From Bacteroidota bacterium (lineage in GTDB: Bacteria; Bacteroidota; Ignavibacteria; Ignavibacteriales; Melioribacteraceae), in the NCBI GenBank assembly GCA_021820065.1, contig JAKAEE010000005.1, forward strand, positions 20,781 to 84,780: a DNA stretch of 64,000 bases. Direction: 5' to 3'. Shown here in pieces: positions 1-64,000 of the stretch. A model generated the notes under the pieces. It made no database searches. It was given only the letters and a program-made list of their open reading frames with translations, and was not told the DNA's origin. Each line of letters starts with the position of its first letter. Position 1 is the stretch's first letter. Both the position numbers and the translations under genes were made by a program.

Positions 1-148
1 TGCATAAACTCCTCAAAATTTCTCAATCGTTAGATGATGAAACACCGGTTGGGATTCAAATCTGCCGGAAGAAAAGAAAAATATTTTTTTGAATCCCGGA
101 ATCATTTATTTCATCAAACCTAGAACAAATTAATTCTTAGGAGAAAAA

Positions 149-496
149 ATGTTACGAACCAATTTAACTCACGTACTTTCAGAACAAGAACATTCAAAGC
201 TTTTACAAGAAAATGAAAACGTTATGATCTGCTGCGGCAGAATGGGACCAATGTGCATTCCCGTTTATGAAGTAATGGAAGAACTGGAAAACGATTACAA
301 GAATGTAAAATTTGCCGATATGGAATTTGACTTGCCGGACGCGAAAGTCATTAGAAACCTACCTGACGTAAGAGGATTTCAAGGAATACCGTTCGTTATT
401 TATTACAAGAACGGAAAAGTTGTTAAAGCAACCAGCAGCATTCAAAGCAAAGATCAGATAACAGCAATTCTTGATGCTAATTTCGGCGGCAAATAA
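149..496 (+). CDS. Thioredoxin-like protein with atypical active-site region (MICCGRMGPMCIP)
   Basis: 115-aa ORF; thioredoxin-like C-terminal half (VRGFQGIPFVIYYKNGKVV with cis-Pro-type IP), Cys-rich motif at the expected active-site position, followed by thioredoxin reductase. Confidence 0.75.
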   Translation: MLRTNLTHVLSEQEHSKLLQENENVMICCGRMGPMCIPVYEVMEELENDYKNVKFADMEFDLPDAKVIRNLPDVRGFQGIPFVIYYKNGKVVKATSSIQSKDQITAILDANFGGK

Positions 497-515
497 AAAA
501 ACATAGAGCTTTGAA

Positions 516-1469
516 ATGGAAAATCATTTTGATGTAATTATTATCGGCGGCGGCGCGGCGGGGCTGACCGCCGGAATTTATCTTTCACGCGCAAAATTAT
601 CCGCTCTGATTTTGAACGAAGGCGCAATCGGCGGACAAATGGTTCTTACCCACGAGATTGCAAACTATCCCGGTATTGAAAACATTAGCGGATACGAACT
701 TGCACGCAACATGAAAGCTCAAGCGCAGAAATTCGGCTGCGTTATAAAATCAAATGTTAAAATTACGGAAATGGACTTGCGCGGAGAGTTCAAACGTGTT
801 GTCGTTGGCGGTAAAGATGTTTTCACTTCACATGCAGTTATAATCGCAACGGGAGGGAAATCCAGAACTATTGGCGCAATCCGTGAAGATGAATTCAAAG
901 GTAAAGGAATTTCTTATTGCGCAACATGCGACGGCGATTTTTTTCAAGACAAGGAAATAATTGTTGTCGGCGGCGGAAATTCGGCAATAGAAGAAGCCGT
1001 ATCGCTTACAAAATATGCATCCAAAGTTACTGTTGTTCATCAGTTCGATCACTTTCAAGCTTTGGAAAAATATGTTGAGGAGGCAAAGAATAATCCGAAG
1101 ATCAATTTTATCATGGAATCCAAAATCACGGAATTCACCGGCGCGGAAAAATTGGAAAGCGTTAAGATTCAAAATCAACGGACAAATGAAATAACCGAAA
1201 TGAAAATTGACGGCGTTTTTATTTTTATCGGTTACGTGCCCAACACTGAGAAACTGAATGGAATTATTCAACTGAATGAGCGGGAAGAGATTGTCGTTGA
1301 TGAAATTATGAGTACAAATGTTAAAGGTGTTTACGCCGCGGGAGATTCGATCAATAAACGTTACCGGCAAGTTACAACTGCGGTTGCTGACGGAACGATC
1401 GCCGCTCTTAGCGCCGCAGAGTATGTTAACAATTATAAAAAAGAATTAAGTCTTGTCACTTCAGATTGA
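516..1469 (+). CDS. trxB: Thioredoxin reductase (FAD/NADPH pyridine nucleotide-disulfide oxidoreductase)
   Basis: GGGAAGLTAGIYLSRA FAD motif, CATCDGDFF redox motif (CxxC), GGGNSAIEEA NADPH motif, AAGDSINKRYRQVTTAVADG. Confidence 0.93.
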   Translation: MENHFDVIIIGGGAAGLTAGIYLSRAKLSALILNEGAIGGQMVLTHEIANYPGIENISGYELARNMKAQAQKFGCVIKSNVKITEMDLRGEFKRVVVGGKDVFTSHAVIIATGGKSRTIGAIREDEFKGKGISYCATCDGDFFQDKEIIVVGGGNSAIEEAVSLTKYASKVTVVHQFDHFQALEKYVEEAKNNPKINFIMESKITEFTGAEKLESVKIQNQRTNEITEMKIDGVFIFIGYVPNTEKLNGIIQLNEREEIVVDEIMSTNVKGVYAAGDSINKRYRQVTTAVADGTIAALSAAEYVNNYKKELSLVTSD

Positions 1470-1476
1470 GAGAAAA

Positions 1477-1875
1477 ATGGAAACGAAAAATTTTAAGATA
1501 GCTTTTGCAACCGACGATGGAGCAACAATCAGCGCGCACTTCGGTCGTGCGAATTTCTATGAAGTAGTTGACGTTCAAAACGGTAAAGTGAGTGGGCGAG
1601 AGAAACGCGAAAAATCTTCTCATCATCACCAGCATAATCATCATGTTCACACGAACGGCGAAGATCATCAAAGCCATGAAGAACGTCATTTGCAGATGAC
1701 GCAGTCAATTCAAGACTGTGATTACGTTGTTGCGCGCGGAATGGGTTACGGAATGTATAATCATCTGAACGCGTTGGGCAAAACGGCAATCATTACAACA
1801 ATTTCAGATATTGATTCCGCCGCTATTGAAATAATCGACGGCTCAATTCAAAATCATATTGAGAAGCTGCACTGA
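1477..1875 (+). CDS. NifX/NifB-C-terminal-like (dinitrogenase iron-molybdenum cofactor family) protein with His-rich insert
   Basis: METKNFKIAFATDDGATISAHFGRANFYEVVDV typical of the family; ATG at 1477 preferred over the TTG at 1453; His-rich insert SSHHHQHNHHVHTNGEDHQSHEERH. Confidence 0.8.
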   Translation: METKNFKIAFATDDGATISAHFGRANFYEVVDVQNGKVSGREKREKSSHHHQHNHHVHTNGEDHQSHEERHLQMTQSIQDCDYVVARGMGYGMYNHLNALGKTAIITTISDIDSAAIEIIDGSIQNHIEKLH

Positions 1876-2565
1876 TTATTTTACGAAACGCATTCGGTAA
1901 CCAACGCCGGATTCGGTTGTGATGTATTTGGGATCTGTGTGGTCGTCTTCAATTTTTTTTCTGATTTGTCCAATGAAGACGCGCAGATACTGAGAGTTTT
2001 CTGTTGAAGACGGTCCCCAGATTTCTTTTAAGATAAATCCGTGAGTCAAAACCTTTCCCATATTTTTGAACAACAAAGCAAGAAGAAGATATTCTGTGTT
2101 GGTCAGTTTGATTTCTTTTTTGTTTTTGGTTACAACCCGGGAAGAATAATCAATTTTGAGATCACCGGTTGAAATCACGTTTTCTTCCGATGGCTGTTGA
2201 GTTCTTCTAATGCTGGCGCGAATCCGGGCAAGCAGTTCAGAAGAATTGAAAGGTTTGGTTAGATAATCATCCGCTCCAAGATCCAAAGCTTTCACAATAT
2301 CTTCTTCGGAATTTCTAACAGAAAGAATTATGATCGGGATGCTCGTCCATGTCCGCAATTCTTTAATTACGCTAAATCCGTCTCTATCCGGCAAACCGAT
2401 ATCCAAAATTATAAGTTGAGGGTGAGCTGTTGCAGCTTGAAGAATTCCATCTTTGGCGCAATCGGCTTCAACAACTTTATAATCCGAAGCTTCAAGCGTA
2501 ATGGATAAAACTTTTCTTATCTGAGCTTCGTCATCAATTACAACTATTGTGTTCTTAACGCTCAT
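1876..2565 (-). CDS. kdpE: KdpE response regulator (OmpR family)
   Basis: Receiver (VVIDDEAQIRKVL, LDIGLPDRDGF, LTKPF) plus winged-helix DNA-binding domain; follows kdpD. Confidence 0.93.
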   Translation of the reverse strand: MSVKNTIVVIDDEAQIRKVLSITLEASDYKVVEADCAKDGILQAATAHPQLIILDIGLPDRDGFSVIKELRTWTSIPIIILSVRNSEEDIVKALDLGADDYLTKPFNSSELLARIRASIRRTQQPSEENVISTGDLKIDYSSRVVTKNKKEIKLTNTEYLLLALLFKNMGKVLTHGFILKEIWGPSSTENSQYLRVFIGQIRKKIEDDHTDPKYITTESGVGYRMRFVK

Positions 2566-2572
2566 AGCGGCC

Positions 2573-5245
2573 TCAACTCTCGATTACAAATGGAATGCTG
2601 ATTGAAAAAAGGGCGCCGCCGCTTGGCCGGTTCGATGCCGAAATTGATCCGCCGTGCGCTTCGACAAATCCTTTCGAAATGGATAAACCCAAACCGGTTC
2701 CGCCGGCTTTCGTTCCGGGTATCCTGTAAAATTTATCGAATAACTTTTCTAAAGTTTCTTCAGGGAATCCTTTTCCGCTATCCGAAATATTTATGATGCA
2801 GTTATTATTCAACTTTTTTGCCTCGATGTAAATTTCGGATTGTTTCGGCGAATACTCAATCGAATTGTGAAGAATATTTCGAAGAGCCTGTTCCATCAAA
2901 CCGAAATCTAATTTCAGCAGCGGCAAATCTTCCTGAATGTTAATTTTAATTTTGCGCTCGACAATTTCACTTTTCATTCTATTCATAACGGAATTGATCA
3001 GGTCCGCAACAGAATACCAATCAAGTTTCAGCTTAAGATTGCCAGATTCCAGTCGAGCCATATCAAGTAAATTTTCCACAAGTCGATTAAGCCGGTCAGC
3101 GGCAATATTTATTTCTTCAAGGAGTTTATTAAGGATTGATTTGTTGTTGAAAATTTTCTGGTCGTTCAACGAACTTGCAACGCCGATAATTGTCGTGATC
3201 GGCGTCTTCAACTCATGCGATATCGAATTGAATAAAGTTTTATAAAGTTTTTCCGATTCCTGAACCAGCAGAGATTTTTTTGCAACATCATTCAGATACT
3301 CGCGCTCAACTGTATTTGCAATTTGCGAAAGAAAGGTATCGAGCAGACTTTCTTGATCGAACGAAAGCATCTGCAAATTAACAGTTTTAATCCCTACCAC
3401 GCCCAGACTTCCGCTTTTACTTTTCAACGGATAAAAAGTGAAGCTGCTTAACGAAAGTGTGTTTGAAAATCTTCCGGCTTTCTGTCCGTTCATAAAAACC
3501 CAATTAGCAATGTGCCATTCGTTGTCATCGAGAGCTACTGTGCTGGAAGAATGCGGTTTCGTTCTTAGTTTATTTTCGGATTCGTAAAAAATAATAACAA
3601 CATCGGAATTGAACGTGCGCTTGATTTGATTGACGGTCACTTCGGCAATGTCGTTAAATGTATTTGCCGATGAGAGTTCTTTTGTAAGATTGTAAAGTGA
3701 TGAAGTTCTTTGTTCCTTCTGCTGAAGGAACAATTTCTGTTTACGAATTTTTGACGTGAGTAATCCGGCAACGGAAGCCACGATGAAATACATTATCAAC
3801 ATCAACGTGTCTTCAACCTTTGCGATTGTAAAAGTAAATTTGGGCGGAATGAAAAAGTAATCCCAGCAGAACGCACTTGAAAGCGCCGCAAGTAAAATCG
3901 GTCCCGGTCCAAAATTAAATAACGGAAGAATGCTGATCGTCAGTAGAAAAAGAAGGGAAACCGTTTGATAGCCGATATGATGTGAGACCGAATAAAAAAT
4001 TACAGTTAGAAGAATTATCAAGAGAAACGAAATTACATATCTATGAAAAGGAGACTGAGGTTTGAGAGTTTCGATCCATGCTGGTTTTTTGCCGGAAGTT
4101 TTTTCTCCGCCAACAACATAAACATCAATATCGCCGCTTCGACTCAATAACTCACGTACAAAACCTTTTTTAGACAGATTGCTTATTGAGTTTGATTCTC
4201 GGGTTTTGCCTATGATGATTTGTGTTACATTATTTTCCCTTGCAATTCTAACTAACGCGGAAATGATGTCTGTATCTTGCGTGGTAATAACTTCGGCACC
4301 AAGTTCTTTAGCCAGACTAAAATTTTCAGCGAGTGTATTCTTGTTTTCTTCGGAAATTTTTTGATTCGTTTCCACATACACAGCAATCCATGTTGCTTCC
4401 AACGAGTATGCTAACCGGCGCGTCCATCGAATCAAATTTGCGGAGAAGGGACTTGGCCCGATAGCAACCATTAATCGCTGTCCGGATTTCCAAACGATGT
4501 CAATGTTCTGCTCGGTTTTGTAATCCCGCAAATCTTTGTCAACTCTTTCGGCGGTAAGCCGCAATGCCATTTCGCGTAGCGCGGTAAGATTTCCTTTTCT
4601 AAAAAAGTTTTGAATAGCTAGCGAGGATCTCTCAACAGTATAAACTTTCCCTTCCGATAAACGTTCAAGCAGCTTATCAATTGTTATGTCGATCAATTCA
4701 ACTTCTTCCGCGCGGTCGAAAATCGAATCCGGCACCGTTTCTCGAACGGTTGTTCCAGTAATTTGATTTACAATTTCGGCGCGGCTTTCCAAATGCTGAA
4801 CGTTAAGAGTCGTGTAAACGTCAATCCCGTTGTTGAGCAATTCCAAAACATCCTGGTAACGTTTCGCGTGTCTGCTGCCGGGGATATTTGTGTGAGCTAA
4901 TTCGTCAACAAGAACCAAGGTGGGATTGAGTTTGAGAATCGCATCCAAATCCAATTCTTTGAAATATGAACCGCGGTACTCAATATTTTTAAGTTGAACG
5001 GATTCAAGACCGTCGAGTAATTCTTCCGTCTCGGTTCGTCCGTGAGTCTCAACTATGCCGATAACAACATTAACGCCGTCACGCCGGGCTTTCTGCGCGG
5101 CATTCAGCATTGAATAAGTTTTTCCAACGCCGGCGCACATTCCAAAAAATATTTTCAGTTTACCCAGAACACTTGCAGATTCTTCTTTCTTTATGCGGTC
5201 GAGAAGTTGATCCGGATCAGGTCGTTTTAATTCTTCGTCACTCAT
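2573..5245 (-). CDS. kdpD: KdpD sensor histidine kinase
   Basis: N-terminal KdpD domain (GKLKIFFGMCAGVGKTYSML, VDELAHTN), USP-like region, 4 TM, HisKA (SISHELKTPITTIIG) and HATPase_c. Confidence 0.96.
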   Translation of the reverse strand: MSDEELKRPDPDQLLDRIKKEESASVLGKLKIFFGMCAGVGKTYSMLNAAQKARRDGVNVVIGIVETHGRTETEELLDGLESVQLKNIEYRGSYFKELDLDAILKLNPTLVLVDELAHTNIPGSRHAKRYQDVLELLNNGIDVYTTLNVQHLESRAEIVNQITGTTVRETVPDSIFDRAEEVELIDITIDKLLERLSEGKVYTVERSSLAIQNFFRKGNLTALREMALRLTAERVDKDLRDYKTEQNIDIVWKSGQRLMVAIGPSPFSANLIRWTRRLAYSLEATWIAVYVETNQKISEENKNTLAENFSLAKELGAEVITTQDTDIISALVRIARENNVTQIIIGKTRESNSISNLSKKGFVRELLSRSGDIDVYVVGGEKTSGKKPAWIETLKPQSPFHRYVISFLLIILLTVIFYSVSHHIGYQTVSLLFLLTISILPLFNFGPGPILLAALSSAFCWDYFFIPPKFTFTIAKVEDTLMLIMYFIVASVAGLLTSKIRKQKLFLQQKEQRTSSLYNLTKELSSANTFNDIAEVTVNQIKRTFNSDVVIIFYESENKLRTKPHSSSTVALDDNEWHIANWVFMNGQKAGRFSNTLSLSSFTFYPLKSKSGSLGVVGIKTVNLQMLSFDQESLLDTFLSQIANTVEREYLNDVAKKSLLVQESEKLYKTLFNSISHELKTPITTIIGVASSLNDQKIFNNKSILNKLLEEINIAADRLNRLVENLLDMARLESGNLKLKLDWYSVADLINSVMNRMKSEIVERKIKINIQEDLPLLKLDFGLMEQALRNILHNSIEYSPKQSEIYIEAKKLNNNCIINISDSGKGFPEETLEKLFDKFYRIPGTKAGGTGLGLSISKGFVEAHGGSISASNRPSGGALFSISIPFVIES

Positions 5246-5828
5246 TTTTATTACTCAACTCATCCAATTTGATATTGAGCTTAAGCACGTTCACAATTTC
5301 CGATCCGAAAATTCCAAATTGCGGATACTCTGCAAGCGAATCTATCAAATTGTACAATTTCTCCTTCTGCAATTTATCAAAATTTCTCGCTTTACTTACT
5401 CTTTCGATTTGCAGCATGGCACTTGTCTTGGAAATGTCTGGATCGACCCCGCTGGCAGAGGCAAAAAGCATCTCCGATGGAATTTCATTTTGTTCGTTAA
5501 CGAAATTCAAATGAATGAAATTCTTCTTTCTCAATAGATACTGTTGAACAAGATCTTTGCTGGTTGGTCCAAGATTACTTGCGCCGGATGGCATTGGATT
5601 AAAATTAATGTATGAAGGTCGCGGCCAAAAATATTTTTCGCCGGTGAAATTCTGAGCAATCAAAAACGATCCTTTCACTTCGCCGTTTCTTACGTAGAGA
5701 CTTCCGTTGGCTTTATTGTAAAAAAATGTTTGCCCGATAAAGTAAATAACGAGCGGATAGATCAATCCCAGTGTAACGGTGAAAACAAGAAGAACCTTTA
5801 GCGAACTTATCAATGACTTTTTCAGCAT
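5238..5828 (-). CDS. kdpC: K+-transporting ATPase subunit C
   Basis: LISSLKVLLVFTVTLGLIYPLVI, FWPRPSYINFNPMPSGASNLGPTSKDL, SASGVDPDIS signature. Confidence 0.96.
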   Translation of the reverse strand: MLKKSLISSLKVLLVFTVTLGLIYPLVIYFIGQTFFYNKANGSLYVRNGEVKGSFLIAQNFTGEKYFWPRPSYINFNPMPSGASNLGPTSKDLVQQYLLRKKNFIHLNFVNEQNEIPSEMLFASASGVDPDISKTSAMLQIERVSKARNFDKLQKEKLYNLIDSLAEYPQFGIFGSEIVNVLKLNIKLDELSNKNE

Positions 5829-5838
5829 AACAAAAACC

Positions 5839-7950
5839 TCAAACCAATTTGAGTGAAACTAAAATCAAATCTATTAACTTGATACAAATGAAAGGAACAA
5901 GCAGTCCGCCGGCTCCGTAAACGAGAATATTTCTTTTAAGTAAATTCGCCGCACTCTCCGGGCGGTATTTTATTCCTTTCAAAGCAAGCGGGATTAGGAA
6001 AATGATAATGATCGCGTTGAAAATAATAGCGCTTAAAATTGCACTTTGCGGAGTTGCGAGATGCATGATATTTAGAACTGAAAGTGGTCCGTTAATTCCA
6101 TTGGTTGAAAAAAGTGAAAGCGCAATCGCCGGTATTATCGCAAAATATTTTGAAACGTCGTTTGCAATGCTGAACGTTGTTAACGCGCCGCGAGTCATTA
6201 ATAGCTGTTTTCCTATTTCTACAACTTCAATCAATTTGGTCGGATTGCTGTCGAGGTCGATCATATTTCCAGCTTCACGCGCGGCCTGCGTTCCGCTGTT
6301 CATCGCAATTCCAACGTCGGCTTGTGCAAGTGCTGGCGCATCGTTTGTTCCGTCGCCAATCATTCCAACCATTTTGCCGTGTGATTGTTCGTCGCGGATA
6401 CGTTTCAGTTTGTCCTCCGGCTTCGCTTCGGAAATAAAATCATCGACCCCGGCTTCTGCGGCAATTGCAGTCGCGGTTAATTTATTGTCGCCGGTAATCA
6501 TCACAGTTCTAATTCCCATTTTGCGAAGTTGAGCAAATCGTTCTTGAATTCCGCCTTTCACAACGTCTTTGAGTTGAATGACACCGAGAATTTTTTTGTT
6601 CTCGACGACAATTAGCGGTGTGCCGCCGGAAAGAGCAATGTCAACACCAATCATCTGGGTAAATAGAAATTCAGTTTGTGCGTTCAAGTTTATGTTGGTT
6701 TCTTTTGATAGATATTTTCTGATTGCTTCAAGCGAACCTTTTCGAATAATTCTTTCGCCGGAATCGTGAGTTGGAAGTATATTCACTCCGCTCATTTGCG
6801 TTTGCGCACTGAACGGAACAAATTGAGCTTTTAACTCGTGAATGTTTCTGCCGCGGATACCGAAACGTTCTTTTGCCAATACTACGATCGAACGCCCTTC
6901 GGGAGTTTCATCGGCAAGAGACGCAAGCTGCGCTGCATCAGCTAGATATTGCTCGGTTACGTCCGGCGCCGGAATAAATTCCGTTGCCATTCTATTGCCG
7001 AGAGTTATTGTGCCGGTTTTATCGAGCAAGAGAACATCAATGTCTCCCGCTGCCTCAACGGCTCTTCCACTCATCGCAATTACATTGTGCTGAAGCAATC
7101 GATCCATTCCGCTAATTCCAATTGCGCTCAACAGACCGCCTATTGTAGTTGGGATTAAACAAACTAGCAGCGAAACCAGAACCGGAATTGAAACCGAACT
7201 CACGTCCTGTGAAAGCGTGATGTTGTAGTAGTTCATAAAAAACTTAAGTGATACAACAACAACGAGGAAAACAATTGTGAGACCGGAAAGAAGAATTGAA
7301 AGCGCAATTTCGTTTGGAGTTTTTTTTCGCTTCGCATTTTCTACCAGCGCGATCATTTTGTCTATGTATGTCTCTCCGGGATTCGAGGTGACCCTTATTA
7401 CAATTTTGTCGCTCAAAACTTTTGTTCCGCCGGTAACGGCGCTTCTGTCTCCGCCGCTTTCTCTAATGACCGGTGCCGACTCGCCGGTGATTGCAGATTC
7501 ATCCACGCTTGCAATTCCGTCGATCACTTCTCCATCGGCTGGAATTGTATCGCCGGTTTCACACGCAACTAGATCGTTCTTTCGTAAATCGAGAGCCGTA
7601 ACTTCAATTTCTTTTGAATCGACAATCTTTTTTGCGAGCGTGTTTGTTCTGGATTTGCGCAAGTTCTCGGATTGTGCTTTACCTCTTCCTTCGGCGATCG
7701 CCTCTGCAAAATTGGCAAACAAAACTGTGAACCACAGCCAAATCGTAATTTGAAAATTGAACAGCGAAAAATTTCCGCCAACTAAATCTGCAACGAAAAT
7801 TAAAGTAGTCAAAAACGCGCCAATGCCGACAATGAATATCACCGGATTTTTGATAAGGTAAAACGGATTCAATTTTACGAACGAATCTAAAATAGCTTTA
7901 GAGATGATTGATTTATCAAAAAGCGGGGCAGTATGTTTTTTCGTTTCCAT
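5839..7950 (-). CDS. kdpB: K+-transporting P-type ATPase subunit B
   Basis: DKTGTIT phosphorylation motif, [29 protein letters not shown]. Confidence 0.97.
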
Positions 7951-7966
7951 GCGTAAAAATTTTTTC

Positions 7967-9661
7967 TTAGAAAGTTATTTTTAAATTCATTAAAAGATGT
8001 TCCAATAATGGACCGATCGAGAGAACTGGAAAGAATGTCAGTGCACCAACAATTATTATCACGCCAAAAAGTAAAAACGCAAAAAGAAAATTATCCGTTG
8101 CCAACGTACCGGTTGTTGCCGGTGCAATGTTCTTCTTAACCAAGCTTCCGGCAATTGCAAGGATCGGAACGATAACTCCGTATCTGCCGATTATCATTGC
8201 TATCGACATGAGGACATTATAGAAATTTGTGTTAGTATTTAATCCGGCAAATGCGCTGCCGTTATTGCCGCCGGCGGAAGTAAATGCGTACAAAATTTCT
8301 GATAGACCGTGGGGACCTTTGTTGGATAAGCTTGATAACCCCGCATTGGAAACGACCGCTACCGCTGTGAAAACGAGAATTATTATGCTTGGAAGCAGAA
8401 CCGCGAGTATCGAAAATTTAATTTCATAAGCTTCAATTTTTTTACCGAAATATTCCGGTGTTCTTCCCACCATCAATCCGGAAATGAAAACGGTGATTAC
8501 GATGAACAAAAACATTCCGTATAAACCGGAACCGACACCGCCGAAAATAATTTCTCCAAGCTGAATGTTTAGCATTGCAACAAGTCCGGATACCGGCGAC
8601 ATACTGCTAATCATCGAGTTAACCGATCCGTTTGAAGCGACTGTTGTTGCGACAGACCAAAGAACGCTGTTGAAAATTCCGAAGCGAGTTTCCTTTCCCT
8701 CCATTAATTGATTCGTGTGGAAGATTGGATTGCTTGCCGTCTCGGATAAGTATGAAACGACAACTCCGATTAAGAAAACAGACAACATCACGCCGAAAAT
8801 GGTCCATGCATGTTTTTTCGATCCCAACATTTTGCCGTAAGTGAAAACAAGAGATGCGGGAATTAGTAAAATAGAAAGCACTTGTAGAAAATTCGAAAGC
8901 GGAGTTGGGTTCTCGAACGGGAAAGCGCTGTTAGTATTAAAAAATCCGCCGCCGTTTGTCCCTAGCTGTTTAATTGAAATTTGCGACGCTGCCGGTCCTA
9001 GCGGAATTGTTTGCGAAATGCCTTCAAGAGTTGTTTCCGTTACCGAATGATTAAATGTCTGAACAACGCCTTGCGAGATCAATATAATTGATAGAAGAAA
9101 TGATAACGGCAGCAGCACGTACAAAACTGCGCGGGTTACATCAACCCAAAAGTTGCCGAGATACTTTCCGTTGCGGGTTGCAATTCCTTTAATGAGCGTA
9201 ATCATAACGGCGATTCCGGTTGCGGCGCTCAAAAAGTTTTGAACAGTCATACCGATCATCTGAACAAAATAACTTAATGTTGTTTCGCCGGCATACGACT
9301 GCCAGTTTGTGTTTGTTGTAAAACTAACCGCGGTGTTCAGAGCCAAAAGAAGATTAACATTGGGAAGATGCTGTGGGTTAAGCGGCAAAGATTGTTGAAC
9401 AATTTGAATTATGAATAGAACCAAAAATCCGAGCAGATTGAAAATCAACAACTGAACCGCGTACTCTTTCCAATCCATTTGGTAACCGGAATCGATTCTA
9501 ACAAGACTATAAAATGCCGATTCGATTTTCGAGAAAACCGGAGATAAAAAATTTCTTTCTCCTTGAAAAACTTTTGCGAAGAAATTTCCCAATGGAACTG
9601 AAAAAGCAACAAGAACACCCACAAAGATTATTAATTGAATAAGATCCGTGATGTAACTCAT
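7967..9661 (-). CDS. kdpA: K+-transporting ATPase subunit A
   Basis: Polytopic protein with KdpA selectivity-filter-like segments ([39 protein letters not shown]). Confidence 0.97.
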
Positions 9662-9671
9662 AAACGTCTGC

Positions 9672-9755
9672 CTAAAATTTTTCCGGTTTAATTAGAGTAT
9701 AGACTAAATACACTAACAGCAGGAATGCAATGCCGAGTGAGATAATATCAAACAT
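9672..9755 (-). CDS. kdpF: KdpF-like 27-aa small membrane peptide MFDIISLGIAFLLLVYLVYTLIKPEKF (not in supplied ORF list)
   Basis: Manual translation of the - strand between kdpA and the 90-aa ORF; single TM helix followed by the KPE(KF) ending typical of KdpF; correct syntenic position. Confidence 0.9.
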   Translation of the reverse strand: MFDIISLGIAFLLLVYLVYTLIKPEKF

Positions 9756-9761
9756 AACTTC

Positions 9762-10034
9762 TTACCATTTAAATATTTTTAGTATGAGGTATAACACAAC
9801 CCACAAGATGAAAAAAATTGTTAATGCGACAGCCGGAACAAAAAATACTAAGTAAGCAAATGAAAGAATGAAGGGCGGCATATTTTTGAGCTGTGCCGGC
9901 AAATCGGCAAAGAGGTCAGCATATTTATCCGGATGATTAACCGCAAGGAATATTGAACACAACACCCAAATTATGTACAATAACAAAAAAACATTTCGAA
10001 TATTAAGATGAAACTTGAACTTTGAGCTCATCAT
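9762..10034 (-). CDS. Small membrane protein (90 aa), apparent first gene of the kdp operon
   Basis: Two hydrophobic segments; stop is 6 nt before the kdpF start; same strand. Confidence 0.7.
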   Translation of the reverse strand: MMSSKFKFHLNIRNVFLLLYIIWVLCSIFLAVNHPDKYADLFADLPAQLKNMPPFILSFAYLVFFVPAVALTIFFILWVVLYLILKIFKW

Positions 10035-10117
10035 CGTTCCGTTATCTTCAACGAATTATTTTCTTGGTGATTCATCTTTATTAGCCCACTTCTCAGTGGC
10101 AAAACTAAATTTTGTTT

Positions 10118-10134
10118 TATAAACCGGCTGTAAA
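10118..10134 (-). promoter_or_regulatory. Candidate KdpE operator: TTTACA-GCCGG-TTTATA (- strand)
   Basis: Two direct 6-bp half-sites spaced by 5 bp, ~84 bp upstream of the first ORF of the kdp operon; resembles the known E. coli KdpE site (TTTATA-N5-TTTACA). Confidence 0.5.
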
Positions 10135-10349
10135 AAGATATACCTATTCCATAAAGATTTCATAAAGACGAAATAGACTTATAGGTTAGGAATGTCCGGG
10201 ATTAGCTGTTTCGGCAAGAATGAAATTGAAGTAAACAATTTTAAATATTAAATTGCACCACAATTTGAATGCGCTCTTCTCACCGTCATTCGCATCAAAT
10301 CCATCGACAATCATTCAGAAAATGAAACATATACTTTAGGAGTATAAAT

Positions 10350-11312
10350 ATGTGGTTGGTTATAGGTATAATAATAGTCGCGGCTGTTACAGTGTTCTAT
10401 GAATACCGTTTGAGAAAGCCGGATCAGTTGGTTCTTTCGGAATCCAACGGAAAGATCGTTGAACGAAAGGGTCGATTTTATCCGCGACATTTCAGTCTTG
10501 CGCTTCCAAATACAACGCAATCTTCTCAACTGAACATCGAATCTTCTGCGAAAGGTAATCTTGATATAAAAATAAAACTTTCGGTAACGGTTGCTGCTTC
10601 GATGCAAAATATTTCGTCGCTGATTAAAGTCGGCGGCTGGAATACGAATGCCGTCACAAAATCGGCGAAAGAATTCGAAACGGTAATTCATAGTCTCATA
10701 AAAGAGTTCACAGAAAAATATGAGATTGAAGAATTGTCATCTGAGAAGATCTATAATTATCTGCATGAAAAAGTTAACGTAAGCAAGGCAATGTTTGGTC
10801 TGGAAATCATTTCGCTTAATGTTCAATCGTTCGAAGCGCTCGATTCAAAAATTTCCGATGCGTTACGTCAGCAGGAATCCGCAAGAATTTTGGAACAGAC
10901 CGAAGCGCTTAATCAGAAAGCAAGAATTACGGCATCAAGGGCAAAGTTGAAAGCCGATGAACAAATCGCGCTGATGGAAAACGAACTTGATCTGAAGAAA
11001 CTTCAGCTGAAGAAAAGTGAACTTGAGCAGGAATCTGCATTGGCGCAAAGACGTGTTGAAGACGAATTGAATCGAAAGAAAATGCAGCTAGAGTTTGATA
11101 AAAAAGAATTGGAACTACTGAAAAACAATCCGGAATTATTAATGCTCACGCCGCAAGCCGCACGATTGGCGGAAGCAAGCCAGTCTCTTAAAAATGCGAG
11201 AACAATCGTTTCATTGTCTCCCAACGATCTGCAGCAAGGATCGGATTTAGTTGAGATGTTCAAAAACTTTTTGAAGAATACGGTCAAAGGTCAATCCAAG
11301 AAGAACGATTAA
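10350..11312 (+). CDS. SPFH/band-7-like membrane-anchored protein with C-terminal coiled coil
   Basis: N-terminal TM (MWLVIGIIIVAAVTVFYEY), band-7-like segment (MFGLEIISLNVQSFEALDSKISDALRQQESARI), long charged coiled coil. Confidence 0.65.
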   Translation: MWLVIGIIIVAAVTVFYEYRLRKPDQLVLSESNGKIVERKGRFYPRHFSLALPNTTQSSQLNIESSAKGNLDIKIKLSVTVAASMQNISSLIKVGGWNTNAVTKSAKEFETVIHSLIKEFTEKYEIEELSSEKIYNYLHEKVNVSKAMFGLEIISLNVQSFEALDSKISDALRQQESARILEQTEALNQKARITASRAKLKADEQIALMENELDLKKLQLKKSELEQESALAQRRVEDELNRKKMQLEFDKKELELLKNNPELLMLTPQAARLAEASQSLKNARTIVSLSPNDLQQGSDLVEMFKNFLKNTVKGQSKKND

Positions 11313-11347
11313 CCGCAAGTTGTATTCTCTAAAAGTTTAGAAAGATT

Positions 11348-14300
11348 ATGAAAAGTGATCCGCTAAAATATTTTAGACTCAATCCTATAAAAGCTGCGCG
11401 TGTTTCCGAAGTAAGCGAAGCAACGGCTTCTTCGGATATTCCTTCCGAGGAACGAGTTAACTTTCATATCGGTAATCCGGTACAGGATAAAGAACTGTTC
11501 TCGGCTTATCTTCGCATTGCTCTCGGTATCGATATAAGAAAAGAAAATCTAACCGAAGATAATCTTAACGATTTCGTTGAAGAACTTGGCTGGTCGAACG
11601 AAGACAAAAAGAAAATTGAACTGATTCTTTCGCTGATAAAAAAGAGCGCGCCTTACATGCCGCGCGGCGGATTCAACAAAAAAGATCCGAACTATCTCGC
11701 AAAATATTTCAGTGAATGGCTCACAAAGCAGCAGCAGGAACCGTTGTCGTATGATCTTGGTAATGTTACCGGAAATCGCGAAGTAATACTTGCTTCCGGA
11801 GGAGTAATTGAAGCGCTTCGGATTTTATTTCATGCGCTATCAAGTTTCTTAACTTACCGTCCAGCTACTATTTTCTTGTATGATTTTTCTTTGCCGGAAC
11901 ATCTTCAAGCTTTTGAATCGCTGGAATTTAAAACTCTTCCTTCCGAAGAGAAAAGTTTTCTTCATGAACTGGAATATGGATTAAAACAAAGTCCATCTTT
12001 GCCAACGTTTTTAGTCCTAGGAGGAGTTACCAAAGAGGAGACGAGAAGAAATCTTCGGCAGTTGAGTTTGGAATATCCTCTTTTTTTTATTGAAGTGAAC
12101 GACGCGCCGAATCATCTTTCTCTTGCGCGCGAAGCAAAAATGATGAATCGTGTGTTGAGAATTCTAACACCTGGAATATTTTCACCGGAGCTGAAAAATC
12201 TTTCGACGGTTTTTGTTGCAGGCAGTTCCGATATGCTGAAAGTCGTTGAGACAATTCAATTTCAGTTGAAAGGAACTCCGTCTGCATCCGAAGTTGAATT
12301 GCTTTCTTTTCTTTTGAAGGAAAATGTTTTTGGAAAAGAAAGCAGAGAACCGGAAAATGAAATAGTTGTTGAACCGGCGTATGAGCATTTCCAGCTTCCT
12401 ATACTCGACGACAATCCGCTCAAGATTTATGCGAAGCAGTTTGAAGATAAGCTCAGTTCAATCATCGAACAAAAATCAAAAGCCGTTGAAGATATAATTA
12501 CCAATCTGACTCCCGGCGAAAACTATTTTTCGTTCAAGACCGAACAGTTGTCTGCGTACTTTCCAAATGACAAATTTTCCGGCAAGGATACGAGAGAATG
12601 TTTCGATGAATTTGTCGGAAATATTCACTCGGACACTTCAAATTCTGAGGTTGTCAAAAGTTTTCTTTCGGCTTTCCTTGGTCATCATCCCGAATACGAT
12701 GCCAAGAATGCACTTGTTGTAAGCGGTTCTTCTCGTACTGCGCTGGGACTGCTCGGATTTCATTGCGGAATAAGAGAAGTAGTCATTCCGGATTTAAGCT
12801 GGACGTACGAACATTGTTTCCCGTCGGTTTCTGTGATTCCGTTAACGGATGATTACGAACTCGATGTTGACGGGATTATTCGCGAAGTCAAAAATAAATT
12901 AGCGATCGATCCGAACTGGAAAAGTTATGGCGCTGTTGCGCTGAATAATCCTCACAATGCAACCGGGCAGGAATTCAATTCCGATGATGTGAAACGTTTG
13001 GTTAAGTGGCTGCTCGAAAGAAATATTTTTGTGATCGATGACCTCTCATATCAAAACGTTGCACCTATTGACGGACTGAAGGAAATCAAGACGATCCGGC
13101 AGTTAACCGATGAACTTCATGGCAACGGTTACATTAGCGATGACCACGCCAAACATTTGGTTACGGTTCACTCGCTTTCCAAAACGGATTCATTTGCGGG
13201 CGCACGATTGTCTGTTATCGAAATTCGCCACGATGAACTTTACCAAAGATTCAAAAAAATCAACGACACAATAAAACCAAACATTGCGGCAATCTTTACT
13301 GCGTATCTTTTCTACCGCAGCAAAACAGAAACTGCGAATGCATATTGGCGGCTGAGGAACAAAATTTTTAAAGAGCGGATGGATTCGCTCGAACAAGCCG
13401 TTGATATTCTTCCGAAGGTTAGAAACAGATTCGATATAAAAATCAAAGCGCCGAAAGGCAGTATGTACCCGCAGATGATAATCGATAAACTTCCATCCGG
13501 GTTGTCGCTCGATTGGCTTTCGTCGGGATTGGCGCGGCAGGGAATCGGACTCGTTCCGCTTTCCACATTCGCGCGCACGGAAAAAGGTTTTGAGATCGGC
13601 CGCAAAACTTTTCGATTAACTTTGGGCGGAACAGACAACGCTGAAACTCTTCTCAAGAAAACCAGAAGAGTATTGATTGATCTGAATCGAATGATTGCGG
13701 AAGAAGCGGCGCATTACAACCGTAAAAAATTTGAAGAGAAATCGCTTTCGATAAAGAAATCATCTCCACCGAAAGATTACGTTTCTGTTTGGGCATCCAT
13801 CGAAAAACAAATTCTTGACGAGTGCCGTAATGTTTCTTTGAATCAATTGATCCTCAATAACGAAGAATGGCGGGATAAAGAATATCGAAAAAGATTTTCG
13901 GAAGAATTTTTGCCGGAAAGACTTTCTCTGTTTAGACAGAGATTCAATGATCGGGTGATGATTGCTAATGAACTGATTGAAACTGTCCGCGCAGACAAAG
14001 GGAAATCTTTCATTGCAAGACTTGAGGAAGAATTCTACAAAGATAATCTTGAACGACGTGAAAAAGTTTTTCGCGAAAGATTGTACGACCGCACTGTTCA
14101 CCCAACACAAATGTACTCGCTGAGATCGGAATTAAATTTTGAAGAGCTGATCGAACGTGTAGTTAAGGACAAAAATATTCCTGCTACGCTGGTTCAAAAG
14201 ACTGCGCAGGAATTAATAAGAGAATACTTCGGATTGAACGTTGCAATTTCTTCCAGCGAGGAACCATCTGAACTAATTCTCGATCTCAAATCAATGATCA

Positions 14301-16960
14301 CGGCGGAAAACTACTTGCAGCTTTATTCCGATGTACCACATCAAACATTTTTATCTTTCTGGGGCGATTGGGACGGCAGCAACAGACCATCGGGACAAGG
14401 ACACAGTTTAGTTGCGGCGGTTCTAATTCGAAACGTTGCGCAACAATCAAGACTACTGCAAGCACTTTTGAGAGCGGATAAAACCGTTAAGATCGAAACA
14501 AGTCTTCTGAATGAAATAGAAAAATTGCCCGAGACGAATAAACGTTTTTCAAAATTGCTGAATGAAATCACTCAGCTCACTCACCAGCTTGAGAAAAGAT
14601 ACCGAGGCGTTCTTCCTTTTAATCTAAAGCCGGGCAAGATCAGACAGCTTGGAATGAAGATGCGCATCGCTCAAGATCCGTTGACTTCACTGTGGCATCA
14701 CAACGATAGACTTGAAAGAAAAATGCTTGAACTCAGAACGCAGAGAAGAAATGCGCTCGAATATTATTTCTCGCTCAACAAGCAAATCAGAAAGACTTTA
14801 CACGCATTGATAAACTTTATTCCCAAGAATCTTGACAATGCGGAATTGCTGCGCGAGGCTTCGTCATATAAAGATTTGTTGAAACGTTTTGTTATCACGC
14901 CGCGCATCCATCAGAAAATGATTACCGCGCAAGATCAGTTTGCAATCGATACGACGGTTCACAACATAAACGAGATAAATGAAATTGCAGCCAAGTACGG
15001 AAATCCGGGAATGGTTTTGGCTCTGCAGGTTAGTATGTCAACTACACCGGAGGCGCTGATATCGCTGGATAGAAAAATGCGCGCGCGCCGCGAGCAATCG
15101 TTGCGCGACAATCACAATCTCGAAATTCCGTCGGTCCGGCTCGTTCCGCTGTTTGAAGACATTGATGCATCTAAGAATTTGAAAAACTATTTGAATAAAA
15201 TTTGGGAATACTCACTTCAAAGCAGAAGACTGAATCAAACTACCGGTGAAAGATTTAACGAAATAATCAGCGAAGTATTTATCGCCGGTTCTGATTTGAG
15301 TCAGCAAGTCGGACAAGCCGCCGGCATGAATTTGTTCAAAGAAGCGAAGTATGAATTGATTTCTTGGCTTTCGGAAAAAGAATTGGTTGGCAAAGTAAGA
15401 ATGAAAATGGGAAGCGGAGAACCGATGCAGCGGCAAGGCGGCTATTACGAACCGAATTCAGGTCGATCCGCATTCTTAAAATCCAACGACAATGGAAAAA
15501 GATTTTCGGAACACCTCAGCAAATCGACAAAGCAAAGCACTGTGTATGCCCGGACTCCGCTGCTCGGAGTTTTTTCTGAAGGTGATTTGCGAACATTTCA
15601 GAGCAACATTTCGGAAAAGTTGAGATACCTTCCCGTTAGTGAACTTTCACAATTGCTCTTTCACGTGAAGGAATCGCAGAAGTTTTATGAAACCGAAATT
15701 GTCCGCGCGGGCGAACCGTTGGTAGAAACGCGTCTGCAATTCAAAACACGCGGACTGAAAGAATTGGAACGTCTCACAATCGGTTTCAAAGATAAAATGT
15801 TCGATGAATTTCTGAATCACTTCACCGAAAACTTTAGACAAATTCTTTACGGAAGGGAAGAAGACGTTGTCGGCATTCATATCATTTCATATTTCATTGC
15901 AAGAACAACGCCGTCGTTAAGAGATAGACCTACCGTGCGACCCGGAAAAGGTGATTCCGGAAACGACAGTCAGAAAATCCTCAGAAAAATTTCCGAGATG
16001 ATTCCGTTTTCCCGTTACGGAAGTTTGCTTCGAGCTATCGCGCATAATCAATCGCAAACCGCTGTACTGGGAATAAATCAACTAACCACTGGGCTTTTCC
16101 GCGCACTGGATAGTTTTGCTCAAAAGGAGTTTACGCACGGCGAAGCATCGGCATTCATCGAAGATAGAATTCTTCCGCACCTACCGGTCTATGAAATTTT
16201 GCACACGCTAAGAATTTATCAAGACGAGAAGTTGCAGTACCTTGGCAAATTGGAAAATGCCTTCCCGGCAGGCAACTCGGCATTCTTAGCTTTGCGGGAA
16301 GATATGGACTCGCTAAACAAATATTTAATTTTATTTCAGCGCGAGTTGCTGCGGCGACATGGATTGAATGTTAATGATTTCTTCGAAGCCGATAAATTTA
16401 TTCCCGATCTTCTGCCGACGTTGCGACCTGACATAGCAGTTTTGCTTCAGCAAAATTTATTCAACACCGAACCGGAAATATTTTTATCGGACATTCACGG
16501 AAATGTTGATCCGAACTGGGTTGAATCGGTAAGAAAATTGCTCAGAGTTCCGGAAGAAGTAAAACTATGGCGGAAGAAAATTTGGGATCTTCTTGAACAG
16601 CCGGTATTCCAGCGCGTTGCAAGTTTTGTCGAGCTTGCGATCGCACTGCATTCATTGGCATCGAAAAACGGCTCGGCGGAACTTTCACTCGGTTCAAGAA
16701 AAATAAAACTGCCGACGAATCTTTCGCACGTTATCAAAGCGTCTAACGATGATAACATGCATCAGTTTCTCGCCGCAGCATTCGAATATTTGTCAATCGT
16801 TTCCGAAGGAATGGTTGAGGTGCCTATCAATATTATTCGTGCAGTGAAGGAAGTTGAGCGGATTATAAAAATTGAAGAGCAGGCGCTCTCGCCGAAACAG
16901 CAGGACCTTTTGAGATTTTATCTGCTTCAGATTGCGCGTCTTACTGGAGAAAATGGATAA
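11348..16960 (+). CDS. 1870-aa protein: degenerate aminotransferase-like domain, class I/II PLP aminotransferase-like domain, and PEP carboxylase-like C-terminal region
   Basis: Second domain: ALNNPHNATGQ, VIDDLSYQN, HSLSKTDSFAGARLS (PLP Lys). First domain: VNFHIGNP, ILASGGVIEALRILF, VFVAGSSDMLKVVETIQFQLKGTPSASEVEL, no Lys motif. C-terminal: TVHPTQ, FWGDWDGSNRP, VRLVPLFEDID, EVFIAGSDLSQQVGQAAG, KMGSGEPMQRQGGY, reminiscent of PEPC motifs in the same order. Confidence 0.7.
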   Translation: MKSDPLKYFRLNPIKAARVSEVSEATASSDIPSEERVNFHIGNPVQDKELFSAYLRIALGIDIRKENLTEDNLNDFVEELGWSNEDKKKIELILSLIKKSAPYMPRGGFNKKDPNYLAKYFSEWLTKQQQEPLSYDLGNVTGNREVILASGGVIEALRILFHALSSFLTYRPATIFLYDFSLPEHLQAFESLEFKTLPSEEKSFLHELEYGLKQSPSLPTFLVLGGVTKEETRRNLRQLSLEYPLFFIEVNDAPNHLSLAREAKMMNRVLRILTPGIFSPELKNLSTVFVAGSSDMLKVVETIQFQLKGTPSASEVELLSFLLKENVFGKESREPENEIVVEPAYEHFQLPILDDNPLKIYAKQFEDKLSSIIEQKSKAVEDIITNLTPGENYFSFKTEQLSAYFPNDKFSGKDTRECFDEFVGNIHSDTSNSEVVKSFLSAFLGHHPEYDAKNALVVSGSSRTALGLLGFHCGIREVVIPDLSWTYEHCFPSVSVIPLTDDYELDVDGIIREVKNKLAIDPNWKSYGAVALNNPHNATGQEFNSDDVKRLVKWLLERNIFVIDDLSYQNVAPIDGLKEIKTIRQLTDELHGNGYISDDHAKHLVTVHSLSKTDSFAGARLSVIEIRHDELYQRFKKINDTIKPNIAAIFTAYLFYRSKTETANAYWRLRNKIFKERMDSLEQAVDILPKVRNRFDIKIKAPKGSMYPQMIIDKLPSGLSLDWLSSGLARQGIGLVPLSTFARTEKGFEIGRKTFRLTLGGTDNAETLLKKTRRVLIDLNRMIAEEAAHYNRKKFEEKSLSIKKSSPPKDYVSVWASIEKQILDECRNVSLNQLILNNEEWRDKEYRKRFSEEFLPERLSLFRQRFNDRVMIANELIETVRADKGKSFIARLEEEFYKDNLERREKVFRERLYDRTVHPTQMYSLRSELNFEELIERVVKDKNIPATLVQKTAQELIREYFGLNVAISSSEEPSELILDLKSMITAENYLQLYSDVPHQTFLSFWGDWDGSNRPSGQGHSLVAAVLIRNVAQQSRLLQALLRADKTVKIETSLLNEIEKLPETNKRFSKLLNEITQLTHQLEKRYRGVLPFNLKPGKIRQLGMKMRIAQDPLTSLWHHNDRLERKMLELRTQRRNALEYYFSLNKQIRKTLHALINFIPKNLDNAELLREASSYKDLLKRFVITPRIHQKMITAQDQFAIDTTVHNINEINEIAAKYGNPGMVLALQVSMSTTPEALISLDRKMRARREQSLRDNHNLEIPSVRLVPLFEDIDASKNLKNYLNKIWEYSLQSRRLNQTTGERFNEIISEVFIAGSDLSQQVGQAAGMNLFKEAKYELISWLSEKELVGKVRMKMGSGEPMQRQGGYYEPNSGRSAFLKSNDNGKRFSEHLSKSTKQSTVYARTPLLGVFSEGDLRTFQSNISEKLRYLPVSELSQLLFHVKESQKFYETEIVRAGEPLVETRLQFKTRGLKELERLTIGFKDKMFDEFLNHFTENFRQILYGREEDVVGIHIISYFIARTTPSLRDRPTVRPGKGDSGNDSQKILRKISEMIPFSRYGSLLRAIAHNQSQTAVLGINQLTTGLFRALDSFAQKEFTHGEASAFIEDRILPHLPVYEILHTLRIYQDEKLQYLGKLENAFPAGNSAFLALREDMDSLNKYLILFQRELLRRHGLNVNDFFEADKFIPDLLPTLRPDIAVLLQQNLFNTEPEIFLSDIHGNVDPNWVESVRKLLRVPEEVKLWRKKIWDLLEQPVFQRVASFVELAIALHSLASKNGSAELSLGSRKIKLPTNLSHVIKASNDDNMHQFLAAAFEYLSIVSEGMVEVPINIIRAVKEVERIIKIEEQALSPKQQDLLRFYLLQIARLTGENG

Positions 16961-17043
16961 GCCCGTTCCGTTATTGAAAAAAATTTTCACCTGATCAATA
17001 TTCCTATTGACATCGCACGTTTCGAAACATATCTTTGCATCCA

Positions 17044-17139
17044 ATGAAAATGAACGTCGAAACATATTACAACAATTCAAACGCAAGCCGGATGCTTTGG
17101 TGGTGGCGAATGGATAAATACGAGGTTCCGGTGAATTAG
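17044..17139 (+). CDS. trpL: trp leader peptide MKMNVETYYNNSNASRMLWWWRMDKYEVPVN (31 aa)
   Basis: Short ORF with three consecutive TGG codons (17098..17106), ~110 bp upstream of trpE and just before an intrinsic terminator. Confidence 0.85.
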   Translation: MKMNVETYYNNSNASRMLWWWRMDKYEVPVN

Positions 17140-17166
17140 AGTAATATGTTATTATATAAATTAACA

Positions 17167-17205
17167 AACCCTTCTTGGATTCACCGGGAAGGGTTTTTTG
17201 TTTTT
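17167..17205 (+). terminator. trp attenuator (intrinsic terminator)
   Basis: 12-bp stem AACCCTTCTTGG / CCGGGAAGGGTT with ATTCA loop, then TTTTTTGTTTTT; CCGGTGAAT at 17128..17136 is exactly complementary to ATTCACCGG at 17179..17187 (antiterminator). Confidence 0.85.
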
Positions 17206-17249
17206 AAATAACCGAATGCAACTAAATGTGAAGATGAACGAGAGATGAA

Positions 17250-18728
17250 ATGAATTTCCAAACATTTTTAGAATTGTCGAAGACATACAACAAAATTCCG
17301 GTTTATGAAAAGATAACCGCGGATTTGTTAACGCCGGTTTTGGCTTACCTTAAAATTCGGGAAGCCGGTTCAAACAGTTTTCTTCTGGAATCTATCGAGG
17401 GAATCGGAAGACTCGCGCGCTACTCGTTCATCAGCAAGAATCCTTCAAGAGTTTTTATGAATGAAGGGGAACGGCTCACCATCGTCGAATCGAACAAAAG
17501 CACAACAATCACAAAAAATATTTTTGATTATCTCTCCGAAGAAATTTCAAAATCCAAAGATCCTAAGATTGAAGAACTACCCGATTTCACCGGCGGAATT
17601 GTCGGTTACCTCGGTTATGAAAACGTTGCGTTGATCGAGGATGTGATTAAATTCAGCGGTGAAAAACAAATCGACATTCCCGATTCCATGTTCGGCGTTT
17701 ACGATACATTGATTGCGTTCGATCACTATAAGCATCAAATAATTTTAATTAGGAATGTGAGTATTGATTCGGACACGAATCCAGAAACAGCTTATGCCGA
17801 TGCGAAAGAAAAACTTCGAGAACTTCGTGCACAGCTGAACGCGCCGTTTAATTCAGATCTGAAATTTTCAGCTTCTCAGGATTACAATAACGGTTTAGAT
17901 AACCAAACGTATTTTAATTTCGTTGAAAAATGTAAAGACAATATTATTGAGGGGGACGTTTTCCAGATCGTTTTTTCAAAAAGATTCTCCACAAAGTTTG
18001 AAGGTGATCTTCTAAATGTTTACCGCGCGCTTAGAATAATCAACCCATCACCTTACATGTATTTTATGGAATATGAAAATGATCTTACGGTGATCGGCAC
18101 CTCACCTGAGGATTTGTTAAAAGTAAAAAACAAACGCGCAACAATTTTGCCGATTGCCGGAACTCGAAGAAGAGGAAAAAACCAAGAGGAAGATTTACGA
18201 ATCGAGAAAGAACTCTATGCCGATCCGAAAGAAATAGCTGAACACACAATGCTCGTTGATCTCGCGCGCAATGACTTGGGACGCGTTTGCAAGTACGGGA
18301 GTGTGGAAGTAACCGAAAGCATGAACATACACCGCTTCTCTCACGTGATGCATATCGTTTCAAAGGTTGAAGGAAATCTGGATGATGATAAGAATTGTAT
18401 CGACGCATTGAAAGCAAGTTTCCCCGCGGGAACGGTTTCCGGCGCGCCGAAGATAAGAGCGATTCAAATTCTGAATGATTACGAAAATTTACGCCGCGGA
18501 ATTTATGCGGGTGCTGTCGGATACATTGACTTCAAAGGAAATCTTGATATGTGTATTGCTATCAGAACATTGTTCGCAAATGGTGAAAACATTTACTGGC
18601 AAGCCGGCGGAGGATTAGTTGCCGATAGTAAACCGGAATTGGAATTGAAAGAGGTAACCAACAAATCGGCGGTTTTGGTTAACGCGTTAAAATATGCAGA
18701 GGTGATTGATGAAAGTCCTGGTAATTGA
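17250..18728 (+). CDS. trpE: Anthranilate synthase component I
   Basis: LLESIEGIGRLARYSFI, chorismate-binding signature (GTSPEDLLKVK, PIAGTRRRGKN, ASFPAGTVSGAPKIRA). Confidence 0.96.
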   Translation: MNFQTFLELSKTYNKIPVYEKITADLLTPVLAYLKIREAGSNSFLLESIEGIGRLARYSFISKNPSRVFMNEGERLTIVESNKSTTITKNIFDYLSEEISKSKDPKIEELPDFTGGIVGYLGYENVALIEDVIKFSGEKQIDIPDSMFGVYDTLIAFDHYKHQIILIRNVSIDSDTNPETAYADAKEKLRELRAQLNAPFNSDLKFSASQDYNNGLDNQTYFNFVEKCKDNIIEGDVFQIVFSKRFSTKFEGDLLNVYRALRIINPSPYMYFMEYENDLTVIGTSPEDLLKVKNKRATILPIAGTRRRGKNQEEDLRIEKELYADPKEIAEHTMLVDLARNDLGRVCKYGSVEVTESMNIHRFSHVMHIVSKVEGNLDDDKNCIDALKASFPAGTVSGAPKIRAIQILNDYENLRRGIYAGAVGYIDFKGNLDMCIAIRTLFANGENIYWQAGGGLVADSKPELELKEVTNKSAVLVNALKYAEVIDESPGN

Positions 18729-19275
18729 TAATTACGATTCGTTCACGTTTAATCTTGTACAGCTCATCGGCAAGTTAACCGGAAACGTGATTGTTCGACG
18801 AAACGATAGAACGTCTCTCGACGAAATAAATCAATTGAAGCCGGATAAGATTGTTGTGTCTCCAGGTCCCGGAAGACCGGAGGATTCAAAGGTTTCTCTC
18901 GATGCAATCAAAGAGTGCGGAAAAACCGTTGATGTACTTGGCGTTTGCCTTGGTCATCAGGGAATCGGAATCTCATTTGGCAGTAAAGTTGTGAAAGCGC
19001 CTCAGCTTATGCATGGTAAATCATCACAAATAATTCACGATGGGAAAAATATTTACAAAGATGTTTCGCAAAAGTTTAATGCCGGAAGATACCACTCGCT
19101 TGTGATAGACCGCGACTCATTGAGCAGCGAATTGGAAATCACTTCCGAGACTGAAGACGGAATAATCATGGGAGTCCGGCACAAAAAATATCGCATCGAA
19201 GGAATTCAATTCCACCCGGAATCGGTATTAACTCCGGAAGGAGAAAAAATAATTAAAAACTGGTTGGCGCTATGA
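18706..19275 (+). CDS. trpG: Anthranilate synthase component II (glutamine amidotransferase)
   Basis: LVIDNYDSFTFNL, SPGPGRPED, GVCLGHQ catalytic Cys, QFHPES. Confidence 0.96.
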   Translation: MMKVLVIDNYDSFTFNLVQLIGKLTGNVIVRRNDRTSLDEINQLKPDKIVVSPGPGRPEDSKVSLDAIKECGKTVDVLGVCLGHQGIGISFGSKVVKAPQLMHGKSSQIIHDGKNIYKDVSQKFNAGRYHSLVIDRDSLSSELEITSETEDGIIMGVRHKKYRIEGIQFHPESVLTPEGEKIIKNWLAL

Positions 19276-20291
19276 AAGGATATTTGGAAAAAATAATTGA
19301 TGGGAATCACCTGTCGTTCGATGAAGCGTACAAAGTGATGTATGCGGTGATGAGCGGCGAGGTGAACAATTCGAGAATCGCTTCGCTTCTCACTGCTTTG
19401 AGAATGAAAAAAGAAACTCCTGAAGAAGTTGCCGGATTTGTAAAAGCGATGCGTGAGAAAGTAATCAAAATAAAATGCGACGACGAAAACGTGATCGACG
19501 TTTGCGGAACCGGAGGAGACGGATCTGGATCATTCAACATTTCAACCGCAGTTGCATTTGTGGTTGCCGGCGCCGGAGTGAAAGTTGCAAAACATGGCAA
19601 CCGTTCGATCTCAAGTAAAAGCGGAAGCTCCGATGTTCTTCACGAACTCGGTGTTGATGTTCAGCTCTCACCGGAACTTTCAGAGAAAGCCTTGAATGAA
19701 ATCGGAATAGCATTTCTTTTCGCGCCAATGTATCACCCGGCAATGAAACACGTTGCGCCGATTCGAAAGGAACTTGAGTTCAGATCGATCTTCAACATTC
19801 TGGGACCGTTGACTAATCCAGCCGGAACAAAAAGACAATTAATCGGAACGTTCAATGATGCGACCGCAAAACTGATGTCGGAAGCGGTAAAATTTCTTGA
19901 GATGAAAAAAGTCTGCTTCCTCTGCACCAATAATTCATTTGATGAAGTCAGCTTAACTCATCCGACGAATGTGATTGAAGCGGCCGGAAATAATTCGTTC
20001 CATATTTACGAATTGACGCATGAATCGTTCGGTTTTCCAAAACTGGAATTGAGCGACATACAAGGCGGAACGGCAAAAGAGAATGCAGAGATAATTCACA
20101 AAATATTTTCCGGCAAGGAAAAGTCGCCAGGTTATTTTGTTGTGGCGGCGAATGCTGCGTTGGCGCTCAAAGTTGCCGGTGTCTCGGACGACTTGAAAGA
20201 GTGTATCGCGATTGCCGAAGAGTCCATTCAATCCGGGAAAACACTAAAAAAACTTTTGGAGTTGAAAGAGTTCGGAGAGAAGAACAAATGA
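19272..20291 (+). CDS. trpD: Anthranilate phosphoribosyltransferase
   Basis: DVCGTGGDGSGSFNIST, KHGNRSISSKSGSSDVLHELG. Confidence 0.96.
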   Translation: MKGYLEKIIDGNHLSFDEAYKVMYAVMSGEVNNSRIASLLTALRMKKETPEEVAGFVKAMREKVIKIKCDDENVIDVCGTGGDGSGSFNISTAVAFVVAGAGVKVAKHGNRSISSKSGSSDVLHELGVDVQLSPELSEKALNEIGIAFLFAPMYHPAMKHVAPIRKELEFRSIFNILGPLTNPAGTKRQLIGTFNDATAKLMSEAVKFLEMKKVCFLCTNNSFDEVSLTHPTNVIEAAGNNSFHIYELTHESFGFPKLELSDIQGGTAKENAEIIHKIFSGKEKSPGYFVVAANAALALKVAGVSDDLKECIAIAEESIQSGKTLKKLLELKEFGEKNK

Positions 20292-21082
20292 GCTTCCTTC
20301 AAAAAATATTGGATGTGAAGAAAGAGGAAGTCTCAGAACTGCGCCGCAAATTCACGCGCGGGAGTTTTCGCAGCATTGAAATGTTTGGCAAGAGAAGACT
20401 CGGCTTGGAAACCGCACTGAGCGATAAAACAAAAATCAACATCATCGCGGAGATAAAAAAGGCGAGTCCTTCCAAAGGAATTTTGAAAAACGATTTTGAT
20501 CATACTGCGATCGCGAAAAGTTATTTGAAATGCGAAGCCGACGCAACATCAGTTTTGACTGACAAACAATTTTTTCAAGGGGATATTTCATTCTTAAAAG
20601 ACATAGCCAAAATTAAAACTGTTCCGCTGCTTAGAAAAGATTTTATTATAGATGAGTTTCAGATTCTTGAAGCGAAAGCAAACGGTGCCGATGCAGTTTT
20701 ACTGATCGCGGAGGCATTGTCTGCTCAACAAATTGATGAACTAACCGAAGCGGCTAAAGCAAACGATCTGGAAGTTTTGCTCGAACTTCATTCGGAGAAG
20801 CAGCTTGATAAAATTGATTTTGCACGGAACAAGATCATCGGCATTAACAATCGCGACCTGGAAACTTTTAACGTTAATATCAGAACGACCGAAGAAATTG
20901 CGAAACAACTTCCTAATGATGTTTTGATTGTCTCCGAGAGCGGCATTAATTCAGAAGTAGTGCTGGGTCAACTTAAAAAAATAAATGTGAATGCTGTCCT
21001 CGTCGGCGAACATTTTATGAAGTCGGATAATATTGAAAAGTCTCTCAAAGAATTTGCCGGATGGTGCAAATATGAAAGTTAA
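20288..21082 (+). CDS. trpC: Indole-3-glycerol phosphate synthase
   Basis: MSFLQKILDVKKEEV start (ATG 20288; listed ORF starts too early), IIAEIKKASPSKG, PLLRKDFIIDEFQI, IGINNRDL. Confidence 0.95.
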   Translation: MSFLQKILDVKKEEVSELRRKFTRGSFRSIEMFGKRRLGLETALSDKTKINIIAEIKKASPSKGILKNDFDHTAIAKSYLKCEADATSVLTDKQFFQGDISFLKDIAKIKTVPLLRKDFIIDEFQILEAKANGADAVLLIAEALSAQQIDELTEAAKANDLEVLLELHSEKQLDKIDFARNKIIGINNRDLETFNVNIRTTEEIAKQLPNDVLIVSESGINSEVVLGQLKKINVNAVLVGEHFMKSDNIEKSLKEFAGWCKYES

Positions 21083-21692
21083 GATTTGCGGAATCACCAA
21101 CATCGAAGATGCATTGCTGTGTTGTGAATACGGCGCAGACGCAGTCGGATTCATCTTCTATGAAAAGAGCAAGCGCCACGTTTCGTTTGATCAAGCCGAA
21201 TTAATTTCGAAACAACTGCCGCCTTTTATTTTCAAAGTTGGCGTGTTTGTAAACGAAGTGGCGGAAAAAGTTAATCGAGCGGCTAAACAGATTGGATTAA
21301 ACGCAATTCAGCTTCACGGAGACGAATTACCGGAGTACATCGAAAGAATAAATTATCCGGTCATCAAATCGTTCCGCATCGATGAAACCTTTGATTGGAA
21401 AACAATCGACACATTTGAGAATTGTGATATTCTGTTCGATACATTTTCAAGCGATCAAATGGGCGGAACTGGAAAATCATTTGATTGGAATTTGATCCCG
21501 GAGAAGTTAAGAAGCAGAGTAATTCTCTCCGGCGGAATTACAATCGATAAGCTGGATTTCATTTTCAGCGAAATCAAACCAGCTGCGATTGACCTTTCGT
21601 CATCGCTGGAATCATTGCCGGGTAAGAAAGACATACAAAAAGTAATCGAATTTCTAAAACTATTTAACGAACTAAGGAGTAATCAATGCTGA
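21072..21692 (+). CDS. trpF: Phosphoribosylanthranilate isomerase
   Basis: MKVKICGITNIEDALLC, AVGFIFYEKSKR, LSGGIT; start at ATG 21072. Confidence 0.94.
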   Translation: MKVKICGITNIEDALLCCEYGADAVGFIFYEKSKRHVSFDQAELISKQLPPFIFKVGVFVNEVAEKVNRAAKQIGLNAIQLHGDELPEYIERINYPVIKSFRIDETFDWKTIDTFENCDILFDTFSSDQMGGTGKSFDWNLIPEKLRSRVILSGGITIDKLDFIFSEIKPAAIDLSSSLESLPGKKDIQKVIEFLKLFNELRSNQC

Positions 21693-22726
21693 TTATTATG
21701 GGACTCGAGTCGCCTCGAGAAGATATAAATAGGGTAAAGGAAAAAATTATTGAGCTTAGCTGCACACCGCACGAAATTCCGGGCAGTTCAAAACTCGCAA
21801 TCGGAATTACCGGCGCAACTCATTTGCTGAAGGAAGAAGATTTCCAGATGATGCACTCGGTGCAGGAAGTGGTTCGCGTCACGAAAAAATTTAAGCTCGT
21901 CAGCCGGCAAATGAAGAGCAACGACACAATAATTGATTTCGGCGGACCTACAGTAGGCGGCAAAGAACTTTTTGTTATTGCCGGACCGTGTTCCGTTGAG
22001 AACCGTGAACAGACGTTTGAGATTGCAGGACAGTTGAAAGAGATGGGAATCAATTTCTTCCGTGCCGGCGCTTACAAACCGCGCTCAAGTCCGTACACGT
22101 TTCAAGGACTGAAAGAAAAAGGTTTGGAAATTCTTGACGAGGTAAAACGAAAATTTGGTCTTAAGATAGTTACCGAGGTGATGAACTCTCAATCACTTCA
22201 GTCGGTTTGTGAAGTCGCGGATATTATCCAGATTGGCGCGCGCAACATGCAGAATTATTCTTTGCTGGAAGAAATTGGCGCGACTCAAAAACCGGTTCTG
22301 CTGAAACGCGGAATGTCTGCCACCGTTGAAGATCTTCTTCTCAGCGCCGAGTACATTGCAGCGCAAAGCAACTATAATATTATTTTGTGCGAAAGAGGAA
22401 TTAGAACGTTTGAGACTTCAACACGCAACACTCTGGACCTGAACGCGATTCCGGTGATCAAGCAGTGGTCGCATTTGCCCGTCATTGTTGATCCGTCCCA
22501 TGGTGTTGGTATTTGGGATAAGGTTCCGCAGATGTCGATGGCGGCAATCGCATGCGGCGCTGATGGTTTGATGATTGAAGTTCACAACGATCCCGAGAAT
22601 GCCTTGTCGGACGGATATCAATCGTTAACGCCGAAAAAATTTAAGGAGCTGTTGAACAAATTGAATGAACTGGCTCCAATTGTAAATAAGGAAATGAAGT
22701 TATATGAAAACGCAAACAGCTTATAA
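21686..22726 (+). CDS. aroF: 3-deoxy-7-phosphoheptulonate (DAHP) synthase with N-terminal regulatory domain
   Basis: [53 protein letters not shown]. Confidence 0.94.
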
Positions 22727-23915
22727 TTTTCCGGACGCCAAAGGAAAGTTCGGTATTTACGGCGGTAAGTTCGTACCGGAAACTTTGATCTCGGCACTCA
22801 CTGAATTGGAAAAACTTTATCGAGAGGCAAGACACGACAAAGAATTTCAAGACGAACTTGATTCGCTGCAGAGAGAATACAACGGAAGACCGACGCCGCT
22901 CACTTTTGCAAAACGTTTAACCGATCATTATGGCAAAGCAAAAATATATTTGAAGCGGGAAGATTTGTGTCACACCGGCGCGCATAAATTAAATAACGCA
23001 CTCGGACAAATTCTTCTCGCGAAGAAACTCGGCAAAACAAGAATCATCGCAGAGACCGGAGCTGGTCAGCACGGCGTTGCAACTGCAACTGTTTGTGCAA
23101 AGTTCGGTTTGAAATGTGTTGTGTATATGGGCGAAGTTGATATAGAACGGCAGAAGTTAAATGTCTTCAGAATGAAAATGCTCGGCGCAGAAGTCGTTCC
23201 GGTTAAATCGGGCAGCAGAACATTGAAAGACGCGACGAGCGAAGCAATACGTGATTGGGTTACAAATGTATCGGACACACATTACATAATCGGTTCTGTC
23301 GTCGGTCCGCATCCGTATCCAATGATTGTTCGCGATTTTCAATCTGTTATTGGAAATGAAACAAAAGATCAACTGAGAAATTCTGAAAACCAATTACCGG
23401 ATTATATCGTCGCATGTGTCGGCGGCGGCTCAAATGCGATAGGAATATTTTATCCTTTCATTAACGATAAAAACGTAAAACTAATTGGAGTAGAAGCTGC
23501 GGGATACGGAATTGATTCGGGGAAACATTGCGCAACATTAACATTAGGTCAGCCGGGCGTTTTTCAAGGAATGAAAACGTATCTTCTGCAAGATGCAAAT
23601 GGACAGATATCAGAAGTGCATTCTATTTCAGCCGGACTTGATTATCCCGGTGTTGGACCCGAGCACAGTCTGCTTAAAGATATTGAACGCGTGCGATACG
23701 AGTCGGTGACGGATAATGAAGCACTCGATGCAACGCTGTTGCTTTCTAAACTTGAAGGGATTCTTTCGGCGCTTGAAACTGCGCATGCGATTGCATACTT
23801 GAACAAGCTAATGCCGACAACAAACAAAGATGAAATTGTCGTCGTGAATATCAGCGGCAGAGGCGACAAGGACTTGAATACAATTATCAGTCAAATCGGG
23901 GAGAAAGTTTTATGA
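22704..23915 (+). CDS. trpB: Tryptophan synthase beta chain
   Basis: [20 protein letters not shown] (PLP Lys), [22 protein letters not shown]. Confidence 0.97.
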
Positions 23916-24715
23916 AGAAAATTTCAGAACACATTGAACAAATAAATAAGTCGGGCAGAAAAGCGCTTTCTATTTTTCTCACTGCGGGATTTCCGACAAA
24001 AGAAAATTTTGTTGAGCTGGCAACAACAGTTCTGGAAAACGGCGCAGATATGTTGGAAATCGGAATTCCATTTTCCGATCCGCTGGCAGATGGACAGATC
24101 ATTCAATCATCATCACAAGCAGCGCTTGAAAATGGAGTTACACTTAAAGATGTTTTTCATTATTGCGAGAAGATAAGTGCCAAGATAGACAAATCCCGCT
24201 TTTTGCGGGATAAACCGTTGATATTGATGGGCTATGCAAATCCAATTCTAAAATACGGTATCAAAAATTTTTGTACTGATGCCGAATCTTCCGGCGTTTC
24301 CGGTTTAATTGTGCCGGATGTTCCGCTGGAAGAATATGAATCATTCTACAACAGTGATTTTAAGAGTTTGGAAAAAATTCTTTTAACCACACCAACTTCT
24401 TCCGATGAACGAATAAAAGAAATTGATCAAAGAAGCGAAGGATTTGTTTACTGTGTGAGTGTTACCGGAACAACCGGGATCAAAAATAAATTTGATGAAA
24501 ACGTTCTGAAGAATTTGGAACGAACATATACAATCGTTAAGAAAAACAAGATGCTTATCGGCTTTGGAATTTCAAACGCACAGAACGTTAAAACGTTTGC
24601 GCCTTATTGCGATGGTGTAATCGTCGGCAGCGCAGTCATTAAAAAGATTAGCGAAGCAAAAACAATTTCCGAAATCGGTGGGTTTATAAAAGAATTAAGC
24701 GATGCTTGCGTTTAG
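23912..24715 (+). CDS. trpA: Tryptophan synthase alpha chain
   Basis: [55 protein letters not shown]. Confidence 0.95.
24193..24211. repeat. Short palindrome ATCCCGC-TTTTT-GCGGGAT inside trpA
   Basis: 7-bp perfect arms; same TCCCGC...GCGGGA core as 58244..58260. Confidence 0.6.
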
Positions 24716-24757
24716 CCGGAATTGATTCGAGAAACCACGTCTTTATTGACGAAGAAT

Positions 24758-26074
24758 CTAAAATCCAACCCCAATTCCAATCGTTGCGAAATATGATGAG
24801 AAGTCATTGTAGTCATCATTGGATTGGTTCCGCAAGAAACCGCTGGTCAATGTGATGTCAAAACCAAAATCATTTCCCAAATCAAAATATCTGGAGAGAT
24901 TTATTTCTACGTAGGAATGTATGTCATAACGGTTGCCGTCAATTTGGTTACCGGCAAGATCCAGCGCCGGCGCCGTATATTTTTTGTACTGAAGCAGTCC
25001 ATTTACGGTAAGCTTCATTCCAATCGGTAAAGATTGAGCGAACTTAACGGCGGCTTCGGGTCCTTCGTAAGAAAAAAAGTCGTTGTAAATATCTTCAGAA
25101 AGAAATGAAGTGTTAACGTATTGAGTAAGATATCTGTTTTGAGAACGAATGTTATATCGATAAAGAGCGTTTGCCTGGAATGAATTATTTGTCCACTCCT
25201 TTTTTGCATAAATACCGAACGCAATTTGATACGTACCGTTGGATTGAGGAGTGATTAAAATCTTTTTGTTTGACGCAACCTTTGAACCCGGCTTCCCTTT
25301 GCCTTGAGATTTTGAATTGGAATTTCTTACTTGTTCGTACTTGGTGGTGTCGTAATAAGTTTGAGTGTAGTACTTGAACCCGCCGCTCAAATTAATACCG
25401 TAGTTCATTCCCGAGCCCGTTGTTTTTCCAGCCTCAATCGAAAGCAGGTCGGTTAAGTTTGAAAGGTCTTCTATATTAGAATAGTTTCGCAGCGAAAGCG
25501 AATTTGAAATTGTGAAATTAAAATCCGGATTTGTGACATGTTTATAAATAGAATTAAACGAGAGACCGTAATTGTCGAAATCTTTATGCGCATCTTTATC
25601 GAGCCGCGAATTTAGAGTTACGCCGAAAAGCATTGTGTTACGAACTTCATCTGAATTATTTTCTTCTTGCAGCGAATCTGTTTCGGTCGAATCCTCTTCG
25701 TCGGTAGATGAATTGCTGATCTGGGAATTAGAAAGTTGTTTATCAAAATTAAGCTGGTAATTTGCGCTTAGTGAGTGTTCATAAAAATTTCTGTCGGTAA
25801 ACTGATTGAACAACATCAATCCGCTCACGTAAGAAAAATTCAACTGCGATTTCGGAAATTCTTTGTTGTATTTCAGCTCGAAGTAAGTCTGTTTAGTTTG
25901 ATCGCCGACCGTTTGGTAATTGTTTAAAGGATTTTTGTTGTACCCGGCAGTTATGGAGCCGTAGCCTTCAAATTGAGCGAATGACAAAGACATTAATGCC
26001 GTCATAAGAATCAATACAGCTTCAAAAAATATTTTTTTCAATTCTAATCCTTCCCTGTTATCAATTAAATTCAT
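24758..26074 (-). CDS. Outer-membrane beta-barrel-like protein of exopolysaccharide-like locus
   Basis: Signal-peptide-like N-terminus, alternating aromatic beta-strand pattern, C-terminal FATIGIGVGF; ATG at 26074 preferred over the start that overlaps the GT2 gene. Confidence 0.6.
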   Translation of the reverse strand: MNLIDNREGLELKKIFFEAVLILMTALMSLSFAQFEGYGSITAGYNKNPLNNYQTVGDQTKQTYFELKYNKEFPKSQLNFSYVSGLMLFNQFTDRNFYEHSLSANYQLNFDKQLSNSQISNSSTDEEDSTETDSLQEENNSDEVRNTMLFGVTLNSRLDKDAHKDFDNYGLSFNSIYKHVTNPDFNFTISNSLSLRNYSNIEDLSNLTDLLSIEAGKTTGSGMNYGINLSGGFKYYTQTYYDTTKYEQVRNSNSKSQGKGKPGSKVASNKKILITPQSNGTYQIAFGIYAKKEWTNNSFQANALYRYNIRSQNRYLTQYVNTSFLSEDIYNDFFSYEGPEAAVKFAQSLPIGMKLTVNGLLQYKKYTAPALDLAGNQIDGNRYDIHSYVEINLSRYFDLGNDFGFDITLTSGFLRNQSNDDYNDFSSYFATIGIGVGF

Positions 26075-26102
26075 TCGTTTATCCGCGCGCGAAATATAAC
26101 TT

Positions 26103-27380
26103 TTATGGTTTACTGTTAGTTTGATCCAAGTCAAAGCGGACGGTTTTTGCCCAAGTCCGTTTTTCCTTTTTGATGTAATCCGAATAGGCGGCTTTGAGAA
26201 CAATATAAATCCAGAGCTGGCAGTAAGAAAAGTACATGATGATAATCAACCATATTTTTGAGGCGCTGTCTTCACGATCGAACGAAATTGCGAGGGTAAT
26301 TTCAAAAATGAAAAGTATGAAAGCCATTATCCAAACAAAGGTGTATGGACCCGGTAACGACATGCTAACCAAGTTTAGCGCGCTTATGATAAAGAGAAAA
26401 TCGGAAATTACAATTGCCGCGAAGAAAAGATAATAGAGCGCAAGAGTGTAAAGCAGATCGAAAGCTAAGCGGCGGTTTTTAAACTTCGGAATGTCCTTGA
26501 AGAATTTTGCGATTACATAATTGTTTCCGCGCACCCAGCGCATCCGCTGCTTAATCCAGACTTTCCAACTCTCCGGTTCCTGCTCGTAAGTGATTGCGTA
26601 CGGAATGAATTTTATTTTGTAACCTTCTTCGTAAATTCTAATGCTCAGTTCCGAATCTTCGGTGAGTGCTTCTTCGTCCCAGCCGTTTAATTTTTCGATC
26701 AGCCAAGTCCACATAACAAAGTTAGTTCCCGGAAGCGTTGAAATGTTGTGCATCTGCCATCTTCCGGCTTGAAGCATCGATTGAAAGCTGAGCGTTTCTA
26801 TGTTAATAAACTTGGTAAGAAAATTTCTGTTTTTGTTTACCGTTCGGAATTTCCCGATGACGGCGCCCAATTCTTTGTGAAGAAGCAGTTGGGCAACTAG
26901 ATAACGAAGCGAATTTTCATCCGGCGTGTTATCCGCGTCGTATATCGCAATAACTTCACCTTTGGCGGCGCGCCTTCCGATATTGAGCGTTCTCGATTTT
27001 CCTTTGCCGCCTTCACCTTCCGGAATGTCAAACAATTCAACACGAGAATCCAGCTGCGAGTAGCTTTGAATAATTTCTTTTGTCTTGTCGGTAGAGCCGT
27101 CGTTGATTACCAATATTTGCAATTTGTCTTTCGGATAAACCAATTTCATCATCGATTCAATCGTCTTGCCGATCACTTTTTCTTCGTTATGAGCCGGGAT
27201 CAGAATTGAACATGTCGGGTACTCGAAATTCATTTCATCAACTTCTTTTTTCTCTTTCATGGATTTGATGAAGTTGATATAGCCATACACGGTCAATGCA
27301 AACTGATAGGCAATCATGAACCAAATCACGATTACGGCGATGACAAAAAGAAAACTAAGATCAATTTCTAGTACGGACAT
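26103..27380 (-). CDS. Family 2 glycosyltransferase (processive polysaccharide synthase type)
   Basis: SILIPAHNEEKVIGKTIESM, IAIYDADNTPDENSL, EEALTEDSELSIRI, QRMRWVRG, N- and C-terminal TM segments. Confidence 0.9.
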   Translation of the reverse strand: MSVLEIDLSFLFVIAVIVIWFMIAYQFALTVYGYINFIKSMKEKKEVDEMNFEYPTCSILIPAHNEEKVIGKTIESMMKLVYPKDKLQILVINDGSTDKTKEIIQSYSQLDSRVELFDIPEGEGGKGKSRTLNIGRRAAKGEVIAIYDADNTPDENSLRYLVAQLLLHKELGAVIGKFRTVNKNRNFLTKFINIETLSFQSMLQAGRWQMHNISTLPGTNFVMWTWLIEKLNGWDEEALTEDSELSIRIYEEGYKIKFIPYAITYEQEPESWKVWIKQRMRWVRGNNYVIAKFFKDIPKFKNRRLAFDLLYTLALYYLFFAAIVISDFLFIISALNLVSMSLPGPYTFVWIMAFILFIFEITLAISFDREDSASKIWLIIIMYFSYCQLWIYIVLKAAYSDYIKKEKRTWAKTVRFDLDQTNSKP

Positions 27381-27385
27381 AGGCG

Positions 27386-30300
27386 TTAAGCAGTTGAATA
27401 TTTTTTTCTGATTAATTTTAGAGAAAGATACATGACGAACAATAATGCCACAGCCAGCGTTCCGAAAATTGCAATTCCGGTAGATGACCAGAGCGAGGTC
27501 AGATTCACTCCGTAGGAAAACGCATCGCCGGCAATTAGTTCAACGTAATGTTTTCCCGGCGGAAGAAAAATACTATAGCAGTCGTTACCTTTCATTACAA
27601 CGAACTTGTATTCGGAATTATCAATCTTAACGGAAGTGGGTTCCTTGTTCAACGAAATAAGTGTTCTACAATCCGACTCATAAACAAATTTCAAATCTTT
27701 CATGCCGTGTGATACCGAAAGTAAATTTGCCGTGCAAGAAAGTATGTTGGTCTGAAGCTCGTGCGTTGAAAAAGAAGTTATATTCTGTTCGAAGAAAGTA
27801 ACCGTGTGATTTCCTGCCGGAACCAAAAATAAATTTTGACGATACGGTGCAACGGGATATCCGTCAATGTTCAGCACTTTAATTTCTTTTGGAAGTTCAA
27901 TCGAGAACGCGGTTGGAGAACTAAATCGATAACCGTTATCCAAACGCTGATAATTAACATTCACCGATGCGGCGTAAGGGAAGAACGACATGTCCTGCGG
28001 ATTCACACTCGACTCAGAATAAATTGTGAACCGTGGAGCGCCGATGGAAGCGGCATTTATCAGATGATAACTTTCCGTTCCGGTTTGAATGAGTGTTGGG
28101 AACGGCGTTATAACATTTTCTTTTCGAAAACTTAGAATGTTAAGATCGAGCAGCAGCTTGGCGTTGCCGCCGAGAAGCGACGCATAATATTTCCCGATGT
28201 TGATATAACGCAGCGGGTCGGTTGACCAAAGATGTTCGGGGTCTTCAACCTGTAATGTAAAATTAAATTTCTTTTGAAGCGCGATGATACTCTTCATATC
28301 CACGCCGATGTATTCGCGCAATTCCGGCGAGCCGAAACTATCCATTGCAGTTACAATAACCTCGAAACCGTTTTTCTTTTGTGCAATTTGTTGGAAAGTC
28401 GAAAGCAAAGTTTCATAAACCGAATTCAATTCGTTCACCCGGAATTCCGTTATGCTGTTTTGCACAAAAGAATTATTCTTCCAATAAAACGTTGAAGCCG
28501 GATCGAATATTTTTCCCAAATCGATTCCGTACTTTTTCATCACTTCAGCTTTTGCCGATGGATGCATTGGTGTAAAAAGGTTAGGATTCTTAAATCCTTC
28601 GGCGGCTTCAAAATAAAGTTCGGCTAAATTCACGCCGTCCCAATCGTAGCTTTCAAGAAATTTCTTGAATTCATAATTCATTGCCGCAATGCATTTGGGA
28701 TCGGTGAGCGATACCGGATATCTCCACGAAGGTCTCACGTCCTGACCGAGATAATTTTTCTCGCGCCATTCGGGATGTTCGTTCCAAAATTTTTGACTTA
28801 CTTGCGGAGGTTCAAGCCATGCATAAACCAGAATACCGTTTGCGTGAGCCAGATCAATCAAGCGTTTGTAATCGTAAGTGTATTTCGGATATTCATGCCA
28901 GCCCGCCGCGTGAATAACTCTTATTCCTTCCTTTACCCATTGCTTTACAAGGTTCTCAACGCTGAATGTCCGGCGGAAACCGGGATCAAAATAAACTTCC
29001 AAATTATCTCTGCGAACGAACGGACGTAAATGGAAATATCTTTTTACATATTCTATTAAGTATGGATAAAGACTGTATCCTTCCTGTGTATAAGGATCGA
29101 ATCGGGAATTGATAAAAATTAGTTTTCCTTTGGAAATTTTTCTGCCGATCAAGATCGGCATGTGAGTGAATTCATCGTAACAAAAAGTTTCGTCCTTGTC
29201 GTCGGTTTCAATTTTGTTAACAAGTTCAGAATAGCGCCAGGCGATCGGCTCTTCGGAGTAAAACTTATCGCGTATTCTGTTAACTCGTATTCGTGTCTTC
29301 GAAAAACTAAGATTAAATAATTTTGCAAGATCGCTTTTGGTGTCGGTTACAATATTTCCGCCTTCTTCAACAAATTTATAAATAGCGCCGTAATCTTTGT
29401 CCTTAAGCGAATCGGTGAAAGCATACGGAACGATAAGGAGGTTATGATCCTTCAGATCGATTTTTTGCCCGACGAAAATCGTATCGACGTTGATGTTAAC
29501 GCTCCGGAAAACCGATGCGAGTGAAGCTTGATCGTTAAAAGCGGCGCCCTTTGCAAAATGATTCCATAGAATAATTGGTCGCGCTTCCTTCCAGTCTTCA
29601 TCTGAAACAAAAACGTTCTGATAAAATTTTTCTGCCGATGCCGTGATCTTTTCTAAAAACGTTAGCTCCCGTTCGTGAAATTCGGTTGGTTCGGCGCGGT
29701 ATAACTCTCCCGGTTCCAGCGTAACGTTTTTTGTTATTTGTCCGCTGATTCTTTTTTCCGAATAAGTTTTGTTTTTTATTTCGCCGTTTCTGTTGTAGTA
29801 AGCTTCGGCAAGAAATTGATCGTCCAAAGTAAGAGTGTAACTTTGAGAACCGGTAAGAATTATTCTGTCTTTTGTTTTTACCCAGTTTGTTTCGTCCTGA
29901 AGATCAATGTAGGTATAGCCCAGAGCTTTAATGCCGTCAACTAGAGTGCTCAGCAGATCCAAGTCGAGAAATTCGTGAAAGAAACATGCGGCAAAACCAT
30001 CGCGGACGTTGAGATTTGTCTTAGCGCCTTTAATAATATTCTGAACGGCGGCTCGGCTTACATTCTTGTCGTCATCAAGCGGAACATATCCCAAATTTTC
30101 CGGATAAATTTTTTGTCCGAACAAATCGTTATTGATGATGTAAGGGAAGTATTGGCTGTGTTCAAAGTCTTCAACCGCAAGACGTTGTTCCATTGCCGAA
30201 CTGAAATATTTTGAAACTGTCCGGTAAAGTTTGAACGAAGCGGTGTAGTGCGGTGTCTCCCATGCAATCGGGTACAAACCGTTCTTCATTAATTCTTGAA

Positions 30301-31384
30301 GACCGGTTTCAATCTTGCTGGCAATTCCGGCTTCGGTTTCATCTTTGATTGGTTTGTTGGTCAGTCCGTCCCAGAATTCAAAATCGCTCGCAGTTACTCC
30401 TTTATATTGATGAGTAACGCCGTGCATTACCAAACTTCCGCCGTTCTTCACCATGTATTTCAATGCATCAACTAAATCCGGTTTGTCCGACATGCTGACC
30501 CGCGTTTGAGTTGACGGATCGACATAAAACGGAATGACGCTAACCAAAAACGGAATCCCTCGTTCCGAAAGCAGATCGGCTATATCGCGAAGTTTATCGG
30601 GATTATCCATCGGACTGATATCTTCAATTCGAATTAATGCCGAATGAGATTCCTCATGCTGCTCACCGAGAATGTCGTGAAGCATATCGGCAAAGAGAAG
30701 GTACCGGTCGTTTTCATCTGCGTAAGAAAAAGGTGAATCGCCAACGAGCATAAAATTTTTTGTTTTGATTATGTATGGCGTTTCTTTCTTCTTTTTAGAT
30801 GAGTAGGAATACGCAAGAACTTGCACGGACTTTTTATCGGTGATTTGAATTACGCTTGTGTGATTATCTCCCTTGGTAAAAGTTTTATTACCGGATTTCA
30901 CCATGTCGTAACCGGAAACTGTGTCGTAGCCGGTAACGGTGAAACCGTAAAGTTTTTTTAAATCATAACTTTTGGAAAACTCAATTATACCGGTGTTCAA
31001 CCAGATTAAAGGTTTGGTTGATGAAACAGCGTCGTTCAAAAATAATTTTGGAACGCTGTTTTTTAGTTTGTACCCAATGTAGAAAGTGAAATCATAATTT
31101 TGAATTTCATTTTTAACGTATTGGTTAACGCCTTTTATGGTCGTCTTCGTGTGAAAATGTCCCATCAGTTCGCCAAGCTGCCGCCCATCAGCCATTGCGA
31201 AGGTTTTCAGATCGGTATTTCCCTCAACAAGGATGAGGATGGTTTTAGTTTTTACTTGAGAGTAAGCCGACTCCGGCAGCACAAACAAAAATGCGGCGGC
31301 GAGAACTACAGTAAATCCGTTAATAAAAAGGTGTGAGAGGAATTTCTTGAAACTCATAAACCTACTTTCTTTTCTTAGGGACAA
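27386..31384 (-). CDS. Multidomain envelope protein: DUF2334 (deacetylase-like) + amidotransferase-like region + TIM-barrel glycosidase-like domain + C-terminal TM
   Basis: ALIRIEDISPMDNPDKLRDIADLLSERGIPFLVSVIPFY and MHGVTHQY (DUF2334); NLEVYFDPGFRRTFSVENLVKQWVKEGIRVIHAAGWHEYP...ILVYAWLEPPQVSQKFWNEHPEW (GHL/PgaB-C-like). Confidence 0.75.
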   Translation of the reverse strand: MSLRKESRFMSFKKFLSHLFINGFTVVLAAAFLFVLPESAYSQVKTKTILILVEGNTDLKTFAMADGRQLGELMGHFHTKTTIKGVNQYVKNEIQNYDFTFYIGYKLKNSVPKLFLNDAVSSTKPLIWLNTGIIEFSKSYDLKKLYGFTVTGYDTVSGYDMVKSGNKTFTKGDNHTSVIQITDKKSVQVLAYSYSSKKKKETPYIIKTKNFMLVGDSPFSYADENDRYLLFADMLHDILGEQHEESHSALIRIEDISPMDNPDKLRDIADLLSERGIPFLVSVIPFYVDPSTQTRVSMSDKPDLVDALKYMVKNGGSLVMHGVTHQYKGVTASDFEFWDGLTNKPIKDETEAGIASKIETGLQELMKNGLYPIAWETPHYTASFKLYRTVSKYFSSAMEQRLAVEDFEHSQYFPYIINNDLFGQKIYPENLGYVPLDDDKNVSRAAVQNIIKGAKTNLNVRDGFAACFFHEFLDLDLLSTLVDGIKALGYTYIDLQDETNWVKTKDRIILTGSQSYTLTLDDQFLAEAYYNRNGEIKNKTYSEKRISGQITKNVTLEPGELYRAEPTEFHERELTFLEKITASAEKFYQNVFVSDEDWKEARPIILWNHFAKGAAFNDQASLASVFRSVNINVDTIFVGQKIDLKDHNLLIVPYAFTDSLKDKDYGAIYKFVEEGGNIVTDTKSDLAKLFNLSFSKTRIRVNRIRDKFYSEEPIAWRYSELVNKIETDDKDETFCYDEFTHMPILIGRKISKGKLIFINSRFDPYTQEGYSLYPYLIEYVKRYFHLRPFVRRDNLEVYFDPGFRRTFSVENLVKQWVKEGIRVIHAAGWHEYPKYTYDYKRLIDLAHANGILVYAWLEPPQVSQKFWNEHPEWREKNYLGQDVRPSWRYPVSLTDPKCIAAMNYEFKKFLESYDWDGVNLAELYFEAAEGFKNPNLFTPMHPSAKAEVMKKYGIDLGKIFDPASTFYWKNNSFVQNSITEFRVNELNSVYETLLSTFQQIAQKKNGFEVIVTAMDSFGSPELREYIGVDMKSIIALQKKFNFTLQVEDPEHLWSTDPLRYINIGKYYASLLGGNAKLLLDLNILSFRKENVITPFPTLIQTGTESYHLINAASIGAPRFTIYSESSVNPQDMSFFPYAASVNVNYQRLDNGYRFSSPTAFSIELPKEIKVLNIDGYPVAPYRQNLFLVPAGNHTVTFFEQNITSFSTHELQTNILSCTANLLSVSHGMKDLKFVYESDCRTLISLNKEPTSVKIDNSEYKFVVMKGNDCYSIFLPPGKHYVELIAGDAFSYGVNLTSLWSSTGIAIFGTLAVALLFVMYLSLKLIRKKYSTA

Positions 31385-32534
31385 ATTCTTTTACTTCCGC
31401 TTTTGAAAAACCAAAATGATTTTTAATTATCTGAACGGTTCGTTTGGCGGCAAGACCATCGCCGTAAGGATTAACAGCCGAAGCCATTTTATTGTAAGCC
31501 GATTTGTCGCGCAAGAGTTTATCGGCAGTTTGGAAAATTTTCTTTTCGTTCAGTCCGACAAGTTTAACGGTTCCGTATTTCACCGCTTCCGGGCGTTCGG
31601 TAACTTTTCGCAGAACTAAAATCGGAATGCCGAAATAGGGCCCTTCCTCCTGCACGCCGCCGGAATCCGTAATGATAAGATGAGATTTTGACATTAAGTT
31701 GACGAAGTCGAGATAATCCAAAGGTGCAATCAAAAAAACATTTTCTATGTTCTCTAAAGTATTATGCACAACTTCTTTTACTACCGGATTAAGATGAACC
31801 GGGAAGACGAAATTGATTCTCGGATATTTCTCCGCTAATTTTTTTACTGCTTTACATGCGCCGATCATCGGACTGCCCCAATTTTCACGCCGATGCATTG
31901 TTAGCAAGACAATCTTTTTCTTCTCGCTCACAATTTTGTTCAGCACTGTTGCACTGAACTCATAATTTTTTTGAATCGAAATCTTCAGCGCATCGATTAC
32001 TGAATTGCCGGTTACGAAAATTTTTTCACTTGACGCACTTTCTTTCAACAAAGCTTTCTTTGCCGTGTCCGTTGGTGCAAAATGTAAATCTGAAATTGCG
32101 CTGGTCAATCTCCGGTTTATTTCTTCCGGGAACGGATTTGCTTTGTCGTTTGTTCGAAGTCCTGCTTCAACATGACCGACGGGAATTTGTCTGTAAAACG
32201 AAGTTAAGCTGCCGACAAAAGTTGTTGTTGTATCGCCCTGAACCAAAACCAAATCTGGAATTTCTTTTTGAAGCACTTCGTCGAGCTTTTCAACGGCGTT
32301 TTTCGTTAGAACCGCAAGTGATTGGTTCGGCTGCATGATGTCGAGATCGTAATCAACATAAATTTTGAAAACATCGAGCACCTGATCCAGCATTTGCCGG
32401 TGCTGTGCTGTCGCAATCGATACAACTTTGAAAAATTTCTTTTCTTTTTTCAGTTCTAAAATAATTGGAGCCAGTTTAATTGTGTCCGGTCTGGTTCCGA
32501 AAATTACTGCGATCTTCTTCACTTCGTTTTTCAT
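31362..32534 (-). CDS. wecB: UDP-N-acetylglucosamine 2-epimerase (non-hydrolysing)
   Basis: IFGTRPDTIKLAPII, VQGDTTTTFVGSL, VGHVEAGLRT, FPEEINRRL, TDSGGVQEEGPYFGIPILVLRKVTERPE. Confidence 0.95.
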   Translation of the reverse strand: MKNEVKKIAVIFGTRPDTIKLAPIILELKKEKKFFKVVSIATAQHRQMLDQVLDVFKIYVDYDLDIMQPNQSLAVLTKNAVEKLDEVLQKEIPDLVLVQGDTTTTFVGSLTSFYRQIPVGHVEAGLRTNDKANPFPEEINRRLTSAISDLHFAPTDTAKKALLKESASSEKIFVTGNSVIDALKISIQKNYEFSATVLNKIVSEKKKIVLLTMHRRENWGSPMIGACKAVKKLAEKYPRINFVFPVHLNPVVKEVVHNTLENIENVFLIAPLDYLDFVNLMSKSHLIITDSGGVQEEGPYFGIPILVLRKVTERPEAVKYGTVKLVGLNEKKIFQTADKLLRDKSAYNKMASAVNPYGDGLAAKRTVQIIKNHFGFSKAEVKEFVPKKRK

Positions 32535-32852
32535 TTGATCTCTTCAAGCGGTTAAATTAATAACATAAATATTTTGAGGACAAAGATAAGGAAACGGCAA
32601 TATTTATATTGGTGCCTTAAAGATATATCAGTAGCAGCAAGGTAATTGTGGGCATTCTCACAGCAACAAAACCGGCACTTTTCGTCCATTTAAGGCAAGA
32701 AAAGGCTGCAATAAACTAGACTTCCCGGATTAAAAAACAACTGCAGTTTGTAACCGAAACTTAACCAATACTAAATGAATTTATATTTAGAAGGATGGTT
32801 TGTAAGTTTACACAATCAAAAACTTACTACAAAAAAATTGCATTCGGATACA

Positions 32853-35204
32853 ATGCTTCGGTTGAAAAACTTTATTCTGATTTTATTCTTCATGCAGTTA
32901 ATGGTTCAAATGACTGTTGCCCAAAATTACGAAGCAACAATCAACGGTTTTGTTTACGATGCATCTACCGGCGAAACATTGATTGGCGCTAATGTCCTTC
33001 TAAAAAAAATTAACCGCGGGGCTACAACAAATGTTAGCGGTTACTACGTGATTCCGCAAATTGATCCCGACATTTACGAAGTTGTGGTTAGTTATATAGG
33101 ATACAAAAGTTTCTCAACTAAAGTTTCTCTTAAAGCGAACGAAAACAAACGGCTTGATGTTTCGCTGACACCTCAAGACATTGTTGGAAGAGAGATTGTT
33201 GTTTCTGCCGACTCTACCCGAACCGGTGATAAACTTTTTAATCAACCTGTCTCTAAGATAGAACTAACTCCGGTTGAGTTAAGTAAAGTTCCGCAAGTTA
33301 TCGAAGCGGATTTAATGCGGACGCTTCAAACATTACCGGGCATAGTTCCGGTTTCGGATTTCTCTTCGGCAATTTACGTTCGCGGCGGAACTCCCGATCA
33401 AAACCTTTTCATGGTTGATGGAACCGACATTTACAATCCGGAACATGCTTTCGGTCTCTTCTCAACTTTTAATACCGATGCTATTAAGAAAGTGGAAATT
33501 TACAAAGGTGCATTCAGCGCGGAGTACGGAGGACGTCTTTCTTCCGTGATTAACATTACAAACAATGACGGAAATAGAAATCACTTTGAAGGAAAAGCAT
33601 CGTTGAGTTTGCTTTCGCTTAGTACAACGCTTCAAACTCCGCTCGGTTCGTTCGGCTCACTGTCCGGATCGATTCGCAGAACATATATCGATCAGACTTT
33701 GGCTAAATGGATTAAGGATGTGCCGGATTACTATTTTGTTGACGGCAATATGAAGGCGTTTTTTGATCTAGGTGAATCGAATAAATTGAGCGTTAGTTTC
33801 TTCGGCAGCAAAGACAACTTAAATTTTGTTTTGGATAAAAACAGAAAAGAGTCTCTTGGGTTCGATTATTATTGGGGAAACCAAACCGGTAGCGTGAATT
33901 GGAAAACCATCTTTGCGCCGAAGTTGTTTGGAAATTTTTGGTTAACAGGCAGCTATTATTTTTCTGATTTCAACTTCAGCGATGTATCTTATGTGGAATC
34001 AAACATTATCCGCGATGTTACGCTCAAAGGTGCTGTTGAATATTTTTATAGCGACAAATTTCATTTCAAATCGGGATTTGAATTTAAAAATTTGAGTGGG
34101 AGCTTGAAGGAAAATTTTCCCGGAGGAAGAGTTGATGCGGCAAGACACCCGCGCCTATTTTCAACTTACATTACTGCAAACTGGCAGCCGTCCAATTTAT
34201 GGATTGTTGAAGCCGGTCTTCGTTATGATTATTTCGAATCGTCAATCCCTTTCAGAAATCTTGATCCCCGCTTAACTATTAAATACAGACTTGATGAATT
34301 ATCCAACTTGAAATTTTCAACCGGAATCGTTCATCAATATGCAAACAGAATTCCGCGAATGTTTTTTGTGAGCATTTGGACAACCGCCGACGAATATGTG
34401 AAAGCTTCTTCGTCGGATCATTTTGTGCTTGGCTATCAAAGAGCGCTCGCGGAAAAAATTGAACTTGAAGTCGAAGCGTATTACAAAGATTACAAAAACA
34501 TTTATTCGTATAACCCAACATTCTTCACGGAACTTTCGCCAACCGGTTATGATGAAAACAATCTGCCGATCTTCAGCAACAGCAAAGGTTTATTCAATAG
34601 GGGCGACGGCAATTCATACGGCATTGAATTTTTATTACGAAAAGAAAGCGGGGCATTTACCGGTTGGCTGTCGTATTCATACTCAAGAACAATGTACACT
34701 GTTGATAATGTTAATCGTGAAAATTCTTTTCCGCCGAGACACGACCGAACTCACGCTGTGAATCTTGTGGTTAATATGGACTTGAACAATTTGTTCAACG
34801 AGCTGCACGGAAGACAATTTGTTAATCCGGCTAAGCGATGGACGCTGGGGGTAAACTTCACGTATTATTCCGGACAGCCGATAACGCTGCCGAGTTCAAT
34901 TTATCTTAGCAACAGCACGCCGGATTGGGACATAAACAAAAACTCGATTGCTGTTTATCCTTCAACCATAGATGCTTTTCGACTGCCGTATTATTCGAGA
35001 CTCGATTTCAGCTTGACTTATGAAATTCAGTATGACGGCTGGTCGCTGTCGCCTTATGTGCAAGTCTTCAACGTGCTGAACCGGAAAAATGTTTGGTTCA
35101 TTCAGTACAAAAATGAAATCAAAGACAATATGGTGAAACAAGAAGTGAAAAACGTTAACATGTTTCCTATTCTTCCAAGCATCGGCATAACGGTGAAGTT
35201 TTAA
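32853..35204 (+). CDS. TonB-dependent receptor with N-terminal carboxypeptidase-like domain
   Basis: INGFVYDASTGETLIGANVLL...; plug LQTLPGIVPVSDFSSAIYVRGGTPDQNLFMVDGTDIYNP; C-terminal barrel. Start chosen at MLRLKNFILILFF. Confidence 0.92.
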   Translation: MLRLKNFILILFFMQLMVQMTVAQNYEATINGFVYDASTGETLIGANVLLKKINRGATTNVSGYYVIPQIDPDIYEVVVSYIGYKSFSTKVSLKANENKRLDVSLTPQDIVGREIVVSADSTRTGDKLFNQPVSKIELTPVELSKVPQVIEADLMRTLQTLPGIVPVSDFSSAIYVRGGTPDQNLFMVDGTDIYNPEHAFGLFSTFNTDAIKKVEIYKGAFSAEYGGRLSSVINITNNDGNRNHFEGKASLSLLSLSTTLQTPLGSFGSLSGSIRRTYIDQTLAKWIKDVPDYYFVDGNMKAFFDLGESNKLSVSFFGSKDNLNFVLDKNRKESLGFDYYWGNQTGSVNWKTIFAPKLFGNFWLTGSYYFSDFNFSDVSYVESNIIRDVTLKGAVEYFYSDKFHFKSGFEFKNLSGSLKENFPGGRVDAARHPRLFSTYITANWQPSNLWIVEAGLRYDYFESSIPFRNLDPRLTIKYRLDELSNLKFSTGIVHQYANRIPRMFFVSIWTTADEYVKASSSDHFVLGYQRALAEKIELEVEAYYKDYKNIYSYNPTFFTELSPTGYDENNLPIFSNSKGLFNRGDGNSYGIEFLLRKESGAFTGWLSYSYSRTMYTVDNVNRENSFPPRHDRTHAVNLVVNMDLNNLFNELHGRQFVNPAKRWTLGVNFTYYSGQPITLPSSIYLSNSTPDWDINKNSIAVYPSTIDAFRLPYYSRLDFSLTYEIQYDGWSLSPYVQVFNVLNRKNVWFIQYKNEIKDNMVKQEVKNVNMFPILPSIGITVKF

Positions 35205-35225
35205 CTTGAAGAATGAAAATCAAAA

Positions 35226-36134
35226 ATGAAAAATAAATTGAAAATATTGTTGACCGCTCTAACGGCTGGAATAATTTTCTGTTCATGCGGTCAAGGAGTT
35301 GTTGAGATTGGGCAGAACACTTACGAGCCGAAAATCGTGATAGAGGGATATTTGTATCCCGGGCAGCCGGTACGGAATATTAGAATCACGCGGAACATAC
35401 CATTGAACACAGCATCCGATCCTACTTCTATTGTTATAACTAATGCCGATGTTAAGCTGACCGATCTGCAAACGAACAAAAATTATCAACTTACTTTCAA
35501 TGTTCAAAAATTTTCTTACGAATATTCCGGCAATGATTTGAGAATCGATTACGGGAACAGCTACAAACTAACGGTCAATGCTGCCATTGACGGTAAGAGT
35601 TTATCGGCAAGTTCGGTTACAAATGTTCCGAAGTCAGGATTCAAAATTAATCATGTGTTATCGGAACTTCAGCCGTTATATTACCGCGAGCGCGATGGAA
35701 ACGGAAATGTGAAAAATTTCTCGATTACTTTTTCTCCATCAACCGGAACAAATTTCTATGCCTTCTCTATTGTCGCCCTTGACGCGAGCGACTCAACATT
35801 CATCTATAATAATGCTTACGTGAATGTTTCGCACGATGACGTAACCAAGAATCTGGACGGTTACCGGTATCAACTTGTGTGGCTGCAAGATATTAATTCT
35901 TACGGGAGCGAGATAAAATATAATTTGGATTGGATTCACTTCTGGTTTTATGGCAAGTACCGTATCATCGTTTATGCCGGCGACGATAATTACAAAAACT
36001 TTGTACTGACATACAAAAACGTTCAAGAGTTTGATGGAAATTTTCATGAGCCGCAAATGAACATGCAGGGTGACGGCATCGGAATATTCGGTTCGGTGAT
36101 CGCGGATACGGTTTATGTTTCCGTAAAAAAGTGA
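35226..36134 (+). CDS. DUF4249-type lipoprotein, partner of the preceding TonB receptor
   Basis: Lipobox IIFCSCG, EPKIVIEGYLYPGQPVRNIRITR, position after a TonB receptor. Confidence 0.75.
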   Translation: MKNKLKILLTALTAGIIFCSCGQGVVEIGQNTYEPKIVIEGYLYPGQPVRNIRITRNIPLNTASDPTSIVITNADVKLTDLQTNKNYQLTFNVQKFSYEYSGNDLRIDYGNSYKLTVNAAIDGKSLSASSVTNVPKSGFKINHVLSELQPLYYRERDGNGNVKNFSITFSPSTGTNFYAFSIVALDASDSTFIYNNAYVNVSHDDVTKNLDGYRYQLVWLQDINSYGSEIKYNLDWIHFWFYGKYRIIVYAGDDNYKNFVLTYKNVQEFDGNFHEPQMNMQGDGIGIFGSVIADTVYVSVKK

Positions 36135-36151
36135 ATTAACAACCTTAACTA

Positions 36152-37657
36152 TTAACTGCCCGATTCTATTAGCTTTCGCAACGCAGTCTTTAATTCTTCA
36201 TCACGGATTTTTCTCTCATATTCCACCGGTTGGGCAATTCTTTCGGCGCAATTCTGAATGTTGCATCGTTCGCATGTATCGTTAACAATCACACGTGGGA
36301 TTTCAGCGTCATCTAAGAAATTGATTTTGTTACGAACATCCTCGTTCACAAGAATGCTTAATGATATACTGAAATTTGTGTTTTCAAGAAGAGCAGATTT
36401 CTTTGCTGTGGTGATTGTCAAAAATTCGTTTTTGGAATTAACAAATGTTGATCTTTGAATTAGCGCTATTGGTCCGTCGTTTTTTTCTGGCGGAAGTTGA
36501 AGTTCTTCTAATTGTTTCAATGCTTTAATTGAAACCCAGCGTCTGCAGTAGTGTTCGTTCGTTTGATATCCACCGGGATTTTCGTTCGTATTCAGCCGTA
36601 ACTCTTTCAGAAGAGAATATTTGTCCGAATCTATTACCGAATTGAACCGCAAGAAGAAAAAACTTGGGATGTTGAAATATTTCGCCAGCACATTTGTAAT
36701 TCTCTGAAAAAACATTTCGATTGAGGCGTTATACTTGTCTAACATCGAAAGAAAAGCATCGGCATCCCATTTCTCCGAGGAGAAGAATCCGGATAAATCT
36801 TCTATAAGCGATTCTTTTCTTATCATCAGTGCGGTCGCGAAATACGAAGCTTTAAAGTTGTTCAACAGTTCATCGAACGAGTTTAGACTTATATCGGAAT
36901 AAATATGCGACCGGTCTTTGATATTTAAGTAGTTGTAAGCAATTTCTTTCCCAACGATGAACGATTTCTGATACGTTGAAAGTTTTTGATTGAGCAATAC
37001 TTTTTTTGTTTTTGAATCTGAAATATGCACGCCGCGAATCGAACCGAACTCAGGAAATTTTCCAAGAGTTGTTTCGTCAATCGTAAAATGAAATTCATCA
37101 ACGAGTATTTTAGAAAGCGTTTCTTGGGTGAGTGTAGGTTCTAAATCTAAATTAAACTTTGAACGAAACTCATCAACTATTTTTTCCAAATCCGGAAAAT
37201 AATTTCCATTCAGCTCCTTGTATGTCTGAATGGCAGTTCGGCTGAAATTGTTTTGACTGAGCTCGGAGTTTCTGGCCATCTCTATCAATGTTGCGACCAG
37301 CGCGCTCAACTGAAGGGGTGCTTGTGAAATTTGCAGCAAGACTTTGTTCACATCTATTCCGTAATGATCTAACGGCAGTTGCTCTAAAATGTTGGACTCA
37401 AGCAAATCTCCGATTGGAGCGAAGTGTTTGGTGAGTTTTAACGAAACTAAACTATCGTAAGTTACCTGAAGTGTGTGAGCGAGCAACGCAATCTTATCTG
37501 CTTTCGGATACTTCTTGCCGTTCTCAATCTCATTTAAGTAAGAAATTGACAACGAACTTTTCTGTGCAAGTTCAGAAAGAGATAATCCTTTTTCTTGTCG
37601 AAGTTGTTTTAATTTCAAGCCGAAGATCAATCTGATCTTCCAATCCGGCAGTTTCAT
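36152..37657 (-). CDS. XRE-family regulator with degenerate ImmA/IrrE-like domain and C-terminal Cys cluster (ScfR/RamB/PrpR-like)
   Basis: HTH KLKQLRQEKGLSLSELAQKSSLSISYLNEIENGKKYPKADKI; C-terminal DTCERCNIQNCAERIAQP; divergent from the fad cluster. Confidence 0.8.
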   Translation of the reverse strand: MKLPDWKIRLIFGLKLKQLRQEKGLSLSELAQKSSLSISYLNEIENGKKYPKADKIALLAHTLQVTYDSLVSLKLTKHFAPIGDLLESNILEQLPLDHYGIDVNKVLLQISQAPLQLSALVATLIEMARNSELSQNNFSRTAIQTYKELNGNYFPDLEKIVDEFRSKFNLDLEPTLTQETLSKILVDEFHFTIDETTLGKFPEFGSIRGVHISDSKTKKVLLNQKLSTYQKSFIVGKEIAYNYLNIKDRSHIYSDISLNSFDELLNNFKASYFATALMIRKESLIEDLSGFFSSEKWDADAFLSMLDKYNASIEMFFQRITNVLAKYFNIPSFFFLRFNSVIDSDKYSLLKELRLNTNENPGGYQTNEHYCRRWVSIKALKQLEELQLPPEKNDGPIALIQRSTFVNSKNEFLTITTAKKSALLENTNFSISLSILVNEDVRNKINFLDDAEIPRVIVNDTCERCNIQNCAERIAQPVEYERKIRDEELKTALRKLIESGS

Positions 37658-37814
37658 AAATTCCTTCTAAAAACTGATTTAACATAGTAAAAATTAAGAT
37701 ATTTTACCCAAAGGTATTAGCAAAAATTCATTATCAGCGAAAATTCGCTTGCAACTTTGACGTTGCCTTGTTATTTTCATTTCAGAAACACCAATCACAA
37801 ACGAGGGAAAGGAT

Positions 37815-39617
37815 TTGAATTTACCAAAGCTTGATCAGAACAGGTTGATTGACCTTATACCGTATCAGCTTAAACATTACCCACAAGCCGAGTGCCTTTC
37901 AGATAAGGTTACCGGTCAGTGGAGACATTACAGTACTGCAGAAGTTCAAACAACTATCGACAAAGTTAGTTTAGGTTTACTCAAGTTTGGAATTAAACTG
38001 GGCGATAAGGTCGCGATCATTTCCAAGAATAGAGTTGAATGGAATTTTGTTGATCTTGGAATTCTTCAAATGGGCGGTGTTGTGGTGCCGCTTTATCCCA
38101 ACATTAGCGAAGACGACTACTCGTTTATTTTTGATGACTCGGCGATCAGAATTGTATTTGTGGAAGATCTGGAATTATACAAGAAGGTCAGAAATGTCAG
38201 CAAGAAAATAAAAACGAGAGTTGAAGCGATTTATACTTTTAATCAGATTGAAAAAATTCCTCACTGGTCGGAGATAACAAATCTTGCCGATGAATCTCTA
38301 AGACCGAAGCTTGAAGAAATTAAGAAAGGAATTACCGAAAAAAATCTTGCAACAATAATTTATACCTCAGGCACAACGGGCAGACAAAAAGGAGTGATGC
38401 TGACTCATCTAAATATAATGAGCAACGTTAACTCTCTCAATCGAGCGATGCCTATTCACACGTTCAAACAAACAATTAGTTTTCTCCCGCTTTGTCACAT
38501 TTTTGAAAGAACGGCAGTTTACTTTTATATGAGCTTCGGTTCTTCGGTTCATTATCCGCAAAGTTTAGAAACACTTGGTGAAAACATTAAAGAGGTAAAA
38601 CCAAATTTCTTTATAACCGTCCCGCGCCTACTGGAAAAAGTATTTGAAAAAATAATGGCTGAAGGATACAAACTTAATATTGTTAAGAAAGCAATATTCG
38701 GTTGGGCTGTTAATCTTGCCAATCATTACGATCATCAGGGAAGAAATAATTGGTTTTACAATTTCAGATTATTCTTCGCCAGAAAAATTGTATTCGTAAA
38801 ATGGGTTGCGGGACTTGGCGGTGAAATAAAAGGCATCGTGAGCGGTTCTGCCGCCTTGCAGCCGCGGTTAGCAAGAATTTTTACCGGTGCCGGAATTCCG
38901 ATTGTTGAAGGATACGGACTAACTGAAACATCGCCGGTTTTAACGTGCAACCGTTTTGAAAAGAACAAAAATTATTTCGGTACGGTAGGTCTGCCGATTC
39001 CCGATGTATCAATAAAAATTTCTGAGCAAGGCGAGATTTTGGCAAAAGGTCCGAATGTAATGTCAAGCTATTACCAGAATGAAGAAGCAACAAGAGTTGC
39101 AATAGACGAAGAAGGATGGTTCCATACCGGCGATACGGGTGAAATTATTGGCGATGGCTTTCTAAAGGTTACCGGACGGCTAAAAGAAATTTTCAAAACC
39201 AGCGGAGGAAAATTTATTGCGCCGGCGCCGATCGAAAACAAAATGAAAGAATCATTTTTCATTGAACACATTATGGTAATCGGCGAGAATAGAAAATTTG
39301 CCGCGGCAATAATTCAACCTCACTTTGATTTCATCCGGAAATGGAGTAGAGGAAAAAATATGGAGCTTACGCTTCGAGGAGAGATTGTCAATTCGCAAGA
39401 AGTGAAAGACCGAATCTGGAAAGACGTTCAAAAGAAAAACAAACGTTTCGGTCATATCGAACAAATAAAAAAAATTGCAATTGTGTCTGATCTCTGGAGC
39501 GTGGAAACCGGAGAACTAACGCCGACTTTAAAGGTAAAACGAAAAGTTCTGACCGAAAAATACAAGGACTTGATTGAAAAAATTTATGACGAATCAACGA
39601 CGAGCAACGTTTTATAG
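37815..39617 (+). CDS. fadD: Long-chain acyl-CoA synthetase (AMP-binding)
   Basis: TIIYTSGTTGRQKGVMLTH, VEGYGLTETSPV, GWFHTGDTGEI, TGRLKEIFKTSGGKFIAP. Confidence 0.94.
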   Translation: MNLPKLDQNRLIDLIPYQLKHYPQAECLSDKVTGQWRHYSTAEVQTTIDKVSLGLLKFGIKLGDKVAIISKNRVEWNFVDLGILQMGGVVVPLYPNISEDDYSFIFDDSAIRIVFVEDLELYKKVRNVSKKIKTRVEAIYTFNQIEKIPHWSEITNLADESLRPKLEEIKKGITEKNLATIIYTSGTTGRQKGVMLTHLNIMSNVNSLNRAMPIHTFKQTISFLPLCHIFERTAVYFYMSFGSSVHYPQSLETLGENIKEVKPNFFITVPRLLEKVFEKIMAEGYKLNIVKKAIFGWAVNLANHYDHQGRNNWFYNFRLFFARKIVFVKWVAGLGGEIKGIVSGSAALQPRLARIFTGAGIPIVEGYGLTETSPVLTCNRFEKNKNYFGTVGLPIPDVSIKISEQGEILAKGPNVMSSYYQNEEATRVAIDEEGWFHTGDTGEIIGDGFLKVTGRLKEIFKTSGGKFIAPAPIENKMKESFFIEHIMVIGENRKFAAAIIQPHFDFIRKWSRGKNMELTLRGEIVNSQEVKDRIWKDVQKKNKRFGHIEQIKKIAIVSDLWSVETGELTPTLKVKRKVLTEKYKDLIEKIYDESTTSNVL

Positions 39618-39668
39618 AATTGTTAAACAAATATTTCATAACTAATCAAATAATATTCGAGACTTAAT

Positions 39669-42074
39669 ATGAACAGAAGAATCAAAAATGTAGCGGTACT
39701 CGGATCCGGCGTAATGGGCTCCCGCATCGCGTGCCATTTTGCCAATATCGGATGCTCGGTTTTCCTGCTGGATATTGTACCCGACAAACTGACCGACGAC
39801 GAGAGCAAGAAAGGATTAACGCTTGATAAGCCTGAAGTGCGGAACAGAATTGCAAATTCAAATCTGCAAAACGTAATCAAGGCAAGTCCGGAGCCGCTTT
39901 ATCATGCATCGTTTGCATCGCGCATTAAATGCGGAAATTTCGATGACAACATGGAATGGATTAAAAATTGTGATTGGGTGATTGAAGCAGTTGTTGAAAA
40001 TCTGGATATCAAAAAGAAAGTGTTTGAACGAGTTGAAAAATTCAGAACGCCGGGGACTTTGATAACAACAAACACTTCCGGAATACCGATCAACTCGATG
40101 CTCGATGAAAGAAGCGAAGATTTTCAAAATCATTTTTGCGGCGTTCACTTCTTCAATCCGCCGAGGTATTTACCTCTGATGGAAATTATTCCAACGCCAA
40201 AAACCCAAAAAGAAATTGTTGAATTCTTGATGGAGTATGGCGATCTGTATTTGGGTAAGACACCGGTACTTTGCAAAGATACTCCGGCTTTCATTGCAAA
40301 CCGCATCGGCGTTTTCAGTATTATGGCGGTTTTCAAATTGATGAAAGAAATGGGATTGAAAATTTCCGAAATCGATACTCTTACCGGACCGATCACTGGC
40401 AAACCGAAATCCGCAACGTTTAGAACTGCTGATGTTGTTGGTATTGACACTCTGGTGAAAGTTGCGAGCAATGTTTACAAAGATTGTCCGAAGGATGAAG
40501 AGAGAGAAATTTTCCAAATCCCGGATTACGTTGACAAACTTGTAAAGAACAATTGGCTTGGCGATAAAACCGGGCAGGGGTTCTACAAGAAAGTTAAAAC
40601 TGCCGAAGGAAAGAAAGAAATTCACGAATTGAACATTGATACTTTTGAGTATGCACCATCGGCGAAAACAAAATTCGCATCGGTAACGGCAGCAAAACAA
40701 GTTGACAACTTGAAAGAAAGAGTCAAACAGTTAACTCTTTCGAAAGACAAAGCTGGAGAGTTTCTAAAAAAACTTTCATTCATGATTTTCAAATACTCAT
40801 CCAACCGCGTTCCAGAAATAGCCGATGAGATTTATAAAATTGATGACGCGCTCCGCGCCGGATTTGGCTGGGAGTTGGGTCCATTCGAAAACTGGGATGC
40901 GCTTGGACTTGAAAAATCGGTTCATGCGATGGAAGAAGCAAATCTTAAACCGGCACAATGGGTTTACGATATGCTTGCCAAAGGGTTCACATCGTTCTAC
41001 AAAATTCAAGACGGCGTTATACAATATTACGATACCTCTTCGGGTTCATATAAAAAAATTCCGGGAAGAGAAGCATTCATTATTCTTGATAACTGCCGCG
41101 CTAATCAGCCGGTCTGGAAAAATGTCGGCGCAACGCTTCATGATATCGGTGACGGAGTTTTAAATCTGGAATTCCAAACAAAGATGAACACGATCGGCTC
41201 TGAAATATTGGAAGCGATAAACAAATCAATCGAGATTGCCGAGAAAGATTTTAAAGGATTAGTGATTGGAAACGACGGTGCGAATTATTCCGCCGGCGCA
41301 AATTTGGCGATGATGTTCATGCTTGCAACCGAACAAGAGTACGACGAAATAGATATGGCAGTGCGAACGTTCCAGAATTCAACTATGAGATGCCGATACT
41401 CGAGCATTCCGGTTGTTGCAGCGCCTCATGGGTTAACATTGGGCGGCGGATGCGAAGTTTGTCTTCATGCAGATAAAGTTGTTGCCGGAGCGGAAACATA
41501 CATCGGACTGGTGGAAGTTGGCGTTGGAATTATTCCAGCAGGCGGCGGATCGAAAGAAATGACAATGAGAGCTGCAGACAAATTAGTAGAAGGCGCGCTT
41601 GATTTCCCTGAACTTCAAAATAATTTTCTTGCCATTGCCCAAGCGAAAGTTGCAACAAGCGCATACAAAGCTTTCGAACTTGGAATTTTCAAGAACGGGC
41701 GTGACACGTACGTGCTTAACCAGAGCCGAGTTATCGCCGAGGCGAAAAAAGCTGTAATCGAATTATCGAATCATGGTTACACAAAACCGACGATGAGAGA
41801 AGACATTCGAGTTCTCGGCAGATCGGGACTTTCAACGTTGCTGCTTGGCGCGTTTTCATTCTTCAATGCAAAATATATTAGCGAACACGACAGAAAGATT
41901 GCGGAGAAACTTGCATACGTTATGTGCGGCGGCGATCTCACGGCGCCAACATTGGTTTCGGAACAATATCTTCTCGATCTCGAGCGCGAGGCATTCTTGA
42001 GCTTGATCGGCGAGAAGAAAACGATGGAAAGAATTCAAAGCATTTTAACAACAGGTAAACCGTTAAGAAATTAA
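39669..42074 (+). CDS. 3-hydroxyacyl-CoA dehydrogenase / enoyl-CoA hydratase (FadN/FadB type)
   Basis: VAVLGSGVMGSRIACHFANIGCSVFLLD, GVHFFNPPRYLPLMEII; crotonase domain APHGLTLGGGCEVCLHAD. Confidence 0.93.
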   Translation: MNRRIKNVAVLGSGVMGSRIACHFANIGCSVFLLDIVPDKLTDDESKKGLTLDKPEVRNRIANSNLQNVIKASPEPLYHASFASRIKCGNFDDNMEWIKNCDWVIEAVVENLDIKKKVFERVEKFRTPGTLITTNTSGIPINSMLDERSEDFQNHFCGVHFFNPPRYLPLMEIIPTPKTQKEIVEFLMEYGDLYLGKTPVLCKDTPAFIANRIGVFSIMAVFKLMKEMGLKISEIDTLTGPITGKPKSATFRTADVVGIDTLVKVASNVYKDCPKDEEREIFQIPDYVDKLVKNNWLGDKTGQGFYKKVKTAEGKKEIHELNIDTFEYAPSAKTKFASVTAAKQVDNLKERVKQLTLSKDKAGEFLKKLSFMIFKYSSNRVPEIADEIYKIDDALRAGFGWELGPFENWDALGLEKSVHAMEEANLKPAQWVYDMLAKGFTSFYKIQDGVIQYYDTSSGSYKKIPGREAFIILDNCRANQPVWKNVGATLHDIGDGVLNLEFQTKMNTIGSEILEAINKSIEIAEKDFKGLVIGNDGANYSAGANLAMMFMLATEQEYDEIDMAVRTFQNSTMRCRYSSIPVVAAPHGLTLGGGCEVCLHADKVVAGAETYIGLVEVGVGIIPAGGGSKEMTMRAADKLVEGALDFPELQNNFLAIAQAKVATSAYKAFELGIFKNGRDTYVLNQSRVIAEAKKAVIELSNHGYTKPTMREDIRVLGRSGLSTLLLGAFSFFNAKYISEHDRKIAEKLAYVMCGGDLTAPTLVSEQYLLDLEREAFLSLIGEKKTMERIQSILTTGKPLRN

Positions 42075-42115
42075 TTAATCAACTAGAAAATAATTCAAAC
42101 AATAAAAGAAAAATT

Positions 42116-43291
42116 ATGAAAGATGCGTACATAGTAGCTGGATACAGATCCGCCGTTGGTAAGGCCAAAAGAGGTGGATTCAAAAATTATCGTCCCGATG
42201 ATTTGGCGGCAGATGTAATTAAATATTTGATGAGCAAGGTTCCGCAGCTTGACCCAATGCGCGTTGACGATGTAATTGTTGGCAACGCTGTGCCGGAAGC
42301 CGAGCAAGGTTTGCAAATCGGCAGAATGATTTCTTTGTTGAGTTTGCCTATGCGCGTTCCGGGAATGACCGTGAACCGTTACTGCGCTTCCGGTGCCGAA
42401 GCAATCTCAATTGCGTTTTCGAAAATCAGATCGGGATACGCCGACTGCATTGTCGCGGGCGGAACGGAATCAATGTCGCTAGTACCAACAACCGGCTGGA
42501 AGCTTGCACCGAATTACAACATCGCAAAAAATAATCCCGATTATTATTTGGGTATGGGATTAACCGCCGAAGAAGTCGCGCGCGATTACAAAATCTCCCG
42601 TCAAGATCAGGACAAGTTCTCGTACAATTCTCACATGAAAGCAATCAACGCAATCCAACAAGGATTCTTCAAAGATGAAATTGTTCCGGTTGAAGTTGAA
42701 GATGTTTTCATTGAAAAAGGAAAAAAGAAATCGAAGAAGTATATTGTTGATGTTGACGAAGGTCCGAGAGCGGATACAACGCTCGAAGCTCTTGCAAAAC
42801 TGAAACCGGCATTTGCCGCTGGTGGAACAGTTACCGCGGGCAATGCATCACAAGTTTCTGACGGCGCTGCGTTTGTTCTTGTCATGTCCGGCGAAATGGT
42901 TAAAGAACTAAATTTGAAACCGATTGCCGTTTTGAAAGCTTACACGCTTGAAGGAGTTGAACCGAGAATTATGGGTATTGGTCCAGTTGCCGCAATTCCA
43001 AAAGTTCTAAAGCAAGCCGGAATGAAATTGAACGACATTGACCTGATCGAACTTAACGAAGCATTTGCAGCGCAATCGCTGGCTGTAATTCGCGAAACCG
43101 GTTTGGATACATCAAAAGTAAATGTGAACGGTGGCGCAATTGCGTTGGGTCATCCTCTCGGCTGCACCGGTGCAAAATTAACCGTTCAAGTTCTATATGA
43201 ACTGCATAGAAGAAAAAAGAAATACGGAATGGTAACGGCTTGTGTTGGCGGCGGACAAGGTGTCGCGGCGATTTATGAACTGCTTAACTAG
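42116..43291 (+). CDS. fadA: Acetyl-CoA acyltransferase (thiolase)
   Basis: VNRYCASGAEAISIAF (catalytic Cys), NVNGGAIALGHPLGCTGAKL, TACVGGGQG. Confidence 0.95.
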   Translation: MKDAYIVAGYRSAVGKAKRGGFKNYRPDDLAADVIKYLMSKVPQLDPMRVDDVIVGNAVPEAEQGLQIGRMISLLSLPMRVPGMTVNRYCASGAEAISIAFSKIRSGYADCIVAGGTESMSLVPTTGWKLAPNYNIAKNNPDYYLGMGLTAEEVARDYKISRQDQDKFSYNSHMKAINAIQQGFFKDEIVPVEVEDVFIEKGKKKSKKYIVDVDEGPRADTTLEALAKLKPAFAAGGTVTAGNASQVSDGAAFVLVMSGEMVKELNLKPIAVLKAYTLEGVEPRIMGIGPVAAIPKVLKQAGMKLNDIDLIELNEAFAAQSLAVIRETGLDTSKVNVNGGAIALGHPLGCTGAKLTVQVLYELHRRKKKYGMVTACVGGGQGVAAIYELLN

Positions 43292-43317
43292 TAACTAATA
43301 ATTTCAAAAATAAAAAA

Positions 43318-45117
43318 GTGAACAACATGGCAACTGAAACAATCACAAAGGTTCTTAAGGGCGGTGAGTTTTTGATAAAGGAAACCGACCCGGAAGCGGT
43401 TTTCATACCGGAAGAATTATCCGAAGAACAAAAAATGATGACCGATTCAGCAAAAGAATTTGTCGAAAAAGAAATTTGGCCGAATCTCGATGCAATCGAC
43501 AAACAGAAAGAAGGATTAACAGTTGGTCTTCTTGAGAAAGCAGGCGAGATCGGTCTTCTCGGTGCTGCAATTCCGGAAGAGTATGGCGGACTCGGCGAAA
43601 ATTTCAACACAAATACAGCGCTCGCGATGGAACTTGGCGCGAGTCACTCATGGGGAGTTTCGTTTGCGGCACATACCGGAATCGGAACGCTTCCCATTCT
43701 ATATTATGGTACGGAAGAGCAGAAGAAAAAATATTTGCCAAAACTTGCCAGCGGAGAATTGAAATCGGCTTACTGTTTAACCGAACCTACTTCCGGTTCA
43801 GACGCGCTCTCTGCAAAAACAACTGCCGTACTTTCCGCCGATAAAAAATATTATACTCTGAACGGACAGAAAATGTGGATCACAAACGGCGGCTTTGCGG
43901 ACATTCTGATTACGTTTGCACAAGTTGATGGTGATAAGTTTACGTGCTTCATCATCGACGCTAACTCGGAAGGATTCAACCGCGGCGAAGAAGAAAACAA
44001 ATTGGGCATTAAAGGTTCATCCACCCGCGCGTTGTTCTTGGATAACGTAAAAGTTCCGGTAGAAAATGTTCTCGGTGAAATTGGAAAAGGTCATTACATA
44101 GCGTTCAACATTTTGAATGTGGGCAGATTCAAACTTTGCGCAATGACAACCGGCAGCGCAAAAAAAGTCGCATCGACTGATATCGAATATGCCAACACGA
44201 GAAAACAATTCGGCGTTCCTATCTCGTCGTTCGGCGCAATCAAACATAAAATGGCGGAACAGGCGACAAGAATTTTCGTTTCGGAATCGGCAACATTCCG
44301 CGTTAGCGATCTGATCAACAAAAAAATAAAAGAGCTTACGGCAAACGGCGAGAAGTATGAAGAAGCCGCATTGAAAGCTGCTGAAGAATATGCAATCGAG
44401 TGCGCGATGCTGAAAGTTTACGGCTCGGAAATGCTGGATTACGTAGTTGACGAAGCCGTTCAGATTCATGGCGGCTACGGCTACTCGGAAGAATATCCCG
44501 CTGCAAGAGCTTACCGCGATTCGAGAATCAACAGAATATTTGAGGGCACGAATGAGATCAATCGTTTGCTCACGGTTGACATGCTCGTTAAACGTTCAAT
44601 GAAAGGTCGGCTTGATTTGATGGGACCGGCACTCGCGGTTCAAAAAGAACTGATGTCTGTACCGGAATTCGGCGGTGCCCCGGAAGGATTACTCGCTGCT
44701 GAAAACAAAGCAATCCAAAATGCGAAGAAAGCGATCCTAATTATTGCCGGTGCGGCAATTCAGAAACTGATGATGAAGCTGAAAGATGAACAGGAAATTA
44801 TTATGAACGTTACCGACATGATGATAGAAGTTTTCGCGTGCGAGTCGGCTTATTTGAGAACGATGAAACTTTCAAAAATGAAGAGCGAACAAGAACTTCA
44901 GCCGTACGTTGATATGACGAAAATATATATCAGCGACGCAATTGAACAAGTTGGTCTCTACGGCAAGCACGCTATTTCTGCTTTTGCTGAAGGCGACGAA
45001 TTGAAAATGCTTTTGCTCGGATTGAAACGATTCGTAAAATACGATCCGGTTAACACGGTAAAATTAAGAAGAAGCATTGCAGATAAACTGATTGAAGAAA
45101 ACAAATATTGTTTTTGA
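43318..45117 (+). CDS. fadE: Acyl-CoA dehydrogenase
   Basis: YCLTEPTSGSDALS, KMWITNGGFADI, QIHGGYGYSEEYPAARAYRDSRINRIFEGTNEINR. Confidence 0.94.
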   Translation: MNNMATETITKVLKGGEFLIKETDPEAVFIPEELSEEQKMMTDSAKEFVEKEIWPNLDAIDKQKEGLTVGLLEKAGEIGLLGAAIPEEYGGLGENFNTNTALAMELGASHSWGVSFAAHTGIGTLPILYYGTEEQKKKYLPKLASGELKSAYCLTEPTSGSDALSAKTTAVLSADKKYYTLNGQKMWITNGGFADILITFAQVDGDKFTCFIIDANSEGFNRGEEENKLGIKGSSTRALFLDNVKVPVENVLGEIGKGHYIAFNILNVGRFKLCAMTTGSAKKVASTDIEYANTRKQFGVPISSFGAIKHKMAEQATRIFVSESATFRVSDLINKKIKELTANGEKYEEAALKAAEEYAIECAMLKVYGSEMLDYVVDEAVQIHGGYGYSEEYPAARAYRDSRINRIFEGTNEINRLLTVDMLVKRSMKGRLDLMGPALAVQKELMSVPEFGGAPEGLLAAENKAIQNAKKAILIIAGAAIQKLMMKLKDEQEIIMNVTDMMIEVFACESAYLRTMKLSKMKSEQELQPYVDMTKIYISDAIEQVGLYGKHAISAFAEGDELKMLLLGLKRFVKYDPVNTVKLRRSIADKLIEENKYCF

Positions 45118-45184
45118 TTTTATCTGAGTGCAATTAATTCTTAGGAGAGATATTTTAGCGCATCAATAAGGCGAAAGAAATTTT

Positions 45185-46072
45185 ATGAGCGAACCGACAT
45201 ACGTAAAACCTATGCTGAAAGAAGATGCCTTGAAAGGAAAAGTTATTGTTGTAACCGGAGGCGGCACCGGATTAGGAAAATCCATGAGCAAATATTTTCT
45301 TGAGCTCGGTGCCGGCATCGTAATTACCAGCCGCAAGTTCGACGTCTTGAAAAAAACAGCGGATGAATTAGCCGAGCAGACAAAAGGAAATGTTCTGCCC
45401 GTCCAATGCGACGTTTCGGATTACGCACAAGTCGAAAACATGCTTAGTGAAGCGGTTGAGAAATTTGGCAAGGTGGATGTTCTTGTTAACAACGCCGCCG
45501 GAAATTTTATCAGTCCAACCGAACGTCTTTCCAATCGTGCGTTTGATATTATCATTAACATAGTTTTGAAAGGAACATATAACTGTACTCTAGCGTTCGG
45601 CAAACATTGGATAGAAAAAAAACAATCCGCTTCTGTTCTTAATATTGTTACAACTTACGCATGGACCGGCTCGGCGTACGTTGTCCCTTCTGCATGTGCG
45701 AAAGCCGGGGTTTTATCTCTCACACGTTCGCTTGCAGTTGAATGGGCGAAGTATAGAATTCGTTCCAACGCAATTGCGCCCGGACCTTTTCCAACAAAAG
45801 GCGCTTGGGACAGACTTTTGCCCGGCGACATGAAAGACAAATTCGATTTGGCGAAAAAGATTCCGCTTAAACGAGTAGGTGAGCATCAAGAACTTGCAAA
45901 CCTTGCCGCATATTTGGTTTCAGATTTTTCTTCCTACATCAACGGCGAAGTAATAACTATAGACGGCGGCGAGTGGCTGCAAGGCGCCGGTCAATTCAAT
46001 TTGCTTGAAGCCGTGCCGAAAGAAATGTGGGATCAAATAGAATTGATGGTGAGGAAAGCTAAATCCGAATAA
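45185..46072 (+). CDS. SDR-family oxidoreductase, probable 2,4-dienoyl-CoA reductase
   Basis: VTGGGTGLGKSMSKYF, NNAAGNFISPTERLS, position in the beta-oxidation cluster; SDR Tyr position is unclear (SAYVVPSACAKAG). Confidence 0.85.
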   Translation: MSEPTYVKPMLKEDALKGKVIVVTGGGTGLGKSMSKYFLELGAGIVITSRKFDVLKKTADELAEQTKGNVLPVQCDVSDYAQVENMLSEAVEKFGKVDVLVNNAAGNFISPTERLSNRAFDIIINIVLKGTYNCTLAFGKHWIEKKQSASVLNIVTTYAWTGSAYVVPSACAKAGVLSLTRSLAVEWAKYRIRSNAIAPGPFPTKGAWDRLLPGDMKDKFDLAKKIPLKRVGEHQELANLAAYLVSDFSSYINGEVITIDGGEWLQGAGQFNLLEAVPKEMWDQIELMVRKAKSE

Positions 46073-46455
46073 CAAAAGACGGCCTCAAAAGTCTCTTTTA
46101 TGATTGCATTTATTTTGTGATACAGTAGTGTAAAAATTTTGGGTGTACGAATTTTATCTTGATAGAAATGTCCTTTGGAATTACATTGGTGCAGGAAATT
46201 GATGATTATTTTGTGTGCCAAGTGAAATGAAATACGAAAATGAAATTAGTTTGATGAATCGTAATTGGTTTTACAATTAATGTGAGTTAATTATTCCTTA
46301 ACCGGGGGAAAGTTGATACCCTTTTTCAGTTGCTTCTTTATTTTTTCTGCAGATGAAATTAATCTCTCCAGCCCGGAATTTTTAAATAAATATTTTGTTG
46401 GGTTTATATAATGTTGCATAGAATTCTAAGTAAAAATTAATTTGAAGGAATTACT

Positions 46456-47044
46456 ATGAAAATCAAAAAAATAGTTGGGATAATTTTTGTGATAATAATA
46501 TCACTAAACACATGTTCGGTATGTCAGCAAACTTTGCTACAGAAATCAATCCATACTACATTAGAAAATTATGATGCTACGGACACCAATAAAATTAGGC
46601 ATTTATATTTGCAAGCTAGCATAGGCATATTTGAATACTTTAGTGTTGGTGTAGGTTATCAAGTAAGTCCAAATTTTTACAATTTCCTTAAAGCATTCTA
46701 ACACTTGGGTCTCAGGTCAAGGAGGTAATCGTTTTTTGCCACCTTCTGGAAGTGGGTTAGGTATAGATATAAAATATTTCACGGATTTATGGATTTTTAA
46801 CAACCTCTCCTTCGGCTACATTTATTATTTGTACGTTCCTAGTCTCTATGATGAAAAATATGGAATAAAGCCAAAGGGAAATTATTACGAGATTGTTTTA
46901 GGTAATGAACGTATTAAAAACGACATGAAAGGAAAACTGCAAATTTTTTGGTCAATAGGTATAGGCAAAAGTTTTAATAAAAACTATGATAAAACACTGA
47001 TTATACTATCAATCAAAATTGGAATTTCACATAACTTATTTTAG
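46456..47044 (+). pseudogene. Frameshifted small exported (beta-barrel-like) protein gene
   Basis: First ORF (...SPNFYNFLKAF*) continues in another frame as ...LKHSNTWVSGQGGNRFLPPSGSGLGIDIKYF...SHNLF; one-nt shift around 46685..46692. Confidence 0.6.
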
Positions 47045-47134
47045 GAGAGTTTATGAAACGGCTATTATTAATTATGTTATTTTTAACAAATTTTATTTTG
47101 GTGCATAAACAACATTTACAATGATGGAGACAGA

Positions 47135-47701
47135 ATGAGGTTTAGAGTTAAAATATTGTTCATGTTTTTTTATTTGTTTTTGATATTTATGACGGAAGTA
47201 TGTTCGCAAAATGAAGCAGACAGTATAAATAATACAACCACTTATTATTTATTTACTGGATTAGGATACAAATACCACTTTACAAAAGTTAATACTTATA
47301 GTTACGACACTTATGAAGTGTACAAAAATCAGTATGCTTTCAGTTTGGGTATTACAGCTGATTTTGGGGGCGGACAAAAACACTTTATTGGTTTAGAGAT
47401 TATTGGATTCCCATATGTTTATGGAGATCATTCAATGAGTCCTCAATATTTTTCATTAATAACGTCTCTATTCTACAAAAGGAATATTCATATTTTAAAT
47501 AACATTGCTGTATTTCCTGCTGCAGGGCTCACTTTTTTTAGTAATGATCCGACTCATATTTTAACCATGTATGTGGATATGGGTATCAGTTATAATCTTG
47601 GGAATTATGACCTGTTTATAAAGAATAGTTTCAGAATATCACCTCGTATGGTCACAAATACACCATGGTATTTAATTATCGGTTGTTCCACAAAACTTTA
47701 A
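47135..47701 (+). CDS. Hypothetical exported outer-membrane-like protein
   Basis: Signal peptide (ILFMFFYLFLIFMTEVCSQ), beta-rich sequence. Confidence 0.55.
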   Translation: MRFRVKILFMFFYLFLIFMTEVCSQNEADSINNTTTYYLFTGLGYKYHFTKVNTYSYDTYEVYKNQYAFSLGITADFGGGQKHFIGLEIIGFPYVYGDHSMSPQYFSLITSLFYKRNIHILNNIAVFPAAGLTFFSNDPTHILTMYVDMGISYNLGNYDLFIKNSFRISPRMVTNTPWYLIIGCSTKL

Positions 47702-47711
47702 TGAGGCAATT

Positions 47712-49604
47712 ATGACATCGGTAGAAAAATTTAGAACACCTTTTGCATTTGTAATAATGATTTTCGTTTTGTCAAATATAAGTTATGCACATACTGAAAG
47801 GGTTCATCAATATCTGGCCCGAGAAGCTTATAAACTTCTAAAATTATATCTGGGAAATAACGATATCCCGGTTATGTTGAATAATCTTGGTTACAAAGAG
47901 ACTGGAAATTTTCTTTCCTGGCTTAATAGAGGATCGGATTTTGTCGATGGCACTATCTGTGCTGGTGCTTATAGGGAAGATGTACAAGATATTGTTTATG
48001 GTTATGGCGAAGCATGGGGTATTCCGTTGGCAGATCCCGCTGCTCAGGAATGGATAGCAAGTGTAACTCATTTTTGGGAAGCTGACCAAGGCGACAATGC
48101 ACTAACAAATTTAGATTTGGTGCCCAATTTACAAATTCCCAATGCATACCAGAAAATATTGAGATATTTTAATGATATGTGGGTAGGAATAAACAGTAGA
48201 GTTGAAGCGAGAACTGTCCAAGGTTGAGAGGTGCGATTATATACTGTAGCTGGTAATGAAGGTGCTAACATGCATTACAATAGTATAATTGAGCTCTTTA
48301 AATCGGGCAAAATGTATGTCCCCTATGCAATTGTGTTAGATGTGCAAACAGGCCAAAGCAGAAGTTACATAGGAGATATATTTGTTAACGAAACTCTTAG
48401 AAAAAAAATAGTCTTTGAAATTCTTGGTAGAATGTGTCATTTAATAGCTGATATGTCTGTGCCAGCACATGTTCATAATAATTCTCATGTTCCAACATTA
48501 GGAACAACAGATAAATATGAACAGGATTATATGTTTATTCAATGGAATGACGAATCTTTCAGCCTTCCTAGTGTAACTTATTGGGATGCAAACAGGGTTT
48601 GGAATACATTTGGAAATATAATGAATCCTTATGTTGCTTACGATTCACCATTGCATGTGTTAATGTATTCAACAAATCAATTAGCTGACCATTTTGCAAG
48701 TAGGACGGTAGCTGGGGATGATATTTTTAATTCTGTTTATTTAGATGTACAGCAATATTTCCCTTATGGAATAACTCCAACTTCAATAGATCAATACTCA
48801 GTCGCGAGTATTCCAAGTTTAGCATCAATACGCGATGCAACTTTTCCACATGCTATCCGTGCAATAGCTGGTTTGTTTTATTGGTTCGCAAATGAGGCAA
48901 ACATATTGCCTCAACCACTTACAAGCGTTTCTGTATTTGGAAATTTTACACTCTATCAAGGGGGAACAGGCAGTTGGTATGTTACTTTAGGGAACGGTCT
49001 CGAGCCATTCACTTATCAATGGGAGATATATTATTTCAGCAACGGTGCTAATTTATTAAGTGGCAGTTCTAGCAGAGTAATTGGTCCCAACTCCGTAATA
49101 AGCGGTCAGTGGGTACCTGTTGGAACAAATTCTCCGACATTCAGCAGACCATTTAACGCAAATGATCTGAGAAACTTCAAACTAAGATGCACTGTGACAG
49201 ATGGCAGTAACACAACCAAGGTTTCAAATGAGTTTTATGTAGATGTTGTCAATACGCCGCCGCCTCAAGCAAGTATGGTAACGGATAATAATAGTACAGC
49301 AATGAAACTAGAAAAAGAATGTACTCAAGAAGAAGTTTCAACATGCTACTCGTTAAATCAGAATTATCCAAATCCGTTTAATCCAACAACAAAGATTTCA
49401 TACTCGTTACCGGAAGCAAATTTTGTAACGTTGAAAATTTATGATATGCTCGGGCGGGAAGTTTCAACTTTGGTAAACGAAATGAAACCCGCAGGCACAT
49501 TTGAAGCAGAGTTTGATGCTTCGAAACTATCGAGCGGAACTTATGTTTATAAGTTAACCACCAGCAATTATCAATCGGTTAAGAAGATGATCCTAACAAA
49601 ATGA
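47712..49604 (+). pseudogene. Secreted zinc-dependent phospholipase C / P1-nuclease-like protein with T9SS C-terminal domain, interrupted by in-frame TGA (48225..48227)
   Basis: Two listed ORFs are in the same frame; AHTERVHQYLAREAYKLL, VTHFWEADQG, LGRMCHLIADMSVPAHVHNNSH on either side of the stop; C-terminal NQNYPNPFNPTTKISYSLP sorting domain. Confidence 0.6.
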
Positions 49605-49619
49605 TAAACACTTCTATAA

Positions 49620-49652
49620 AATGCCGCCGTAAACTATCGACGGCATTTTTCT
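49620..49652 (+). terminator. Intrinsic terminator
   Basis: ATGCCGCCGT-AAACTATCG-ACGGCAT-TTTT hairpin shortly after the stop. Confidence 0.55.
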
Positions 49653-49768
49653 ATCATATTGTTCCCTAAAATAATTCTTTCCTTTCCCCGCTCTCTCTTT
49701 TTATTTATTTTAACTGCCACATTTGATCACATGCTATTAACAGAACATCAAAAATTGAAAGAGCAGCC

Positions 49769-51802
49769 ATGAAATCATTTAAACTTCTTTTCGTCATTCT
49801 ATTATTAGCAATTGCTGGGAATAGCTATTCCCAACAAAAACAAAACGGTGATTTCTTAACTCGTGCAATCGATAAATCTGTCGATCCGGGCGTTGACTTC
49901 TTCAAGTACGCGACCGGAACGTGGATGAAAAACAATCCGATTCCCGAAAGTGAAAGGGCCTGGGGTATCGCGAATCTAGTGATGGAAGAAACTTATTCCA
50001 GAGTTAAACAGATTTTGCAAGAAGCACAAAAATCTGAATCACCGATCGGAAGCAACAAACAAAAAATCGGCGACTTCTATTCTTCCGGTATGGACACGCT
50101 TAGTATTGAAAAGCAAGGCATCGCACCCCTCAAACCGGAATTGGAAAAAATAGATCAAATAAAAAGCAAAGAAGATCTCATCAACGTTATCACGCTGCTT
50201 AAACGAGAAGGTGTCGGCGCAATGTTTGGCATTGGTGTTGGACAAGATGATAAGAACAGCGAACAATATGCTTTGTTCATGTACCAAGGCGGGTTGGGAC
50301 TTCCTAACAGAGAATATTATTTTAGAAAAGATGCGCGCACAGAGAACATCCGTAATGAATACAAAAAGCACATTGCCAAAATGTTTCAGTTGCTTGGTGA
50401 GAATCCTATCAACGCAGAAAAATTTAGCGACGATGTTTATCAGATGGAAGTATTTCTAGCAGATTCTTCCAGAAAACTTGAAGACTTGAGAGATCCGTAC
50501 AAGAATTACAATAAAATGACTCCTGCACATTTGCAAGAAATCTCGCCGCGTATTAATTGGAAGGAGATAATTAATCTAGTTGGCGCAAGTAAAATGGATT
50601 CTGTTGTAGTTGGGCAACCGGAATTTTACAAACAACTCAGCAACGCAATGGATAAATATTCTTTGAATCAATGGAAAGAATATTTGAAATGGCAATTAAT
50701 AAATTCACTTGCAGATAGATTGAGTTCTCCTTTTGCAAAAGAAAATTTCCATTTCAGGGGCACGGTGATGACCGGCGTTAAAGTGGAACGTCCGCGATGG
50801 AAAAGAATTCAAGATGCAACCGAACGTGCAATGGGTGAATTAATCGGGCAAGTTTATGTTAAGAAGTATTACTCTCTGAAAACGAAAATGCGGTATGAAA
50901 AAGTTGTTGATAATATGATTTCAGCTTTTGCTGCAAGAATTAAAAAACTCGATTGGATGAGCGATCAAACTAAAGAGAAAGCGCTTTACAAATTATTCCA
51001 TATCACAAAGAAAGTCGGCTATCCAGATAAATGGAAAGATTTTTCAAAACTTTCTGTTGACCGGAAATCCTACGCAAGAAATACAATCGACTCAAGAATT
51101 TTTTGGTTTGATAGAGGAATAAACAAGCTGGGCAAACCGGTTGATCGTTTGGAATGGGACATGACTCCGCAAACTTACAACGCTTATTATAATCCGTCGA
51201 ATAATGAGATTGTACTCCCAGCCGCAATGTTCATTGTTCCCGGCGTTCCGGATTCGCTGCTTGATGATGCAGTTGTTTATTCCTATGCAGGCGCTTCAAC
51301 AATAGGACATGAGATGACACACGGTTTCGATGATGAAGGAAGACAGTACGATGCAAAAGGAAATTTGAAAGACTGGTGGACAAAAGCTGACGAAGAAAAG
51401 TTCAAAGCCAAAACTCAATTGATGGTTGAACAGTTTGATAATTATGTTGTGTTGGATAGTATGCACATAAACGGTAAAGCAACGCTAGGAGAAAACATTG
51501 CCGATCTCGGCGGACTTGTAATCGGTTACGATGCATTCAAGAAAACGGAACAGTACAAAAGCGGTAAACCGATAAATGGTTTAACACCATCGCAAAGATT
51601 TTGGCTTGGTTACGCGTACTCGTGGCTGGGACATACACGACCGGAAGCATTGGCACAACAAGTAATGACCGATGTTCATTCGCCAAACTTTTTGCGTGTT
51701 AACGGACCGTTAAGTGATATTTCAGCTTTCTACAAAGCATTCGATGTTAAAGAAGGTCAATCGATGTGGAGACCGGAGAACAAACGTGTGAAGGTTTGGT
51801 AA
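49769..51802 (+). CDS. pepO: M13-family metallopeptidase (neprilysin/PepO-like)
   Basis: STIGHEMTHGFDDEGRQYD (HExxH), ENIADLGGLVIGYDAF, NGLTPSQRFWLGYA; signal peptide. Confidence 0.94.
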   Translation: MKSFKLLFVILLLAIAGNSYSQQKQNGDFLTRAIDKSVDPGVDFFKYATGTWMKNNPIPESERAWGIANLVMEETYSRVKQILQEAQKSESPIGSNKQKIGDFYSSGMDTLSIEKQGIAPLKPELEKIDQIKSKEDLINVITLLKREGVGAMFGIGVGQDDKNSEQYALFMYQGGLGLPNREYYFRKDARTENIRNEYKKHIAKMFQLLGENPINAEKFSDDVYQMEVFLADSSRKLEDLRDPYKNYNKMTPAHLQEISPRINWKEIINLVGASKMDSVVVGQPEFYKQLSNAMDKYSLNQWKEYLKWQLINSLADRLSSPFAKENFHFRGTVMTGVKVERPRWKRIQDATERAMGELIGQVYVKKYYSLKTKMRYEKVVDNMISAFAARIKKLDWMSDQTKEKALYKLFHITKKVGYPDKWKDFSKLSVDRKSYARNTIDSRIFWFDRGINKLGKPVDRLEWDMTPQTYNAYYNPSNNEIVLPAAMFIVPGVPDSLLDDAVVYSYAGASTIGHEMTHGFDDEGRQYDAKGNLKDWWTKADEEKFKAKTQLMVEQFDNYVVLDSMHINGKATLGENIADLGGLVIGYDAFKKTEQYKSGKPINGLTPSQRFWLGYAYSWLGHTRPEALAQQVMTDVHSPNFLRVNGPLSDISAFYKAFDVKEGQSMWRPENKRVKVW

Positions 51803-51827
51803 AAGTGATAATTCTAAAATTATTTTG

Positions 51828-51856
51828 AAGCCGGAGTTAATTCCGGCTTTTTTACT
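51828..51856 (+). terminator. Intrinsic terminator after pepO
   Basis: GCCGGA-GTTAAT-TCCGGC then T-run. Confidence 0.75.
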
Positions 51857-52175
51857 TTTCCAAAATCACTCCCGCCATTGCCTCAAAATAAAACCTAACC
51901 ATGATTGTACTACGTTTCATTTCCGATGTATCAAATTATTCTTTTGGATTTATTAAATTCTTTTTGTTAGCTTATTGTCAAGTAAAGGGGTAACCTGGAA
52001 TCACCATTCAGTGAGATAAGTTTTTTGAACGCTCTATTTTAAAGTGGGGAATAGTCCGCTTTATAAAAAAAATCCCGACATATTTATAAGAGAAATAGAT
52101 AAATCGTTTCTTCCTTTCCGGTTCGTGTGCAGGTTGGAAAACAACGTGTTACTAAATAAATATGTTGAGGGTATT

Positions 52176-54335
52176 ATGAAAAAAGTATTACAGCTTTTTA
52201 TATTTATTCTTTTCTATAACATCAGTTTTGGACAATCGCTTTTTGTTGAAGAATTCAACTACACCACTGGAGATTTATTAACGGCTCACAACTGGGTTCA
52301 AAGCGGAACTTCCACGACCAATCCTCTCAGTATTTCCTCGCCTGGATTGACTTATACAAACTATCCTTCGGTTGCCGGAAACGCTTGCACTTTGGCACTC
52401 ACGGGACAGGATGTTTATCAAAGTTATACTGCACAATCTTCCGGCAATGTATATCTATCATTTTTATTGAATGTTCAAAGTACCGGAACGGGTGATTATT
52501 TTATTGCACTATCACCTTCTACAAGTCAGACTAATTATTATTTACGCGTTCATATTAAATCGAATGGAAGCGGTTTCTCCATGGGCTTGAGCAAATCCAA
52601 TGAAGTTACCGGCGGATCAATTTATGGTACAACTGTTCTAAATTTCAACACAACTTACTTAGTTGTTTGCAAACATACTTTTGTTGCTGCTGCTACAACT
52701 GATGACATTGAAAGTGTTTTTGTTTTCAACGATCCACTGATTCCCGCAACCGAACCATCAACACCGGAAGTAGGCCCATATACAAATGCCACGAAGAACG
52801 ACCCGGCTGATTTGGGATATGTTACAATCAGGCAGGGTAGCACAGGTGCATCGGCTCTTTTAAAAATTGACGGAATTAGATTAGACACTTCTTGGTCAGG
52901 ATTATTAGGTCAATCAGGACTTGTTGCGCCGTTAGCAACAGCGGCATCAAACGTTACAGCAAACGGTTTTACTGCGAACTGGAACAGTGTGAATACTGCT
53001 ACCAACTATATACTTGATGTTTCAACCGCAGCCGATTTTTCAACATTTGTTGCTGGATTCAACATGAAGGATGTTGGGAACGTTACAACGTTTGATGTTA
53101 CCGGTCTGGATCCGAATACTACTTATTATTATAGAGTACATGCTTGGGACGGAACCAATGCAAGTACGCATTCAAACTCAATAACTGTAGTTACTGTTGT
53201 TGTAGCACCAGTTGCAACTGAGGCAACAAATGTTACTACAACCGGATTCACGGCTAATTGGAATGCATCGACTGGAGCAACAAATTATTGGCTGGATGTA
53301 TCAACGGCATCAGACTTTTCTGCATTAGTTACTGGTTATGATAACAAAGATGTTGGTAATGTAACGACTTACGATGTTACTTCTCTCAGTACAGGAAATA
53401 CTTATTATTATCGTGTACGCGCTTCTAATGCGAATGGAATAAGTACAAACTCAAGTATAATAACGGTTGGCACTGGTGTGCTAGCTGCCCCGCTTGCGCT
53501 AAGTGCAACCAATATTACCACGACAAGTTTCACCGCTAGATGGAACAGTTCGGCAACTGCGACAACTTATTTGCTGGATGTATCGACAGCATCAGACTTT
53601 TCTACATTCATTACAGACTACAACGGAAAAGATGTTGGGAACGTAATGAGTTATAATGTTACTTCGCTAAACTGCAGTACGGTTTATTATTTCCGCGTCC
53701 GCGCTTCTAACAGCGGAGGCGCAAGCGCGAACTCAAATACAATAACGGTTACCACACTGTTGGCGGCACCCGTTGCTACAGCGGCAACAAATATTACAGC
53801 AACAGGATTTACTGCAAATTGGAATGCTTCTACCGGCGCGACTAACTACTGGGCTGACGTTTCAACTACGGACGATTTTTCAAATGTTCTAACTTCGTAC
53901 AATAATAAATCTGTTGGGAATGTAACGACATGTATAATTATCTCTCTAACACCCAACACTACTTATTATTTCCGTGTGTGCGCATCCAACAGTAGCGGTA
54001 CAAGTCCATATTCAAATACTATTATTGTTACAACAAACGTTACCGGTGTTGATGATATGTTAACCTTACCAACTAGCTTTGATTTGTCGCAGAATTATCC
54101 GAACCCGTTTAATCCGACGACAACAATTCAGTACCAAATTCCCAAAGAGACTTTTGTTAGTATTAAAGTTTACAACGTGATTGGAAGCGAGATTTCGACT
54201 TTAGTTAATAGTATGAAATCGCCCGGAACTTATGAAGTAAGATTCAATGCCGGTCAATTAACAAGCGGAATTTACATCTATAAAATTCAGGCAGGACAAT
54301 TTTCACAAATGAAGAAAATGGTTCTGGTTAAATAA
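52176..54335 (+). CDS. Secreted protein with four fibronectin type III repeats and T9SS C-terminal sorting domain
   Basis: Signal peptide MKKVLQLFIFILFYNISFGQ; four 'ATN(V/I)T..GFTANWN...VGNVTTYDVTSL...YYYRV' repeats; LSQNYPNPFNPTTTIQYQIP...MKKMVLVK. Confidence 0.85.
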   Translation: MKKVLQLFIFILFYNISFGQSLFVEEFNYTTGDLLTAHNWVQSGTSTTNPLSISSPGLTYTNYPSVAGNACTLALTGQDVYQSYTAQSSGNVYLSFLLNVQSTGTGDYFIALSPSTSQTNYYLRVHIKSNGSGFSMGLSKSNEVTGGSIYGTTVLNFNTTYLVVCKHTFVAAATTDDIESVFVFNDPLIPATEPSTPEVGPYTNATKNDPADLGYVTIRQGSTGASALLKIDGIRLDTSWSGLLGQSGLVAPLATAASNVTANGFTANWNSVNTATNYILDVSTAADFSTFVAGFNMKDVGNVTTFDVTGLDPNTTYYYRVHAWDGTNASTHSNSITVVTVVVAPVATEATNVTTTGFTANWNASTGATNYWLDVSTASDFSALVTGYDNKDVGNVTTYDVTSLSTGNTYYYRVRASNANGISTNSSIITVGTGVLAAPLALSATNITTTSFTARWNSSATATTYLLDVSTASDFSTFITDYNGKDVGNVMSYNVTSLNCSTVYYFRVRASNSGGASANSNTITVTTLLAAPVATAATNITATGFTANWNASTGATNYWADVSTTDDFSNVLTSYNNKSVGNVTTCIIISLTPNTTYYFRVCASNSSGTSPYSNTIIVTTNVTGVDDMLTLPTSFDLSQNYPNPFNPTTTIQYQIPKETFVSIKVYNVIGSEISTLVNSMKSPGTYEVRFNAGQLTSGIYIYKIQAGQFSQMKKMVLVK

Positions 54336-54402
54336 AAAATTGAAACAATTAAAGAGATAAAAATTAGTGTCTTAATAACTTAAAAATTTTGAAGGGGTAG
54401 TT

Positions 54403-57400
54403 ATGAAAAAAATAATTCTTCTTTTAATAATTTCAATATTCCTAGCATCGAATATTAGTCAAGCTCAGACAGTAGATGACTTTAATTATGCAGGAAATTT
54501 AAATGCGAACGGCTGGTCAACGCATAGCGGTAGTGGCTCCAATGTTATTGCAACTACAACGGGGTTAAGCTATTCTGGATATATCAATAGTGGAATTGGA
54601 AACGCCGCGCTGCTAAAAAATCTTGGTGGCGAAGATATTAATTATACTGCTGGGGTAGGCACCTATAATACTAACGGAACAACTGTTTATTTTTCTTTTA
54701 TGGTGAATGTTACTGAAAGCAGCACTAGTAAAACTGGAGACTATTTTATTCATATTGGTGATCGAACAAGCGCCACAAGTTTTACAAGTTTTAGTGCACG
54801 TGTCTTTGAACGAGTTGTCTCTGGGTCAGTTAATTTTGGTATCTCGAATACTTCAACTGCAGCCTACGGAACTACTAATTTTTCAAGAAATACAACCTAT
54901 CTAATGGTGGTAAAATATACTATCAATACAAGTGGAAATGATAGAGCCGATCTTTGGGTGCTTTCTTCCGGCATTCCAAGTAGTGAAACTGCTGCTGGTT
55001 CTCCAGAATTGTCCTCTACTACTACTGCAGGTCAAGATGTTATAGATGCACTTGCTTTGAGACAAGGATCATCTACCACCTCTGTTCAAACTGTTGTTGA
55101 TGGAATCAGAATTGCTAAATCTTGGAACGACTTGCTATTTATACCTCAAGCAACTTCTGCAACAAGTATTGTGGCTACTAGTTTTAATGCGAATTGGAAT
55201 TCTGTTGGTGGAGCTTCAGGATATTATTTAGATGTATCAACAGACAACACATTTGCTGATCCGACCCAATTTGCTTCAGGGTTCAACAATAAAGATGTTG
55301 GGAATGTAACAACTTATTCCGTTACGGGACTTACAGCTGGTGTAACATATTATTATAGAGTACGAGCTTATGATGCAAGCGCGAATGCAGGACCAAGTTC
55401 AAACACAATTTCGGTTACAACTATTCAACTGATTTTAGGTTCAACTGAAGCTGCTGCTCTAAATTATACTGAAGGTGATCCAGCAACGGTAATAACAGCA
55501 TCCACGGTTATTACCTCGTCAATTGCAAATTTAACTGGCGGAGTTGTTCAGATAACTAACAACTATCTAAATGGTCAAGATGTTTTAGCTTTCACCAATG
55601 TACTGCCGATCACTGGAAGTTGGGATGCGACCACCGGAAAATTAACTTTAAGTGGCACCGATACTTATTCCAATTATCAAGCTGCTATTAGGAGCGTCAC
55701 TTATCAAAACACTTCTCAAAATCCTAGCACACTTCAAAGAACGGCAAGCTTCACAGTTAGTATCGGATCTTTTAACAGCAACACTGTTACACGGAATATT
55801 TCTATCACACCAGTAAATCAAGCGCCTGTTTTAGCGGCGATAGAACTTGCGGCACTTTCGTATAGTACGGGCGCAGGAAAACAAATAACTAATACAGTAA
55901 CTGCTGAAGATGTAGATAACACCACAATGTCAAGCGCTACTGTTCAAATAACCGGCAACTACACTAATGGGCAAGATTTACTTTTATTTACAAATCAAAA
56001 CGGGATCTCTGGTAACTGGACAGCAGCTACAGGCACACTTGTTCTTAGCGGATCGTCTTCTGTTGCAAACTATCAAGCAGCGTTGAGAAGTGTTCAATTT
56101 CAAAATACGTCTGTTAGTGCAAACACACTTCAAAGAACGGTCAGTTTTACATTGAATGACGGAACAGCAAACAGCAATGTAGCAACAAGAAATATTGATA
56201 TAAATAATACTCCGGTGCTCGCATCTATTGAAGGCACTCAATTATCGTATGCACCTGGAGATCCTGCTACGCCAATTACTTCGTCTATAACGGTCAACGA
56301 TCCCGATCCGGCTAATCTTGCGGGTGCAATAGTTCAATTCAGCGGTTATTACGAATGGGGTAAAGATGTGCTAGCGTTCACAAATGCAAATGGAATTACT
56401 GGAAGTTGGAATGCAACAAATGGCGTGTTAACACTTACAGGGGCATCATCGGTTGCAAATTATCAAACAGCGTTAAGAAGTGTAACGTATAAGAATACAA
56501 GTGCTACCCCGGTTAAGCTCATCAGAACAATAAGTTTTATTGTAAATGATGGTGTCGCTAATAGCAATGCAGTGACAAGAGATATTAACTTAGGGTTTAC
56601 TCCTCCAACTTTGAGTGGGGTAGAGATTACTGCACTCTTGTACAAACAAAGTGATGGTGAAAAGAACATTTCAAATTCTGTTACTATAAGTAGTCCTAGC
56701 TCACCATTTATGAATAGTGCAACTATTAAAATAACTGGTAGTTACAAACCTGGAGAAGATATACTAACATACCCCAGTCAGAACCAGATAGTCTCTGAAT
56801 GGGATCCGAATAGCGGTCAGATTAATTTAAGCTGGATCTCATCAGTGGCAAATTATGAAGCTGCGTTGAGAGGAGTTACTTACAAAAATATCAGTAGCGC
56901 TCCAAATACATCGACAAGAACAGTAAGCTTTACTGTAAGTGATGGATTTAATACTACAAATACTGTTACAAGAAATATTAATGTTAGCAAAATTACGATT
57001 GTAACTATTACAACTATTCCACAGGAAGGGGGTACTGTTACTGGTAGAGGTTCATATTTCTCTGGAAATAACGTTGTCGTTACTGCTACACCTAACTCAG
57101 GTTACCACTTTGTAAACTGGACTGAAGGCGGAACGGAAGTTTCAGCAAATACAAGTTATACTTTTACAATAAATGCGAACAGAACATTAACAGCAAATTT
57201 TGCTTTGCAGAAATGTACTGCTGCAACAACTTCTAATCCAACTGATGGCGGCACAACTGCCGGTGATGGTACATTTGATTATGGTACGTCTGTGACAGTC
57301 ATCGCCACTCCAAACCAAGGATACGAATTTGTTAACTGGACTAGTAATGGTACTGTAGTTTCGACATCTGCAAGTTATACATTTACTATTAATGGCAATC

Positions 57401-58008
57401 TGAATCTAGTCGCTAATTTTATGATGCTGCCCATTTTAACTGTTACACCCGACTTCGTTGCAGTTGATCATGCTGCGGGAACAGGTTCGTTCACGGTTAC
57501 AAATTCCGGTGGTGGAACAATGGCTTGGGCAGCAGTATCAGACATCTTCTGGATTAAGATTAAAAGCGGTGCCGCCGGTTCAAATAACGGAACAATTAAT
57601 TTCAGCTATGATCATAATAACAGTGCATCAAGAATTGGAACAATTACAATCACTGCTGCTGGGATAAGCGGTAGTCCAAAAGTAGTTGAGGTTAGACAGA
57701 ATGAATTAGCAACCTATGTGGAAACTCTTAACATGGGTATTCCTAACGAATTCAAGCTCGATCAAAATTATCCTAATCCATTTAATCCATCTACTAAGAT
57801 TAGATACGGTTTACCGAAAGAAAGTAATGTTGTGTTAACCGTCCATAATATTTTGGGTGAAGAAGTAGCTAGACTTGTTGATGGATACCAGAATGCGGGT
57901 TATTACGAAGCTAATTTTGCAGCAACTAATTTGAGCAGCGGAATTTATGTATATCGTATTTCTGCGGGTAACTATATACAGATAAAGAAAATGCTTTTGA
58001 TGAAATAA
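54403..58008 (+). CDS. Large secreted repeat protein: paralogous N-terminal domain, FN3, four cadherin-like repeats, two InlB-B-like repeats, BACON-like domain, T9SS tail
   Basis: Repeats 'GDPAT.IT...V.ITG.Y..GQDVL.FTN..GI.G.W...G.L.LSG..SVANYQAALRSVTY.NTS'; 'GGTVTGRGSYFSGNNVVVTATPNSGYHFVNWTEGG' x2; LDQNYPNPFNPSTKIRYGLP. Confidence 0.85.
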   Translation: MKKIILLLIISIFLASNISQAQTVDDFNYAGNLNANGWSTHSGSGSNVIATTTGLSYSGYINSGIGNAALLKNLGGEDINYTAGVGTYNTNGTTVYFSFMVNVTESSTSKTGDYFIHIGDRTSATSFTSFSARVFERVVSGSVNFGISNTSTAAYGTTNFSRNTTYLMVVKYTINTSGNDRADLWVLSSGIPSSETAAGSPELSSTTTAGQDVIDALALRQGSSTTSVQTVVDGIRIAKSWNDLLFIPQATSATSIVATSFNANWNSVGGASGYYLDVSTDNTFADPTQFASGFNNKDVGNVTTYSVTGLTAGVTYYYRVRAYDASANAGPSSNTISVTTIQLILGSTEAAALNYTEGDPATVITASTVITSSIANLTGGVVQITNNYLNGQDVLAFTNVLPITGSWDATTGKLTLSGTDTYSNYQAAIRSVTYQNTSQNPSTLQRTASFTVSIGSFNSNTVTRNISITPVNQAPVLAAIELAALSYSTGAGKQITNTVTAEDVDNTTMSSATVQITGNYTNGQDLLLFTNQNGISGNWTAATGTLVLSGSSSVANYQAALRSVQFQNTSVSANTLQRTVSFTLNDGTANSNVATRNIDINNTPVLASIEGTQLSYAPGDPATPITSSITVNDPDPANLAGAIVQFSGYYEWGKDVLAFTNANGITGSWNATNGVLTLTGASSVANYQTALRSVTYKNTSATPVKLIRTISFIVNDGVANSNAVTRDINLGFTPPTLSGVEITALLYKQSDGEKNISNSVTISSPSSPFMNSATIKITGSYKPGEDILTYPSQNQIVSEWDPNSGQINLSWISSVANYEAALRGVTYKNISSAPNTSTRTVSFTVSDGFNTTNTVTRNINVSKITIVTITTIPQEGGTVTGRGSYFSGNNVVVTATPNSGYHFVNWTEGGTEVSANTSYTFTINANRTLTANFALQKCTAATTSNPTDGGTTAGDGTFDYGTSVTVIATPNQGYEFVNWTSNGTVVSTSASYTFTINGNLNLVANFMMLPILTVTPDFVAVDHAAGTGSFTVTNSGGGTMAWAAVSDIFWIKIKSGAAGSNNGTINFSYDHNNSASRIGTITITAAGISGSPKVVEVRQNELATYVETLNMGIPNEFKLDQNYPNPFNPSTKIRYGLPKESNVVLTVHNILGEEVARLVDGYQNAGYYEANFAATNLSSGIYVYRISAGNYIQIKKMLLMK

Positions 58009-58027
58009 AGGTAGATTTATAAATAGA

Positions 58028-58056
58028 ATAAAAAAGCCCCGGATTATCGGGGCCTT
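58028..58056 (-). terminator. Intrinsic terminator of tRNA-Thr (- strand)
   Basis: GCCCCG-GATTAT-CGGGGC with A-run on + strand, i.e. T-run on - strand. Confidence 0.7.
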
Positions 58057-58061
58057 TCCAG

Positions 58062-58134
58062 AGCTGGCGGGCGGACTTGAACCGTCGACCTGCTGATTAC
58101 AAGTCAGCTGCTCTACCAACTGAGCTACGCCAGC
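58062..58134 (-). tRNA. tRNA-Thr (anticodon UGU)
   Basis: GCTGGCGTAGCTCAGTTGGTAGAGCAGCTGACTTGTAATCAGCAGGTCGACGGTTCAAGTCCGCCCGCCAGCT; 7-bp acceptor stem, D/anticodon/T arms; one A-C mismatch in the T stem. Confidence 0.93.
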
Positions 58135-58172
58135 ATTTATTTTTTACAATCAATCTTTTAAGAACTTTCGAC

Positions 58173-58267
58173 ATGCTGATTATCCCGACACGTCGGGACT
58201 GCTCTACTCCGTCAAAGCCGGACAAGCAACTGAGCGGAGTTTATCCCGCTTTAAGCGGGACCAGCAA
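58173..58267. repeat. Degenerate partial tRNA-Thr copy interrupted by short palindromic sequences
   Basis: TGCTGATTA, CTGCTCTAC, CAACTGAGC and CCAGCA blocks in the same order as tRNA-Thr, separated by TCCCGACACGTCGGGA, TCCGTCAAAGCCGGA-type and TCCCGCTTTAAGCGGGA. Confidence 0.6.
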
Positions 58268-58405
58268 TTCATAATTTTGCGGCACAAATCTAATATAAAT
58301 TACGTTTCCACGCAATAAACTGAAACCACTTTACTTAGTCGTCTATAAATTTCTGCTCACCTATAAATTGAATATATTAGAAACATAAATGTAAATGTTA
58401 CTGAA

Positions 58406-59161
58406 ATGACAAAGAATGAACTAAAGTATTATTCGTCGCTGCTGAATAAAAAACAACGCAGGGAAGAAAACAAAATTCTTGTGGAGGGACGTAAATTAAT
58501 TACAGAAGCAATTGGTTTCGGCTACGAGTGCGAAATTCTTTTTGCCGCAAAAGAAAGCTTTGAAGAAGACAAAGATTTTTCCGGATTGATTCAAAAGAGA
58601 AAGATTAAAATTGAATTTTTGAAAGCGGCTGAACTATCGAAACTCAGCGATACAAAAACCAATCAAGGATTGATAGCCGTTTTCCGAACAGCGAAATTGG
58701 CTGATCATACTTCGGCGAAACAAAATATGATCGTTGCACTCGAAAATGTATCCGATCCCGGAAATATGGGAACTGTCATTCGCAACTGCGACTGGTTCGG
58801 CGTTAAAGAAATTATTTTAAGCAGTGACTGTGCAGAAGTTTTCAGTCCCAAAGTTATTAGAGCATCTGCAGGATCGGTTTTTCATGTTGTCGCTAAAGAG
58901 TACAAAAATTTCTATGATGAGTTAGCGCTGAGAAAAAAAGCGGGCTACAAAATTGTCTGTGCTGACTTGAAAGGAGAAGATGTTTATTCCTTCGATTTGA
59001 AAGACAAAATAATTGTGGTATTTGCTAACGAGGGGAATGGTCCCACACAGCACATAAAACAACTGACCGATATTTTTGTAACAATTCCAAAACGCGGGGA
59101 AACCGAATCGCTAAATGTTGCGAGCGCTTCTGCGGTAATTCTTTCCGAACTGACAAAATAA
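58406..59161 (+). CDS. TrmH/SpoU-family RNA 2'-O-methyltransferase
   Basis: LVEGRKLITEAI, ALENVSDPGNMGTVIRNCDWFGVKEIILS, VFANEGNGP, IPKRGETESLNVASASAVILSEL. Confidence 0.94.
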   Translation: MTKNELKYYSSLLNKKQRREENKILVEGRKLITEAIGFGYECEILFAAKESFEEDKDFSGLIQKRKIKIEFLKAAELSKLSDTKTNQGLIAVFRTAKLADHTSAKQNMIVALENVSDPGNMGTVIRNCDWFGVKEIILSSDCAEVFSPKVIRASAGSVFHVVAKEYKNFYDELALRKKAGYKIVCADLKGEDVYSFDLKDKIIVVFANEGNGPTQHIKQLTDIFVTIPKRGETESLNVASASAVILSELTK

Positions 59162-59211
59162 AAAAGCCCGCCTATGTGCGAGCTCTTCTAAAAACTTATT
59201 TACCGCCAATT

Positions 59212-62100
59212 TTATTTCAGCAGAATCATTTTCTTGGATTGAACAAAATCACCGGCTTTCAACGTATAAAAATAAACACCGCTGGATAATTGCGAATTGC
59301 GAATTGAGAATTGAGAATTATACTTGCCAGCTATTTTATATTCGTTGACCAGTGTTGCAACTTCTCTTCCCAGCATGTCGTAAACTTTTAACGTAACATA
59401 ACTGTCTGCTGCTAACTGCCAACTGATAACTGTAGAGGGATTAAACGGATTCGGATAGTTCTGATACAAAGCATATTGAGTTGGTAACGAATCTTCTTTT
59501 TTTACATCCGTGAGAAAATTCAAACTCGGTAGTTTGTTTGATGTGTAAAGTCTATACTCGCCCGGCAGCAATGGTATTTGTGTTGTCCCGCTAGAAACAG
59601 TTATACTGTCGCCGGTAAAGAATTCATACCATTTGCTAGTGGTACTGGAACTGAATGATGCGTTTTGTGTACTAACATCAAAGTTTCCGAAGATCATAAC
59701 ATTCATTGACGGATCCGTTATGCTTATTGTCTTGACTGGACCGGAAGCGCTGATTGTAAAACTATTGCTGGAGAACGCCGGGTAATTTTTCTTCAGTCTG
59801 ATCAGTCCAGCAAAGACATCAAACAATTTTCTATGTGTCGCATCCGTGTAGTAATTCCATTTAAAAGGTTTTTCGGCTAATCTGCCGCCACCGCCGTCAA
59901 TCGAAACATCGTAGCCAACTTCTCCGCCCATCCAAATCATTTTTGGACCGGGAACGGTTAGGAACATTGACGCACACAATTTTATTCTATCCAGTGCAGT
60001 TGAAGTATCCTTTATACTGTAACTGCCGTTTGAATTTCCATACGTGAGATTTTTGTACATCAGCCTTTCTTCGTCATGACTTTCCATATAACCGACGAGC
60101 CCCGGCTGACTCCATCCTCGATTAACATAGGATATCGAAGAAAAATCCCACGTTCCGGGAGGTCCCGATGCATAACCCATGGCGGCTTGTTGGTAACTTC
60201 CATTAAGATTTCCCCAGAGCATCATTCCGTAGTTTGATAGTTCTATTTCTTCGGAGTTCGCGGTGAAATGTTCGAGGATTACATAAGCTGTTGGAGAAAC
60301 GTTCCAAATTTTGTTTGCCATCCTTTCAAGTATTTTGATTCGTGACGCATCATATGCAGAGCCATCGCCGGGTGTGTTTGTAAATCCTTTGCTGAAATCA
60401 AAACGAAAGCCGTCCATTTTGTATTCGGTAAGCCAGTACGATGTAACACGGTCTACAAAATATTTTGTTGCGTTACTTTCGTGGTTGAAATCATATCCCC
60501 AAGAATAAGTTGGATTAGGAGAAACCTGATTGAACCACGGATTGTTTGCAGCCGGTCGAGAGTTTGTAGTATCCCAATACATTTTAACCATAGGACTTAA
60601 GCCGTAAGAATGGTTCAGCACAATATCCATGATAACTGCAATACCGTACGAATGGCAGGCATCAATAAAAGCTTTGAGCTGATCTTTCGTGCCGTAATAT
60701 TTATCCGGCGCAAAGTACATCATCGGGTTGTAACCCCAACTGCTGTTGCCTTCAAACTCGTTAATAGGCATCAGTTCAATTGCATTTACCCCGAGCTTCT
60801 TAAAATAGCTTAGTGTGTCTCTAAGTGTTGTATAAGAATGAGTTGAAACGAAGTCGCGTACAAGCAGTTCGTAAATAACCAGCTTATCCTTGGAAGGACG
60901 CGTAAAGTTTGGAATAGCCCAGTTGTACGGAGTCTGTCCGGTTTGAAGAACCGAGACAATGCTTTCCGTTTTACCGGTCGGGTACGGTTTTAAGTTTGGA
61001 TAAGTTGATGGTGAAATGTATTGATCGTTCCATGGGTCTAAAATTTTATCTGCGTAAGGGTCTTGTACTCTGATCGTTCCATCAATTAAAAATTGGTAAG
61101 CGTATTCCTGTCCTGGTGTAAGATTCGAAATTGTTATCCACCAAATCACACTGTCCGGTGTTACTTGATCACGATTCATGTAATATGATTGATCGACTTT
61201 CCAATCATTAAAATCGCCGATAACATAAACGTTCTTCATATATGGTGCATAGAGTGCGAGCGTGACTGATGTATTGTCGCTGCCGTAATTAATTCCAATT
61301 TGATTACCGGCAGGAAGCGGCGAATCGGTAACCGGTGAATTTGTTACGATTGCAAATTGAGTGCTGTCTTTTCTTCCTGAAAAATCTTCTGCAATAATCT
61401 TTATAATATCTTTCCAAGAAGGATTGTCGTTCGAAGAAAACGTGTATTGCAAAGTACTTGAGTTGCTCTGATACTTTTGCACATCATTAATAAATAATGT
61501 AATTGATTTAGTGCTCGATCCCGCCGAGGAAGTAGCTGAGATTGGTAATGTAGCTCCCGGTGAAATAAAATACGGAGATCTCATCGGGTCGCCGAAAGTA
61601 TTCTTTACGTTAGGTGAATTTAGGATAACAGAAATTCCCGTATTATAAAGAGAAGCGAAAATATCTTTTCCTCCAACGTCACGTCCGGTTCTACTGCCTG
61701 TTACATCTCTAAAAACAAAAGCTAATTGCAAAATATGTTCAGAAGAGGGGATAGAACCAAGATTCTGGTGGTTGTTACTATAATATATTCTTGGCCGTCC
61801 AATAACAAGATGATAATGATCCGCGCTGTCGCGAGTTAATTTAATGTCTGGATAATTGGTAGCCCAAGGAGCCATTACATATTTCCAATCCGATCCACTA
61901 GTGCTAATGTTAGTTATCACTCCAGTATGAGCGTACACATCACCTGTAAAACCTTTTAGTCCGGCATCTCCCTTTGTTGCGTCGAAGTAAACTATAATAG
62001 AATCATTTTCAGATGCATACAACGGCGAAAGAGTGACAGGTGATTGTGCAAACAAACTCGTTGATATAAGGAGCAGCAGAAAAGCGAAACGTAATTTCAT
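59212..62100 (-). CDS. GH13 alpha-amylase-type enzyme with CBM48-like domain and T9SS C-terminal sorting domain
   Basis: APYMKNVYVIGDFNDW, GVNAIELMPINEFEGNSSWGYNP, MDIVLNHSYG, DGFRFDFSKGF, YVILEHF, MESHDEER; LYQNYPNPFNPSTVISWQLA. Confidence 0.92.
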   Translation of the reverse strand: MKLRFAFLLLLISTSLFAQSPVTLSPLYASENDSIIVYFDATKGDAGLKGFTGDVYAHTGVITNISTSGSDWKYVMAPWATNYPDIKLTRDSADHYHLVIGRPRIYYSNNHQNLGSIPSSEHILQLAFVFRDVTGSRTGRDVGGKDIFASLYNTGISVILNSPNVKNTFGDPMRSPYFISPGATLPISATSSAGSSTKSITLFINDVQKYQSNSSTLQYTFSSNDNPSWKDIIKIIAEDFSGRKDSTQFAIVTNSPVTDSPLPAGNQIGINYGSDNTSVTLALYAPYMKNVYVIGDFNDWKVDQSYYMNRDQVTPDSVIWWITISNLTPGQEYAYQFLIDGTIRVQDPYADKILDPWNDQYISPSTYPNLKPYPTGKTESIVSVLQTGQTPYNWAIPNFTRPSKDKLVIYELLVRDFVSTHSYTTLRDTLSYFKKLGVNAIELMPINEFEGNSSWGYNPMMYFAPDKYYGTKDQLKAFIDACHSYGIAVIMDIVLNHSYGLSPMVKMYWDTTNSRPAANNPWFNQVSPNPTYSWGYDFNHESNATKYFVDRVTSYWLTEYKMDGFRFDFSKGFTNTPGDGSAYDASRIKILERMANKIWNVSPTAYVILEHFTANSEEIELSNYGMMLWGNLNGSYQQAAMGYASGPPGTWDFSSISYVNRGWSQPGLVGYMESHDEERLMYKNLTYGNSNGSYSIKDTSTALDRIKLCASMFLTVPGPKMIWMGGEVGYDVSIDGGGGRLAEKPFKWNYYTDATHRKLFDVFAGLIRLKKNYPAFSSNSFTISASGPVKTISITDPSMNVMIFGNFDVSTQNASFSSSTTSKWYEFFTGDSITVSSGTTQIPLLPGEYRLYTSNKLPSLNFLTDVKKEDSLPTQYALYQNYPNPFNPSTVISWQLAADSYVTLKVYDMLGREVATLVNEYKIAGKYNSQFSIRNSQLSSGVYFYTLKAGDFVQSKKMILLK

Positions 62101-62173
62101 GATTGTCTCAATTAGAAGAATGAAAGAAATAATTATTCAAATTTCGGCTGGAAATTTAGACTTTGCTTAACTG

Positions 62174-64000
62174 CTAATCAAGGAATTCCCACGCCACTCC
62201 AAGACGCAACCCGCGTGATTGCTTTGGATAATACGGCGAAATGAAATAATTGGCATTTAAAAGATTTTCCCACACAAAATAAATAATAGCTGATTTTTGA
62301 ATGTGTCCGGCTAAAAAGAAATCGATTTGGAATGACGGTGTTATCTGAGAATTTGATATTAAAGACGCCGCATGTGTCGATGGGTCATAAATGTAGTTTG
62401 AGACAATACTTTTTTCGAAATCGATGGATGTGTAATACTGGTCGCCAACCGAGTAGTAATTGATTCCTGTTCTCAGTTTTAAATTACGGTTGAACAAGGT
62501 ATCAATGTAATAAACTCCGCCGCTGGAACTGAATTTGGGCATTTTATAATCAAGCCGGTTTTGGTCGTTGAAATACAAACTGCTATTGGTGCTGAATAAA
62601 AACTTCCAAATTTTGAAATTGAGATTTAGATTAATCCCTTGCAGAGATACATCTTTAACGTCAAAATAAATTGCTCTTCCGGTCTTTGCTGAATCTTCCT
62701 TGAGTGCAGCAGAAATCAACGAGTTAGCTGAACTTTGATGGAAGAATCCAAGCCGAGCATTGACGAATTTATCAGCGTATTCGGCGCTCAACTCAAGAGA
62801 AGTAATTTTTTGTTTGTTCAAAACGATTCCGGGAAGAACAAACTGTTCCTCAAAAATGTCGTAAGGTTTTTCAACCGATGATACGGCTCCAAATAGTCTG
62901 ATGGAATTCTCTATGTCGATTGAAACTGATGTGCCGGCCCCCAAATAATCGTTGCCCCCTGATCTCAAGTACTTGGCAAAAACCAAAGGTTGGAATGATC
63001 TATCGAAAATATTCATACCGGCAATTCCGCCGATTGATGCGTAATCCCGTTTGATGTCGTTAGATAAAAGCGGAGATGAGTAATTCACGTGCTCTACGTT
63101 TGCAAGTGCAGTAATGTTGAAAAGATCATTCCTAAAATCTTGACGAAGATTTGCACCAAAAACTTCACTCTCGTTGTTATCAACTATTACCGCAGCACCA
63201 TTTTGAAAGTTCGCTGCACCCTCATTTTGTCTAAATTCGGTAAGGTTTGTTTGATAATATAGAGTTGCGTCTGTGTATAAGTCGTTAAAAAAATTTCCGA
63301 GTAGGTTGAGGCTAAAATCATGTCCGGCAACCTTTTGATAACGATTCGAATAACTTACAGGTGCAAGACGTTGGTCGTATAAGACGCTGTTTATTGGGGA
63401 ATTAGGATAATTGTTACCGATGGCATTAATGTCAACTCCGCCGTTCAATTGCACAATACTTTTAAAGTATCTATAGTTGGCAATTATATTCACGGAGTTT
63501 GAAAGCAGGTAATCTGCTCTCGCAGTTGCACGCCAGTTGCTTAAATCGGTATTTGAGAATGCACCGTATGTGCTTTGATTTGTGATTTCAAAATACGTGT
63601 TGAGTTTATGATACGGCATTATACTGAATGTTCCGTCTATTAATCCTTCCGTATTCGGTGCCTGATAGAACTTAATTCTTGAATAAGGCTTGTTAATATT
63701 TGGTATCCGCGGTATTAGGTTTACCGACACAGAGTTGTTCTGACTTGCGAAAAGGAATCCTAGCGGTAGCGGAATGATCTCTAAAGAACCGATACTTTCC
63801 GATTGAAACAAATTGAGATCAAATGAATTTGTAAGCCGATTGTTAATAGAAATGCCGTTAGAAAGAAATGCTGCATTTCCAAATCCTTGTCCGTAAAGAA
63901 GTACTTCGTTGGGTTGACCGATTGTGCCAAGGTCTCTCATGAATCCAAACGGAAAATTTCTGAACCAATCGCCGGCGTAACGGTAGTCAAGTTCACCCAG
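62174..64000 (-). CDS. TonB-dependent receptor-like outer-membrane protein (partial; 5' end outside window)
   Basis: Frame stays open to 64000 upstream of the listed Met (LGELDYRYAGDWFRNFPFGFMRDLGT...); plug-like VLLYGQGFGNAAFLSNGISINNRLT; barrel repeats. Confidence 0.75.
   Translation of the reverse strand: MGELDYRYAGDWFRNFPFGFMRDLGTIGQPNEVLLYGQGFGNAAFLSNGISINNRLTNSFDLNLFQSESIGSLEIIPLPLGFLFASQNNSVSVNLIPRIPNINKPYSRIKFYQAPNTEGLIDGTFSIMPYHKLNTYFEITNQSTYGAFSNTDLSNWRATARADYLLSNSVNIIANYRYFKSIVQLNGGVDINAIGNNYPNSPINSVLYDQRLAPVSYSNRYQKVAGHDFSLNLLGNFFNDLYTDATLYYQTNLTEFRQNEGAANFQNGAAVIVDNNESEVFGANLRQDFRNDLFNITALANVEHVNYSSPLLSNDIKRDYASIGGIAGMNIFDRSFQPLVFAKYLRSGGNDYLGAGTSVSIDIENSIRLFGAVSSVEKPYDIFEEQFVLPGIVLNKQKITSLELSAEYADKFVNARLGFFHQSSANSLISAALKEDSAKTGRAIYFDVKDVSLQGINLNLNFKIWKFLFSTNSSLYFNDQNRLDYKMPKFSSSGGVYYIDTLFNRNLKLRTGINYYSVGDQYYTSIDFEKSIVSNYIYDPSTHAASLISNSQITPSFQIDFFLAGHIQKSAIIYFVWENLLNANYFISPYYPKQSRGLRLGVAWEFLD

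Follow-up and report, generated by a model that had tools for sequence, protein, structure and literature searches.

A probable ribosome-mediated transcription attenuator upstream of trpE in the class Ignavibacteria

The trp operon in the window (the whole 64,000-nucleotide stretch of DNA that was analysed) is very probably preceded by a ribosome-mediated transcription attenuator of the classic E. coli type. A trp attenuator with a WWW leader peptide had been proposed here in a sequence-only reading, and that proposal is supported by conserved Trp codons and reading frame, covarying RNA pairings and co-occurrence with trpE; the anatomy of the region and the fold predicted for each ribosome state complete the basis for our reading. 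The leader would accordingly be expected to respond to Trp. The mechanism itself is already known, and what appears to be new is its occurrence in Ignavibacteria with modest variations in architecture.

On the plus strand, where all of the leader and operon features described here lie, the region 5' of trpE runs from a promoter-like TTGACA...TATCTTTG arrangement through a 31-codon ORF to an intrinsic terminator. The probable promoter (17007..17037) combines TTGACA at 17007-17012 with the Bacteroidota-type TAnnTTTG box TATCTTTG at 17030-17037. The leader ATG is located 6 nt 3' of this box, and transcription probably starts around 17042-17045, at or just upstream of the ATG. The unannotated leader peptide ORF (17044..17139) encodes MKMNVETYYNNSNASRMLWWWRMDKYEVPVN in 31 codons followed by TAG, and its control codons TGG TGG TGG occupy 17098..17106; both had been reported previously and are present on direct reading of the sequence, as all of the coordinates reported with them proved correct. 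TGGTGGTGG is found at a single place in the 64-kb window, where 0.09 occurrences would be expected. The leader is probably translated. The first controlled gene, trpE (17250..18728; Pfam Anth_synt_I_N and Chorismate_bind), begins after a gap of 53 bp from the terminator and is followed by trpG, trpD, trpC, trpF, a DAHP synthase gene, trpB and trpA (18709..24715), giving the operon order trpEGDCF-DAHPS-trpBA from the ORF list and Pfam. Each of these downstream genes has Pfam matches except trpC (20201-21082), which was named from its translation and place alone. Upstream of the operon lies an ORF of 1870 aa (11348-16960) in which Pfam recognises an aminotransferase class I/II domain (residues 440-763) and nothing else.

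The intrinsic terminator (17166..17196; -18.3 kcal/mol) has the form AAACCCTTCTTGG-ATTCA-CCGGGAAGGGTTT followed by a U tract. It had been described as a perfect 12-bp hairpin with a T-tract; the terminator and T tract are there, but the arms at 17166-17178 and 17184-17196 form 13 pairs, two of which are G-U. Five strong terminator-like hairpins are found in the window, and a codon-run ORF is located just upstream of the trp leader hairpin only. The 5' strand of the antiterminator is the segment 2 core CCGGTGAAT (17128..17136), which adjoins the leader stop codon, and the 3' strand is segment 3, ATTCACCGG (17179..17187), within the terminator loop and 3' arm; direct reading bears out the claim that the two are exactly complementary, and the two strands covary. 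The 5' strand of the protector, segment 1 (17061..17079), includes a conserved ACATAT box, and the 3' strand (17132..17150) comprises TGAATT at 17132-17137 and GTAATATGTT at 17141-17150, both strands being assigned by folding and by a protector pairing test. The pairing of AATTCA (17074-17079) with TGAATT that was originally suggested as the protector is correct, but it is merely the inner part of a longer structure whose outer helix joins 17061-17070 with 17141-17150. The window leader is predicted to fold more stably than shuffled sequences (z -2.7), but the comparative evidence for the leader is much stronger than this score.

Comparative evidence was obtained from 58 distinct trpE leaders that were extracted from the class Ignavibacteria and aligned. 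The window comes from a member of the Ignavibacteria: the closest trpE genes among named relatives belong to Ignavibacteriales and Melioribacter MAGs. L065 (Helicobacteraceae), also among the listed relatives, lacks a leader of this kind, which counts against the reading. Every one of the 58 leaders encodes a peptide with 2-5 Trp codons and carries a terminator, and nearly all close with a AACCCTTC...GAAGGGTT-type hairpin. Measured independently of any ORF, the spacing between the ACATAT-like box and the Trp run is divisible by 3 in 43 of 46 leaders, which argues for leader translation. At least 38 of the 58 relatives have the TTGACA...TAnnTTTG arrangement 5-13 nt upstream of the leader ATG, so that the transcript probably starts at or just before the ATG.

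Both alternative pairings are maintained by compensatory changes. For the segment 3' of the Trp codons, duplexes with the cognate terminator hairpin average -17.2 kcal/mol, as compared with -13.8 kcal/mol for permuted partners (z -9.2). The aligned 8-pair antiterminator contains 46 double-change cells versus 18.4 in shuffles, with none of 500 shuffles reaching so high a value, and 79.3% of its cells are paired versus 29-40% when the strands are slid. In many relatives segment 2 pairs additionally with the terminator 5' arm (CTGAGA with TCTCAG). RNAalifold recovered the terminator alone from the leader alignment, and no protector, because protector registers shift between clades; the protector was therefore evaluated by cognate-versus-swapped duplex energies, which were -15.8 kcal/mol for cognate halves and -10.8 kcal/mol for swapped halves (z -12.3), a more striking contrast than that of the antiterminator. 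Examples of the pairing are ACATATTACTTCAATTCA / GAAGTAATATGT in L025 and GAGTCATATCGTT / AACGATATAACTC in L066. The sequence-only reading had proposed such an alignment of trpE upstream regions as its check, and had named a leader ORF and alternative pairings that are not conserved as the outcome that would speak against it; the 58 class leaders preserve every one of these features, from the Trp codons and their frame to the terminator and the antiterminator and protector pairings.

The same data bear on other ways of explaining the region. A Trp-binding factor, such as a TRAP-like protein, a T-box or a riboswitch, might regulate the operon with the ORF being incidental, and the terminator/antiterminator design is indeed common to all such systems. 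We consider this very improbable, since the leader has an evident stop codon and preserves the frame of its Trp codons, inspection of the sequence brought no (G/U)AG repeat array to notice, and no T-box or riboswitch was found at the Rfam threshold. More broadly, no T-box, PyrR or other Rfam cis-regulator matched at gathering, the best being PyrR with 26 bits against the 54 needed; this subthreshold PyrR match is explained by the terminator.

It is exceedingly improbable that the hairpin does no more than end transcription of the upstream gene (11348-16960) and that the short ORF arose by chance. That ORF does end at 16960, about 200 nt upstream, but a promoter is predicted between its end and the leader, and the Trp codons, the frame and both pairings covary in 58 leaders with differing upstream neighbours, including the relative L036, where an upstream tRNA gene has its own apparent terminator. 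In this relative, Stygiobacter electus, the trp leader lies just 3' of the tRNA-like gene and a T-run hairpin; no TTGACA/TAnnTTTG promoter was found between the tRNA-like gene and the leader, and the trp transcript may thus begin upstream of the tRNA. That the WWW peptide acts as a nascent chain, sensing free Trp by TnaC-like arrest and not by codon starvation, is scarcely credible: a conserved-W peptide could in principle stall ribosomes, but the peptide is variable across relatives except for W, what is conserved besides the Trp codons is consistent with RNA pairing, and induction by free Trp is the wrong direction for a biosynthetic operon.

Under ribosome-mediated attenuation, transcription would start just 5' of the leader ATG and a ribosome would trail the polymerase along the 31-codon leader. 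With ample charged tRNA-Trp, the ribosome would reach the stop codon at 17137 and cover segment 2, upon which the terminator would form and transcription would stop at about 17200. With scarce charged tRNA-Trp, the ribosome would stall at the three TGG codons, leaving the protector open and segment 2 free; CCGGTGAAT could then pair with ATTCACCGG upon its emergence, ahead of synthesis of the terminator base GAAGGGTTT, and the polymerase would enter trpE. The 9-bp antiterminator in the window leaves no unpaired base between its 3' strand and the GAAGGGTTT base, which suggests that the antiterminator would keep the terminator base from folding back over it. When translation is absent, segment 2 would tend to be sequestered in the protector hairpin, and the terminator would prevail. 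Because the protector's 5' strand precedes the Trp codons, a stalled ribosome would sit in the protector loop and not on the strand, a point that counts against this scheme.

Growing transcripts were folded with different stretches covered by the ribosome. Predicted folds form the antiterminator before the terminator is complete in 56/58 leaders when the ribosome is stalled on the Trp codons and in 7/58 when it is at the stop codon. For window transcripts ending at 17187-17192, the predicted antiterminator probability is 0.99-1.00 with a stalled ribosome and 0 with a ribosome at the stop. At equilibrium, the full-length stalled window transcript slightly prefers the terminator (0.6-0.8, versus 0.24-0.38 for the antiterminator), and the finished transcript is near balance (-21.1 against -21.5 kcal/mol); the switch must therefore rest on folding order. 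When no ribosome is present, the antiterminator is predicted to be favoured in some prefixes before the hairpin is complete in 37 of the 58 leaders, so that the switch would be off by default only if the protector forms first, and the models are less decisive for the ribosome-free default state. Thus ribosome position decides the predicted fold, and the protector is borne out by covariation, with mixed results in default-state folding.

Ribosome-mediated trp attenuation is textbook knowledge in Proteobacteria, where the E. coli trp antiterminator pairs with the terminator 5' arm. Like E. coli trpL (Rfam Trp_leader), the Ignavibacteria leader has a tandem-Trp leader peptide, protector, antiterminator and terminator 5' of trpE, with mutually exclusive pairing. 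The two have no sequence relation, and Rfam Trp_leader gave no match to the leader at the gathering threshold or at E<=10. They differ further in that the window antiterminator pairs with the terminator loop and 3' arm, the Trp run here lies in the protector loop, 3' of a protector strand built around the conserved ACATAT box, and probably no more than a few nucleotides precede the ATG in the transcript. The trpL transcript of Sinorhizobium meliloti, a member of another phylum, begins at the leader ORF ATG and is leaderless (PMC7298713), which resembles the RNA start near the ATG that promoter spacing alone suggests here. Classical trp attenuators with 2-3 UGG codons and cysteine-run leader peptides before cys genes have been predicted in Actinobacteria (PMC1262725), and both types have counterparts here; the published actinobacterial cys leaders lack conserved terminators, whereas those described below carry terminators and are unrelated in sequence. 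No Met leaders were reported in the actinobacterial work (PMC1262725). According to a 2010 survey, leader-peptide systems had not been shown outside Proteobacteria and Actinobacteria before its own Firmicutes cases (PMC2965389), and the B. thetaiotaomicron transcriptome revealed sORFs reminiscent of leader peptides, with trp unmentioned (PMC7366714). No description of Bacteroidota trp attenuators was found in open papers, most of the subscription literature being outside the search. The Lopatovskaya 2010 attenuation survey may have covered Bacteroidetes/Chlorobi, which makes priority for the phylum uncertain.

The leader is strongly conserved in the class Ignavibacteria, as judged by matches to a sequence model: all 29 of the scanned order-level genomes with trpE match, and no leader was found in nine scanned genomes without trpE. 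A model match in one genome without trpE (G023, L107) was rejected, there being no Trp-run leader at that place, and weak distant matches at L126, L128, L131 and L132 are ordinary terminators. Four genomes of the window's genus (G001, G005, G008 and G009) have no full trpE match, and in the three of these that were scanned with the model the leader is absent too. Divergent leaders elsewhere in the class encode YWSYW, WAWFW and WWC-type peptides. Outside the class, in a sample of the phylum, a Trp-rich (WW-type) leader followed by a terminator was present in 43 of 72 trpE upstream regions. As controls, the reverse strand gave 0/72 and shuffled sequences 0/360. The peptides, for example MKTILNNTWWWNNLRQSS, have no obvious similarity to those of Ignavibacteria.

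On balance we favor the view that Bacteroidota make general use of ribosome-mediated attenuation, with WWW leaders of independent-looking sequence on trp operons across much of the phylum, and that Ignavibacteria extend it to Met (tandem leaders with two terminators before metY), to Cys/sulfate genes, and to a Phe/Tyr leader before DAHP synthase. The trp leader offers a covariation-backed case of classical attenuation in a phylum with little documentation. As an RNA element it has no Rfam family, and it provides a rule for how Trp synthesis would be regulated in Ignavibacteria and, probably, across much of Bacteroidota. Shine-Dalgarno sequences are sparingly used in this phylum, and a leader ORF that starts near the 5' end is for that reason a natural place to test translation-transcription coupling there.

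Leaders for other amino acids surfaced through the trp leader model, and their gene names come from reading translations, with no family search. The window's own genome contains tandem Met-run leaders, MKNFVLNISAKEIAMGMMAMMMMPFNTKGDAL and MNTAKNILPIIYTMMDMMMCMMDMLYHNRDG, before an O-acetylhomoserine sulfhydrylase gene (L098:1329-1655; G000:C121:55828-56154), with one terminator each. Among 30 metY upstream regions of this family, 15 carry terminator-linked Met/Cys leaders, two each in 7 regions and one each in 8. GAAGGG or a near variant precedes the hairpin in 13 of 21 Met/Cys leaders, and this repeat is likely to be an antiterminator strand. Methionine sensing by leader-peptide stalling would be, to our knowledge, a new specificity. 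Leader ORFs rich in Cys/Met codons and followed by terminators also precede PAPS-reductase-like genes (L100, L111) and cysteine-synthase-like (L109), sulfate-binding-protein-like (L112) and sulfite-reductase-like (L130) genes. A Phe/Tyr-rich leader, KYSIYFKGYFYF / KYLFYFTGYFYF, with a terminator precedes DAHP synthase at L121 and L123, and a WWWW leader with a terminator is located 5' of a second, TrpB2-like trpB (L103, G257).
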